DNA of 48,383 nucleotides, from assembly GCF_002155905.1 (NCBI RefSeq), contig NZ_MUMF01000006.1, positions 217 to 48,599 on the forward strand, given 5' to 3'. The notes beneath the pieces were generated by a model. That model was not told the origin of the DNA. It worked only from the letters and a program-made list of their open reading frames with translations, and did not search any database. This document shows positions 1 to 48,383 of the stretch, piece by piece. Positions within the stretch are counted from its first letter, which is position 1, and every line of letters starts with the position of its first letter. A program made the translations under genes and the position numbers. Source of the DNA: Streptomyces tricolor. GTDB lineage: Bacteria; Actinomycetota; Actinomycetes; Streptomycetales; Streptomycetaceae.

Positions 1-45
1 GCGGCGGTGGCGTACGGCATCTACCTGATCGTGGCCAAGCCCTGA
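1..45 (+). CDS. C-terminal end of a small or membrane protein (partial)
   Basis: The first 14 codons in frame 1 read AAVAYGIYLIVAKP followed by TGA. The tail is hydrophobic with a single lysine near the end, as at the end of a transmembrane helix. A strong hairpin terminator follows 19 bases later, which supports a real gene end. The protein cannot be identified from this fragment. It precedes the cobalamin riboswitch and is not expected to share its transcript. Confidence 0.55.
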   Translation, partial: AAVAYGIYLIVAKP

Positions 46-63
46 CGGTCCCGGACCGTACCG

Positions 64-108
64 ACGGCCCTGCCGGGCCACCGCTTCGGCGGTGCCCGGC
101 AGGGCCGT
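64..108 (+). terminator. Intrinsic hairpin terminator
   Basis: A 20-bp stem with a single bulged C closes on a TTCG tetraloop (left arm 64-84, right arm 89-108). There is no long U tract, which is common for streptomycete terminators. It separates the upstream partial gene from the riboswitch-controlled cobalamin operon. Confidence 0.8.
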
Positions 109-149
109 CGCGCGTGTGCGGTGTGGGCCTCAGCACAGTCCGGCGTCCC

Positions 150-312
150 AGGTCAAAGGCAAGTTGACGGCCGTTCCGGGCGCGTGGTGGACTGCCCAGG
201 CCAGTCACGGCGGCAGGAGAGGAAGCCGGTGCGAATCCGGCGCGGTCCCGCCACTGTCACCGGGGAAGAAACCCCGGGAGCCAGGAACTCTCACCGCCGA
301 TTCACGTCGAAC
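150..312 (+). promoter_or_regulatory. Cobalamin (B12) riboswitch
   Basis: The conserved core is readable. GGAAGCCGGTGCGAATCCGG starts at about 211, GCGGTCCCGCCACTGT follows at about 240-257, and a B12-box-like GAGCCAGGAACTC ends at about 292. An apical hairpin (CCGGGG/CCCCGG) separates the last two. CGGCGG near 195 and CCGCCG near 295 may form the closing stem. The outer boundaries are approximate. It lies about 100 bases upstream of cobD, so adenosylcobalamin probably represses the first half of the cobalamin operon. This is established behaviour for the family and inference here. Confidence 0.92.
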
Positions 313-413
313 CAGGGCGCGGACACCCTGAGTGAGGACACATATCGCCATGCTCGGCTGCCGTTCGAGGACCAGTACCAGGACCGTTCCTGCGCCCACG
401 GCCGGCTGAGCCG

Positions 414-1358
414 ATGGGTGCCGATCGCACGTACGCGTACGGCGCCGCCGCAGGCGTCCTCGGTGACCTGCTTCTCGGCGATCCCCGCCGCGGGCATCCG
501 GTCGCCGCGTTCGGCCGCGCGGCCGGGGCCGTGGAAGGCGCGTTGTGGCACGACCACCGCGGCTGGGGCGCCCTGCACACCGCCGTGTGCGCCGGCGGCG
601 CCGTCGCTCTGGGCGCGCTGGCCGCGCGCGCCGTACGCCCCTCCCCCGCCGCCTCCGTCGCGCTGACCGCCGCCGCCACCTGGGCCGTGGTCGGCGGCAC
701 CTCGCTCGCCCGGGAGGCCCGCGCCGTCGGGCGCGCCCTGGAGGCCGGGGACATCGAGGCCGCCCGGAACCGGCTGCCCCATCTGTGCGGCCGGGACCCA
801 CAGGCGCTGGACGCCGACGGCATCGCCCGGGCCGTGGTCGAGTCGGTCGCCGAGAACACCTCGGACGCCGTGGTCGGCGCTCTCGTCTGGGGCGCCGTGG
901 CCGGGGTGCCGGGGCTCCTCGGGTTCCGGGCGGTCAACACCCTCGACGCGATGGTGGGTCACAAGTCGCCCCGGCTGCGCCGGTTCGGCTGGGCCTCCGC
1001 CCGCCTCGACGACGTCGCCGGCTGGCCGGGCGCCCGGCTGACCGCCGTGCTCGCCGCCGCGGCCGGGCCGGACCCGCGCGGGGCGCTGCGCGCCTGGAAG
1101 GCCGACGCGGGCAAGCACCCGAGCCCCAACGCCGGTCCCGTGGAGGCCGCCTTCGCGGGCGCCCTCGGCGTGCGCCTGGGCGGAACGCTCTCCTACGGCG
1201 GCCGGGTCGAGCACCGGCCCGTGCTCAACGGCGCCGCCGGACGGCCGGTGCGGGTCACCGACATCGACCGGGCCGTACGGCTCTCCCGCCGGGTCGGCCT
1301 GCTCGCCCTCGGCGGCACGCTCGCCGCACGCCGACTGCTGAAAGGACGCGGGAAGTGA
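414..1358 (+). CDS. cobD: Adenosylcobinamide-phosphate synthase (CobD/CbiB)
   Basis: This 314-residue polytopic membrane protein attaches (R)-1-amino-2-propanol or its phosphate to adenosylcobyric acid, forming the nucleotide-loop linker. Family signatures are visible: the N-terminal GDLLLGDPRRGHPV stretch, SVAENTSDAVVGAL, and the conserved loop NTLDAMVGHKSPR followed by FGWASARLDDVAG. Length matches the family (about 310-330). It is the first gene after the riboswitch. Its stop overlaps the GTG of cobQ. Shine-Dalgarno complementarity before the ATG is weak. In the Salmonella naming the gene is cbiB; it should not be confused with the threonine-phosphate decarboxylase also called CobD there. 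Confidence 0.93.
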   Translation: MGADRTYAYGAAAGVLGDLLLGDPRRGHPVAAFGRAAGAVEGALWHDHRGWGALHTAVCAGGAVALGALAARAVRPSPAASVALTAAATWAVVGGTSLAREARAVGRALEAGDIEAARNRLPHLCGRDPQALDADGIARAVVESVAENTSDAVVGALVWGAVAGVPGLLGFRAVNTLDAMVGHKSPRLRRFGWASARLDDVAGWPGARLTAVLAAAAGPDPRGALRAWKADAGKHPSPNAGPVEAAFAGALGVRLGGTLSYGGRVEHRPVLNGAAGRPVRVTDIDRAVRLSRRVGLLALGGTLAARRLLKGRGK

Positions 1359-2863
1359 ACGGTGGTCTCCTCGTCGCCGGCACCACCTCCGACGCCGGCA
1401 AGAGCGTCGTGACGGCCGGGATCTGCCGCTGGCTGGTGCGCCAGGGCGTGAAGGTGGCGCCCTTCAAGGCGCAGAACATGTCGCTCAACTCGTTCGTCAC
1501 GCGCGAGGGCGCGGAGATCGGGCGGGCGCAGGCCATGCAGGCCCAGGCCTGCCGGATCGAGCCGACCGCGCTGATGAACCCGGTGCTGCTCAAGCCCGGC
1601 GGCGAGCAGAGCAGCCAGGTGGTGCTGCTGGGCAAGCCGGTGGGCGAGCTGAGCGCGCGCGGCTACCACGGCGGGCGCCAGCAGCGGCTGCTCGGCACGG
1701 TGCTGGACTGCCTGGCCGAGTTGCGGGGCACGTATGACGCGGTGATCTGTGAGGGGGCGGGGAGTCCGGCCGAGATCAACCTGCGGCGGACCGACATCGT
1801 CAACATGGGCATCGCCCGCAACGCGCGGCTGCCCGTGCTGGTCGTCGGCGACATCGACCGCGGGGGCGTCTTCGCCTCCTTCTTCGGCACGGTGGCGCTG
1901 CTCTCCCGGGAGGACCAGGAGCTGGTCGCCGGCTTCCTGGTGAACAAGTTCCGCGGCGACGTCTCGCTGCTGGAGCCGGGCCTGGACATGCTGCACGGGC
2001 TGACCGGGCGGCACACGTACGGCGTGCTGCCCTTCCGGCACGGGCTCGGTATCGACGAGGAGGACGGGCTCCGCGTCTCGCTGCGCGGCACGGTCCGCGA
2101 GTCGACCGTGACTCCCCCGGTCGGCGAGGACGTGCTGCGGGTCGCCGTCTGCGCGATCCCGCTGATGTCCAACTTCACCGACGTGGACGCGCTGGCCGCC
2201 GAACCGGGCGTCGTGGTGCGGTTCGTGGACCGGCCGGAGGAGCTGGCGGACGCCGACCTGGTGGTGGTGCCGGGCACGCGCGGGACCGTACGGGCGCTGG
2301 AGTGGCTGCGGGAGCGCGGCCTCGCGGACGCGCTCGTACGACGGGCCGCCGAGCAGCGCCCCGTCCTCGGCATCTGCGGCGGCTTCCAGATCCTCGGCGA
2401 GCACATCGAGGACGAGGTCGAGAGCCGGCGCGGTCATGTCGACGGACTCGGCGTGCTGCCCGTCCGGGTGCGCTTCGCCCGCGAGAAGACCCTCACCCGG
2501 CCGGCGGGCGAAGCCCTCGGCGAGCGGGTCGAGGGGTACGAGATCCATCACGGAGTCGCCGAAGTCACCGGCGGCGATCCCTTCCTGGACGGCTGCCGGG
2601 TCGGCCAGACCTGGGGCACCCACTGGCACGGCTCGCTGGAGTCGGACGGCTTCCGGCGGGCCTTCCTGCGCGAGGTGGCCGCCGCCGCGGGCCGCCGCTT
2701 CGTGCCCGCGCCGGACACCTCCTTCGCCGCGCTGCGCGAGGAGCAGCTCGACCGGCTCGGCGACCTGATCGAACAGCACGCGGACACGGACGCGCTGTGG
2801 CGGCTCATCGAGTCCGGCGCGCCGCAAGGACTGCCTTTCATTCCACCGGGAGCGCCCGCATGA
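1355..2863 (+). CDS. cobQ: Cobyric acid synthase (CobQ/CbiP)
   Basis: This 502-residue glutamine-dependent amidotransferase amidates the b, d, e and g carboxyls of adenosylcobyrinic acid a,c-diamide. The N-terminal dethiobiotin-synthetase-like ATP domain shows VAGTTSDAGKS (residues about 7-17) and FKAQNMSLNS. The C-terminal class I glutaminase domain has its nucleophile in GICGG (Cys341) and a THWHGS segment with the candidate catalytic His425. The GTG start at 1355 overlaps the cobD stop by four bases. The reading frame is open upstream into cobD, but that extension is not conserved-looking. The stop overlaps the ATG of cobN. Confidence 0.95.
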   Translation: MNGGLLVAGTTSDAGKSVVTAGICRWLVRQGVKVAPFKAQNMSLNSFVTREGAEIGRAQAMQAQACRIEPTALMNPVLLKPGGEQSSQVVLLGKPVGELSARGYHGGRQQRLLGTVLDCLAELRGTYDAVICEGAGSPAEINLRRTDIVNMGIARNARLPVLVVGDIDRGGVFASFFGTVALLSREDQELVAGFLVNKFRGDVSLLEPGLDMLHGLTGRHTYGVLPFRHGLGIDEEDGLRVSLRGTVRESTVTPPVGEDVLRVAVCAIPLMSNFTDVDALAAEPGVVVRFVDRPEELADADLVVVPGTRGTVRALEWLRERGLADALVRRAAEQRPVLGICGGFQILGEHIEDEVESRRGHVDGLGVLPVRVRFAREKTLTRPAGEALGERVEGYEIHHGVAEVTGGDPFLDGCRVGQTWGTHWHGSLESDGFRRAFLREVAAAAGRRFVPAPDTSFAALREEQLDRLGDLIEQHADTDALWRLIESGAPQGLPFIPPGAPA

Positions 2864-5800
2864 GCACAGTGTTGTTGTTGTCGACCGCCGACACGGATCT
2901 GCTGGCGGCCCGGGCCTCCGGCGCCGGCTACCGCATCGGCAACCCCACCCGCGTCGACGTCGCCGGGGAGCTGCCGGGTCTGATCGAGGGCGCGGACCTC
3001 GCCGTCGTCCGGCTGCTGGGCGGCAAGCGGGCCTGGGAGGACGGGCTGGCCGCGCTGAAGGCGTCCGGCATCCCGACCGTGCTGCTGGGCGGCGAGGCCG
3101 TGCCGGACGCCGAGCTGATGGCCGAGTCGTCCGTGCCCGCCGGTGTGGTCGCGGAGGCGCTGAAGTACCTGGTCGAGGGCGGCCCCGCGAACCTGCTGGA
3201 GCTGTCCCGGTTCCTGTCGGACACCGTGCTGCTGACCGGTGAGGGCTTCGAGGAGCCGCGCCGGATGCCGGAGTTCGGCGTGCACGGCGGGTACGAGGTC
3301 CGGGAGGGCCGGCCGACCGTGGGCGTGCTGTTCTACCGGGCGCACGAACTGAGCGGCAACACCGCCTTCGTGGACACCCTGTGCGCGGCCATCGAGGCGA
3401 AGGGCGCCAACGCCCTGCCGGTGTACTGCGGTTCGCTGCGCGGCGCGGACGCCGGGCTGTACAAGCTGCTGGGCCGGGCCGACGCGCTGGTGGCCACCGT
3501 GCTCGCGGCCGGCGGCACGCACGCCTCCCAGGCCTCGGCGGGCGGCGACGAGGAGGCCTGGGACATCGGCGCGCTCGCCGAGCTGAACGTCCCCGTGTTG
3601 CAGGGCCTGTGCCTGACCTCGTCGAAAAAGGCGTGGAACGAGTCGGACGCCGCCCTGTCCCCCATGGACGCCGCGATGCAGGTCGCGATCCCGGAGTTCG
3701 ACGGCCGGCTGATCACCGTCCCGTTCTCCTTCAAGGAGCAGGGCCCCGACGACGTGCCGGTGTACGTCGCCGACCCCGAGCGGGCCGGCCGCGTGGCCGG
3801 GATCGCCGTCCGGCACGCCCGGCTGAAGCACAAGCCGAACGCCGAGAAGAAGATCGCCCTGGTCTTCACCGCGTACCCGACGAAGCACTCCCGGGTCGGC
3901 AACGCGGTCGGTCTGGACACGCCCGCGTCGGCGGTGCGGGTGCTGGACGCGCTGCGCGACGCGGGCTACGGCGTCACCGGCTACCCGGCCGGCGGCGACG
4001 AGCTGATCCACCGCCTCATCGAGGCCGGCGGCCACGACGTCGAGTGGCTGACCGAGGAGCAGCTGGCCGCCGCGCCGGCGCGGGTGCCGCTGGCCGACTA
4101 CCGGGCGTGGTTCGAGAAGCTGGACCCCGGGCTGCGGGACGCGATGACCGAGGCGTGGGGCGAGCCGCCGGGGTCCCTCTACGTCGACGGGGACGACATC
4201 GTCCTCGCGTCGCTCCGGTTCGGGAACGTCGTCGTGATGATCCAGCCGCCGCGCGGCTTCGGCGAGAACCCGATCGCGATCTACCACGACCCGGACATGC
4301 CGCCGTCGCACCACTACATGGCGGCCTACCGCTGGCTGGAGAACAGCTTCGGCGCGGACGCGGTGGTGCACATGGGCAAGCACGGCACGATGGAGTGGCT
4401 GCCGGGCAAGGGTCTGGGCCTGAGCGCCGGCTGCGCGCCGGACGCCGTCCTCGGCGACCTCCCCCTGGTCTACCCCTTCATCGTCAACGACCCCGGTGAG
4501 GGCACCCAGGCCAAGCGGCGCGGGCACGCCACGGTCGTCGACCACCTGGTGCCGCCGATGGCCCGCGCGGACACCTACGGCGATCTCGCCAAGCTGGAGC
4601 AGCTGCTGGACGAGTACGCGCTCGTCTCCGACCTGGACCCGGCGAAGGCCCCGGCCGTCCGCGCCCAGATCTGGACGCTGGTCAAGGCCGCCGAGCTGCA
4701 CCACGACCTGCACGTGGACGAGCAGCCGGACGACGACGAGTTCGACGAGTTCGTCATGCACATCGACGGCTACCTGTGCGAGATCAAGGACGTGCAGATC
4801 CGGGACGGCCTGCACATCCTCGGTGGCGGCCCGGTCGGCGAACCGCGCGTGAACCTCGTGCTGGCCGTGCTGCGCGCCTCGCAGGTGTGGGGCGGGCAGG
4901 CGAACGCGCTGCCGGGTCTGCGGGCCTCGCTGGCGGCCCATTTCGGGCTGGTGGAGAAGGAGTTGCTGGCCGAGCCGGGCGCCCCGGTGAAGGTGCCGGT
5001 GGAGCTGACGGACCTGGTCGAGGGGCCGTCCCGGACCGCCGCCGACACGATCGACCTGCTGGAGCAGCTGTGCCGGCGGATCGCGGAGGAGATGGAGGCC
5101 CGGGCCTGGGACCGCGCGGTCGTCCCGGCGGTGCTGCGGGGCGTGCTCGGCGCCGAACTCCCCGACGCCGTCGCGGTGCTGGAGTTCGCGTGCGCGGAGG
5201 TCGTGCCGCGGCTGGCGCGGACCACCGACGAGATCGGGCACATCCTGCGGGCCCTGGACGGCGGTTACGTCCCGGCGGGCCCGTCCGGGTCGCCGACCCG
5301 CGGCCTGGTCAACGTCCTGCCGACGGGCCGGAACTTCTACTCGGTCGACCCCAAGGCCATCCCGTCCCGGCTGAGCTGGGAGGTCGGGCAGTCGCTCGCG
5401 GACTCGCTGGTGCAGCGGTATCTGAGCGACACCGGGGAGTACCCGAAGTCCGTGGGCCTCACCGTGTGGGGCACGTCCGCGATGCGCACCCAGGGCGACG
5501 ACATCGCCGAGATCCTGGCGCTGCTGGGCTGCCGCCCGGTGTGGGACGAGGCCTCGCGCCGGGTGACGGGGTTCGAGGTGATTCCCCTGGCCGAGCTGGG
5601 GCGGCCCCGTATCGACGTCACGGTCCGCATCTCCGGGTTCTTCCGGGACGCGTTCCCGCATGTGGTCGCTCTGATCGACGACGCGGTACGGGCGGTGGCG
5701 GAGCTGGACGAGCCGGCCGAGTCCAACTACGTGCGGGCGCACGTGGACGAGGACACCGCCGGGCACGGCGACCGGCGCCGGGCCACGGCCCGCATCTTCG

Positions 5801-6510
5801 GCTCCAAGCCGGGTGCGTACGGCGCCGGTCTGCTGCCGCTGATCGACGCCCGCAACTGGCGCAGCGACGCCGACCTCGCCGAGGTGTACGCGGTGTGGGG
5901 CGGCTACGCCTACGGGCGCGGGCTCGACGGGCGGGCGGCGCGCGGGGACATGGAGACCGCGTTCAAGCGGATCGCGGTGGCGGCGAAGAACGTCGACACC
6001 CGCGAGCACGACCTGGTCGACGCCGACGACTACTTCCAGTACCACGGCGGCATGGTCGCCATGGTCCGGCACCTGACGGGCGCCAACCCGGAGGCGTACG
6101 TCGGTGACAGCGCCGTACCGGACCAGGTGAAGACCCGCACGCTGGGCGAGGAGACGCACCGCGTCTTCCGCGCGCGGGTGGTGAACCCGCGCTGGATGGC
6201 GGCCATGCGCCGGCACGGCTACAAGGGCGCCTTCGAGATGGCGGCGACCGTGGACTACCTGTTCGGCTACGACGCCACGGCCGGCGTGGTCGACGACTGG
6301 ATGTACGAGAAGCTGAGCGCGGAGTACGTCTTCGACCCGGAGAACCGGGACTTCATGAAGAAGTCCAACCCGTGGGCGCTGCGCGGCATCACCGAGCGCC
6401 TGCTGGAGGCGGCGGACCGGGGGCTGTGGGCGGAGCCGGACGCGGACACGCTGGAGCGGCTGCGCGCCACCTACCTGGAGCTGGAAGGCGACTTGGAGGG
6501 CGACCAGTGA
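2860..6510 (+). CDS. cobN: Cobaltochelatase subunit CobN
   Basis: This 1216-residue large subunit belongs to the ATP-dependent cobaltochelatase that inserts cobalt into hydrogenobyrinic acid a,c-diamide in the late-insertion (aerobic) pathway. It is homologous to BchH/ChlH. Recognisable segments include FTAYPTKHSRVGNAVGLDTP, IYHDPDMPPSHHYMAAYRWL, VHMGKHGTMEWLPGKGLGLS and, near the C-terminus, NPWALRGITERLLEAADRGLW. Length fits the family (about 1200-1300). The ATG overlaps the cobQ stop. Its motor partner is probably the AAA/VWA protein encoded immediately downstream. Confidence 0.96.
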   Translation: MSTVLLLSTADTDLLAARASGAGYRIGNPTRVDVAGELPGLIEGADLAVVRLLGGKRAWEDGLAALKASGIPTVLLGGEAVPDAELMAESSVPAGVVAEALKYLVEGGPANLLELSRFLSDTVLLTGEGFEEPRRMPEFGVHGGYEVREGRPTVGVLFYRAHELSGNTAFVDTLCAAIEAKGANALPVYCGSLRGADAGLYKLLGRADALVATVLAAGGTHASQASAGGDEEAWDIGALAELNVPVLQGLCLTSSKKAWNESDAALSPMDAAMQVAIPEFDGRLITVPFSFKEQGPDDVPVYVADPERAGRVAGIAVRHARLKHKPNAEKKIALVFTAYPTKHSRVGNAVGLDTPASAVRVLDALRDAGYGVTGYPAGGDELIHRLIEAGGHDVEWLTEEQLAAAPARVPLADYRAWFEKLDPGLRDAMTEAWGEPPGSLYVDGDDIVLASLRFGNVVVMIQPPRGFGENPIAIYHDPDMPPSHHYMAAYRWLENSFGADAVVHMGKHGTMEWLPGKGLGLSAGCAPDAVLGDLPLVYPFIVNDPGEGTQAKRRGHATVVDHLVPPMARADTYGDLAKLEQLLDEYALVSDLDPAKAPAVRAQIWTLVKAAELHHDLHVDEQPDDDEFDEFVMHIDGYLCEIKDVQIRDGLHILGGGPVGEPRVNLVLAVLRASQVWGGQANALPGLRASLAAHFGLVEKELLAEPGAPVKVPVELTDLVEGPSRTAADTIDLLEQLCRRIAEEMEARAWDRAVVPAVLRGVLGAELPDAVAVLEFACAEVVPRLARTTDEIGHILRALDGGYVPAGPSGSPTRGLVNVLPTGRNFYSVDPKAIPSRLSWEVGQSLADSLVQRYLSDTGEYPKSVGLTVWGTSAMRTQGDDIAEILALLGCRPVWDEASRRVTGFEVIPLAELGRPRIDVTVRISGFFRDAFPHVVALIDDAVRAVAELDEPAESNYVRAHVDEDTAGHGDRRRATARIFGSKPGAYGAGLLPLIDARNWRSDADLAEVYAVWGGYAYGRGLDGRAARGDMETAFKRIAVAAKNVDTREHDLVDADDYFQYHGGMVAMVRHLTGANPEAYVGDSAVPDQVKTRTLGEETHRVFRARVVNPRWMAAMRRHGYKGAFEMAATVDYLFGYDATAGVVDDWMYEKLSAEYVFDPENRDFMKKSNPWALRGITERLLEAADRGLWAEPDADTLERLRATYLELEGDLEGDQ

Positions 6511-8504
6511 CCACCCCGTTCCCCTTTACGGCCGTTGTCGGTCAGGACGATCTGCGGCTCGCGCTGCTGCTGAACGCCGTGTCGCCGGCGGTCGGCGGTG
6601 TGCTGGTGCGCGGCGAGAAGGGCACCGCGAAGTCGACGGCGGTGCGGGCGCTGTCCGCGCTGCTGCCCGCGGTGGCCGTGGTGCCCGGGTGCCGGTTCTC
6701 TTGCGACCCGGCCGCCCCGGACCCGTCGTGCCCGGACGGGCCGCACGAGGCCGGCACCGGTACCGAGCGGCCCGCGCGGATGGTCGAGCTGCCCGTCGGT
6801 GCCTCCGAGGACCGGCTGGTCGGTGCCCTGGACATCGAGCGGGCGCTCGCGGAGGGCGTGAAGGCGTTCGAGCCGGGCCTGCTGGCCGACGCGCACCGCG
6901 GGATCCTGTACGTCGACGAGGTCAACCTCCTCCACGACCACCTGGTCGACCTGCTGCTGGACGCGGCGGCGATGGGCGCCTCGTACGTGGAGCGCGAGGG
7001 TGTGTCCGTGCGGCACGCGGCCCGCTTCCTGCTGGTCGGGACGATGAACCCCGAGGAGGGCGAGCTGCGGCCCCAGCTGCTCGACCGGTTCGGGCTGACC
7101 GTGGAGGTCGCGGCCTCGCGGGAGCCGGAGCAGCGGGTGGAGGTCGTCCGGCGCCGGCTGGCGTACGACGACGATCCCGCCGGGTTCGCCGCGCGCTGGG
7201 CCGACGAGGAGGCCGCCGTACGGCAGCGGATCGTCGCCGCGCGGGAGCTGCTGCCGCAGGTGCGGCTGGGCGACGGGGCGCTGCGGCAGATCGCGGCGAC
7301 CTGTGCCGCCTTCGAGGTGGACGGCATGCGCGCCGACATCGTGATGGCACGGACCGCGACCGCGCTGGCCGCGTGGGCCGGGCGGACCGACGTGCTCGCC
7401 GAGGACGTGCGGCAGGCGGCGCTGCTCGCGCTGCCGCACCGGCGGCGGCGGAACCCGTTCGACGCGCCGGGCCTGGACGAGGACAAGCTGGACGAGACGC
7501 TGGAGCAGTTCTCCGGGGACGACGGGGACGGCGACGACGATCCCGGTCCGGACGGTCCCGGTGGGGGCGGCGGGCAGCCGGCGCCGGACGGCGGCCCGCA
7601 GGACGACGGCGGCAGCGCCGCTCGGCCCGAGGCCGGCGAGGACGGACAGCCGCAGGCGTCCGGCGCGGGCGAGCAGTCGGCCGTCCGGGCCGCCGAGCCG
7701 TTCCGGACCAGGGTGCTGAGCGTGCCCGGCATCGGCGAGGGCGCCGCCGGGCGGCGGTCCCGGGCCCGCACCGAGCACGGGCGGACCACCGGGGCCCGGC
7801 GGCCCCAGGGCGCGCTGACCAAGCTGCACCTGGCCGCGACCGTGCAGGCCGCCGCGCCGCACCAGCGGGCGCGGGGCCGGTCCGGGCCGGGGCTGGTGAT
7901 CCGCCGGGACGATCTGCGGCAGGCGGCCCGGGAGGGGCGCGAGGGGAACCTCGTGCTGTTCGTCGTGGACGCCTCCGGTTCGATGGCCGCGCGGCAGCGG
8001 ATGAGCGCCGTGAAGGGCGCCGTGCTGTCGCTGCTCCTGGACGCCTACCAGCGGCGGGACAAGGTGGGGTTGGTGACCTTCCGGGGGTCGGCCGCCGAGG
8101 TGGCGTTGCCGCCCACGTCGTCCGTCGACGCCGCCGCCGCGCGGCTGGAGTCGCTGCCGACCGGCGGGCGTACGCCGCTCGCCGCCGGGCTGCTCAAGGC
8201 GCACGAGGTGCTGCGGGTGGAGCGGCTGCGGGATCCGGCGCGGCGGGCGCTGCTGGTCGTGGTGACGGACGGGCGGGCCACCGGTGGCCCGGAGCCCGTG
8301 CTGCTCGCCTCCCGGGCCGCCGGGCTGTTCGCGGCCGAGGGGGTCGCCTCGGTGGTCGTGGACTGCGAGTCGGGGCCGGTGCGGCTCGGGCTGGCCGGGC
8401 AGCTGGCCGGGGATCTGGGCGGTACGGCGGTGACGCTGGACGAGCTGCGGGCGGACTCGATCGCCGGGCTGGTGAAGGGAATTCAGGGCAGGAGGGCCGC
8501 GTAA
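6507..8504 (+). CDS. Putative cobaltochelatase AAA+/VWA motor subunit (ChlI-ChlD fusion type)
   Basis: This 665-residue protein combines an N-terminal AAA+ ATPase with a C-terminal von Willebrand A domain. The Walker A variant GEKGTAKST is at residues 36-44 and the Walker B/DE segment at ILYVDEVNLL. A low-complexity Asp/Gly/Pro linker at roughly residues 335-400 precedes the VWA domain, whose MIDAS motif DASGS lies at 488-492. This layout matches magnesium-chelatase I and D subunits fused in one chain. Lying directly after cobN, it probably replaces separate CobS and CobT as the ATP-driven partner. The GTG start overlaps the cobN stop, and the TAA overlaps the cobO ATG. Confidence 0.88.
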   Translation: MTTPFPFTAVVGQDDLRLALLLNAVSPAVGGVLVRGEKGTAKSTAVRALSALLPAVAVVPGCRFSCDPAAPDPSCPDGPHEAGTGTERPARMVELPVGASEDRLVGALDIERALAEGVKAFEPGLLADAHRGILYVDEVNLLHDHLVDLLLDAAAMGASYVEREGVSVRHAARFLLVGTMNPEEGELRPQLLDRFGLTVEVAASREPEQRVEVVRRRLAYDDDPAGFAARWADEEAAVRQRIVAARELLPQVRLGDGALRQIAATCAAFEVDGMRADIVMARTATALAAWAGRTDVLAEDVRQAALLALPHRRRRNPFDAPGLDEDKLDETLEQFSGDDGDGDDDPGPDGPGGGGGQPAPDGGPQDDGGSAARPEAGEDGQPQASGAGEQSAVRAAEPFRTRVLSVPGIGEGAAGRRSRARTEHGRTTGARRPQGALTKLHLAATVQAAAPHQRARGRSGPGLVIRRDDLRQAAREGREGNLVLFVVDASGSMAARQRMSAVKGAVLSLLLDAYQRRDKVGLVTFRGSAAEVALPPTSSVDAAAARLESLPTGGRTPLAAGLLKAHEVLRVERLRDPARRALLVVVTDGRATGGPEPVLLASRAAGLFAAEGVASVVVDCESGPVRLGLAGQLAGDLGGTAVTLDELRADSIAGLVKGIQGRRAA

Positions 8505-9112
8505 TGCCGCAGGGACAGCCGAGTGTCGTACCGGACGACGGGCTGACGACCCGTCAGCGCCGCAACCGTCCGCTGGTCGTCGTGCACACGGGCGTCGGCA
8601 AGGGCAAGTCCACCGCCGCGTTCGGGCTCGCGCTGCGCGCCTGGAACCAGGGGTGGCCCATCGGGGTGTTCCAGTTCGTCAAGTCGGCGAAGTGGAAGGT
8701 CGGCGAGGAGAACGCGCTGCGCGTGCTCGGCGCCTCCGGGCAGGGCGGCACCGTCGACTGGCACAAGATGGGCGAGGGCTGGTCCTGGGTCCAGCGGGAC
8801 ATCCAGGGTGACAACTCGACCAACGAGGAGAAGGCCCGCGAGGGCTGGGAGCAGGTCAAGCGGGACCTGGCCGCCGAGACGTACCGGCTGTACGTGCTCG
8901 ACGAGTTCGCCTACCCGATGCACTGGGGCTGGGTCGACACCGACGAGGTCGTCGACGTGCTGCGCAACCGGCCCGGCACCCAGCACGTGGTGATCACCGG
9001 GCGGAACGCGCCGGAGAAGCTGGTGGACTTCGCCGACCTCGTCACCGACATGTCCAAGGTCAAGCACCCCATGGACGTGGGCCAGAAGGGCCAGAAGGGC
9101 ATCGAGTGGTGA
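8504..9112 (+). CDS. cobO: Cob(I)yrinic acid a,c-diamide adenosyltransferase
   Basis: This 202-residue CobO/BtuR-family corrinoid adenosyltransferase transfers the 5'-deoxyadenosyl group of ATP to Co(I) corrinoid. The P-loop GVGKGKST is at residues 30-37, and FQFVKSAKWKVGEENAL follows as in the family. YVLDEFAYPMHWGWVD and the HVVITGRNAPEKLVDFADLVTDM block are also characteristic. The ATG shares its A with the TAA of the chelatase gene. It follows the chelatase genes, consistent with adenosylation after cobalt insertion. Confidence 0.95.
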   Translation: MPQGQPSVVPDDGLTTRQRRNRPLVVVHTGVGKGKSTAAFGLALRAWNQGWPIGVFQFVKSAKWKVGEENALRVLGASGQGGTVDWHKMGEGWSWVQRDIQGDNSTNEEKAREGWEQVKRDLAAETYRLYVLDEFAYPMHWGWVDTDEVVDVLRNRPGTQHVVITGRNAPEKLVDFADLVTDMSKVKHPMDVGQKGQKGIEW

Positions 9113-10458
9113 CGAGGTCGGTGCCTCGGCTGGTCGTCGCCGCGCCCTCCTCGGGCAGCGGCAAGACCACCGTGGCCACGGGGCTGATGGCCGCGTTCGC
9201 CGCGCGGGGGCTCGCCGTGTCCCCGCACAAGGTCGGGCCGGACTACATCGACCCCGGGTACCACGCCCTCGCGACCGGGCGGGTGGGGCGCAACCTGGAC
9301 GCGTACCTGTGCGGGCCGGAGCTGGTCGCTCCGCTGTTCCTGCACGGGGCGCGGGGATGCGACATCGCCGTGGTCGAGGGAGTGATGGGGCTGTACGACG
9401 GGGCCGCCGGCGAAGGTGAGCTGGCGTCCACCGCGCAGGTCGCCAAGCTGCTGCGGGCACCGGTCGTGCTCGTCGTGGACGCGTCCTCGCAGTCGCGGTC
9501 GGTGGCGGCGCTGGTGCACGGGTTCGCGTCCTTTGACCCGCAGGTGCGGATCGGGGGCGTGATCCTGAACAAGGTCGCCTCGGACCGGCACGAGGAACTG
9601 CTCCGGGAGGCGCTGGACTCCTCCGGGGTGCCGGTGCTGGGTGCCTTGCGGCGGGTCGCCCAGGTGGACACGCCGTCCCGGCATCTGGGGCTGGTGCCCG
9701 TCGCCGAGAGACAGGCCGCCGCGGTCGGCGCGGTGGCGGAGATGGCCGCGCAGGTGGAGCGCGGGTGCGATCTGGAAGCCCTGCTCGGCCTGGCGCGGGG
9801 TGCCGGAACGCTGCCGGGTGCCGCGTGGGAACCGCCCGTCACCGCGGCGCCGAGGCGCGAGGTGGTCGCCGTCGCCGGCGGGTCCGCCTTCACCTTCTCC
9901 TACGCCGAGCACACCGAGCTGCTCACCGCCGCCGGAGCCGAGGTCGTCACCTTCGATCCGCTCCGGGACGAGCGGCTGCCCGAGGGAACGGCCGGGTTGG
10001 TCGTCGGGGGCGGTTTCCCCGAGGTGTACGCCCAGGAGCTGTCCGCCAACGAGCCCCTGCGCAGGGCCGTCGCCGAACTGGCCCTCTCCGGTGCCCCCGT
10101 GGCCGCCGAGTGTGCCGGGCTGCTCTACCTCTGCCGCGAGCTGGACGGGCAGCCCATGTGCGGGGTGCTCGACGCCACCGCCCGGATGTCGGATCGGCTG
10201 ACCCTCGGCTACCGGGACGCGGTGGCCGTCGGCGACAGTGTGCTGGCGCAGGCCGGGACGCGGATGCGGGGCCACGAGTTCCACCGCACCGTCGTGGAGC
10301 CGGGCGCCGGCGCCGCTCCCGCCTGGGGCGTACGGGCCCCGGTCCGCCGGGTCGAAGGTTTCGTGCAGCGGGGCGTGCACGCGAGTTATCTGCACACGCA
10401 CTGGGCGTCCCGGCCCGGTGTCGCCCGTCGGTTCGTGGAGAGGTGCCGGACGTCATGA
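9109..10458 (+). CDS. cobB: Cobyrinic (hydrogenobyrinic) acid a,c-diamide synthase
   Basis: This protein of about 449 residues belongs to the CobB/CbiA glutamine amidotransferase family and amidates the a and c acetate side chains. The N-terminal ATP-binding domain has APSSGSGKTT near residues 12-21 and HKVGPDYIDPGYH. The glutaminase domain carries VVGGGFPEVYAQEL and the nucleophile in AAECAGLLYL. Two consecutive GTG codons (9106 and 9109) could start it. The second gives the 4-base overlap typical of this operon and is preferred, although AAGGG upstream is better spaced for the first. The family is distinct from the unrelated sirtuin also called CobB. Confidence 0.94.
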   Translation: MTRSVPRLVVAAPSSGSGKTTVATGLMAAFAARGLAVSPHKVGPDYIDPGYHALATGRVGRNLDAYLCGPELVAPLFLHGARGCDIAVVEGVMGLYDGAAGEGELASTAQVAKLLRAPVVLVVDASSQSRSVAALVHGFASFDPQVRIGGVILNKVASDRHEELLREALDSSGVPVLGALRRVAQVDTPSRHLGLVPVAERQAAAVGAVAEMAAQVERGCDLEALLGLARGAGTLPGAAWEPPVTAAPRREVVAVAGGSAFTFSYAEHTELLTAAGAEVVTFDPLRDERLPEGTAGLVVGGGFPEVYAQELSANEPLRRAVAELALSGAPVAAECAGLLYLCRELDGQPMCGVLDATARMSDRLTLGYRDAVAVGDSVLAQAGTRMRGHEFHRTVVEPGAGAAPAWGVRAPVRRVEGFVQRGVHASYLHTHWASRPGVARRFVERCRTS

Positions 10459-11186
10459 GCAGCAGGCTGGTCGGAGTGGGGGTCGGCCCCGGGGATCCGG
10501 AGCTGGTGACCGTCAAGGGGGTCAACGCGCTGCGTTCGGCCGATGTCGTCGTCGTACCGGTGATGGACACCGGGGAGCGGGGGCGGGCCGAGGCGACGGT
10601 GTTGCACTACGTGCCCGAGGAGAAGGTCGTCCGGGTGGTGTTCGCGCTGAACGAGCGGACCGACCGGGCACGGCGGGAGGCCGCCTGGGACGCGGCGGGC
10701 GAGCGGGTCGCCGGGCTGCTGGCCCGGCACGGGTCCGTCGCCTTCGCGACCATCGGCGACCCCAACGTGTACTCGACGTTCACCTATCTCGCGCAGACCC
10801 TCGCGGAGCTGGTGCCGGGCGTCGTCGTGGAGACCGTGCCCGGGATCACCGCCATGCAGGATCTCGCGGCGCGGTCCGGGGCGGTGCTGACCGAGGGCAC
10901 CGAGCCGCTCGTCCTGGTGCCGGTGACGGCCGGGTCCACGGTGCTGAAGGAGGCCCTCGCCGGGCCGGGGACGGTCGTGGCGTACAAGTTCGGGCGGCAG
11001 GCCGCCGAGGTGGCTGAGGCGCTGCGGGAGACCGGGCGGATCGAGGACGCCGTGTGGGGGTCGGCGCTCGGTCTGCCGGAGGAGTCGATCCGGCCGGCCG
11101 CCGAGCTGGACGGGGCCGCGCTGCCGTACCTGTCGACGCTGATCGCGCCCGCGCGGCGCGACGGCGGGCGGGGCGGGAAGCTGTGA
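10455..11186 (+). CDS. cobI: Precorrin-2 C20-methyltransferase
   Basis: This 243-residue SAM-dependent tetrapyrrole methylase methylates C20 of precorrin-2. It shows the N-terminal GVGVGPGDPELVTVKG motif, the ATIGDPNVYSTFTYLA segment and VPGITAMQDLAARSG, all typical of CobI/CbiL. Length fits the family (about 230-250). The ATG overlaps the cobB stop. It is the last gene of the first cobalamin segment and converges with the ZIP transporter gene only 11 bases away. Confidence 0.93.
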   Translation: MSSRLVGVGVGPGDPELVTVKGVNALRSADVVVVPVMDTGERGRAEATVLHYVPEEKVVRVVFALNERTDRARREAAWDAAGERVAGLLARHGSVAFATIGDPNVYSTFTYLAQTLAELVPGVVVETVPGITAMQDLAARSGAVLTEGTEPLVLVPVTAGSTVLKEALAGPGTVVAYKFGRQAAEVAEALRETGRIEDAVWGSALGLPEESIRPAAELDGAALPYLSTLIAPARRDGGRGGKL

Positions 11187-11197
11187 GACCGCCCGGG

Positions 11198-11926
11198 TCA
11201 CCCCGTGACGCCCACCACCAGCCAGATGAACGCCGCGCCCGCGACCGTGCACAGCAGGGTCGACCGGGCGGGGTGCTCGTGGTGGGCCTCGGGGAGGATC
11301 TCGGCCGCGGCGAGGTACAGCAGTGCGCCGCCGAACAGGCCGAGATAGCCGCCGAGGACGCCCTCCGGGACGGTGAGGAACGTGGACGCGGTGGCTCCGG
11401 CGACGGGTGCGACGGCGTCCGCGAAGAGCATGGCGAGGGCCTTGCGGCGGGCGTTGCCGTACAGGCTGGTGAGGGTGAAGGTGTTGAAGCCGTCCGCGAA
11501 GTCGTGGGCGATGACGGCGAGCGCCACCGCGGTGCCCATGCCCTCGCCGACCTGGAAGGACGCGCCGATCGCCACCCCGTCCATCAGGCTGTGCCCCACC
11601 ATCGCCGCGGCGGCCGTCAGGCCCACCTCGGGGGCTCTTCGCTTGTGCTCTTCGGCGCCGTGGGCGGCGCGGCGGGCCGCGAGCAGGCGTTCCACCAGAT
11701 GGGCGAGGAGAAAGCCGGCCACGAACAGCAGGAGCGCGGCCGGGACGCCGTAGACCTCGGTGTCCGCCGCCCGCAGGGCCTCCGGCAGCAGGTCCAGGCC
11801 GACCACGCCCAGCATCAGCCCGCCGGCCAGGCCCAGCACCAGATGGCGGCGGTCGGTCACGCGCTGTGCCGTCCAGCCGCCGGCCAGCGTCATCAGGAAC
11901 GCGCCGAGCGCCACGAAGACCGCCAT
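11198..11926 (-). CDS. ZIP-family metal transporter
   Basis: This 242-residue integral membrane protein has about eight hydrophobic segments. The ZIP signatures are HSLMDGVAIGASF and HDFADGFNTFTL, whose His and Asp residues form the family's binuclear metal site in helices IV and V. A His-rich stretch (EAHHEHPARS) lies near the C-terminus. ZIP proteins import divalent cations, mainly zinc and sometimes cobalt, iron or manganese. The gene is inverted within the cobalamin locus, between cobI and cobM. Cobalt supply is therefore an attractive idea, but the substrate cannot be read from sequence and zinc is the default. The ATG start at 11926 is chosen. Confidence 0.88.
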   Translation of the reverse strand: MAVFVALGAFLMTLAGGWTAQRVTDRRHLVLGLAGGLMLGVVGLDLLPEALRAADTEVYGVPAALLLFVAGFLLAHLVERLLAARRAAHGAEEHKRRAPEVGLTAAAAMVGHSLMDGVAIGASFQVGEGMGTAVALAVIAHDFADGFNTFTLTSLYGNARRKALAMLFADAVAPVAGATASTFLTVPEGVLGGYLGLFGGALLYLAAAEILPEAHHEHPARSTLLCTVAGAAFIWLVVGVTG

Positions 11927-12008
11927 AGGCCCTTGCTATCGGATCGACCCGCGTTCCCGCACGTCCGACAGCCACAACCGCAGTACTCGTAGGAGAGGAC
12001 CGATTCCC
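11927..12008. promoter_or_regulatory. Divergent intergenic region between ZIP gene and cobM
   Basis: This 82-base gap must hold the promoters for the ZIP gene and the second cobalamin segment, which has no riboswitch in front of it. GTAGGAGAGGA at 11990-12000 is the likely ribosome binding site of cobM. No convincing -10/-35 pair or B12 element could be picked out. Confidence 0.5.
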
Positions 12009-12827
12009 ATGGCCGATGCCACCACCGGCAAGGTGACCTTCGTCGGTGCCGGCCCCGGCGCCGCCGACCTGCTGACGTTCCGTGCCGCGCGGGCCATCGC
12101 CGAGGCCGACGTGGTGATCTGGGCCGCGAGCCTGGTCCAGGCGGAGGTCCTCGACCACGCGCGCGAGGGCGCCGAGATCCTGGACTCGGCGGCCATGCCG
12201 CTGGAGGACGTCGTCGCCGTGTACCGACGTGCGTTCGAAGAGGGGCTGAAGGTCGCCCGGATCCACTCCGGCGACCCCGCCCTGTGGGGCGGCACGCAGG
12301 AGCAGCTGGACCGCTGTGCGGAGATCGGCATCCCCACCGAGGTGGTGCCGGGCGTGTCCTCCTTCTCCGCCGTGGCCGCGCTCGCGCAGCGCGAGCTGAC
12401 CATCCCGGAGGTCGCGCAGTCCGTGGTGCTGACCCGGCTGGGCGGCGGCAAGACGCCGATGCCGCCCGGCGAGGAGGTCCGCGAGTTCGCCCGCCACGGC
12501 ACCACCATGGCGATCTTCCTGTCGGCGGCGCGCAGCGGGCAGCTGGTGCGGGAGCTGCTGGAGGGCGGCTACCCCACGACCACGCCGGTCGTGGTCGCGT
12601 ACCAGGCGACCTGGCCGGAGGAGCTGGTCGTGCGGTGCACGATCGGCACGCTGGAGGAGACGGTCAAGGAGCACAAGCTCTGGAAGCACACCCTGTTCCT
12701 GGTCGGCCCGGCGCTGGACGCCCACGGCACGCGGTCGCACCTGTACCACCCGGGGCACTTCCACGGCTACCGGAAGGCCGACCCCCAGGCGCGGCGGGCG
12801 CTGCGCGAGCAGAGGGCGAAGAGTTGA
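12009..12827 (+). CDS. cobM: Precorrin-4 C11-methyltransferase
   Basis: This 272-residue SAM-dependent methylase acts on C11 of precorrin-4. Diagnostic segments are VTFVGAGPGAADLLT, VIWAASLV, RIHSGDPALWGGTQEQ, PGVSSFSAVAALAQRELTIPE and LTRLGGGKTPMPPGE, all close to the CobM/CbiF consensus. The ATG at 12009 follows GGAGAGGA. It begins the second, separately promoted cobalamin segment. Its stop overlaps the TTG of cobL. Confidence 0.95.
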   Translation: MADATTGKVTFVGAGPGAADLLTFRAARAIAEADVVIWAASLVQAEVLDHAREGAEILDSAAMPLEDVVAVYRRAFEEGLKVARIHSGDPALWGGTQEQLDRCAEIGIPTEVVPGVSSFSAVAALAQRELTIPEVAQSVVLTRLGGGKTPMPPGEEVREFARHGTTMAIFLSAARSGQLVRELLEGGYPTTTPVVVAYQATWPEELVVRCTIGTLEETVKEHKLWKHTLFLVGPALDAHGTRSHLYHPGHFHGYRKADPQARRALREQRAKS

Positions 12828-14059
12828 TCACGGTCGTCGGTACCGGGACCGGGGCGCCGGTGCCCGAGGACGTCCTCGCCGGGGCCGCGCTGGTGGTCGG
12901 CGGGCGGCGGCACCTGGACGCCGTACGGCTGCCCGGGGGCGCGGAGCGGGTGGTGCTCGGGCCGCTGGCGCCCGCCCTGGACACGATCGCCGGGTACGTC
13001 GGCAAGGAGCTGCCGGTCGTGGTGCTGGCCTCCGGCGACCCGGGGTTCTTCGGGATCGTGCGGGCGCTGGCCGAGCGGTTCGGGTCCGGGCTGCTGGACG
13101 TCCGGCCCGGAGTGTCCTCCGTGGCCGCCGCCTTCGCCCGGATCGGGCTGCCCTGGGACGACGCGGTCGTGGTCAGCGCGCACGGCCGGGAGCTGCGGAC
13201 GGCGGTGAACGTGTGCCGGGCCCGGCCGAAGGTGGCCGTGCTGACCGGTCCGGGCGCCGGGCCGGCCGAGCTGGGCGCCGCGGTGCCGCCGGACCGGGTG
13301 CTCGTGGTGGCCCGTGCCCTCGGCGATCCGGAGCGGGAGCGGGTGGAGCGGGTGACGCCCGCCGAGGCGGCGGCCCGGGACTGGGGTACGGCGGTGAGCG
13401 TGGTGCTGTGCCTGGACGAGGCGCGGGCGCTCGGCGCGGTGCGGACGGTCGCCGGGGTGCCCGGGGCGCCGGCCCGCTGGGCGCTGGACGAGGGCGAGTT
13501 CGGTCACCGGGACTCGATGATCACCAAGTTCGAGGTGCGGGCGCTGGCCCTGGCCCGGCTGGGGCCGCGCCTGGGCGACCTGGTGTGGGACGTGGGCGCC
13601 GGGTCGGGCTCGGTCGCGGTGGAGTGCGCGCGGCTCGGCGCGGCCGTCGTCGCCGTCGAGAAGACCCCGGACGGGGTGGCGCGGATCCGCGCCAACGCGG
13701 ACGCCCACGGCGTCGACGTGGACGTGGTGCACGGCTCGGCGCCGCAGGCGCTGGCCGCGCTGCCCGACGATCCGGACGCGGTGTTCGTCGGCGGCGGGGG
13801 CCGGGAGCTGCCCGCCATCGTGACCGCGTGTGCGCGGCGGGCCCGGCGGACGGTCGTCGTCGCCATGGCCGCGCTGGACCGGGTGCCGGCGGCGCGCGAG
13901 GCGCTGACGGCGGCCGGGTTCGGCTGCGAGGGGGTGCTGTTGCAGGCCTCGCGCCTGGCGCCGCTGCCCGGGGACGTGACCCGGCTGGCGGCCACCAATC
14001 CTGTGTTCCTGCTGTGGGGCGTGCGCACCCCGGCGTCTAGTGAAGGAGTAGTCCAGTGA
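12824..14059 (+). CDS. cobL: Precorrin-6Y C5,15-methyltransferase (decarboxylating)
   Basis: This 411-residue bifunctional enzyme has an N-terminal CbiE-like methylase (ASGDPGFFGIVRAL, VRPGVSSVAAAFARIGLPW) and a C-terminal CbiT-like Rossmann methyltransferase. The latter shows the SAM motif VWDVGAGSGSVAVE at about residues 253-266 and GHRDSMITKFEVRAL just before it. It methylates C5 and C15 and decarboxylates the C12 acetate. The probable TTG start overlaps the cobM stop (TTGA). The C-terminus ends just before the GTG of the next gene. Confidence 0.93.
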   Translation: MITVVGTGTGAPVPEDVLAGAALVVGGRRHLDAVRLPGGAERVVLGPLAPALDTIAGYVGKELPVVVLASGDPGFFGIVRALAERFGSGLLDVRPGVSSVAAAFARIGLPWDDAVVVSAHGRELRTAVNVCRARPKVAVLTGPGAGPAELGAAVPPDRVLVVARALGDPERERVERVTPAEAAARDWGTAVSVVLCLDEARALGAVRTVAGVPGAPARWALDEGEFGHRDSMITKFEVRALALARLGPRLGDLVWDVGAGSGSVAVECARLGAAVVAVEKTPDGVARIRANADAHGVDVDVVHGSAPQALAALPDDPDAVFVGGGGRELPAIVTACARRARRTVVVAMAALDRVPAAREALTAAGFGCEGVLLQASRLAPLPGDVTRLAATNPVFLLWGVRTPASSEGVVQ

Positions 14060-15756
14060 TCGGCCTCATGTCCGCCACCGCGGCGGGAGCGGCGGCGCGG
14101 GACCGGCTGGCCGCGGCCTGGCCGGAGCGTACGCGGGTGTACGAGGGCCCCGTCGGGGAGGCCGTACGGGCCGCGTTCGCCGAGTGCGAGCAGGTGGTGT
14201 GCTTCCTGGCGACGGGCGCGGTGGTACGGCTGCTCGCGCCGCTGCTCGCCGACAAGGCGGCCGACCCGGGCGTGGTCTGCGTGGACGAGGGCGGCCGGTT
14301 CGCGGTGTCGCTGCTCGGCGGGCACGGCGGCGGCGCCAACGAACTCGCCCGCGAGGTGGCCGCGGTGCTGGGCGCCGAGCCGGTGGTGACGACCGCGACG
14401 GACTCCGTCGGGCTGCCCGGTCTGGACACGCTCGGGCTGCCCTGCGAGGGCTCGGTCGCCGTGGTGTCCCGGGCGCTGCTGGACGGCGAACCGGTCGCGC
14501 TGGAGGCGGAGGTGGCGTGGCCGCTGCCGCCGCTGCCGGTCGCGCCGCAGGGGCCGTACACGATCCGGGTCACCGACCGGGACGTCCCGCCGGGCGAGCG
14601 GGAGGTGCTGCTGAGGCCGCCGTCGCTGGTGGTCGGGGTCGGCGCGTCGAAGGGGGCGTCGGCCGAGGAGATCCTCGCCCTGGTCGAGGGGGCGCTGCGG
14701 GAGGCGGGGCTGTCGCCGAAGTCGGTGGCCGAGCTGGCCACCGTGGACGCCAAGGCCCAGGAGCCGGGCATCGTGGCCGCCGCCGAGCGGCTCGGGGTGC
14801 CCGTGGTGGCGTACTCCGCCGCGGAACTGGCGGGCGTCGAGGTGCCCAACCCCTCGCAGGCGCCGCTCGCGGCTGTCGGCACCCCGTCGGTCGCCGAGGC
14901 CGCCGCCCTGCTGCGCGGCGGTGAACTCCTCGTGCCCAAGCGGAAGTCGGAGCGCGCCGACGGACAGCCGGCGATGGCGACCTGTGCCGTGGTGCGGCGG
15001 CCGGGGCGCGGGCGGCTCGCGGTGGTCGGGCTCGGACCGGGCGCCCGGGACCTGCTCACCCCGCGCGCGGCGGCCGAGCTGCGGCGGGCCTCGGTGCTGG
15101 TCGGCCTCGACCAGTACGTGGACCAGATCCGCGACCTGCTGCGGCCCGGCACCCGGGTGCTGGAGTCGGGGCTCGGCGCGGAGGAGGAGCGGGCCCGTAC
15201 GGCGGTCGCGGAGGCCCGCAAGGGGCACGCGGTGGCGCTGATCGGCAGCGGGGACGCGGGCGTGTACGCCATGGCCTCCCCGGCGCTCGCGGAGGCGTCC
15301 GACGACATCGACGTGGTGGGGGTGCCCGGGGTGACGGCCGCGCTGGCCGCCGGGGCGATCCTGGGCGCGCCGCTGGGCCACGACCACGTGTCCATCAGCC
15401 TGTCCGACCTGCACACGCCGTGGGAGGTCATCGAGCGCCGGGTGCGGGCCGCGGCCGAGGCGGACCTCGTCGTCACCTTCTACAACCCCCGCTCCCGGGG
15501 CCGGGACTGGCAGCTGCCGAAGGCGCTCGCGATCCTCGCCGGGCACCGGGAGCCGGCCACGCCCGTCGGCGTCGTCCGCAACGCCTCCCGGCCGGACGAG
15601 TCGGCCCGGGTCACCACGCTCGCCGCACTGGACCCGGCGACGGTCGACATGATGACGGTCGTGACCGTGGGCAACACGGCGACCCGGGAGATCGCGGGGC
15701 GCATGGTGACGCCGCGCGGGTACCGCTGGCAGGCAGCGCAGGAGGAGACGGAGTGA
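14056..15756 (+). CDS. cobJ: CbiG-CobJ fusion: cobalamin biosynthesis protein G / precorrin-3B C17-methyltransferase
   Basis: This 566-residue chain fuses two enzymes. Residues 1 to about 310 are CbiG-like: CFLATGAVVRLLAPLL, GGHGGGANELA and the C-terminal GVGASKGASAEEI with ATVDAKAQEPGI. Residues about 317-566 are a CobJ/CbiH methylase with VVGLGPGARDLLTPRA, GSGDAGVYAMASPA, VPGVTAALAAGAILGAPLGHD and TFYNPRSRGRDWQL. CobJ methylates C17 during ring contraction, and CbiG opens the delta-lactone in the cobalt-first pathway. The fusion is common in actinobacteria. Both ends overlap neighbouring genes by four bases. Confidence 0.93.
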   Translation: MIGLMSATAAGAAARDRLAAAWPERTRVYEGPVGEAVRAAFAECEQVVCFLATGAVVRLLAPLLADKAADPGVVCVDEGGRFAVSLLGGHGGGANELAREVAAVLGAEPVVTTATDSVGLPGLDTLGLPCEGSVAVVSRALLDGEPVALEAEVAWPLPPLPVAPQGPYTIRVTDRDVPPGEREVLLRPPSLVVGVGASKGASAEEILALVEGALREAGLSPKSVAELATVDAKAQEPGIVAAAERLGVPVVAYSAAELAGVEVPNPSQAPLAAVGTPSVAEAAALLRGGELLVPKRKSERADGQPAMATCAVVRRPGRGRLAVVGLGPGARDLLTPRAAAELRRASVLVGLDQYVDQIRDLLRPGTRVLESGLGAEEERARTAVAEARKGHAVALIGSGDAGVYAMASPALAEASDDIDVVGVPGVTAALAAGAILGAPLGHDHVSISLSDLHTPWEVIERRVRAAAEADLVVTFYNPRSRGRDWQLPKALAILAGHREPATPVGVVRNASRPDESARVTTLAALDPATVDMMTVVTVGNTATREIAGRMVTPRGYRWQAAQEETE

Positions 15757-16340
15757 ACCGCGTCGTCCACCCGATCGAGGAGGAGTCCTACCGGCGGCTG
15801 CGCGCCCGCCTGGACACCTCGCACTTCCCGCCGCTGACCCGGGCGGTGGTGGAACGGGTCATCCACTCCGCCGCCGACCTGGAGTACGCGACCGACCTCG
15901 TCATGGACGAGGGCGAGCTGGAGCGGGCGCACGCGGCGCTGCACGCCGGGGCGCCGGTGGTCGTGGACGTCGAGATGGTGGCCGCCGGGATCACCCGGCG
16001 GGAGACCGTCTGCCGGCTCCGGGACGCCGTCGCCGGGCCGGGTCTGACCCGTTCCGCGCACGCCATCCGGCTCGCGTACGAGCAGGTCGGCCCCGGTGCC
16101 CTCTGGGTGATCGGCAACGCGCCGACCGCGCTGGAGGAGCTGCTGACCCTGGACGCCTCCCCCGCGCTCGTCATCGGCCTGCCCGTCGGCTTCGTCGGCG
16201 CGGTCGAGTCCAAGGCCGCGTTGCGCGAGAGCGGGCTGCCCGCCGTGAGCAACGTGTCCGAGAAGGGCGGGTCGGCGGTCGCGTCCGCCGCGCTCAACGC
16301 CCTGCTGTACCACCCCGTTTCGTCTGAGGAGACCTCGTGA
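15753..16340 (+). CDS. cobH: Precorrin-8X methylmutase
   Basis: This 195-residue CobH/CbiC enzyme moves the methyl group from C11 to C12 to give hydrogenobyrinate. Visible family features are HPIEEESYRRL, RVIHSAADLEYA, DVEMVAAGI, VIGNAPTALEELL and LPVGFVGAVESKAAL; the His in IHSAAD corresponds to the catalytic histidine of the family. The GTG start overlaps the preceding stop, and the TGA overlaps the GTG of cbiX. Confidence 0.94.
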   Translation: MNRVVHPIEEESYRRLRARLDTSHFPPLTRAVVERVIHSAADLEYATDLVMDEGELERAHAALHAGAPVVVDVEMVAAGITRRETVCRLRDAVAGPGLTRSAHAIRLAYEQVGPGALWVIGNAPTALEELLTLDASPALVIGLPVGFVGAVESKAALRESGLPAVSNVSEKGGSAVASAALNALLYHPVSSEETS

Positions 16341-17272
16341 CCACCCCCCCTGCCCTGCTCATCGCCGGACACGGAACCCGTGACGACGCCGGAGCCGAGG
16401 CATTCCGTGACTTCGTCCGCGAGCTGGGCCGCCGCAACCCCGGGCTGCCCGTCGCCGGCGGCTTCATCGAGCTGTCCCCGCCGCCCCTGGGCGAGGCCGT
16501 CACCGAGCTGGTCGGGCAGGGCGTGCGCCGGTTCGCCGCGGTGCCGCTGATGCTGGTGTCCGCCGGGCACGCCAAGGGCGACATCCCGGCCGCGCTGGCC
16601 CGGGAGAAGGAGCGGCACCCGGGCATCTCGTACACCTACGGCCGTCCGCTGGGCCCGCACCCGGCGCTGCTGACCGTGCTGGAGCGGCGGCTGGACGAGG
16701 CGCTCGGCCGAACGGCCCGCACGCCCGAGGACCGCGCGGACGTCACCGTGCTGCTCGTCGGGCGCGGGTCCACCGACCCGGACGCCAACGCCGAGGTGTT
16801 CAAGGCGGCGCGGCTGCTGTGGGAGGGCCGTGGCTACGCCGGGGTGGAGACGGCGTTCGTGTCGCTGGCGGCGCCGGACGTGCCGAGCGGCCTGGACCGG
16901 TGCGCCGCGCTGGGCGCCAAGCGGATCGTCGTCCTCCCCTACTTCCTGTTCACCGGCATCCTGCCGGACCGGGTGCGGCAGCAGACCGAGGGCTGGGCCG
17001 CCGCGCACCCGGAGGTGGAGGTGCGGTCGGCCGACGTCATCGGGCCCGAGCCGGAGCTGCTGGACCTGGTGATGGAGCGGTACGAGGAGGCGGTCAAGGG
17101 TGATCTGCGCATGAACTGCGACTCGTGCGTGTACCGGATCGCGCTGCCGGGCTTCGAGGACAAGGTGGGGCTGCCGCAGCAGCCGCACTTCCACCCGGAC
17201 GACGACGGCCACCATCACCACGGGCACGGGCACCACCACCACGGGGGGCACTCCCACAGCCATGCGCACTGA
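16337..17272 (+). CDS. cbiX: Sirohydrochlorin cobaltochelatase, long CbiX type with MxCxxC and His-rich tail
   Basis: This 311-residue ATP-independent type II chelatase inserts cobalt into sirohydrochlorin. The active-site His segments GHGTRDDAG and SAGHAKGDIP are in the first half, and the second half repeats the fold (VGRGSTDPDAN). MNCDSC at residues 259-264 matches the MxCxxC motif that holds an Fe-S centre in the long CbiX of Bacillus megaterium. The last 20 or so residues are almost all His, Gly and Ser, a likely metal store. It coexists with CobN, so its role could instead be siroheme formation or early cobalt insertion. The end overlaps cobC by 11 bases. Confidence 0.9.
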   Translation: MTTPPALLIAGHGTRDDAGAEAFRDFVRELGRRNPGLPVAGGFIELSPPPLGEAVTELVGQGVRRFAAVPLMLVSAGHAKGDIPAALAREKERHPGISYTYGRPLGPHPALLTVLERRLDEALGRTARTPEDRADVTVLLVGRGSTDPDANAEVFKAARLLWEGRGYAGVETAFVSLAAPDVPSGLDRCAALGAKRIVVLPYFLFTGILPDRVRQQTEGWAAAHPEVEVRSADVIGPEPELLDLVMERYEEAVKGDLRMNCDSCVYRIALPGFEDKVGLPQQPHFHPDDDGHHHHGHGHHHHGGHSHSHAH

Positions 17273-18335
17273 AGCGACCGGCGGCTCCGGGCACGACCTG
17301 CGGCACCACGGGGACGCCGAAGTGCGGGACGACGGGGCGGCGTTGGTCGACCTCGCCGTCAACGTCCGCGCGGACACGCCCCCGCCGTGGCTGCGGGAGG
17401 AGATCGCCGGCTCGCTGTCGTCCCTCGCGGCCTACCCGGACGGGCGGGCCGCGCGGGCGGCGGTGGCGGCGCGGCACGGACTGCCGGTGGAGCGGGTGCT
17501 GCTGACGGCGGGCGCGGCGGAGGCGTTCGTGCTGCTCGCCCGCGCGCTGGAGGTGCGCCGGCCGGTCGTGGTGCATCCGCAGTTCACGGAGCCGGAGGCC
17601 GCGTTGCGGGACGCCGGGCACGCCGTGGACCGGGTGCTGCTGCGGGAGGCGGACGGGTTCCGGCTGGATCCGGCGGCCGTGCCGGAGGACGCCGACCTGG
17701 TGGTGATCGGCAACCCCACCAATCCGACGTCGGTCCTGCATCCGGCGGAGACGATCGCCGGGCTGGCCCGTGCGGGGCGGACGCTGGTGGTGGACGAGGC
17801 GTTCATGGACGCGGTGCCCGGTGAGCGGGAGGCGCTGGCCGGGCGGACCGACGTGCCCGGCCTCGTCGTGCTGCGCAGCCTGACGAAGACCTGGGGGCTG
17901 GCCGGGCTGCGCATCGGGTACGTGCTAGCCGCACCCGGGGTGATCGCCGAGCTGGAGCGGGCCCAGCCGTTGTGGCCGGTGTCCACGCCGGCGCTGGCCG
18001 CGGCGCGGGCGTGTGTGGCGCCGCGGGCCCTCGCGGAGGCGGGGCACGCGGCGCACCGCATCGCCGGGGACCGGGCGCATCTGGTGGCCGGGCTGGCCCG
18101 GTTCGCGTCCCGCGGTGTCAGGGTGGTGGAGCCCGCGGAGGGCCCCTTCGTGCTGGTCCGCATGCCGGACGCGGCGCGGGTACGGCGACGGCTGCGGGAC
18201 CTCGGCTACGCGGTGCGCCGTGGGGACACGTTTCCCGGGCTCGGCGAGGACTGGGTGCGGGTCGCCGTCCGCGACCGCACGACAGCGAACGCCTTCTTGC
18301 AGGCCCTGTCCACCGCCCTGCCGTCACCCGCCTGA
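17262..18335 (+). CDS. cobC: Threonine-phosphate decarboxylase-like PLP enzyme (CobC)
   Basis: This 357-residue fold-type I PLP enzyme resembles histidinol-phosphate aminotransferase. The aspartate of DEAFMD (178-183) and the Schiff-base Lys209 in RSLTKTWGLAGLRIGY are visible, as is GNPTNPTS at 150-157. In cobalamin loci this family supplies (R)-1-amino-2-propanol O-phosphate for CobD/CbiB. The ATG at 17262 lies inside the end of cbiX. It is the last gene of the locus and runs toward the tandem-repeat array. Confidence 0.88.
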   Translation: MRTEATGGSGHDLRHHGDAEVRDDGAALVDLAVNVRADTPPPWLREEIAGSLSSLAAYPDGRAARAAVAARHGLPVERVLLTAGAAEAFVLLARALEVRRPVVVHPQFTEPEAALRDAGHAVDRVLLREADGFRLDPAAVPEDADLVVIGNPTNPTSVLHPAETIAGLARAGRTLVVDEAFMDAVPGEREALAGRTDVPGLVVLRSLTKTWGLAGLRIGYVLAAPGVIAELERAQPLWPVSTPALAAARACVAPRALAEAGHAAHRIAGDRAHLVAGLARFASRGVRVVEPAEGPFVLVRMPDAARVRRRLRDLGYAVRRGDTFPGLGEDWVRVAVRDRTTANAFLQALSTALPSPA

Positions 18336-18353
18336 CAGCCTGCGGCACCGGCC

Positions 18354-18950
18354 CACCGTCGGCTGAGAGGCCGGGGCGGCCGACGCTCCGGCTGAGGGGC
18401 CGACGTGCCGGCGCACTGTCGGCCGCGGGGCCCTGGGGCGGGCCAGCGCTCCGGCAGAGAACCGACGCTCCGCACACCGTCGGCCGCAGCGCCCTGAGGC
18501 GGGCCAGCGCTCCGGCAGAGAACCGACGCGCCGCACACCGTCGGCTGCCGGGCCCTGGGCGGGCCGCCCCTCCGGCTGAGGGACCGACATGCCAGTGCAC
18601 CGTCGGCCGCAGGGCCCTGGGACGGGTCGACCCTCCGCTGAGGGACCGACGTGCCAGTGCACTGTCGGCCGCGGGGCCCTGGGACGGGCCGGCGTTCCGG
18701 CGGAGAACCGACGCGCCGGCGCACAGTCGGCCGCAGCGCCCTGAGGCGGGCCAGCGCTCCGGCAGAGAACCAACGCACCGCACACCGTCGGCTGCCAGGC
18801 CCCGGGGCGGGCCGACCCTCCGCTGAGGGACCGACATGCCAGTGCACCGTCGGCCGCAGGGCCCTGGGACGGGCCGGCGTTCCGGCGGAGAACCGACGTG
18901 CCGCACGCTGTCGGCTGCCGGGCCCTGGGGCGGGCCGACGCTTCGGCGCC
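18354..18950. repeat. Degenerate tandem array, about 10 units of 60-62 bp
   Basis: Units begin with CACCGTCGGC or close variants (CACTGTCGGC, CACAGTCGGC) at about 18354, 18414, 18475, 18536, 18598, 18660, 18722, 18783, 18845 and 18906; the last is incomplete. Each contains GGGCCCTGGG-like and CGGGCC segments and ends in GAACCGACG or GGACCGACA. At least two subtypes alternate: one has CTCCGGCAGAGAACCGACG, the other CCTCCGCTGAGGGACCGAC. Unit junctions form imperfect hairpins, with CCGACGTGC pairing with GCACTGTCGG across a short loop. It fills the gap between convergent cobC and the LAETG gene. Long open frames here are by-products of composition and period. Confidence 0.93.
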
Positions 18951-19024
18951 TGGAAGGCCCCGGGCAGGCGGAGCCGCGGGCGGGAAAACCACGCGCCCGT
19001 ACCCCGACGGCCGCGCAGCCCCAG

Positions 19025-19065
19025 GCCGCTCCCTCCCCGGGGTGGCCCGTGGGACGGGGAGCGGC
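19025..19065 (-). terminator. Possible terminator downstream of the LAETG protein gene
   Basis: GCCGCTCCC at 19025-19033 is perfectly complementary to GGGAGCGGC at 19057-19065, with a G/C-rich loop of 23 bases. It lies just past the stop of the minus-strand LAETG gene, beyond the end of the repeat array. The rest of 18951-19073 shows nothing recognisable. Confidence 0.45.
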
Positions 19066-19073
19066 GGGAGTCG

Positions 19074-19982
19074 TCAGTGCTTTCTGCGGCGGGCCACCGT
19101 CGCCGCTCCGCCGCCGACCAGCAGCAGGGCCAGCGCGCCGCCGGCCAGGTACGGGGTGGCGGAGTCGCCGCCGGTCTCCGCGAGGTTGGCCTCGGCGGGC
19201 GCGCCCTGGGGGCGGGTGCCGGCGGCCGGGTCGTGGCTCGGCACCGGCTTGCCGGTGGGCGGGACCATCGGGGACTCGCAGGTGGCCTCGGCCAGCGTGA
19301 CCGTGCCCTCGACCTCGGCCACGTTGAGCTTCAACGGGTTGACGGAGACCGTGAGTTCGAGGGCGGTCGCGGCGGCCGTACGGGTCGTGGTGCGCCGCTG
19401 GGAGAGGTCGAGGCGGACCTCGCCGACGCCGGGCACCTCGACCTCGGTGCGACCGCCGGCGGTCAGGGTGACGCGCTTGCCGAGGACGGTGACGGTGCCG
19501 AGGACGTCGGCGGAGGCGGTGGGCGCCGTGCCGACCGCGCAGGTCGCCCTGGCCGTGATCGTCTCGGCCTCGATGAGGGACAGCAGGGGCAGGCCGGGGA
19601 GGTGCAGCCGGGCGTGGGCGACCCGGACCGAGCCCTCGGCGCGCCGGGCGTTCACCGTGGCCCTGGCCTCGGCGACGTCCGCGCCGAGGACGGTGAACGG
19701 CTTGCCGCCGTTCACCCCGTCGAGCCGGGCGGACAGCGCGGTCCGGTCGGCGCTCCGCGGCGCGCGGACCTCGTTGAGGGTGACCGCGAGCGGGACGTTC
19801 ACGGTTTTGTCGAGCAGGGACACGTCGAGCCCGGTGCGCAGGACGACGGCGGAGGCGCGGCCGTGGTCACCGGTCGCGTGCGCGGCGCCCGCGCCGAGGA
19901 CCGCGGGCACCGCGGTGAGGGCGGTGACCGTGGCCAGGGCGGCGAGACGGCGTGCGGGCAGGCGGAAGCTGTTGCTGTTCAA
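19074..19982 (-). CDS. LAETG-anchored secreted protein (sortase E substrate)
   Basis: This surface protein of about 302 residues has an N-terminal signal peptide (RLPARRLAALATVTALTAVPAVLGAGAAHA). Its C-terminal sorting signal is LAETG at about 267-271, a hydrophobic stretch and a basic RRRKH tail. LAxTG is the motif preferred by class E sortases of high-GC actinobacteria, so covalent attachment to peptidoglycan is likely. The middle is Val/Thr/Ala-rich and beta-strand-like, with two cysteines and no enzyme motif. From memory it resembles the SCO1860-type family. The TTG at 19982 after GGGGG is chosen because it places the signal peptide properly; another TTG at 20024 would add 14 residues. 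Confidence 0.85.
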   Translation of the reverse strand: MNSNSFRLPARRLAALATVTALTAVPAVLGAGAAHATGDHGRASAVVLRTGLDVSLLDKTVNVPLAVTLNEVRAPRSADRTALSARLDGVNGGKPFTVLGADVAEARATVNARRAEGSVRVAHARLHLPGLPLLSLIEAETITARATCAVGTAPTASADVLGTVTVLGKRVTLTAGGRTEVEVPGVGEVRLDLSQRRTTTRTAAATALELTVSVNPLKLNVAEVEGTVTLAEATCESPMVPPTGKPVPSHDPAAGTRPQGAPAEANLAETGGDSATPYLAGGALALLLVGGGAATVARRRKH

Positions 19983-20117
19983 GGCGGTGGGACCCCCAGA
20001 AGGAACATGCTTGGGACCCGTCAACCTTGTCCCCGGTGTGGGTGAACGGTCAGCGATCCGAGGTCACTTCACCCGAACGTGGATTTCCCGCTCACTCATT
20101 CGACAGGGTGGGCACGG

Positions 20118-21209
20118 CTACTCGACGACGCGCCCGTTCAGCACCACCCGCCGCGGCCCGGCCAGCACCCGAACGTCGGCCCGCGGGTCGGCCTCGTACA
20201 CCACGAGGTCGGCCGGGGCGCCCTCCTCCAGGCCGGGCCGGCCGAGCCAGGCCCGGGCGCCCCAGCTCGTCGCCGACAGGGCCGCCACGGGCGGGATGCC
20301 GGCGGTGACCAGCTCGGCGACCTCCTCGGCGACCAGGCCGTGGGCCAGTGAGCCGCCGGCGTCCGTGCCGACGAAGACCGGGATGCCGGCGTCGTAGGCG
20401 GCGCGGACGGTGTCGTAGCGGCGTTCGTGCAGTCGGCGCATGTGGGCGGACCAGCGCGGGAACTTCTGCTCTCCGCCGTCGGCGAGCCGGGGGAAGGTGG
20501 CGATGTTGACGAGGGTGGGGACGATCGCGACGCCCCGCTCGGCGAACAGCGGGATCAGGTCCTCGGTGAGGCCGGTCGCGTGCTCGATGCAGTCGATGCC
20601 GGCCTCGACCAGGTCGCGCAGGGAGTTCTCGGCGAAGCAGTGGGCGGTGACGCGAGCGCCGAGCCGGTGGGCCTCGGCGATGGCCGCCTCCACCGCCTCG
20701 CGCGGCCAGCAGGGCGCCAGGTCGCCGAGGTCGCGGTCGATCCAGTCGCCGACCAGCTTGACCCAGCCGTCACCGCGCCGGGCCTCCTGGGCGACGTAGG
20801 CGACGAGGTCGTCCGGCTCGATCTCCCAGGCGTAGTTGCGGATGTAGCGGCGGGTGCGGGCGATGTGCCGGCCGGCCCGGATGATCTTCGGGAGGTCGTC
20901 CCGTTCGTCGATCCAGCGGGTGTCGGAGGGCGAGCCGGCGTCCCGGATCAGCAGGGTGCCCGCCTCGCGGTCGGTGAGCGCCTGCTTCTCGGCGGTCTCC
21001 GCGTCGACGGGGCCGTGCGCGTCGAGGCCGACATGGCAGTGCGCGTCGACCAGGCCGGGCAGCGCCCAGCCGGTGACAGTGGTGATGTCCCGGGCCCCGG
21101 CGGGGCGGTCGTAGGAGACGCGGCCCCCGACCACCCACAGCTCGTCACGGACGTCGTCCGGCCCCGCCAGGACCCGGCCCTTCACGTGCAGCACGGCACC
21201 ATCGCTCAT
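20118..21209 (-). CDS. Metal-dependent amidohydrolase family protein
   Basis: This protein of 363 residues belongs to the amidohydrolase superfamily (imidazolonepropionase/prolidase-like branch). Metal-site motifs are visible: DAHCHVGLD (HxH on strand 1), WVKLVGDW with a central Lys, ARVTAHCFAE, CIEHATGL and the late VGTDAGG aspartate. No signal peptide is seen, so it is cytoplasmic. Substrate is unknown; the family hydrolyses C-N bonds in cyclic or N-acylated compounds. The ATG at 21209 follows AGGG with 8-base spacing; an upstream GTG (21218) is less well placed. It starts 18 bases after the ABC ATPase stop on the same strand, suggesting one transcript with the transporter. Confidence 0.85.
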   Translation of the reverse strand: MSDGAVLHVKGRVLAGPDDVRDELWVVGGRVSYDRPAGARDITTVTGWALPGLVDAHCHVGLDAHGPVDAETAEKQALTDREAGTLLIRDAGSPSDTRWIDERDDLPKIIRAGRHIARTRRYIRNYAWEIEPDDLVAYVAQEARRGDGWVKLVGDWIDRDLGDLAPCWPREAVEAAIAEAHRLGARVTAHCFAENSLRDLVEAGIDCIEHATGLTEDLIPLFAERGVAIVPTLVNIATFPRLADGGEQKFPRWSAHMRRLHERRYDTVRAAYDAGIPVFVGTDAGGSLAHGLVAEEVAELVTAGIPPVAALSATSWGARAWLGRPGLEEGAPADLVVYEADPRADVRVLAGPRRVVLNGRVVE

Positions 21210-21227
21210 GCACTGCACCCTAACGAC

Positions 21228-22022
21228 CTACGGCTCGGACTTCCCCACCTGGTCGGAGGTCTCCTCCTCCACCTCGGCCATCGCGGGGTCGAGCAGCCGG
21301 GACAGGAAGTGCCGGGTGCGCTCGTGCTGCGGGTCGCCGATCACCCGCTCGGGGCTGCCGTCCTCGACGATCACGCCGCCGTCCATGAAGACGACCCGGT
21401 CGGCGACCTCGCGGGCGAAGGTCATCTCGTGGGTGACGACCATCATCGTCATGCCCTCGCGGGCGAGCCGGCGCATGACGGCGAGGACGTCGCCGACCAG
21501 CTCGGGGTCGAGCGCGGAGGTCGGCTCGTCGAAGAGCATCACCTCGGGGCCCATGGCGAGCGCGCGGGCGATGGCGACGCGCTGCTGCTGGCCGCCGGAG
21601 AGGGAGGACGGGTAGGCGTCCGCCTTCTCGGCGAGGCCGACGCGGGCGAGGTTCTCGGCGGCGATCTTCGCGGCCGTCTCCTTGTCCCGCCGCAGCACCC
21701 GGCGCTGCGGCAGCGTCAGGTTCTCGGTGACGTTCAGGTGCGGGAAGAGGTTGAACTGCTGGAAGACCATGCCGATACGGCGGCGTACGGCGTCGATGTC
21801 GACGTCGGGGTCGGTCACCTCGGTGCCGCCGACGAAGACCTGGCCCTTGGTGGGCTCCTCCAGCAGGTTCACGCAGCGCAGCAGCGTCGACTTGCCGGAG
21901 CCGGAGGGGCCGATGACGCAGACGACCTCGCCCTGGCCGATCTCCAGGTCGATGCCGCGCAGCACCTCGTTGTCGCCGAAGGACTTGTGCAGTCCGCGGA
22001 CCTCGATCTCGGGGCGGGTCAC
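21228..22022 (-). CDS. Polar amino-acid ABC transporter ATP-binding protein
   Basis: This 264-residue ABC ATPase is of the GlnQ/HisP type. Walker [10 protein letters not shown] is at 38-46, signature LSGGQQQR and Walker [15 protein letters not shown] follow, and the H-loop is in VVTHEM. The open frame extends to 22097, but the GTG at 22022 gives a normal N-terminus ([15 protein letters not shown]) and a four-base overlap with the permease stop. The C-terminal tail is acidic (EVEEETSDQ). It energises uptake of the ligand bound by the lipoprotein encoded at the head of the operon. Confidence 0.93.
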
Positions 22023-22852
22023 CGGATCGCCTCCTGGGCCTTGGATTCCATACGGCGGACGACGAAGCTCAGCGGGATGGTGACCAGCAGGTAGCACAGG
22101 CCCGCGACCAGGATCGGCGTGGAGTTGGCGGTCGTACTGGCGAGGTCGCGGCCGAACTTGGACAGCTCCCGCTCCTCCAGGGTGACGCCGAGGAACAGCA
22201 CCAGCGAGGAGTCCTTGAAGAGCAGGACGAGTTCGTTGGTGAGCGGCGGCAGGATGATCCGGAAGGCCTGCGGGACGATGATCGAGACCATCGCCTTCGC
22301 CGGCGAGAAGCCGAGCGAACGCGCCGCTTCCATCTGCCCCTTGGGCACCGCCTGGATGCCTGCGCGGATGGTCTCCGCCATGTACGCGGCCGAGACCAGG
22401 CCGAGCGCGAGGGCGACCTTGCCGTAGGTGCCGCCCGGGATCTCCGTGCCCGGGAAGGCGAGCGGGACGGCCACGCCGACGAAGATGAAGATCAGCAGGG
22501 CGGGCAGGCCGCGGAAGATCTCGATGTAGACGCCCGCCAGCCAGCGGTACGGCCCCACCGAGGACAGCCGCATCAGCGCGATGACCATGCCGAGGACGAG
22601 GCCGACGACGAAGCCGGACAGCGTGTACAGCACGGTGTTCTTCAGCGCCAGCGTGATGACGTCCGGGAACATCTGCCGGGCGAGGTCGGCCTGGGCGAAC
22701 TGGTTCTGCAGCCGGTCCCAGTCGGCCGTGACCGCGAAGGCGATCACGGCGGCGACGAAGACGGCGTACTGCACGCCCCGCGACAGGCTGCGCTTCTGGC
22801 GCCGGGTCAGCCCCTTCTTCTTCGGCTGGAGGGTTGTGTCCGTGTCGGTCAT
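22019..22852 (-). CDS. Polar amino-acid ABC transporter permease
   Basis: This 277-residue HisMQ-type permease has a cytoplasmic N-terminus rich in Lys and Arg, a first helix ([13 protein letters not shown]) and about five further membrane segments. The EAA loop reads [22 protein letters not shown], where it contacts the ATPase. The ATG at 22852 overlaps the stop of the binding-protein gene (ATGA) and is preferred over the upstream in-frame start at 22897. A single permease suggests a homodimer. Confidence 0.93.
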
Positions 22853-23700
22853 GAGGCGGCGGGAGAGGCGACGGAGGCGTCGTACGGGCCGATCCACTGC
22901 TCGTAGATCTTCTTGTAGGTGCCGTCGGCCTTGGCGGTCTTGAGCGCCTTGTTGATGGCGTCGAGCAGCGCCTTGTTGCCCTTCTTCACGGTGAAGCCGT
23001 ACTGCTCACCGGTCTTGAGGTTGTCGACCACCTTGAACTTGGCCGCGGTGGCCTTGTCCTTCAGCCAGCCCTGGACGACCGGGTAGTCGATGACGACGGC
23101 CTGGACCTGGCCGGTGCGCAGGCCGTTCAGGACGGCGTCGGAGGACTCGAAGGAGACCGGGTCGTAGCCCTTGGTCTTGGCGTAGTCCTCGCCGGTGGTC
23201 TGCGCCTGGGCGCCGAGCTTCTTGCCCTTGGCCTTGACGTCGGCGAGCGAGCCGATCCCGCTGTCCTTGTCGACCAGGACGGCCTGGGTGGCCTCGAAGT
23301 ACGGGTCGGAGAAGTCGACGTTCTTCTTGCGCTCGTCGGTGATGGTCATACCGGCGGCGGCCAGGTCGCACTCGCCGGAGTTCAGGAAGGCGCCGGTCTT
23401 GAAGTTCTCGAAGGGCGTGTCGCGGATCTGCTGCTTGACGCCGAGGTCCTCGGCGACCAAGTCGATCAGGGAGACGTCGAAGCCCTGCACCTTGCCGTCG
23501 ACCTCCGACTGGAACGGCGGGTAGGGCAGGTGGGTGCAGGTGGTCAGCTGACCGGCCTTGGCCAGGTGGACGCCCTTGACCGTGGTCTTGCCGCTCCCCC
23601 CGTTGTCGTCCGAGGAGCAGCCGGCCGCGACGAGCACGAGTGCGGCGGTCGCGGTGGTGGCGGCCAGAAGGCGGGTCCGGCGCCCTACGAGCGTTTTCAT
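22849..23700 (-). CDS. Amino-acid ABC transporter substrate-binding lipoprotein
   Basis: This 283-residue lipoprotein has a signal peptide and lipobox LVAAGC with the lipidated Cys at position 28. The mature part is a family 3 solute-binding fold: [39 protein letters not shown] and a C-terminal [18 protein letters not shown]. Ligands of this family are polar amino acids (glutamine, glutamate, cystine and others); the exact one is not readable. AGGAG is 8 bases before the ATG, inside a palindrome GGAGATCTCC. It is the first gene of the minus-strand operon. Confidence 0.94.
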
Positions 23701-23734
23701 GGGGAGATCTCCTGTGGTGGAACTGTGGCTTCCG

Positions 23735-23762
23735 ATTATAAGGAAGGGTTTGAGTCTCTCAA
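23735..23762 (-). promoter_or_regulatory. Near-consensus promoter of the amino-acid ABC operon
   Basis: On the minus strand, TTGAGA (23757-23762) and a perfect TATAAT (23735-23740) are separated by 16 bases. Such a close match to the housekeeping sigma consensus is rare in streptomycete DNA. It predicts a transcript starting near 23728, with a leader of about 28 bases before the binding-protein ATG. The inverted repeat at 23746-23771 covers the -35 and most of the spacer. Confidence 0.75.
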
Positions 23763-23771
23763 ATCAAACCC
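23746..23771. promoter_or_regulatory. Inverted-repeat operator candidate overlapping the ABC promoter
   Basis: GGGTTTGA (23746-23753) and TCAAACCC (23764-23771) are perfect inverted arms around 10 bases. A second nested repeat, TTTGAG-TCT-CTCAAA (23749-23763), uses the same bases. The position over the -35 suggests a repressor site. The regulator is not encoded next to it. Confidence 0.6.
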
Positions 23772-23850
23772 ATGGTTACGAAGCCTTTCGACCTAAGATC
23801 GGTGAAGTCGACCCGCCCAGAGCGAATCCGAGAGCGAAGAGAGCACCGCC

Positions 23851-24951
23851 GTGACCCACCCCTTCCTCGACCTGCCCCCGCTGAGTGCCGAGCGCTTCGC
23901 CGCCATCGAGGACGGGGTGGCCCGGCTGCTGGACACCCGGCAGGACGTCCTGATCACCCAGGGCGAGGCGCTGCTCCCGCTGGAGGGCGCGATCCGCGCG
24001 GCGGCCGGTCCGGGCACCGTGGCCCTGAACGTGATCACGGGCCCGTACGGCCAGACCTTCGGCAACTGGCTGCGGGACGCCGGCGCCACGGTGCACGACC
24101 TGTCGGTCCCCTTCCACACGGCGGCGACCGCCGAGCAGATCCGGCAGGCCTTCGCCGAACACCCGGAGATCGACTTCGTGTCGCTGGTGCACGCCGAGGC
24201 GGCGACCGGCAACACCAACCCGGTCGCCGAGATCGGCGAGGCGGTGCGGGCCCAGGGCGCCCTCTTCTACCTGGACGCGGTGGCCTCCGTGGGCGCGGAG
24301 CCGGTGCTGCCGGACGCGTGGGGCGTGGACCTGTGCGTGATCGGGGCGCAGAAGGCGATGGGCGGCCCGGCGGGCGTGTCGGCGATCTCGGTGAGCGAGC
24401 GGGCGTGGACCCGGATGGCCGCCAACCCGAACGCCCCGCGCCGCTCCTACCTGTCCCTGCTGGACTGGAAGGAGCGCTGGATCGACGCCGGCCGGACGGC
24501 GCTGCCGCATGCTCCGGCCCAGCTGGAGATGCTGGCGCTGGAGGCGTGCCTGGAGCGGATCGAGTCGGCCGGCCTGCAGACGGTGATGGCCCGGCACCGG
24601 CGCGCCGCGCTGGCCACGCGGGCCGGTGCGGTGGCGCTGGGCGGGGGCCTGGAGCCGTATGTGTACGAGGAGCGGGACGCGGCCCCGGTCGCCACGACCC
24701 TGCGGGTGCCGTCGGGGGTGGCGGCCTCGGACCTGGTGGCCCGCGCGCTGGCGACGGACCCGACGCTGCCGCTGGCGGCCGGCGGCGGCGCCCTGGCCAA
24801 GGAGATGATCCGCGTCAACCACTACGGCCCCGACGCGACCCCGGGCGCGGTGCAGAACTCCCTGGCCGCCCTGGGCGCCGCGCTCGCGGAGCAGGGGCTG
24901 CCGGTGGACCCGGCCGCCGCCCGCCGGGCCGCGGAGCTGGCCTGGGGGTAG
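23851..24951 (+). CDS. Class V aminotransferase, alanine-glyoxylate/serine-pyruvate type
   Basis: This 366-residue PLP enzyme has the internal-aldimine Lys168 in VIGAQKAMGGPAG. HAEAATGNTNPVAEIGE (114-130) and FYLDAVASVGAEP (139-151) match the family's conserved blocks. The likely reaction is transamination between a small amino acid and glyoxylate or pyruvate; a pyridoxamine-pyruvate-type role is possible. GTG at 23851 is preceded by GAGAG-like sequence, and TAAGAT at 23794-23799 may be its -10. It diverges from the amino-acid transporter operon and ends in a strong terminator. Confidence 0.85.
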   Translation: MTHPFLDLPPLSAERFAAIEDGVARLLDTRQDVLITQGEALLPLEGAIRAAAGPGTVALNVITGPYGQTFGNWLRDAGATVHDLSVPFHTAATAEQIRQAFAEHPEIDFVSLVHAEAATGNTNPVAEIGEAVRAQGALFYLDAVASVGAEPVLPDAWGVDLCVIGAQKAMGGPAGVSAISVSERAWTRMAANPNAPRRSYLSLLDWKERWIDAGRTALPHAPAQLEMLALEACLERIESAGLQTVMARHRRAALATRAGAVALGGGLEPYVYEERDAAPVATTLRVPSGVAASDLVARALATDPTLPLAAGGGALAKEMIRVNHYGPDATPGAVQNSLAALGAALAEQGLPVDPAAARRAAELAWG

Positions 24952-24969
24952 TCAGCCCGGAACGCACGG

Positions 24970-25002
24970 AAAACGGCCCGCGCACCTCACGCGGGCCGTT
25001 TT
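24970..25002 (+). terminator. Intrinsic terminator after the aminotransferase gene
   Basis: A perfect 13-bp stem (AAAACGGCCCGCG at 24970-24982 and CGCGGGCCGTTTT at 24990-25002) closes on CACCTCA. The A and T ends make it bidirectional in form. It isolates the ectoine operon from upstream transcription. Confidence 0.9.
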
Positions 25003-25267
25003 CACATCCTGAATTCCAATTACTTTCACAATCTCCGCCAATTTACCGGACGATAGCTTCCCATCTTCTTCTGCCCGCTTTTTGCAGAGCTAAACAAGGG
25101 ACTTTGCGGACGGATTTCCGGGGGCTTTCGTGCTGTGACACACTCCACAGCGAGCACGCTTTGTCCCGATATTTCACGGGGCATTCCGGACATATCGCCT
25201 GGGCGACGAGTGGCCCCCGTGATCACTCCCGTGCATTTTCGAATTCGCCTCGCTAAATTCGTGCCGC
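25003..25267 (+). promoter_or_regulatory. A/T-richer upstream region of the ectoine operon
   Basis: This gene-free stretch is visibly lower in GC than its surroundings, for example near 25011-25090 and 25231-25260. TAAATT at 25254-25259 is a reasonable -10, only 8 bases from the ectA ATG, while no good -35 is seen at the usual distance. AATTCG occurs twice (25242 and 25256) and CGAATTCG is palindromic. Osmotic and GlnR control of ectABCD are described for S. coelicolor; no certain GlnR box was recognised here. Confidence 0.55.
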
Positions 25268-25786
25268 ATGACTGCCGCACCCGCAGACCTGCTCATCGAA
25301 CGGCCGGCGACGACGGACGGAGCCGCGCTCTGGCGTCTCGCCAAGGAATCGAAGACCCTCGATCTGAACTCCTCCTACAGCTATGTGCTGTGGTGCCGGG
25401 ACTTCGCCGGCACCTCGGCGGTGGCGCGCGGTGCGGGCGGGGAGCCGGTCGGCTTCGTCACCGGGTACCTGCGGCCGGACCGCCCCCGCACCCTGCTCGT
25501 CTGGCAGGTCGCCGTCGACCCCGCCCACCGGGGTCACGGCATCGCCGCCAAGCTGCTGGACGGGCTGACCGCCCGGCTCACCGCCGAACGCGGCATCACC
25601 GAGCTGGAGACCACCATCACGCCCGGCAACACCGCCTCCGAGCGGCTGTTCACCTCGTTCGCCGAGCGGCACGGCGCCGGGGTCAGCCGCGAGGTGCTGT
25701 TCCCCGCCGACCTGTTCCCGGACGGCCCGCACGACCCCGAAGTCCTCTACCGCATCGGCCCGCTGACCGAGTTCACCGCCCACTGA
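25268..25786 (+). CDS. ectA: L-2,4-diaminobutyrate N-gamma-acetyltransferase
   Basis: This 172-residue GNAT-fold enzyme acetylates 2,4-diaminobutyrate in the second step of ectoine synthesis. EctA features are LAKESKTLDLNSSYSYVLWCRDFAGTS, the acetyl-CoA loop VDPAHRGHGIAAKLLDGL and ETTITPGNTASERLFTSFA. There is no Shine-Dalgarno sequence before the ATG, and a candidate -10 lies 8 bases upstream, so the message may be leaderless. It heads the ectABCD operon; ectB follows after 13 bases. Confidence 0.96.
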   Translation: MTAAPADLLIERPATTDGAALWRLAKESKTLDLNSSYSYVLWCRDFAGTSAVARGAGGEPVGFVTGYLRPDRPRTLLVWQVAVDPAHRGHGIAAKLLDGLTARLTAERGITELETTITPGNTASERLFTSFAERHGAGVSREVLFPADLFPDGPHDPEVLYRIGPLTEFTAH

Positions 25787-25799
25787 GGAGCGATTGACC

Positions 25800-27071
25800 G
25801 TGACCATCACCCAGCCCGACCTCAGCGTCTTCGAGACCCTCGAATCCGAGGTGCGCAGCTACTGCCGCGGCTGGCCCGTCGTCTTCGACCGGGCGCAGGG
25901 CAGCCGGATGTACGACGAGGACGGCCATGCGTACCTCGACTTCTTCGCCGGTGCCGGATCACTCAACTACGGCCACAACAACCCGGTGCTGAAACGGGCG
26001 TTGCTCGACTATCTGGAACGGGACGGGGTCACCCACGGCCTGGACATGTCGACCACGGCCAAGCGGTCGTTCCTGCGGGCGTTCCAGGAGCTGGTGCTGC
26101 GTCCGCGTGATCTGCCGTACAAGGTGATGTTCCCCGGCCCGACGGGCACGAACGCGGTGGAGTCGGCGCTGAAGCTGGCGCGGAAGGTGAAGGGGCGCGA
26201 GGCGATCGTGTCGTTCACCAACGCCTTCCACGGCATGTCGCTGGGTTCGCTCGCGGTGACCGGGAACGCCTTCAAGCGGGCCGGTGCCGGGGTTCCGCTG
26301 GTGCACGGCACGCCGATGCCGTTCGACAACTACTTCGACGGTACGGTGCCGGACTTCCTGTGGTTCGAGCGGCTGCTGGAGGACCAGGGGTCGGGGCTGA
26401 ACCGGCCGGCCGCGGTGATCGTGGAGACCGTGCAGGGCGAGGGCGGGATCAACGTGGCCCGGCCGGAGTGGCTGCGGGCGCTGAAGGATCTGTGCGAGCG
26501 GCAGGACATGCTGCTGATCGTCGACGACATCCAGATGGGCTGCGGCCGTACCGGTGCCTTCTTCTCCTTCGAGGAGGCGGGGATCACTCCGGACATCGTC
26601 ACGGTGTCGAAGTCGATCAGCGGGTACGGGCTGCCGATGTCGCTGTGCCTGTTCCGGCCCGAGCTGGACATCTGGGAGCCGGGTGAGCACAACGGCACCT
26701 TCCGCGGCAACAACCCCGCCTTCGTCACCGCCACCGCCGCCCTGGAGACCTACTGGACCGACGGCCCGGCGATGGAGAAGCAGACCCGCGCCCGCGGCGA
26801 ACAGATCGAGCAGGCCCTGATCTCCATCACCGAGGAGAACCTCGCCGATGTGAAGGAGTACCGCGGCCGCGGGCTCGTGTGGGGCCTGGAGTTCCACGCC
26901 AAGGACCGGGCCGCGCGGGTCGCGCGGCGCGCCTTCGAACTGGGGCTGCTCATCGAGACGTCCGGCCCCGAGGGCGAGGTCGTCAAGCTGCTGCCCGCCC
27001 TCACCGTGACCCCCGACGAGCTGGACGAGGGCCTCAGCGTCCTCGCCCGCGCCGTCCGGGAAACCGCCTGA
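25800..27071 (+). CDS. ectB: L-2,4-diaminobutyrate transaminase
   Basis: This 423-residue class III aminotransferase converts aspartate semialdehyde to diaminobutyrate using glutamate. The PLP Lys is K271 in TVSKSISGYGLP, IVDDIQMGCGRTGAFF holds the cofactor-binding Asp, and PGPTGTNAVESALKLARKVKGR is near the start. The GTG at 25800 is chosen because GAGGAG lies 9 bases upstream; a TTG at 25794 would be too close to it. It is the second gene of the operon and has the usual EctB length. Confidence 0.96.
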   Translation: MTITQPDLSVFETLESEVRSYCRGWPVVFDRAQGSRMYDEDGHAYLDFFAGAGSLNYGHNNPVLKRALLDYLERDGVTHGLDMSTTAKRSFLRAFQELVLRPRDLPYKVMFPGPTGTNAVESALKLARKVKGREAIVSFTNAFHGMSLGSLAVTGNAFKRAGAGVPLVHGTPMPFDNYFDGTVPDFLWFERLLEDQGSGLNRPAAVIVETVQGEGGINVARPEWLRALKDLCERQDMLLIVDDIQMGCGRTGAFFSFEEAGITPDIVTVSKSISGYGLPMSLCLFRPELDIWEPGEHNGTFRGNNPAFVTATAALETYWTDGPAMEKQTRARGEQIEQALISITEENLADVKEYRGRGLVWGLEFHAKDRAARVARRAFELGLLIETSGPEGEVVKLLPALTVTPDELDEGLSVLARAVRETA

Positions 27072-27092
27072 AGCAAGGAGGAGACGCACCCC

Positions 27093-27497
27093 ATGATCGT
27101 CCGATCGTTCAAGGACATCGAAGGCACCGACCGGCACGTCAAGGCGAAGTCCGGCACCTGGGAGAGCAAGCGGATCGTCCTCGCCAAGGAGCGGGTCGGC
27201 TTCTCCCTGCACGAGACGATCCTGTACGCCGGGACCGAGACGTCGATGTGGTACGCCAACCACATCGAGGCCGTCGTCTGCACCAAGGGCGAGGCCGAAC
27301 TGACCGACCACGAGGCCGGGAAGACATACACGATCACCCCCGGCACCATGTACCTCCTCGACGGGCACGAGCGGCACACGCTGCGCGTCAAGGAGGACTT
27401 CCACTGCATCTGCGTGTTCAACCCGCCGGTCACCGGACGGGAGGACCACGACGAGAACGGCGTCTACCCGCTGCTCACCGAGCCCGAGGAGGTGTGA
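27093..27497 (+). CDS. ectC: L-ectoine synthase
   Basis: This 134-residue cupin cyclises N-gamma-acetyl-diaminobutyrate to ectoine. The sequence is EctC-like throughout: [38 protein letters not shown] (metal ligands in this region), [17 protein letters not shown] and [26 protein letters not shown] lies about 12 bases before the ATG. It lies six bases before ectD. Confidence 0.97.
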
Positions 27498-27503
27498 GAC
27501 ACG

Positions 27504-28397
27504 ATGACCACTGCCACCGTCACCGATCTGTACCCCACCCGCGGCACCACCGAGGTGACCGTCCCGCGCCAGGACCCGGTCGTCTGGGGCTCCCCGGACA
27601 CCCCCGGCCCGATCACGACGGCCGACCTCCAGGCGTACGAGCGGGACGGCTTCCTCGCCGTCGACCAGCTCATCACCGAGGACGAGGTCGCGGTCTACAA
27701 GCGGGAGCTGGACCGGCTGGTGTCCGACCCGGCGATCCGCGCCGACGAGCGGTCGATCGTGGAGCCGAAGTCCCAGGAGATCCGCTCCGTCTTCGAGGTG
27801 CACCGGATCAGCGAGGTGTTCGCGAACCTGGTGCGCGATCCGCGCGTGGTCGGCCGGGCCCGGCAGATCCTCGGCTCGGACGTGTACGTCCACCAGTCCC
27901 GGATCAACGTCAAGCCGGGCTTCGGCGCGAGCGGGTTCTACTGGCACTCCGACTTCGAGACCTGGCACGCCGAGGACGGCCTGCCGAACATGCGCACGGT
28001 GTCCGTGTCGATCGCGCTGACCGAGAACTACGACACCAACGGCGGGCTCATGATCATGCCCGGCTCGCACAAGACGTTCCTGGGCTGCGCCGGTGCCACG
28101 CCGAAGGACAACTACAAGAAGTCCCTGCAGATGCAGGACGCGGGCACGCCGTCGGACGAGGCGCTGACCTCGCTGGCGAGCGAGTACGGCATCCGGCTGT
28201 TCACCGGCAGGGCCGGCTCGGCGACCTGGTTCGACTGCAACTGCATGCACGGCTCCGGCGACAACATCACGCCGTTCCCGCGCAGCAACGTCTTCATCGT
28301 GTTCAACAGTGTGGAGAACACGGCGGTGGAGCCGTTCGCGGCGCCGGTGCGGCGGCCTGAGTTCATCGGTGCGCGGGACTTCACGCCGGTGAAGTAG
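27504..28397 (+). CDS. ectD: Ectoine 5-hydroxylase
   Basis: This 297-residue Fe(II)/2-oxoglutarate dioxygenase hydroxylates ectoine to 5-hydroxyectoine. The iron ligands are readable: H148 and D150 in FYWHSDFETWHAEDG, and H249 in CMHGSGDN, matching the positions known for EctD. QSRINVKPGFGASGFYWHSD is the family signature. It completes the operon, so the strain can probably make both ectoine and hydroxyectoine. A terminator hairpin follows. Confidence 0.97.
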   Translation: MTTATVTDLYPTRGTTEVTVPRQDPVVWGSPDTPGPITTADLQAYERDGFLAVDQLITEDEVAVYKRELDRLVSDPAIRADERSIVEPKSQEIRSVFEVHRISEVFANLVRDPRVVGRARQILGSDVYVHQSRINVKPGFGASGFYWHSDFETWHAEDGLPNMRTVSVSIALTENYDTNGGLMIMPGSHKTFLGCAGATPKDNYKKSLQMQDAGTPSDEALTSLASEYGIRLFTGRAGSATWFDCNCMHGSGDNITPFPRSNVFIVFNSVENTAVEPFAAPVRRPEFIGARDFTPVK

Positions 28398-28414
28398 CCC
28401 CGCCCCCGGAACCA

Positions 28415-28456
28415 CCGGGCCGGGCCTCCTCGTGTGGGACGGGGGGCCCGGCCCGG
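28415..28456. terminator. Bidirectional terminator between ectD and the convergent PLP gene
   Basis: CCGGGCCGGGCC (28415-28426) pairs perfectly with GGCCCGGCCCGG (28445-28456) around an 18-base loop. It lies between two convergent stops (28397 and 28462) and can serve both. Confidence 0.75.
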
Positions 28457-28461
28457 TCGTG

Positions 28462-29583
28462 TCAGCCGGACAGCGCCGCCAGCAGCCGGTCCACGTCCGC
28501 GGCCGTGTTGTAGAGGTGGAAGGCCGCGCGCAGGTTGCCCGCGCGGTCGGAGACCTCGACGCCCGCCGCGCTCAACGCGGGCTGCCGGGAGCCGAGTCCG
28601 GGGACCGAGACGATCGCCGAGCCGGGCGCGGGCACCGGCTCGTGGCCGAGGTCGGCGAGGCCGGCGCGGAACCGGTCGGCGAGGGCGAGGTCATGGGCGT
28701 GGATCGCCTCGACGCCGAGTTCCTCGATCAGTTCGAGGGAGCGGCGCAGGCCGGCGAAGGTGAACAGGGCGTGGGTGAGGTCGAACCGCCGTGCCGAGTG
28801 GGCGAGTTCGGCCACCGGGCCGTAGCAGCTGTCCCACGGCCGCTCGGCCGCGACCCAGCCCGCGAGCACCGGGGTCAGTCCGCCGAAGTCCTCGGGGACG
28901 GTGAGGAAGGCGGCGCCGTGCGGGCCCATCAGCCACTTGAAGGAGACGGTGGCGGTGAAGTCGTAGGCGTCCGCCGCCATCGGCAGCCAGCCGGCGGCCT
29001 GGGAGAAGTCGACGTAGGTGCGGGCGCCGTGGGCGCGGGCGGCCTCGCGCAGGGCGGGCAGGTCGGCGATCCGGCCGTCGGCGGACTGGGCGGCGCTGAC
29101 CGCGACGAGCGCGGTGCCCGGCCGGACGGACTCGGCGATCCGCTCCAGCGGGACCGTGCGCACCTTGAGGTCGCCGCGGATGTGGAACGGGTTGAGCACG
29201 GAGGTGAAGTCGTCCTCTGCGGTGAGGACTTCGGCGCCCGCCGGGAGGGAGGCGGCGATCACACCGGTGTGCGCGGCGACGGAGGCGCCCGCCGCGACCC
29301 GGGTGGCGGGGACGCCGGCGAGCCGGGCGTACGCGGCCCGGCACACCTCCACCTCCTCGTACAGCGGCAGCAGCGGCCGGCCCTCCGCCCGCAGCAGGGC
29401 CGCCTCCTGGAGGGCGGTGACGGTGCGGGCGGGCAGCAGGCCGGTGCTCGCGGTGTTGAGGTAGCTGCCGCGCGGGCGGAACTCGGCGCGGACGAGGCGG
29501 TCGAAGGTCTCCGTGGTCTCCGTGGTCTCCATGGGTCCACTCTGCGTCCCGGGGAACCACCCGTCCATTGCGGACTTTTCCAT
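28462..29583 (-). CDS. Class V aminotransferase-like PLP enzyme
   Basis: This 373-residue enzyme is of the cysteine-desulfurase/isopenicillin-epimerase type. The PLP Lys is probably K216 in SFKWLMGPHGAAF, with YVDFSQAAGWLP just before it. YLNTASTGLLP near residue 41 is typical of this branch. Function is unassigned. The ATG at 29583 has GAGGG five bases upstream; a second ATG (29532) gives a shorter form without a good ribosome site. A small repeat encodes TTETTET. It may be co-transcribed with the DsbA-like gene upstream (gap 46 bases). Confidence 0.78.
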   Translation of the reverse strand: MEKSAMDGWFPGTQSGPMETTETTETFDRLVRAEFRPRGSYLNTASTGLLPARTVTALQEAALLRAEGRPLLPLYEEVEVCRAAYARLAGVPATRVAAGASVAAHTGVIAASLPAGAEVLTAEDDFTSVLNPFHIRGDLKVRTVPLERIAESVRPGTALVAVSAAQSADGRIADLPALREAARAHGARTYVDFSQAAGWLPMAADAYDFTATVSFKWLMGPHGAAFLTVPEDFGGLTPVLAGWVAAERPWDSCYGPVAELAHSARRFDLTHALFTFAGLRRSLELIEELGVEAIHAHDLALADRFRAGLADLGHEPVPAPGSAIVSVPGLGSRQPALSAAGVEVSDRAGNLRAAFHLYNTAADVDRLLAALSG

Positions 29584-29629
29584 GGTTTCCCTCAGGATCG
29601 CTTATACGACCGCGCCGACCTGCGGTTTC

Positions 29630-30346
29630 TCAGTGCTGCGGGACCGCGCAGCCGTCCGGGCCGCAGGCCTCGGCGCCGCCCTGGTCGACGAGCTTCAGCG
29701 GGGAGCGCTCGCCCCATGCCTGGGTCAGCGCCTGGGTGAAGACCTCGGCGGGCTGGGCGCCGGAGACGCCGTACGTCCGGTCGAGGACGAAGAAGGGCAC
29801 GCCGGTGGCGCCGAGCCGGGCGGCCTCGCGCTCGTCGGCGCGGACGTCGTCGGCGTACGCGTCCGGGTCGGTGAGCACCGCGCGGGCGGCCTCGGCGTCG
29901 AGTCCGGCCTCCACGGCCAGTTCCACGAGCCGCTCGTCGCCCTCGGTGAAGACGGACCGCTCCTCGGCGAAGTTCGCCCGGTACAGCAGCTGGAGCAGTC
30001 GGTCCTGCCGTCCGTGCTCCTTGGCGAAGTGCAGCAGGCGGTGCATGTCGAAGGTGTTGCCGTGGTCCCGGTCGCGGGTGCGGTAGTCCAGGCCCTCGGC
30101 GGCGGCCTGCGCGCCCAGGTTGTCCTCGCCGGCCTGGGCCTGCGCCTCGCTCATGCCGTACTTCCTGGTCAGCATGGTGATGACCGGCTGCACATCGCCC
30201 TTGGCGCGGCCCGGGTCCAGCTCGAAGGAGCGGTGCACCACCTCGACCTCGTCGCGGTGCGGGAAGGCAGCCAGCGCCTTCTCGAAGCGGGCCTTGCCCA
30301 CATAGCACCAGGGGCAGGCGATGTCGCTCCAGATCTCGACGCGCAT
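29630..30346 (-). CDS. DsbA-family oxidoreductase, FrnE-like
   Basis: This 238-residue cytoplasmic thioredoxin-fold protein has CPWC at residues 11-14 in IWSDIACPWCYVGKARFE. GATGVPFFVLDRTYGVSGAQP holds the cis-proline. The C-terminal ACGPDGC supplies a second CxxxxC pair, as in FrnE proteins. No signal peptide is present. The family performs disulfide exchange and some members act in polyketide pathways or oxidative stress; the partner here is unknown. Confidence 0.9.
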   Translation of the reverse strand: MRVEIWSDIACPWCYVGKARFEKALAAFPHRDEVEVVHRSFELDPGRAKGDVQPVITMLTRKYGMSEAQAQAGEDNLGAQAAAEGLDYRTRDRDHGNTFDMHRLLHFAKEHGRQDRLLQLLYRANFAEERSVFTEGDERLVELAVEAGLDAEAARAVLTDPDAYADDVRADEREAARLGATGVPFFVLDRTYGVSGAQPAEVFTQALTQAWGERSPLKLVDQGGAEACGPDGCAVPQH

Positions 30347-30421
30347 GTCTTCGGCTCTCTCCAGGTCGTACGGGCACGGGGTCTCTCCCCGACCGGTACG
30401 TGAACGTTCAAACAGAACGTC

Positions 30422-30928
30422 TCATTCCCCGGGCGGCACGGAGAGGCGCAGGAAGAGGTGGTGGTCGCCCGGCGCGGGCGGGTGCGCCGGGTCCGGGACC
30501 CAGCCGTGGCGGGCGTAGAAGGACCGGGCGCGCAGATTGTCCACATGCACGTCGAGGACGGCGCAGTGCCTGCCGTCGGCGCGCCACCGCGCCACGCAGG
30601 CCGCGTGCAGGGCCGTACCGATGCCGCGGCGCCAGTGGTCGGGGTCGACGTGGAACTGGAAGAGCTTGACCGTGCCGGCCGGGCCGTCCTGCGGGGGCCG
30701 GAAGGAGGCGATGCCGAGGATCGTGCCCTCCTCGACCACGCACAGCACCTGCCCGTCGGGGCGCTCGACGGCACCGCGCCAGGCCGCGGTCCAGTCGATG
30801 CCGTCGTCCGGCAGTCCGTCGGGGTAGTACGTCGAGCGGGCCCGGCGGTGCAGTGCGGCGATGTTCTCCGCTTCGGCGGGCAGCGCGCCGCGGATCGTCC
30901 GGGGGCCCCGCTCGTGGTGACTGATCAC
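30422..30928 (-). CDS. GNAT-family N-acetyltransferase
   Basis: This 168-residue acetyltransferase has its acetyl-CoA loop in FHVDPDHWRRGIGTALHAACVARW, followed by LDVHVDNLRARSFYARHGWV, both standard GNAT motifs. The open frame continues far upstream, but the GTG at 30928 overlaps the stop of the GlxA-type regulator by four bases and gives a normal N-terminus. It is probably co-translated with that regulator. The substrate is unknown. Confidence 0.85.
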   Translation of the reverse strand: MISHHERGPRTIRGALPAEAENIAALHRRARSTYYPDGLPDDGIDWTAAWRGAVERPDGQVLCVVEEGTILGIASFRPPQDGPAGTVKLFQFHVDPDHWRRGIGTALHAACVARWRADGRHCAVLDVHVDNLRARSFYARHGWVPDPAHPPAPGDHHLFLRLSVPPGE

Positions 30929-31902
30929 GCAGCGGAGGACGCGGCCGTCGGCCGGCCGGTTGCGTGGCGGCTGAACTGCGCACGGTACGCGCTCGGGGTG
31001 AGGCCGGTGCGGCGGACCAGGTGGGCGCGGAGCGAGTCGGCGGTGCCCAGACCGCAGGCGGCGGCCACCTGGTCCATGGGCAGCCGGGTGGTCTCCAGCA
31101 GTTCCTTGGCGCGCTCGATGCGCTGGTGCAGCAGCCACTGCAACGGGCTGACCCCGCTCTCGGCGTGGAACCGGCGGGTGAGGGTGCGCACGGAGACCCC
31201 GGCGTGCCGGGCCAGGTCGGTCAGGGTGAGCGGCTTGTCCAGGTTGCGCATGGCCCAGCCCCGGGTGTCGGCGCAGGCGGTGCCGCGCTCGGGCGGCAGC
31301 GGGGTCTGGGTGAACTGGGTCTGGCCGCCGGGCCGGACCGGGGCGACCAGGGCGAGCCGGGCGACCTCGTTGGCGACGGCGGCGCCGTAGTCCGTACGGA
31401 TGATGTGCAGGCACAGGTCGATGCCGGCGGCGTAGCCGGAGGAGGTCAGGAACGGGCCGTCCTGGGCGTACAGGACATCGCCCCGGACGTCGATGTCGGG
31501 GTGCCGGCGGCGCATCTCCTCGGCGTGTGCCCAGTAGGTGGTGGCCTTGCGGCCCTTGAGGAGTCCGGCCTCGGCGAGCGTGAAGGCACCGGAGCAGATG
31601 GAGGCGATGCGCTTGCCCCTCCCGGCGGCCTCGCGCAGCGCCTCGATCACCCGCGGGTCCGGGGCGAAGGGCTGCCCGGTGCCGGCGACGAGCACGGTGT
31701 CCGCCTCCCCCAGCGCCTCCAGTCCGCGCGGCACGTGCAGTTCGAGCGTGCCGGTGGTGGGCACGGGCCCGGGGTCGGGCGCGCAGATCACCACCTCGTA
31801 GCCGGGGCGGCCGTCGACCCGCACCTTGTCGAAGAGCAGCTCGGGGATGGCGAGGTTGAACATCGACACGGGCGGGGACGCGACGACCGCGATACGCAGC
31901 AT
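30925..31902 (-). CDS. GlxA-family AraC-type transcriptional regulator
   Basis: This 325-residue protein has an N-terminal DJ-1/PfpI domain (VLVAGTGQPF, ASICSGAFTLAEAGLLKGRKATTYWAH) and a C-terminal AraC double helix-turn-helix (LARHAGVSVRTLTRRFHAESG, QVAAACGLGTADSLRAHLVRRTGLTPSAYR). The PfpI cysteine in ICSGAF is kept, though such regulators usually lack protease activity. The ATG at 31902 has GGAGG 8 bases upstream and is preferred over 31923. It is divergent from the MFS exporter, which it may control. Confidence 0.9.
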   Translation of the reverse strand: MLRIAVVASPPVSMFNLAIPELLFDKVRVDGRPGYEVVICAPDPGPVPTTGTLELHVPRGLEALGEADTVLVAGTGQPFAPDPRVIEALREAAGRGKRIASICSGAFTLAEAGLLKGRKATTYWAHAEEMRRRHPDIDVRGDVLYAQDGPFLTSSGYAAGIDLCLHIIRTDYGAAVANEVARLALVAPVRPGGQTQFTQTPLPPERGTACADTRGWAMRNLDKPLTLTDLARHAGVSVRTLTRRFHAESGVSPLQWLLHQRIERAKELLETTRLPMDQVAAACGLGTADSLRAHLVRRTGLTPSAYRAQFSRHATGRPTAASSAA

Positions 31903-31972
31903 GGCCAGAACCTCCGGATGCATGGCATTCAGGTCACTACTGTACGTCGCGGAAGATCAGCAGCATGGGGGC

Positions 31973-33355
31973 ATGCGAACGAAGCAGACCCCACGCGTCC
32001 ACCAAGTGCCGGACAACACAAGGGAGTTGAAAGCTCCCGCTCCTGCCCTCACCCTGGCCGCCGCCGTCCTCGGCTTCGCGTTGATCACCCTCGACGCGTC
32101 CGTGGTGACCGTGGCCCTCCCGGCCATGGGCTCCGCCCTCGGCGGGGGGATGTCCGGGCTCCAGTGGGTGGTGGACGCCTACACCCTGGCCTTCGCCGCG
32201 CTCATGCTCTCCACGGGCGCCTTCGCGGACCGGGCGGGAGCGAGCCGGGCGTACGCGCTCGGCACCGCCCTGTTCACCCTGGCCTCGGCGGCCTGCGGTC
32301 TGGCCCCGAGCCTGCCGGCGCTGATCGGCGCGCGGGTGGTGCAGGGCGTCGCGGCGGCCGTGGTGCTGCCCGCCTCGCTGGCGCTGGTGCGGCAGGCGTA
32401 CCCGGAGCCGGGGCGGCGGGCCCGGGCGGTCGCCACCTGGGCGGCCGGGGGCTCGGTGGCCGTGGCGCTGGGCCCGGTGGCGGGCGGCGCGCTGACCACG
32501 GTCTGGGACTGGCGGGGGATCTTCTTCATCAACCTGCCGCTGGGCGCGGTCGCCCTGGGCCTGCTGCTGCGCGCCCCGCGCTCCGAGCGCCGGCCGGCCC
32601 CGCTGGACCTGCCGGGCCAGCTGACGGCCGTGGTCGCGCTGACGGCGCTGACGTTCGCGGTGATCGAGGGCGGTACGGCGGGGGTCGCGGCCCTCGTCGT
32701 GGCGGCCGGCGCGGCCGGCCTGTTCCTGCGGATCGAGGCGCGTCAGCCGCACCCGGTCGTCCCGCTCGGTCTGTTCCGCGACCGGGCGGTGCGGGTGGCG
32801 GTGACGGCGGGGGCCGCGTGCAGCGTGGCGTTCTACGGGGTGGTGTTCCTCTTCTCGCTCTTCTTCCAGCAGGTGCAGGGCCGTTCGGCGCTGTTCGCCG
32901 GCCTGATGTTCCTGCCGATGTCCGGGCTGATCGCGGTGACGAACGTGGTCTCCGGGAAGCTGGCGGGACGGTACGGGCCGCGGCTGCCGATGCTGGTGGG
33001 CGAGGCGCTGGCGCTGGCGGGCCTGCTGGGTCTGCTGTACGTCGACGCGGGCACGTCCGCCGCCGTGGTGGCCGTCCTGCTGATCCCGATGGCGCTCGGC
33101 TGCGCGCTGACCGTGCCGCCGCTGACGGCCGTGATGCTGGACGCGGTGCCGGCCGAGCGGGCGGGCCTCGCGGCCGGGGTGCTGAACGCGGCCCGGCAGG
33201 TGGCCGGCGGGCTGGGGATCGCGGGGTTCGGTGCCCTGGTGAACGGTGACTTCGCCGCCGGCCTGCGGACCAGCCTGCTGCTGGGCGCGGCCCTGTTCGC
33301 CCTGGCCTTCGCCCTCAGCTGCCGTCTCGCAGGTCGCTCGGCGGGCCGGCCCTGA
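31973..33355 (+). CDS. MFS drug exporter, DHA2 (EmrB/QacA) type
   Basis: This 460-residue membrane protein has about 14 predicted helices. LDASVVTVALPAMGSAL is the DHA2 motif at the end of helix 1, GAFADRAGASRAYALG is motif A, and RVVQGVAAAVVLPASLALVRQAYPEPGRRARAVATWAAGGSVAVALGPVAGG spans motifs B and C of proton antiporters. The ATG at 31973 follows a GGGGG run. It shares a 70-base divergent region with the GlxA regulator. Its 3' end overlaps the convergent DUF1349 gene by 41 bases. Confidence 0.9.
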   Translation: MRTKQTPRVHQVPDNTRELKAPAPALTLAAAVLGFALITLDASVVTVALPAMGSALGGGMSGLQWVVDAYTLAFAALMLSTGAFADRAGASRAYALGTALFTLASAACGLAPSLPALIGARVVQGVAAAVVLPASLALVRQAYPEPGRRARAVATWAAGGSVAVALGPVAGGALTTVWDWRGIFFINLPLGAVALGLLLRAPRSERRPAPLDLPGQLTAVVALTALTFAVIEGGTAGVAALVVAAGAAGLFLRIEARQPHPVVPLGLFRDRAVRVAVTAGAACSVAFYGVVFLFSLFFQQVQGRSALFAGLMFLPMSGLIAVTNVVSGKLAGRYGPRLPMLVGEALALAGLLGLLYVDAGTSAAVVAVLLIPMALGCALTVPPLTAVMLDAVPAERAGLAAGVLNAARQVAGGLGIAGFGALVNGDFAAGLRTSLLLGAALFALAFALSCRLAGRSAGRP

Positions 33356-33917
33356 ACGCGATGCGGTCGTACGTCACCGCGCACCCCTCCCCCACCGGTG
33401 ACTGGGCCATGAATCCGACCAGCGCGGCACCGGTCTCCTTCTCCTCGCCCAGGGTGAACAGCCGGACGAAGGTCCAGCGCTCGCCGTCCCGGGAGGCGTG
33501 GAAGGCGAAGGCCCGCCCGATCCGGCTGACCCGCAGCCACACGGCGTCCCCGTCCACGGTGACGGAGTTGGCGTCGTCGGAGTGCCCCCGGGTGACCACC
33601 GTGCAGACGGTGGGCACGTCCGGGGAGTACTCCAGACAGAGCTTCGCCCAGGCCCTCTCGCCGACGTGGACGTACAGGACGCCGGCGTCGAAGGGCGCGC
33701 GGAACGCGACGGTGACCCGCGCGATCAACTGGAAGTCCCCCTCGGGCGCCCCGAGCAGCCGGGGCGCGTCGGAGGCGGGTTCGAGGCCGTCGCCGGTGGG
33801 CGGGACGAACCGGTCCTGCCGGGGCCCGGCCCGCCCGGTGAGCACGCCGTCCCGGTAGGACCAGTCGCCGTCCGGCCCGTGGGCCGTCAGGGGGAAGGGC
33901 AGCTCGGGGAGTTCCAA
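33315..33917 (-). CDS. DUF1349 domain protein
   Basis: This 200-residue soluble protein has a concanavalin-like beta-sandwich pattern: DFQLIARVTVAFRAPFDAGVLYVHVGERAWAKLCLEYS, then RGHSDDANSV, then WLRVSRIGRAFAFHASRDGERWTFVRLF. These are the hallmarks of DUF1349, of unknown biochemical function and often linked to sugar metabolism genes. The start is probably TTG at 33917, nine bases after a strong AGGAGG. It follows the aldehyde dehydrogenase gene by 37 bases on the same strand. Confidence 0.82.
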   Translation of the reverse strand: MELPELPFPLTAHGPDGDWSYRDGVLTGRAGPRQDRFVPPTGDGLEPASDAPRLLGAPEGDFQLIARVTVAFRAPFDAGVLYVHVGERAWAKLCLEYSPDVPTVCTVVTRGHSDDANSVTVDGDAVWLRVSRIGRAFAFHASRDGERWTFVRLFTLGEEKETGAALVGFMAQSPVGEGCAVTYDRIAFRAGPPSDLRDGS

Positions 33918-33954
33918 CTCCGTCCACCTCCTGTCGATGTGCGGCTCCGCCGCG

Positions 33955-35484
33955 CTACCGCTCCAGCACCCCGTTGAACCGCCGCGGCAGCCCCAGGGGG
34001 TTGTCGTCCTTCAGCTCGGCCGGCAGCAACGCCTCGGGCGCGTTCTGGTAGACGACCGGCCGCAGCCAGCGCTCGATCGCCGTGCCGCCCACCGAGGTGG
34101 ACGTGGACGTGGTCGCCGGGTACGGCCCGCCGTGATGCTGAGCCGCCGCCACGGCGACCCCCGTCGGCCACCCGTTGACCAGCACCCGCCCGGCCAACGG
34201 CGTCAGCTCGGCCAGCAGCTCGGGCCCGCGCCCGCGCCCCGCGGCCTCCTCCGAGGACACCTGGACGGTCGCCGTGAGGTTGCCCGGCAGCCGGGACAGC
34301 ACCGCCGCGGCCTCCGCCTCGTCGGCATAGCGGGCCACCACGGTGACGGGCCCGAAGCACTCCTCCAGCAGCAGGTCGTACGCCCCCTCCGCGGTCAGCT
34401 TCTCCGCCGGCACCGTGAGGAACCCGGCGCTGACCGCGTGCTCGCCGCCCGCGCCCGGCGTCACCGGGGCGTCCACGTCCGGCAGTTGCGCGCGCTCGGC
34501 CACCCCGGCGACGAAGTTGTCCCGCATGCGGTGGTCGAGCAGCACCCCGGCGTCGGTGTCGCTGACGGCGTCGGTCAGGGACTTCACCAGCCGGTCCCCG
34601 GCCGCGCCCGACGGCACCAGCACCAGGCCGGGCTTGACGCAGAACTGGCCCATGCCGAGGGTCATCGACCCGGCGAGCCCGCCGCCGATCTCCTCGGCCC
34701 GCTCGGCCGCGGCGGCCTCGGTGACCAGGACCGGGTTGAGCGAGCCCAGCTCACCGTGGAACGGGATCGGCACCGGGCGCGCGGCGGCGGCGTCGAAGAG
34801 CGCCCGGCCGCCCCGGACCGAGCCGGTGAAGCCGGCCGCGGCGACCAGCGGGTGCTTGATCAGCTCGACGCCCGCCTCGAAGCCGTGCACCAGGCCGACC
34901 ACGCCCTCGGGGATGCCGTGTTCGGCGGCGGCCCGGCGCAGCACCTTGGCGACCAGCTCGGACAGGGCCGGGTGGTCGGGGTGGGACTTGACCACGACCG
35001 GGCAGCCCGCGGCCAGCGCGCTCGCGGTGTCGCCGCCGGCGACGGAGAAGGCGAAGGGGAAGTTGGAGGCGGAGTAGACGGCGACGACGCCGAGCGGCAC
35101 CTTGTAGCGGCGCAGGTCCGGGACGGGCGGGGTGGCGGTGTCGTCGGGGTGGTTGATGATGACGTCGAGGAAGGCGCCCTCGTCGACGATGTCGGCGAAG
35201 GCCCGCAGCTGGTAGCAGGTGCGGGCGAGTTCGCCGGTCAGCCGGGCCGGACCGAGCGCGGTCTCGGCGTCGGCGGTCTCCACCAGGCCGTCCCGGGCCG
35301 CGTCCAGGCCCGCGGCGGCGGAGCGCAGGAACGCGGCGCGGACCGTGCGGTCGGCGAGGGCGCCGCGCGCGGCGTGGGCCGCCCGGACGGTCGCGTCCAC
35401 CTCCTGGGCCGTGGCCTCCACCGCAACCTGTTCACGCTGCTTCCCGGTGCGCGGGTCGACACTCCAGACTGGTGCTGCTGCCAC
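33955..35484 (-). CDS. Aldehyde dehydrogenase, 2,5-dioxovalerate (ketoglutarate semialdehyde) type
   Basis: This 509-residue NAD(P)-dependent aldehyde dehydrogenase has its catalytic Cys282 in GMGQFCVKPG and the general base Glu245 in PFHGELGSLNPV. YSASNFPFAFSVAGGDTASALAAGCPVVVK is the cofactor-binding region. The FCVKPG context and short EL segment are typical of 2-oxoglutarate-semialdehyde dehydrogenases, which finish sugar-acid or hydroxyproline breakdown. The GTG at 35484 follows GGGAGGG by 7 bases. An IclR regulator diverges from it. Confidence 0.85.
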   Translation of the reverse strand: MAAAPVWSVDPRTGKQREQVAVEATAQEVDATVRAAHAARGALADRTVRAAFLRSAAAGLDAARDGLVETADAETALGPARLTGELARTCYQLRAFADIVDEGAFLDVIINHPDDTATPPVPDLRRYKVPLGVVAVYSASNFPFAFSVAGGDTASALAAGCPVVVKSHPDHPALSELVAKVLRRAAAEHGIPEGVVGLVHGFEAGVELIKHPLVAAAGFTGSVRGGRALFDAAAARPVPIPFHGELGSLNPVLVTEAAAAERAEEIGGGLAGSMTLGMGQFCVKPGLVLVPSGAAGDRLVKSLTDAVSDTDAGVLLDHRMRDNFVAGVAERAQLPDVDAPVTPGAGGEHAVSAGFLTVPAEKLTAEGAYDLLLEECFGPVTVVARYADEAEAAAVLSRLPGNLTATVQVSSEEAAGRGRGPELLAELTPLAGRVLVNGWPTGVAVAAAQHHGGPYPATTSTSTSVGGTAIERWLRPVVYQNAPEALLPAELKDDNPLGLPRRFNGVLER

Positions 35485-35547
35485 CGCGGGTCCCTCCCAG
35501 TAAAGGCCGCACTCTCTCGGAACTGTCCAGGCTCATCCGTCGACCGC

Positions 35548-35563
35548 GTTCGATATACTGAAC
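35548..35563. promoter_or_regulatory. Operator candidate between the aldehyde dehydrogenase and IclR genes
   Basis: GTTC-GATATACT-GAAC is an inverted repeat with an A/T-rich centre, lying in the 154-base divergent region. Its arms and spacing suit a dimeric repressor such as the adjacent IclR protein. A second A/T-rich element (GACTATATAACT) follows at 35595-35606. Confidence 0.5.
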
Positions 35564-35638
35564 ACCGTCTCTGATGATGAATACGCTGCTCGGAGACTAT
35601 ATAACTCAGGTCCTCGCGGAACGAAGGGGTCAAGGGCG

Positions 35639-36412
35639 ATGACGGCAGGCGACACAGGGGGCGGGGCGCAGGTCAAGTCCGCGGTACGGACCGTTGAGCT
35701 GCTGGAATACTTCGCCGGCCGGCCCGGTATGCACTCCCTCGCGGCCGTCCAGGAGGCCGTGGGATATCCCAAGTCCAGCCTGTACATGCTGCTGCGCACC
35801 CTCGTGGAGCTGGGCTGGGTGGAGACGGACGCGACCGGCACGCGGTACGGCATCGGGGTGCGGGCGCTGCTGGTCGGCACCTCCTACATCGACGGCGACG
35901 AGGTGGTGGCCGCCGCCCGCCCGACCCTGGACCGGCTCTCCGACGACACCACGGAGACCATCCACCTGGCCCGGCTGGACGGGACCAACGTGGTGTACCT
36001 CGCCACCCGCCAGTCCCAGCACTACCTGCGCCCCTTCACCCGCGTGGGCCGCCGGCTCCCGGCCCACTCCACCTCCCTCGGCAAGGCGATCCTCGCCACC
36101 TACACCGACGAGCAGGTCCGCAAGCTGCTGCCGGAGACCCTCCCCGCGCTCACCGAGAACACCCTCACCGACCGGGAGCGGCTCATCGAGGAACTGCACC
36201 AGATCCGGGAGCAGGGCTTCGCGGTCGACCGCGAGGAGAACACGCTGGGCCTGCGCTGCTTCGGCGTGGCGATCCCGTACCGCACGCCCGCGCGTGACGC
36301 CATCAGCTGCTCGGTGCCGGTGGCCCGGCTGACCCCCGCCCACGAGCAGATGATCAAGGACGCGCTGTTCGACGCGCGGGACCGGCTGACGCTGGCGACC
36401 CGCAGGCTCTGA
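35639..36412 (+). CDS. IclR-family transcriptional regulator
   Basis: This 257-residue regulator has an N-terminal winged helix-turn-helix (VKSAVRTVELLEYFAG, LAAVQEAVGYPKSSLYMLLRTLVELGWVE) and a C-terminal effector domain (GRRLPAHSTSLGKAILA, GFAVDREENTLGLRCFGVAIPY). Members sense carboxylic acids or aromatic and sugar-acid intermediates. By position it probably controls the divergent aldehyde dehydrogenase and DUF1349 genes. The GNAT gene 25 bases downstream may share its transcript. Confidence 0.92.
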   Translation: MTAGDTGGGAQVKSAVRTVELLEYFAGRPGMHSLAAVQEAVGYPKSSLYMLLRTLVELGWVETDATGTRYGIGVRALLVGTSYIDGDEVVAAARPTLDRLSDDTTETIHLARLDGTNVVYLATRQSQHYLRPFTRVGRRLPAHSTSLGKAILATYTDEQVRKLLPETLPALTENTLTDRERLIEELHQIREQGFAVDREENTLGLRCFGVAIPYRTPARDAISCSVPVARLTPAHEQMIKDALFDARDRLTLATRRL

Positions 36413-36437
36413 GCCCGCCGGGCCGTAGGCTCGGCTC

Positions 36438-36911
36438 ATGGAGATCGCGCTGCGGGCCGTACGGGACAGTGACGTGCCGGTGTTCCGCCGGCTGATGACC
36501 GACCCGGAGGCCGTCCGGATGGCCGCGTTCGGCCCCGAGGACCCGCACGACCGGGCCGCCTTCACCGCCCACTGGGAGCGCCTGCGGGACTGCTCCGAGG
36601 TGCTGCGCACGGTCGTGGCCGACGGCGAGGTGGTCGGGAACGCGGCCGTCTACGGCGTGGCCGGCGAGCGCGAGGTGACGTACTGGATCGACCGGGCGTA
36701 CTGGGGCCGGGGCGTGGCGACGGCGGCGCTGCGGGCCCTGCTCGCCGAGGTGACCGAACGGCCGCTGTACGCCAGGGCGGCGGCCGACAACGCCGGCTCG
36801 CTGCGCGTCCTGCGGAAGTGCGGCTTTTGCGAGACGGCCCGGGCGCGGGGGTACGCCGGCGCGCGGGGCCGGGAGATCGAGGAGGTCGTGCTGGTCCTGG
36901 GGGCTTCCTGA
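36438..36911 (+). CDS. GNAT-family N-acetyltransferase (RimJ/RimL-like)
   Basis: This 157-residue acetyltransferase contains REVTYWIDRAYWGRGVATAALRALLAEV (acetyl-CoA loop) and ARAAADNAGSLRVLRKCGFCE, the standard RimJ/RimL layout. Substrate unknown. It follows the IclR gene closely on the same strand but has no evident link to sugar-acid breakdown. Confidence 0.87.
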   Translation: MEIALRAVRDSDVPVFRRLMTDPEAVRMAAFGPEDPHDRAAFTAHWERLRDCSEVLRTVVADGEVVGNAAVYGVAGEREVTYWIDRAYWGRGVATAALRALLAEVTERPLYARAAADNAGSLRVLRKCGFCETARARGYAGARGREIEEVVLVLGAS

Positions 36912-36912
36912 A

Positions 36913-36978
36913 GGCCGGGCGGAGACTTCCCGGAGGCCGGGCGGACGCTTCGTGAACGCCGGGCGAGATGAACACCGG
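36913..36978. repeat. Three degenerate 22-bp direct repeats
   Basis: GGCCGGGCGG recurs at 36913 and 36935 and as CGCCGGGCGA at 36957, an exact 22-base period. The third copy is the most decayed. It lies between the GNAT and penicillin-binding protein genes. Function not apparent. Confidence 0.6.
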
Positions 36979-37036
36979 ATGAGAAATCCGGTCGTACGGG
37001 AACGATCGCCCCTCTCCCGCACGTCTTCCCAGCGGG

Positions 37037-38491
37037 ATGAACAAGACGATCAGGCGGGCGTCCGTCTTCGCGCTGCTGCTCGTGCTCGCCCTGCTGGTCA
37101 GGGCGACATGGCTGCAGTTCTACGACGGCCAGGCCCTCGCGGACGACAACGACAACCGGCGGAACGCGATCGCGACCTACTCGCGGCCCCTCGGGAACAT
37201 CATCGTGGCCGGAGACGCGATCACCGGCTCGGCGCGGACGAAGGGAAGCGACCTCGCGTACAAGCGGACGTACAAGGACGGCGAGCTGTACGCCGCGGTG
37301 ACGGGGTACGCCTCGCAGGCCTACGCCCCCACCCAGCTGGAGGGCATCTACAAGGACCTGCTGAACGGCACGGACAACCGGCTGAAGACCGTGATGGACA
37401 CCGTCACCGGGGAGCGGGCCGACCCGGGCAACGTGCTCACCACGATCGACCCGGCCGTGCAGAAGGCGGCCTACCGCGCCCTGGGGGACAAGAAGGGCGG
37501 GGCCGTGGCGATCGACCCGAAGACCGGCCGGATCCTCGCGGCCGTGTCGACACCGTCGTACGACCCCTCCTCGCTCACCGACGCGAGCACGGCCGGCAAG
37601 GCCTGGAAGACGCTCAACGCGGACAAGGACAAGCCGCTCACCAACCGCGCGCTGCGCCAGCCGCTGCCGCCCGGCTCGACCTTCAAGCTGGTCGTCGCCG
37701 CCGCCGCGCTGGAGGACGGGCTGTACGACAGCGTCGACCAGCGCACCAGCAGCCCGGACCCGTACACCCTGCCGGGCACGGTGCGCCCCCTGGAGAACGA
37801 GAACAAGTCCGCGCCCTGCAAGAACGCCTCCATCCGCGTGGCCCTCCAGTACTCCTGCAACAACGTCTTCGGCAAGATGGCCGTCGACCTCGGGCAGGAC
37901 AAGGTGAAGGCCATGGCGGAGAAGTTCGGCTTCAACGACGACGAGCTGGACGTACCGGTGCGGGCCTACGCCAGCGTGTACCCGTCGGGCATGGACAAGG
38001 CGCAGACCGCCCTGACCGGCATCGGCCAGTTCGACGTCACGGCCACGCCGCTCCAGATGGCCATGGTGTCCGCTGCCATAGCCAACGGCGGCAAGCTGGT
38101 ATCCCCGCACATGGTGTCCCAGATCACCGACAGCGGCGGTGATGTGCTGAAGGACTACGACGACAGCACCGACCCCCAGGAGATCATCAGCTCCACCACC
38201 GCCGAGCAGCTCCAGTCGGCGATGGAGACGGTGGTGAAGGACGGCACCGGCACGAACGCGCTGATCGACGGGGCGACCGTCGGCGGCAAGACCGGCACCG
38301 CCCAGCACGGCGAGAACAACAGCAAGACGCCGTACGCCTGGTTCACCTCCTACGGCAAGTCCGACAGCAACGGCAAGGAGGTGGCCGTCGCCGTGATGGT
38401 GGAGCAGTCCGACGCGGCCCGCTCGGAGGTCAGCGGCAACGGCCTGGCGGCACCAGTGGCCAAGGCGATGATGCAGGCCGCCCTGAAGTAG
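37037..38491 (+). CDS. Class B penicillin-binding protein (D,D-transpeptidase)
   Basis: This 484-residue protein has one N-terminal membrane anchor (about residues 9-23), a short dimerisation domain and a transpeptidase domain. All three active-site motifs are intact: S214-T-F-K217, S273-C-N275 and K418-T-G420. It crosslinks peptidoglycan on the outer face of the membrane. The length matches the short PbpA-like streptomycete type rather than FtsI with PASTA repeats. A strong terminator follows. The ribosome site before the ATG is weak (AGCGGG). Confidence 0.93.
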   Translation: MNKTIRRASVFALLLVLALLVRATWLQFYDGQALADDNDNRRNAIATYSRPLGNIIVAGDAITGSARTKGSDLAYKRTYKDGELYAAVTGYASQAYAPTQLEGIYKDLLNGTDNRLKTVMDTVTGERADPGNVLTTIDPAVQKAAYRALGDKKGGAVAIDPKTGRILAAVSTPSYDPSSLTDASTAGKAWKTLNADKDKPLTNRALRQPLPPGSTFKLVVAAAALEDGLYDSVDQRTSSPDPYTLPGTVRPLENENKSAPCKNASIRVALQYSCNNVFGKMAVDLGQDKVKAMAEKFGFNDDELDVPVRAYASVYPSGMDKAQTALTGIGQFDVTATPLQMAMVSAAIANGGKLVSPHMVSQITDSGGDVLKDYDDSTDPQEIISSTTAEQLQSAMETVVKDGTGTNALIDGATVGGKTGTAQHGENNSKTPYAWFTSYGKSDSNGKEVAVAVMVEQSDAARSEVSGNGLAAPVAKAMMQAALK

Positions 38492-38517
38492 CGGGCCGCG
38501 GCACAGGGCCCCGCGAT

Positions 38518-38558
38518 CTGCGCGACCGGCCACGGTGAACCCGTGGCCGGTCGCGCAG
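38518..38558 (+). terminator. Intrinsic terminator after the penicillin-binding protein gene
   Basis: A perfect 18-bp stem (38518-38535 and 38541-38558) with TGAAC loop lies 27 bases after the stop. No U tract follows. The rest of the 38492-38773 gap holds the presumed sigma-factor promoter. Confidence 0.9.
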
Positions 38559-38726
38559 TGCTGTTCATGGCGGGATCGTTTCCCTGTCGAACCCGCTGCG
38601 GGCTTTCCCCGTGGTACACAAACGAGTTCGGTGGGTCATACGCTGTCCGACCCCCCGCACAAGAGCACGAAACGATCACTGCTACGCTTCCGGATCTCCG
38701 TCCGGGCCCTCCCCCGGACCCTCGCA

Positions 38727-38742
38727 TGTCATTCACATGACA
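38727..38742. promoter_or_regulatory. Inverted repeat upstream of the ECF sigma gene
   Basis: TGTCAT-TCAC-ATGACA is a perfect 6-bp inverted repeat 31 bases before the sigma-factor GTG. It could be an operator or a leader hairpin. Which one cannot be decided from sequence. Confidence 0.4.
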
Positions 38743-38773
38743 CACGCAGCGCCGCACCGAGAAGAGGTCGCCC

Positions 38774-39343
38774 GTGGGCACAGTCGTGGACGACGCCGCC
38801 TCCGTGGAGTTCCATGCCTTCTTCGAACGGCACTACGCCGAACTCGCGCGCCTCGCCCACCTGTTGACCGGAGAGCCGGACGCCGCCGACGACCTGGCGG
38901 CGGATGCCCTGCTGGCGCTGTGGCACCGCTGGGACCGGGTGCGCGCGGCGGACCGGCCGGTGGCGTACGCGCGGGGCGTGGTCGCCAATCTGGCCCGCAC
39001 CCGGATCCGCGGCGCGGTGCGCGAGCGGCGGCGGATCGCGCTGTTCTGGCCGCGCGGCGAGGAGCGGACCGAGAACCCCGACGTCGCCGGCGTGGTGGAC
39101 GTCCAGGAGGCGCTGCGCAGGCTGCCGTTCCGGAAACGGGCGTGCGTGGTGCTCCGGCACGCGTTCGACCTGTCGGAGAAGGACACCGCGCTCGCGCTCG
39201 GGATCTCGGTGGGTACGGTTAAGAGCCAGACGTCCAAGGGCATGGCCGAACTGCACCGGCTGCTCGGCTCGCAGGGCGACCCGCGGCGGGTGCACGCGGC
39301 GATGGCCGCCCGGGCCGGCGAGAGCGGAGGAAGGAACCGATGA
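38774..39343 (+). CDS. ECF RNA polymerase sigma factor (SigE-like)
   Basis: This 189-residue sigma-70 family protein has region 2 (FFERHYAELARLAHLLTGEPDAADDLAADALLALWHRW) and region 4 (LRRLPFRKRACVVLRHAFDLSEKDTALALGISVGTVKSQTSKGMAELHRLLG). The proline-rich linker is absent, as in ECF factors. The GTG start has AAGAGGT upstream. The stop overlaps the ATG of a single-pass membrane protein, which could be its anti-sigma factor or a co-regulated sensor. Confidence 0.9.
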   Translation: MGTVVDDAASVEFHAFFERHYAELARLAHLLTGEPDAADDLAADALLALWHRWDRVRAADRPVAYARGVVANLARTRIRGAVRERRRIALFWPRGEERTENPDVAGVVDVQEALRRLPFRKRACVVLRHAFDLSEKDTALALGISVGTVKSQTSKGMAELHRLLGSQGDPRRVHAAMAARAGESGGRNR

Positions 39344-40194
39344 GGCAGCAGGACGTGCACGAGGAGCTGCGCGCCCGGCTGCACGAGGCGGCCGAGGCCC
39401 ACGAACCCGACCGGGCGCGGATCCTGGCCCGGGTGGAGCGCGGCATGGCCGCCTCCCGTACCGGCCACCGGGCCGTACGCCCGCCGGCGCTCGGCTGGTT
39501 CCGGGTGGCCGGTGCGACGGCCGCGGTGGCCGGTGTGCTCGCGGTCGGCGGTTACGCGGTGGCCTCGGCGGTGAAGGACGAGCCGCCGGCCCGGCAGACG
39601 GTGGCGGTCTCGCCGACGCCCACCGGGCCGCCGGACCGGACCGAGGCACCGGCGCCCCCCGTCCGCTCGGCGGACCCGACGCCCGGCAAGGGCGCCGGGG
39701 AGCCCTCCCGCACGCCCGACGCCTCACCTTCCCGCACTCCGGGGGCCACCGCGCCGGCCGAGCCGCCGGCGGCGCGCGCCGAGCAGGACGGCCCCCTGTG
39801 GTCGGACGGCTCGGTGGACCCGCACAGCAACGACTTCTGGGCGCAGAGCAATCTGACCCTCAAGACCTCCGAGCCCCTGTCCTCCCTCACCGTCGCGTTG
39901 AAGGTCGCGCAGACCGGCGGGGTCACGTCGACGGGCGCGTGGCGCTCGCTGCCCGAGCAGGACTTCACGCAGAGCGTCAGGGAGAAGGACGGGTTCGTCG
40001 TCTACACCTGGACGCTGAAGGAGGGGCGTACGGTGCCGGCCGGGCAGTGGGTGTTCGCGGGGCAGTACGACCATGCGCGCGGCGGGCGCGACGCGGGGGC
40101 CGACAGCTATGTCATGACCGGTGCGACCGCGGGGCGTACCTATGCGGTGACGGGGAATTTCGCCGCGCACGACAGCTCGGGCGGCGACTCCTAG
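39340..40194 (+). CDS. Single-pass membrane protein, possible anti-sigma partner
   Basis: This 284-residue protein has a cytoplasmic N-terminus of about 50 residues (ELRARLHEAAEAHEPDRARILARVERG, helical), one membrane helix at about 53-75, a Pro/Thr/Ser-rich spacer (about 80-150) and an extracellular domain of about 130 residues. The outer domain is Trp- and Tyr-containing and beta-rich, with no cysteines and no family recognised. The classical zinc anti-sigma HxxxCxxC motif is absent. The four-base overlap with the sigma gene argues for functional pairing. A secreted GH43 gene with its own operator follows. Confidence 0.75.
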   Translation: MRQQDVHEELRARLHEAAEAHEPDRARILARVERGMAASRTGHRAVRPPALGWFRVAGATAAVAGVLAVGGYAVASAVKDEPPARQTVAVSPTPTGPPDRTEAPAPPVRSADPTPGKGAGEPSRTPDASPSRTPGATAPAEPPAARAEQDGPLWSDGSVDPHSNDFWAQSNLTLKTSEPLSSLTVALKVAQTGGVTSTGAWRSLPEQDFTQSVREKDGFVVYTWTLKEGRTVPAGQWVFAGQYDHARGGRDAGADSYVMTGATAGRTYAVTGNFAAHDSSGGDS

Positions 40195-40308
40195 GTCCGC
40201 GACCGGGACCCCCGGCATCGCGCGCCAGGCGTGCCGTGCCCGTCTCGGAGAAGCAGCCGGCCCGCGCAGGGGCGTAGGCGATGGAGGCCGGGCTCGGCGC
40301 GAAAACCA

Positions 40309-40321
40309 CCGAAACTTTCGG
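40309..40321. promoter_or_regulatory. CGAAACTTTCG-type operator upstream of the GH43 gene
   Basis: CCGAAA-C-TTTCGG is a perfect inverted repeat 104 bases before the GH43 ATG. It matches the CGAA-N-TTCG / GAAAsTTTC element known from streptomycete xylanase and xylobiose operons (BxlR type). TTGACG at 40346-40351 may be the following -35. It suggests repression relieved by plant-polysaccharide sugars. Confidence 0.65.
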
Positions 40322-40425
40322 CCGCCCCGCGCCCGCGCACACCGATTGACGCGCTCCGCCCCGCTGGTGACACTCCGAGAACGCACAGCACCCCACAGAA
40401 ACCCTCACGCCCCCACAGGACGGTC

Positions 40426-41478
40426 ATGCGCCTCAGAACCCTGCTGGTCCCGCTCCTCGCCCTGCTCCTCACCCTGGTGGCCGCCCCGCCCGGCTCCGCG
40501 CACCCCGCGCGGTCGCAGAACGCCGGCTATCTGTTCGTCTACTTCACCGGCGAGGGCACGGCCGACGGCGAGCAGATCCGCTATGCGCTCAGCCGGGGCG
40601 ACGACCCGCTGCACTGGCGGGAGCTGAACGGCGGGCGCCCGGTGCTGACCTCGACCCTCGGGGAGAAGGGACTGCGCGACCCGTTCGTGATCCGCTCGCC
40701 CCAGGGCGACAGGTTCTACCTCATCGCCACCGACCTGCGGATGTACCGGAACAGCAGCGGCAGCTGGGACCAGGTCCAGCGGCACGGCAGCAAGTCCGTG
40801 ATGGTGTGGGAGTCCACCGACCTGGTCCACTGGACCGACCAGCGGCTGGTGAAGGTGGCCCCCGACACCGCGGGCAACACCTGGGCGCCGGAGGCCTACT
40901 GGGACAGCCGGCTGCGGGAGTACGTGGTCTTCTGGGCGTCGAAGCTGTACGCCGCCGACGACCCGGACCACACCGGCTCCACGTACAACCGCATGCTCTA
41001 CGCCACGACCAAGGACTTCCGCGCCTTCAGCGCGCCCAGGGTCTGGAACGACCCCGGCTACTCGGTCATCGACTCGACCGTCATCAAGGACAGGGGGACG
41101 TACTACCGCTTCACCAAGGACGAGCGGGATCCGTCCTCCGGCTCGCCCTGCTCGAAGTTCATCACCGCGGAGAAGTCGCGGAACCTGACCGACACGTCGT
41201 ACGGCTTCGTCGCCGACTGCGTCGGCAGCGGTGCCCTCGCGCGCGGCGAGGGCCCGACCGTCTTCAAGTCGAACACCGAGAAGAAGTGGTACCTGTTCGT
41301 CGACGAGTACGGCCTGCGCGGGTACGTGCCGTTCGAGACCACCGATCTGGCCTCCGGGAAGTGGACCCCCGCCACGGACTACGCGCTGCCGGCCAGCCCC
41401 CGCCACGGCACGGTGCTGCCGGTGACGGGGGCCGAGTACGAGCGGCTGCTCGCCGCCTACCCGGAAGGGATCAGCTGA
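40426..41478 (+). CDS. Secreted glycoside hydrolase family 43-like protein (arabinosidase type)
   Basis: This 350-residue protein has a Sec signal peptide (MRLRTLLVPLLALLLTLVAAPPGSA) and a five-bladed propeller pattern: LRDPFVIRSPQGDRFYLIATD, MVWESTDLVHWTDQRLV, TWAPEAYWDSRLREYVVFWAS, YSVIDSTVIKDRGTYYRFTKD and ARGEGPTVFKS. The Asp in RDPF, Asp in VIDST and Glu in GEGPT are the likely catalytic triad. GH43 enzymes attack arabinan and arabinoxylan side chains. The start ATG follows AGGA; the open frame upstream is not used. The 3' end overlaps the convergent phosphatase gene by 8 bases. Confidence 0.85.
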   Translation: MRLRTLLVPLLALLLTLVAAPPGSAHPARSQNAGYLFVYFTGEGTADGEQIRYALSRGDDPLHWRELNGGRPVLTSTLGEKGLRDPFVIRSPQGDRFYLIATDLRMYRNSSGSWDQVQRHGSKSVMVWESTDLVHWTDQRLVKVAPDTAGNTWAPEAYWDSRLREYVVFWASKLYAADDPDHTGSTYNRMLYATTKDFRAFSAPRVWNDPGYSVIDSTVIKDRGTYYRFTKDERDPSSGSPCSKFITAEKSRNLTDTSYGFVADCVGSGALARGEGPTVFKSNTEKKWYLFVDEYGLRGYVPFETTDLASGKWTPATDYALPASPRHGTVLPVTGAEYERLLAAYPEGIS

Positions 41479-42268
41479 CGAAGTACGTCGGGTTCGGCAG
41501 CTTGTACGTGCGGTTCGCGTAACCGCCCTGGAGGTCCGAGTACTGGTCGCCGAAGTTGGCGATGATCTCGTAACCCAGGTCGTCCTCGATGTGCTTGCGC
41601 GTCCCCGACTTGTACTGCACGGTCGTGCAGTTCCAGGTGCCCGGGGTGGCGCAGTCCTTCAGGTAGGCCGGCGGAGCGGCCTTGTCCTTGAGGAACATGT
41701 GGGCGGCGTCGAGGTTCACATCGGCGCCGACCTTCTTCAGGTTGGCGACCGCGGCGGCCCGCTGGGCCTCGCTCAGACCGGAGTTGTAGAAGACCTCGAC
41801 GCCCTTGGCGTCCGCGTACCGGACCAGCTCCGGGCTGCCGAAGACGGCCGGGCGGTCGGCCTTGTTCACGTAGTCGTTCCAGGTGGCGGAGTTGTACGTG
41901 TAGTTGGTGCGCTTCTCGTAGTCGAGGCTGAGCAGCAGCGTGTCGTCTATGTCGAAGACGACGGCCGGCTTCTGGCCCTTGTGGTGCGCCTTGCGGGCCG
42001 CCTTGTCGATGTAGCGCTTGGCGTCGGCGTCGATGCGCGCCAGGTCCTTGGCGTACGGGCTGTCCGGGGACGCCTGGTAGACACCGTCGCTGTCGGCGGT
42101 GGTGCCGTAGTAGGTGTCGATGTCCTTCACCAGGAGCCCGATGTTGTACGGCTCGTGGGTGGAGTTCGCCGTCGACTGCCCGGCGGTGGCCGCACCCGCG
42201 CCGTACAGCGCCGCACCGGCGACGACACAGGCGGCACCGGCCGCGACCGCCTTGAGGGACTTCCGCAT
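41471..42268 (-). CDS. Secreted HAD-family (class B-type) acid phosphatase
   Basis: This 265-residue protein has a signal peptide (about residues 1-30, ending GAATAGQ). HAD motif I is D106-x-D108-x-T110 in PAVVFDIDDTLLLS; motif II serine is likely in VFYNSGLSEAQR, and motif IV in IIANFGDQYSDLQGG. This is the extracellular acid phosphatase (HAD subfamily III/B) group. Its two Cys (DCATPGTWNC) may form a disulfide. Phosphate control is plausible, but no PHO box is apparent upstream. Confidence 0.87.
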   Translation of the reverse strand: MRKSLKAVAAGAACVVAGAALYGAGAATAGQSTANSTHEPYNIGLLVKDIDTYYGTTADSDGVYQASPDSPYAKDLARIDADAKRYIDKAARKAHHKGQKPAVVFDIDDTLLLSLDYEKRTNYTYNSATWNDYVNKADRPAVFGSPELVRYADAKGVEVFYNSGLSEAQRAAAVANLKKVGADVNLDAAHMFLKDKAAPPAYLKDCATPGTWNCTTVQYKSGTRKHIEDDLGYEIIANFGDQYSDLQGGYANRTYKLPNPTYFVS

Positions 42269-42481
42269 GGATTCTCCGGATCTGGTGGATGGGAGTGATG
42301 GAGCAGGTCAGAGACTGTCTACGCGCATCACACACACAGGGGCGAGCCCTGTTATGCGATCGATACGCACGCCCTGTTGCGCAGCCACCCGGAGCATTAC
42401 CTTCCGATTACCTCGATCTGACGCTCCCTTGACTCGATGGCCCTAGGGTCGGGTACCGCGACAGCGAACGGGGGTTCATCG

Positions 42482-42847
42482 GTGGGCGACGGCAAGGTGC
42501 CCGGCAAGGTACTGGACATCAAGACCGCCGACATCAAGGCGGCGGCACCGGCCTTCCAGCAGGGGGCCATCGATCTGAGCAAGGCACTGACCACGCTCAT
42601 CAAGACCCTGGACGGCCTCGGCGAGCCCTGGGGCCACGACGAACAGGGCGACAAGTTCGGCAACGCCTACACGCCGCAGCAGAAGAAGATCGAGAGCGCG
42701 GCGGGCGTCCTGGTGCTCGGTCTGACGAGCATTCACGAGGCCATGGTGGACCTCTCGGACGGGCACGTGGACAACGACCAGCTCATCGCCGGCATGTTCA
42801 CGCAGGTGAAGACCGACAAGCAGAGCGACGGTACCGGTGAGCGTTGA
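42482..42847 (+). CDS. WXG100-like small helical protein upstream of the RHS toxin
   Basis: This 121-residue protein is largely helical, with PWGHDEQGDKFGNAYTP around W50-G51, the turn seen in streptomycete ESX/WXG100-like proteins, and AAGVLVLGLTSIHEAMVDLSDG in the second helix. The GTG at 42482 has GGGGG 7 bases upstream and is preferred to an ATG at 42437, which lacks a ribosome site. It overlaps the start of the RHS gene by 11 bases. It probably acts as a secretion partner or chaperone for the toxin. TAGGGT at 42444 could be its -10. Confidence 0.7.
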   Translation: MGDGKVPGKVLDIKTADIKAAAPAFQQGAIDLSKALTTLIKTLDGLGEPWGHDEQGDKFGNAYTPQQKKIESAAGVLVLGLTSIHEAMVDLSDGHVDNDQLIAGMFTQVKTDKQSDGTGER

Positions 42848-45800
42848 GGACACGGCCCGCAGCATCCTTCTCAAGATGGGGCTGTGGTGGCCCGAGGCGG
42901 ACGCCGACAAGCTGCGCGAGGCGGCGAAGGCCTGGCGCACCTTCGCCGGCTCCGTGGACGACGTCCGCTCCCCCGTGCACCGCAGCGCGTCCTCGATCAT
43001 CCACCACAACACCGGTGAGTCGATCGAGGCGTTCCGCAAGTTCTGGGCCCGGTACGCCACGGACCAGGACGGCGGCTGGCTGAAGGACCTGGCGGACTCC
43101 GCGCGGGAGATGGCCAAGGCGCTGGAGAAGTTCGCCGACGCCATCGACGACGCGATCAACCGGCTCTGGACCCAGATCGGCATCGACGCGGCCGTGATCG
43201 CCGGCGGTGTGGCGCTCGCCTTCTTCACCGCGGGTCTGGCCTCCGGGGCCGCCGCCGTGGCCGCCGAGGCGCTCATCGAGTTCGGGGCCGCGATAGGCGT
43301 GGCGGTCACCACGACCGTCGCCGAGATCGCCGCGGGCGCGCTCGTCGCCGCCGCCTTCGGGGGCATCGAGTCGGTCACGGTCGACCTCGCCGTGGCCCAG
43401 CCGCTGAAGATCGCGACCGGACTTCAGCAGGGCTTCAGCCTGGACGAGATCAACCAGGCCGCCAAGGACGGCATGATCTTCGGCGGCGCGCTGGGCGCGG
43501 GCGGCGGCGTGCTCAAGGCCGGCCTGGAGGGCGGGCTCACCAGCACCACCCCGCTGCTGCTGCGCCCGCCCTCGCTGCGCCCCGGCCTGGTGGAGCTGGG
43601 CCCGGCCGCGCGCAACGCCGAGCGCACCCCCTGTGTCGGCGAGCCGATCGACGTGGCGACCGGCGCGATGCTGATGACGCAGACCGACCTGGTCCTGCCG
43701 GGCAGCCCGCCGCTGGAGTTCACGCGCACCCACCTGTCCTCCTACCGGGGCGGCGTCTGCTTCGGCCCGACCTGGATCTCCACCCTGGACGAGTGCCTCC
43801 AGATCGACGGCGAGGGGGTCGTCTTCGCGGCGGCCGACGGCATGAGACTGGTGTACCCGGTGCCGGAAGCGGGCGTGGCGACCCTCCCGGTCAAGGGCCC
43901 GCGCTGGCCCCTGGAGTGGGACGGCAAGCCGGACGGCGCGATGACGGTCACCGACCCCGCGACCGGCGTGGTGCGCACCTTCGCCGCCCCCGTCCCCTCG
44001 CCCTCCTTCGGCGTCTTCCACCTGGCCCTGGACTCCTGGTCCGACCGCAACGGCAACCGCATCGACGTCGAACGCGACGACGAGGGGATCCCGTTCGGCA
44101 TCCGCCACTCCGGCGGCTACTACGTCGCCGTCGACACCGAGGGCCCGCGCATCACGGCCCTGCGCCTGCTGGACGAGCCGCCCTCCCGCTACCGCCCGGA
44201 CGCCGCGTCCGACACGGGCACGGTCGTCATGCGCTACGCCTACAACTCCTCCGGCAACCTCACCGAGGTGATCGACTCCAGCGGCGAACCGCTGCGCTTC
44301 GCCTACGACACCGAGGGCCGCGTCACCCGCTGGACCGACCGCAACGGCACCTGGTTCGCGTACGTCTACGACGACCGCGGCCGGGTGGCCCGCACCGAGG
44401 GCGTCGACGGCATCCTCTCCGGCACCCTCACCTACGACGACACCGCCCGCACCACGACGTACACCGACTCCCGGGGCCACACCTCGGTCCACCGGTACAA
44501 CGCCGAGGGCATGGTCGTGGAGGAGACGGACGAACTGGGGCACGTCACCCGCACGGAGTGGGACGAGTACGGCTTCCGTCCCGTGGCGGTGACGGATCCG
44601 CTGGGCCACACCACCCGTTACGCCTACGACGACGCCGGCAACCTCACCGGCGTGCACCTACCCGACGGCAGCCGGGCCGAGGCGCGGTACAACGCACTCG
44701 GCCTGCCCACCGAGGTGATCGAGCCGGGCGGCGCCCTCTGGCGGCACACGTACGACGACCGGGGCAACCTGCTGACGACGGTGGACCCGACCGGCGCCGA
44801 GACGCGGTACACGAACGACGCGGCGGGCCTTCCGACCGCCGTCACCGATGCCCTCGGTCACACCCGTACGGCGGCCTACGACCCGGCGGGCCTGCCCGTC
44901 GCCCTGACGGACGAGCTGGGCCACACGACGACGGTCCGCCGCGACTCGTTCGGCCGCGTGATCGAGGTGACCGATCCCCTCGGCCACACCGCACGCCTGG
45001 GCTGGACGACGGAGGGCAAACCGTCCTGGCACGAACTGCCGGACGGCACACGGGAGTCGTGGACCTGGGACGCGGAGGGCAACCTCCTTTCCCACACCGA
45101 TCCCGCCGGCCGTACGACCCGGCACACCGCGACCCACTTCGACGTGCCGGCCACGAGGACCGATCCGGACGGCGCCCACTACGTGTTCACGTACGACACG
45201 GAGCTGCGTCTGACAGGGGTCACCAACGCGCAGGGCCGCACGTGGTCGTACACCTACGACGAGGCCGGGCGTCTCGTGACCGAGCGCGACTTCAATGGCC
45301 GCACACTCACGTACACCCACGACGCCGCGGGCCGGGTCTCCACGCGGATCAACGGAGCCGGCGAGACGCTGTCCTTCACGAGGGACGCGGTGGGGCGGCT
45401 GGTGGAGCAGCGGTCCGACGGGGACGAGGTGACGACTTTCACCCACGCGGCGGACGGGCGCCTGACGCGAGCAGTGAACGCGGACGCGGACGTCGTGTTC
45501 ACGCGGGACGCGATGGGCCGTGTGCTGAGCGAGACGGTCAACGGCCGCACCACCACGTACGCCTACGATGCCCTGGGCCGTCGGGTCCGACGCGAGACCC
45601 CTTCGGGGGCGGTCTCGCACTGGACCTACGATCCGGCGGGCCGGCCGGCGCAGCTGCGTACCGAAGCGGGATCACTGGCCTTCGCGCACGACGCGGCCGG
45701 ACGGGAGACACAGCGGCTCCTGGACAGCGGCGTGACGCTCACGCAGACCTGGGACGCGGTCGACCGCCTCACCGCCCAGTCCCTCACCACGGGTGCGCAG

Positions 45801-47105
45801 AGCCTGTTGCAGCACCGCGCGTACGCCTACCGCGCCGACGGCCACCTGACCGAGATCCGCGAACTCACCACGGGAGCACGCCGCTTCGACCTCGACGCCG
45901 CGGGCCGTGTGACGGGGGTGCGCGCCCACGGCTGGAAGGAGACCTACGCCTACGACACCGCGGGCAACGTCACCGACGCGTCCGCGACCGCCCACGCGGC
46001 CGGTGGTGGTCGTGACCTCGACGGCATGCTGATCCGGCGAGCGGGCGACACCAGGTACTCCTACGATGCCCAGGGCCGCCGGACCCGGAAGACCCGTCGG
46101 CTGTCGAGCGGGCAGGAGCGGACCTGGGAGTACGTCTGGAACGCGGAGGACCGGCTCGTCGAGGTCGTCACGCCGAAGGGCGACCGGTGGCGGTACGCCT
46201 ACGACCCGCTGGGCCGGCGCGTGGCCAAGTTCCGCTGTGCGCCGGACGGTACGGCGGCCGACCGCACCGACTTCACCTGGGAGGAGACCCTTCTCGCCGA
46301 GCAGCTCCTCGCGGACGGCACGGCCACGACGTGGGACTACGCCCCTGGCACCCACCGCCCCGTCGCCCAGACCAGCGGCAGGCGGGTGGCCGGACCCGCG
46401 GGTACGTCCTTCCTCTCCCGGCTCGCCGAGGAGACCACGGCCGACCGCAACACCCGGTTCCATGCCGTGATCACGGACGTGATCGGCACCCCGACGGAGC
46501 TCGTCTCCTCCGACGGCACCGTCGACTGGCAGCGGCGTACCACGCTGTGGGGGACGGTGTATCCGGCACCCGCGGACGACACCGAGTCCGTGGACTGCCC
46601 GCTGCGTTTCCCCGGGCAGTACGCCGACGCGGAATCCGGGCTGCATCAGAACCTCCACCGCTACTACGACCCGGAGACCGCCGGGTATCTCTCGCCCGAT
46701 CCGATCGGTCTGGAAGCGGGCCCGCATCCGTACTGGTACGGCCCGCATCCGCTCACCTGGACGGACCCTTACGGACTCGCGCTCTGCCGTACCGCTCCGA
46801 GGCTGGAGAACGGGAATCCCAAGGAGGGCTGGCAGCACATCGACGAGCGTCATGTCTCCGGAACCGCCCAGGGCGGTCATGGCGATCTCATGCCCCCGTC
46901 GACCACCCGTGAACAGGTGGAGAAGGCCGCGAGGACAATGATCGAGCGCGGCCAGCGGGTGTCGGATCCCGCGCGCCGGATCCAGACGTTCGAGAAGAGG
47001 ATGACCGTGAACGGCATGTCGGCCCGGTACCGGCTCATCGTCGACTCGGAGGACGGCAACCGCGTCATCACCTTCTTCCCGGTAGGAAAGAGCTACACCC
47101 CGTGA
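42837..47105 (+). CDS. RHS-repeat polymorphic toxin with EndoU/BECR-like C-terminal domain
   Basis: This 1422-residue protein has an N-terminal helical WXG-like module (about 1-115), a hydrophobic stretch (about 119-180), a DUF6531-like block at about 264 (CVGEPIDVATGAMLM) and then over 20 YD/RHS repeats such as YAYDDAGNLTGV. The core ends with RYYDPETAGYLSPDPIGL and DPYGL at 1310-1314, where RHS toxins switch to a variable tip. The last 108 residues hold H1334, H1339, GGH (1346-1348) and a C-terminal VITFFPV strand. They resemble bacterial EndoU-type RNases; this assignment is tentative. GTG start at 42837. Its stop overlaps the first immunity candidate. Confidence 0.9.
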   Translation: MSVEDTARSILLKMGLWWPEADADKLREAAKAWRTFAGSVDDVRSPVHRSASSIIHHNTGESIEAFRKFWARYATDQDGGWLKDLADSAREMAKALEKFADAIDDAINRLWTQIGIDAAVIAGGVALAFFTAGLASGAAAVAAEALIEFGAAIGVAVTTTVAEIAAGALVAAAFGGIESVTVDLAVAQPLKIATGLQQGFSLDEINQAAKDGMIFGGALGAGGGVLKAGLEGGLTSTTPLLLRPPSLRPGLVELGPAARNAERTPCVGEPIDVATGAMLMTQTDLVLPGSPPLEFTRTHLSSYRGGVCFGPTWISTLDECLQIDGEGVVFAAADGMRLVYPVPEAGVATLPVKGPRWPLEWDGKPDGAMTVTDPATGVVRTFAAPVPSPSFGVFHLALDSWSDRNGNRIDVERDDEGIPFGIRHSGGYYVAVDTEGPRITALRLLDEPPSRYRPDAASDTGTVVMRYAYNSSGNLTEVIDSSGEPLRFAYDTEGRVTRWTDRNGTWFAYVYDDRGRVARTEGVDGILSGTLTYDDTARTTTYTDSRGHTSVHRYNAEGMVVEETDELGHVTRTEWDEYGFRPVAVTDPLGHTTRYAYDDAGNLTGVHLPDGSRAEARYNALGLPTEVIEPGGALWRHTYDDRGNLLTTVDPTGAETRYTNDAAGLPTAVTDALGHTRTAAYDPAGLPVALTDELGHTTTVRRDSFGRVIEVTDPLGHTARLGWTTEGKPSWHELPDGTRESWTWDAEGNLLSHTDPAGRTTRHTATHFDVPATRTDPDGAHYVFTYDTELRLTGVTNAQGRTWSYTYDEAGRLVTERDFNGRTLTYTHDAAGRVSTRINGAGETLSFTRDAVGRLVEQRSDGDEVTTFTHAADGRLTRAVNADADVVFTRDAMGRVLSETVNGRTTTYAYDALGRRVRRETPSGAVSHWTYDPAGRPAQLRTEAGSLAFAHDAAGRETQRLLDSGVTLTQTWDAVDRLTAQSLTTGAQSLLQHRAYAYRADGHLTEIRELTTGARRFDLDAAGRVTGVRAHGWKETYAYDTAGNVTDASATAHAAGGGRDLDGMLIRRAGDTRYSYDAQGRRTRKTRRLSSGQERTWEYVWNAEDRLVEVVTPKGDRWRYAYDPLGRRVAKFRCAPDGTAADRTDFTWEETLLAEQLLADGTATTWDYAPGTHRPVAQTSGRRVAGPAGTSFLSRLAEETTADRNTRFHAVITDVIGTPTELVSSDGTVDWQRRTTLWGTVYPAPADDTESVDCPLRFPGQYADAESGLHQNLHRYYDPETAGYLSPDPIGLEAGPHPYWYGPHPLTWTDPYGLALCRTAPRLENGNPKEGWQHIDERHVSGTAQGGHGDLMPPSTTREQVEKAARTMIERGQRVSDPARRIQTFEKRMTVNGMSARYRLIVDSEDGNRVITFFPVGKSYTP

Positions 47106-47539
47106 TCACAGTGCAGTTCACCGTTCGGCCCGGCCAGGGCGACGCCAGCGGCTTCGATCTGGGCGACATGACCATCACCGGGGACCTCGGTACCGCCGGA
47201 TCGGCCGGCCATGTCCCCGACCAGGGGATGATGATCTACCTGTCGGTCGTCCAGTTGCTGGACAGCCTGGGTGACTTTCTGCGGGGGAACGTCCGTGTGT
47301 TCGGCTTCACCGCTGCCGACAGCTCCTTCCGCCTTGTGGTGCGACGGACGAAGGACGGCCTGTCGGTCGCTTCCGAGGACGGCGTAGTCGCTCGGACGAC
47401 GGCTGGGGAACTCGCCTCCGCCGTGCTCCACGCGGCCGAAGACCTGGCTCGCGCTCTCCCCCCGGAAGACCCGGTCGCGTCCGATGTGCAAGCCGCCCTC
47501 GCCGCGTTCCGTCCCCTCGTACCAGGCGGCACGGGATGA
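47102..47539 (+). CDS. Probable immunity protein for the RHS toxin tip
   Basis: This 145-residue acidic protein has no recognised family. It alternates short strands (ITVQFTVRP, DMTITGDLG, VRVFGFTAADSSFRLVVRR) with helices (MIYLSVVQLLDSLGDFL, ELASAVLHAAEDLARAL). The GTG at 47102 overlaps the toxin stop by four bases, the usual position for a cognate immunity gene. It has no signal peptide, as expected for neutralising a toxin in the cytoplasm. The function rests on context only. Confidence 0.65.
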   Translation: MITVQFTVRPGQGDASGFDLGDMTITGDLGTAGSAGHVPDQGMMIYLSVVQLLDSLGDFLRGNVRVFGFTAADSSFRLVVRRTKDGLSVASEDGVVARTTAGELASAVLHAAEDLARALPPEDPVASDVQAALAAFRPLVPGGTG

Positions 47540-48009
47540 GGTTCGTCAAGGCGCACTGGCACGACCACGGATTCCTCGTCGACGCGTCCGCCTACCTGGC
47601 CGAACTCCCCCGGCTGGGCAACGCTCTCCCACCGGGCGCCCGGTCCTTCGCCACCGACCCCGGCCACTACGACATCGCGGGCGCCGGCCGCTGTGTGAAG
47701 GACCTGGAGCTGGCCGGGATCCACCTCGCCACCGACAAGAGCGGCGGGCTCGTCCTGGACTTCGCCCCCAACAGGTTCAAGCACGACTCCGGCCTGCGCA
47801 TCACCTACGCGCGCGTGACGCACTTCTCCGTCGACTACGAGCACTCCATCGACTGGATGGCGGTCGACACCGTGCTCCTGGACGAGATCCTCCCCGACGA
47901 GAACGGCGGCTGCGTGCACGAGATCGCCCTCACCGACGCGGTGATCACCGTCCGGTGCGAGGACTTGCAGGCCGTCTGGGGAGAAGGTTCGCCGGCCGGC
48001 ACGGGGTGA
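47536..48009 (+). CDS. Second small protein of the toxin cassette, possible immunity protein
   Basis: This 157-residue soluble protein has no family I recognise. It starts MRFVKAHWHDHGFLVDASAYLAELP and has a repeated His/Asp content (HDSGLRITYARVTHFSVDYEHSIDW). The ATG overlaps the preceding stop by four bases, so it is translated with the toxin and first immunity gene. It could be an additional immunity protein, an orphan left from an earlier toxin tip, or a regulator. The gene ends right at a truncated minus-strand pseudogene. Confidence 0.55.
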   Translation: MRFVKAHWHDHGFLVDASAYLAELPRLGNALPPGARSFATDPGHYDIAGAGRCVKDLELAGIHLATDKSGGLVLDFAPNRFKHDSGLRITYARVTHFSVDYEHSIDWMAVDTVLLDEILPDENGGCVHEIALTDAVITVRCEDLQAVWGEGSPAGTG

Positions 48010-48012
48010 AAG

Positions 48013-48314
48013 ACGCGCTGCGGAGCCGTCGGTGGTGTTCTCGGTGTCACCGAACCACCCGACGAGGCGACGCCGCCTGCCATCCGTGACGCCGCGCGGG
48101 GTCAGGCCGACGGCGCCGGCCCGCACCCGGGCGGCCTCGCGGGACGTCCCCGGGTGCGGCAGGAGCGTCCGGCCGGGGCCGGTGACGGCGTCCACGGTGG
48201 CCTGCACCGAGTCCCCGGGGCGGTCGTGGGCGGCGTCCCGGGTGCCAGGGCGACCGCCCCGGCGGCGAGTCCCGCGAGGAGCGTGCGTCTGCGGAGCGTC
48301 AGCGTCCCTCCCAC
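48013..48314 (-). pseudogene. Frameshifted, truncated Tat-secreted enzyme remnant (pectinesterase-like)
   Basis: A GTG at 48314 begins a Tat-like signal (LRRRTLLAGLAAGAVALAPG). Near 48240 the plausible protein moves into another frame, continuing TRDAAHDRPGDSVQATVDAV, then GRTLLPHPGTSREAARVRAG and WFGDTENTTDG. The VQAxVDAV...PGTxREAxxV pattern resembles the start of carbohydrate esterase family 8 pectinesterases. The similarity fades near 48013, exactly where the toxin cassette ends, so the 3' part is lost. The frame stays open into the antisense of the neighbouring gene, which is not meaningful. A sequencing error could mimic the frameshift, but not the truncation. Confidence 0.5.
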
Positions 48315-48383
48315 GGCGTCCAGTCGCCGAGCCAGACCGCCCTGGTCGCCGACGCGGCCTGCTCGTCGGTCAGCTGCGGCCGG
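48299..48383 (-). CDS. C-terminal end of a secreted enzyme, possibly a pectinesterase (partial)
   Basis: The visible C-terminus reads PQLTDEQAASATRAVWLGDW followed by TPWEGR and a stop at 48299-48301. LTxxQAA...YLGDWxPW-like ends are typical of streptomycete pectinesterases as I recall them. The stop overlaps the start of the downstream Tat-signal remnant, so the two were likely in one operon. Assignment is tentative because only 27 residues are in view. Confidence 0.45.
   Translation of the reverse strand, partial: RPQLTDEQAASATRAVWLGDWTPWEGR

Follow-up and report, generated by a model that had tools for sequence, protein, structure and literature searches.

In Staphylococcus and Bacillus, cystine uptake is repressed according to cysteine status by CymR, a protein of the Rrf2 family whose site differs from the operator described here and is longer, and the site of McbR is TAGAC-N5-GTCTA. 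McbR/CysR controls sulphur regulons in Corynebacterium (PMC2580772, in part). In E. coli, the cysteine-responsive YbaO (DecR/CyuR) is tied to cysteine-handling genes (PMC7373191, in part) and is a member of the Lrp/AsnC family (PMC8707732, in part), while YdjN and FliY-YecSC provide a symporter and an ABC importer for cystine (PMC4383340, in part). In the literature that we searched, with subscription papers mostly outside it, we found no account of the control of cysteine uptake and breakdown in Streptomyces, and at the level of titles and abstract openings, among the matches listed, none of the operator or regulon presented below. Here we find that the operator-covered promoter of an amino-acid ABC operon in Streptomyces tricolor is probably one target among three in a small Streptomyces regulon linked to cysteine.

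The window, which is the whole stretch of 48,383 nucleotides that was analysed, carries the promoter at 23735-23771, where the minus strand reads GGGTTTGATTTGAGAGACTCAAACCCTTCCTTATAAT (23771..23735), in agreement with the coordinates and letters of the initial annotation. The features of the locus are:

23735..23740, minus strand: -10 hexamer TATAAT, within a nearly invariant 15-base block, TCCTTATAATCGGAA
23757..23762, minus strand: -35 hexamer TTGAGA, inside the inner palindrome, with a spacer of 16 nt to the -10
23749..23763, no strand: putative operator palindrome TTTGAG-TCT-CTCAAA, 15 bp, exact
23746-23771: outer repeat GGGTTTGA-N10-TCAAACCC, which contains the inner palindrome
23764..23771, no strand: third half-site-like element, TCAAACCC, the right arm of the outer repeat
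23728, minus strand: predicted transcription start, ~7 nt past TATAAT with a leader of ~28 nt, from promoter geometry
22849..23700, minus strand: substrate-binding protein (SBP) of an amino-acid ABC importer (SBP_bac_3; Pfam and NCBIfam)
22019..22897, minus strand: ABC permease, as the listed ORF; a likelier start, MTDTDTT, is internal to it
21228..22097, minus strand: ABC ATPase, whose best NCBIfam scores are GlnQ and then TcyN, both below cut-off
20118..21218, minus strand: amidohydrolase, probably of the same operon judging from spacing and strand
23851..24951, plus strand: divergent class-V aminotransferase, with the operator in the shared intergenic region

The near-consensus promoter that had been proposed here, TTGAGA-16-TATAAT, is correct in its letters. 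It matches the sigma-70-type (HrdB) hexamers TTGACA and TATAAT at 11/12 positions, its 16-nt spacer falls in the usual 16-18 nt range, and it is the sole sigma-70-like match in 22000-26000 (1 match vs a mean of 0.2, sd 0.5, in shuffles). The -35 hexamer does lie inside the palindrome, as had also been claimed. MerR-type spacer operators place a dyad between the -35 and the -10 hexamers with a spacer of 19-20 nt, and this arrangement was rejected because the spacer here is 16. The exact inner palindrome occurs once in the window, and the 4 sites found there with up to 3 mismatches are at chance level (2.1 expected). A leader hairpin, GGAAC/GTTCC, had no support in the window (z = -0.14).

Reading away from the promoter on the minus strand, the gene order is SBP, permease, ATPase and amidohydrolase, and the class-V aminotransferase and ectA have the opposite orientation. 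The SBP is closest to Gln/Arg-type binding proteins; against NCBIfam, no model scored above its cut-off for it, so no ligand was assigned. Two Arg-rich ORFs (18-19% Arg) shadow the aminotransferase gene at 23776-24822 (minus strand) and 23772-25256 (plus strand), and the same place in six relatives holds minus-strand ORFs of 339-486 aa with 16-22% Arg. SCO1863, an Arg-rich protein of 406 aa with a putative GlnR site, has been suggested to store nitrogen (PMC3073908, in part), and the published SCO1863 may itself be a shadow ORF of the aminotransferase gene. Farther along the window, a GC-rich tandem array at 18354-18947 (periods of ~62, 185 and 247 bp) sits between a gene that by eye is cobC-like and a secreted protein gene.

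The initial annotation had staked its reading beforehand on conservation of the palindrome upstream of orthologues, and the palindrome is conserved. We compiled 128 orthologous promoters, 48 from 150 same-genus genomes (49 orthologues at ≥75% identity, leaving out G144, which begins at a contig edge) and the best 80 of 349 named loci; these are not fully independent, since the named loci may share species with the genus set, and they reduce to 116 distinct 80-mers. TTTGRG-N3-CYCAAA is matched at ≥11 of its 12 specified positions in 122/128 promoters and at all 12 in 105/128, which places a conserved dyad over the core promoter at these 122 orthologues, as at a repressor operator. The distance from the start of the palindrome to that of the -10 block is the same, 19 bases, in all 124 promoters with ≥10/12 positions, and the -10 block itself is matched at ≥13 of 15 positions in 125/128 orthologues. 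Across the 116 distinct promoters, complementarity holds in 89-98% for inner pairs 1-4 and 6 and in 65% for pair 5 (R/Y); all four bases occur at every one of the three central positions, where the commonest base reaches 57-61%. The inner palindrome is thus, on sequence grounds, a real if putative operator. Against this, it is absent at four of the 128 SBP promoters (L013, L019, L142 and L156), and position 5 shows no co-variation between the arms (Fisher p = 1). In 22 less similar SBPs (47-77% identity; L050-L071), the operator was found at none (best match 8/12), and no aminotransferase neighbour was found beside these genes.

The outer repeat fared differently. The idea that two overlapping palindromes offer alternative dimer spacings does not hold up, as only the inner dyad is conserved; in the outer repeat, pair 1 is complementary in just 11% of the 116 distinct promoters, pair 2 in 35% and pair 8 in 48%, and the outer palindrome was rejected as a second dimer site. 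A search for the outer repeat genome-wide and at orthologues had been proposed, and it recovered the pattern GGGTTTGA-N10-TCAAACCC at this locus, as a single copy in its own genome (reversed control 0) whose dyad the orthologues do not conserve. The right arm persists in relatives as yCAAaCCgATGG, with most of columns 35-45 well conserved across the 116 promoters, and it would be best described as an extra half-site.

The main result is that the operator marks a wider regulon, an SDF-family symporter and Cds1 beside the ABC operon, which the initial annotation missed. The S. tricolor genome (G000; 8.8 Mb, 1107 contigs) contains TTTGRGNNNCYCAAA without mismatch twice, at the ABC promoter and 114 bp before cds1. 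Looser sites are not enriched in this genome, with 4 copies of TTTGRGNNNCYCAAA at ≤1 mismatch vs 5 in the reversed control and 12 of GTTTGRGNNNCYCAAAC at ≤2 mismatches vs 21, leaving just the two full matches to stand out. Across the genus, 146 of 295 genomes contain an exact TTTGAGNNNCTCAAA (reversed control 5). We placed 49 distinct exact sites from the matches listed, 30 from the search output and 19 picked with a leaning to still-unexplained places, and 47 of them precede an SDF-family symporter (23), Cds1 (15) or the SBP (9); the other two precede none of these genes, and one of them falls within a reading frame recognised as recA-like. To avoid circularity, SDF and Cds1 orthologues were then taken on protein similarity only, blind to the motif (the best 30 from 43 and 30 from 56 genomes, respectively). 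A site with ≥11/12 positions is present in 27/30 SDF and 20/30 Cds1 upstream regions, vs 0/60 coding windows and 0.1% of shuffled upstreams, the shuffles preserving base composition only. Two of the three SDF misses (L283 and L304) stem from the edge of the 300-bp search window, and their sites are present. The absence of the site from 10/30 Cds1 upstream regions counts against a common regulon; all ten are from genomes without an ABC orthologue at 75% identity.

In a class-wide sample, the extended site CTTTGRGNNNCYCAAAG occurs in 18/28 Streptomyces and 3/268 other genomes. Leaving out the second site of G556, we inspected 18 of the 19 Streptomyces sites, and nine precede SDF and nine precede Cds1, with at least G013, G067, G087 and G210 repeating genomes of the TTTGAGNNNCTCAAA scan. 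None of the three sites outside Streptomyces lies beside an SDF or Cds1 gene. At one locus from another family (L372, genome G638), a matching site and a further CAAAG half-site precede a gene that by eye is secreted protease-like; this is a single case and perhaps chance. The identity of Cds1 comes from the relative G013, whose protein reaches the NCBIfam equivalog for L-cysteine desulfhydrase Cds1 exactly at its cut-off (600/600 bits), and the S. tricolor protein shares 91% identity with that of G013. The SDF gene is found close to mqnE (its model is named after SCO4494) with Lrp and TetR neighbours, and from this neighbourhood we take it as SCO4498-like (gene numbers from PMC3784963 and PMC4991794, each in part).

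The position of the operator differs among the targets. In aligned upstream regions it lies over the -35 at the SBP (centre ~-28) and at SDF (~-30 from the predicted start), and at cds1 it lies ~46 bases before a conserved TATGAT, with its centre at ~-58 from the predicted start; the -10 elements of SDF and cds1 were picked out by eye, and all starts are predicted. Directly downstream of the operator, the cds1 upstream regions also contain a second, almost invariant block, GTTTATGCAGGTGAGAAGC. This geometry suggests a repressor-like arrangement at both importers and an activator-like one at cds1, and repression would be the natural reading at the ABC operon. One could argue instead that the block is merely a strong conserved promoter with a palindrome that serves no regulator, as the -10 block is conserved even more than the palindrome; however, the palindrome arms are conserved while the centre varies, and the copy of the palindrome at cds1 is situated upstream of the promoter predicted there, and we consider this explanation barely credible. 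In the regulon that we favour, a putative dimeric regulator would bind TTTGRG-N3-CYCAAA, covering the -35 at the ABC operon and the SDF symporter, where it should block RNA polymerase, and at cds1 it would sit at ~-58, a position often used by activators. By the simplest logic, uptake would be turned off and breakdown turned on when the amino acid that is imported, in all likelihood cyst(e)ine, is in excess. We put forward only tentatively, as a reading with somewhat less than even chances, that this is a new cyst(e)ine-sensing circuit in which a single regulator acts both ways, repressing two importers that belong to different families and are interchangeable, and activating the H2S-producing Cds1.

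The two importers may tend to replace one another. Among 61 genomes, 12 have the ABC operon and not SDF, 3 have both, 40 have SDF only and 6 have neither (Fisher p = 3e-6), so that the symporter is absent in 12/15 ABC holders vs 6/46 other genomes. On a Cds1 gene tree of 30 of the 61 genomes, each importer changes ~4 times and there were no significant independent pairs; with so few changes, the importer swap is only suggestive. The S. tricolor genome has no SDF gene, and the small membrane-protein gene and TetR gene that flank it in relatives abut, as they also do in G033 (L349). At L306:7194-7226 and at L349 the symporter is missing between neighbours that flank it in L308 and L309, and in G049 (L350) ~3 kb of other sequence lies between the two flanking genes.

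Cyst(e)ine is the likely signal of the regulon. Cds1 acts on cysteine by family, and for the importers the substrates are candidates only. In oxidatively stressed S. coelicolor, SCO4498 rises ~12-fold by RNA-Seq, though only 2.5-fold by qRT-PCR, together with the sulphate-to-cysteine genes cysH, cysI, cysN/D/C and cysM (PMC4991794, in part). The same source attributes the rise to SenR and predicts a site for it upstream of the gene (PMC4991794, in part), which, like the low qRT-PCR value, counts against the regulon. We grade cyst(e)ine no higher than likely because of the acidic-transporter kinship of SDF, its gltP label and an SBP without an assigned ligand. The nearest relatives of the SDF protein are aspartate/glutamate transporters, and it retains their TM8 motif DM-x-RT, whose Arg presumably binds acidic side chains. 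SCO4498 appears as gltP, a glutamate symporter, in a review table (PMC10704036, in part). An acidic amino acid is therefore possible, and the regulon might respond to glutamate, aspartate or a relative carried by both importers, with cds1 included for carbon/nitrogen and not sulphur reasons; the kinship of the SBP with Gln/Arg-type binding proteins would also fit. However, Cds1 is a cysteine enzyme by its family name and SCO4498 is induced alongside genes of cysteine synthesis (PMC4991794, in part), and we regard an acidic signal as rather unlikely.

As for the regulator of this putative cysteine-linked regulon, an Lrp/AsnC protein is our leading guess, as a possible lead only. A dyad with a 3-bp centre and repeated half-sites suits this family in general (PMC8707732, in part). 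The SBP and SDF promoters have such a 6-3-6 dyad with extra half-sites, and similar forms occur in other families. Among the genomes inspected, a SCO4493-like Lrp/AsnC gene is present at the mqnE locus in G000 and in five that have a perfect site and gave no match to the TetR gene considered below, a weak pointer given the 17 PF01037 genes in G000. The SCO4493-like protein belongs to a set of 24 nucleoid-protein candidates in S. coelicolor (PMC3784963, in part). An autoregulated Lrp/AsnC gene was rejected, as none of the 17 PF01037 matches in G000 has a 10/12 site in its fetched flanks. The SCO4499-like TetR protein encoded directly downstream of the SDF gene could also be the regulator: a look-alike gene, recognised by short sequence strings, is in the fetched flank of 11/30 SDF loci, and the gene is kept in G000, where SDF is missing. 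However, there was no match at E 1e-40 in 12/61 genomes, in a scan that scored, for each genome, just the best 49 candidates from a first look and whose cut-off can miss diverged copies, such as a short look-alike seen in G010; five of these genomes (G012, G038, G039, G042 and G054) keep a perfect SDF site with no such gene beside SDF. On the sequences compared, this TetR protein is disfavoured and very unlikely to be the regulator.

Nitrogen control through GlnR, as published for the SCO1863 region, is another source from which the site might come, since GlnR and PhoP binding near SCO1863 has been reported (PMC10704036 and PMC3073908, each in part) and SCO4498 is in the gene table of the same review (PMC10704036, in part). 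This is highly improbable: the binding near SCO1863 appears from the published gene order (in the parts of those sources at hand) to concern the ectA side, and the best match here to the GlnR box gTnAc-n6-GaAAc has 2 mismatches and is at chance level, with 57 such matches in the window vs 66.8 expected. The promoter was accordingly not retained as a GlnR regulon member. Beside cds1 in other genera, visual inspection turned up no recurrent regulator, and the 8 cds1 loci from outside Streptomyces have no 10/12 site. Many Streptomyces loci have a DeoR-like gene close to cds1; the 9 kb fetched from G000 contain none.

Sulphur antibiotics, mycothiol and H2S all draw on cysteine. With its short, nearly unique sequence and three targets, the operator can serve as bait for the regulator and as a direct route to the substrate of the importers. 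Compared with known systems, the Streptomyces regulon resembles YbaO in pairing a presumably cysteine-linked regulator with cysteine-handling genes, a likeness drawn from regulator and targets; it differs in that cysteine induces the transporter yhaO in E. coli, whereas here two importers look repressed. With CymR it would share the repression of cystine uptake by cysteine status, although the longer CymR site is unlike the Streptomyces operator, and with McbR/CysR the control of sulphur amino acids in actinobacteria, although the McbR site is unlike TTTGRG-N3-CYCAAA. GlnR is reported at the neighbouring ectoine/SCO1863 region (sources in part), whereas no above-chance GlnR box is found at this promoter. 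As in YdjN and FliY-YecSC, a symporter and an ABC importer may serve one amino acid; unlike in E. coli, most ABC holders here lack the symporter and a single operator occurs at both kinds of promoter.
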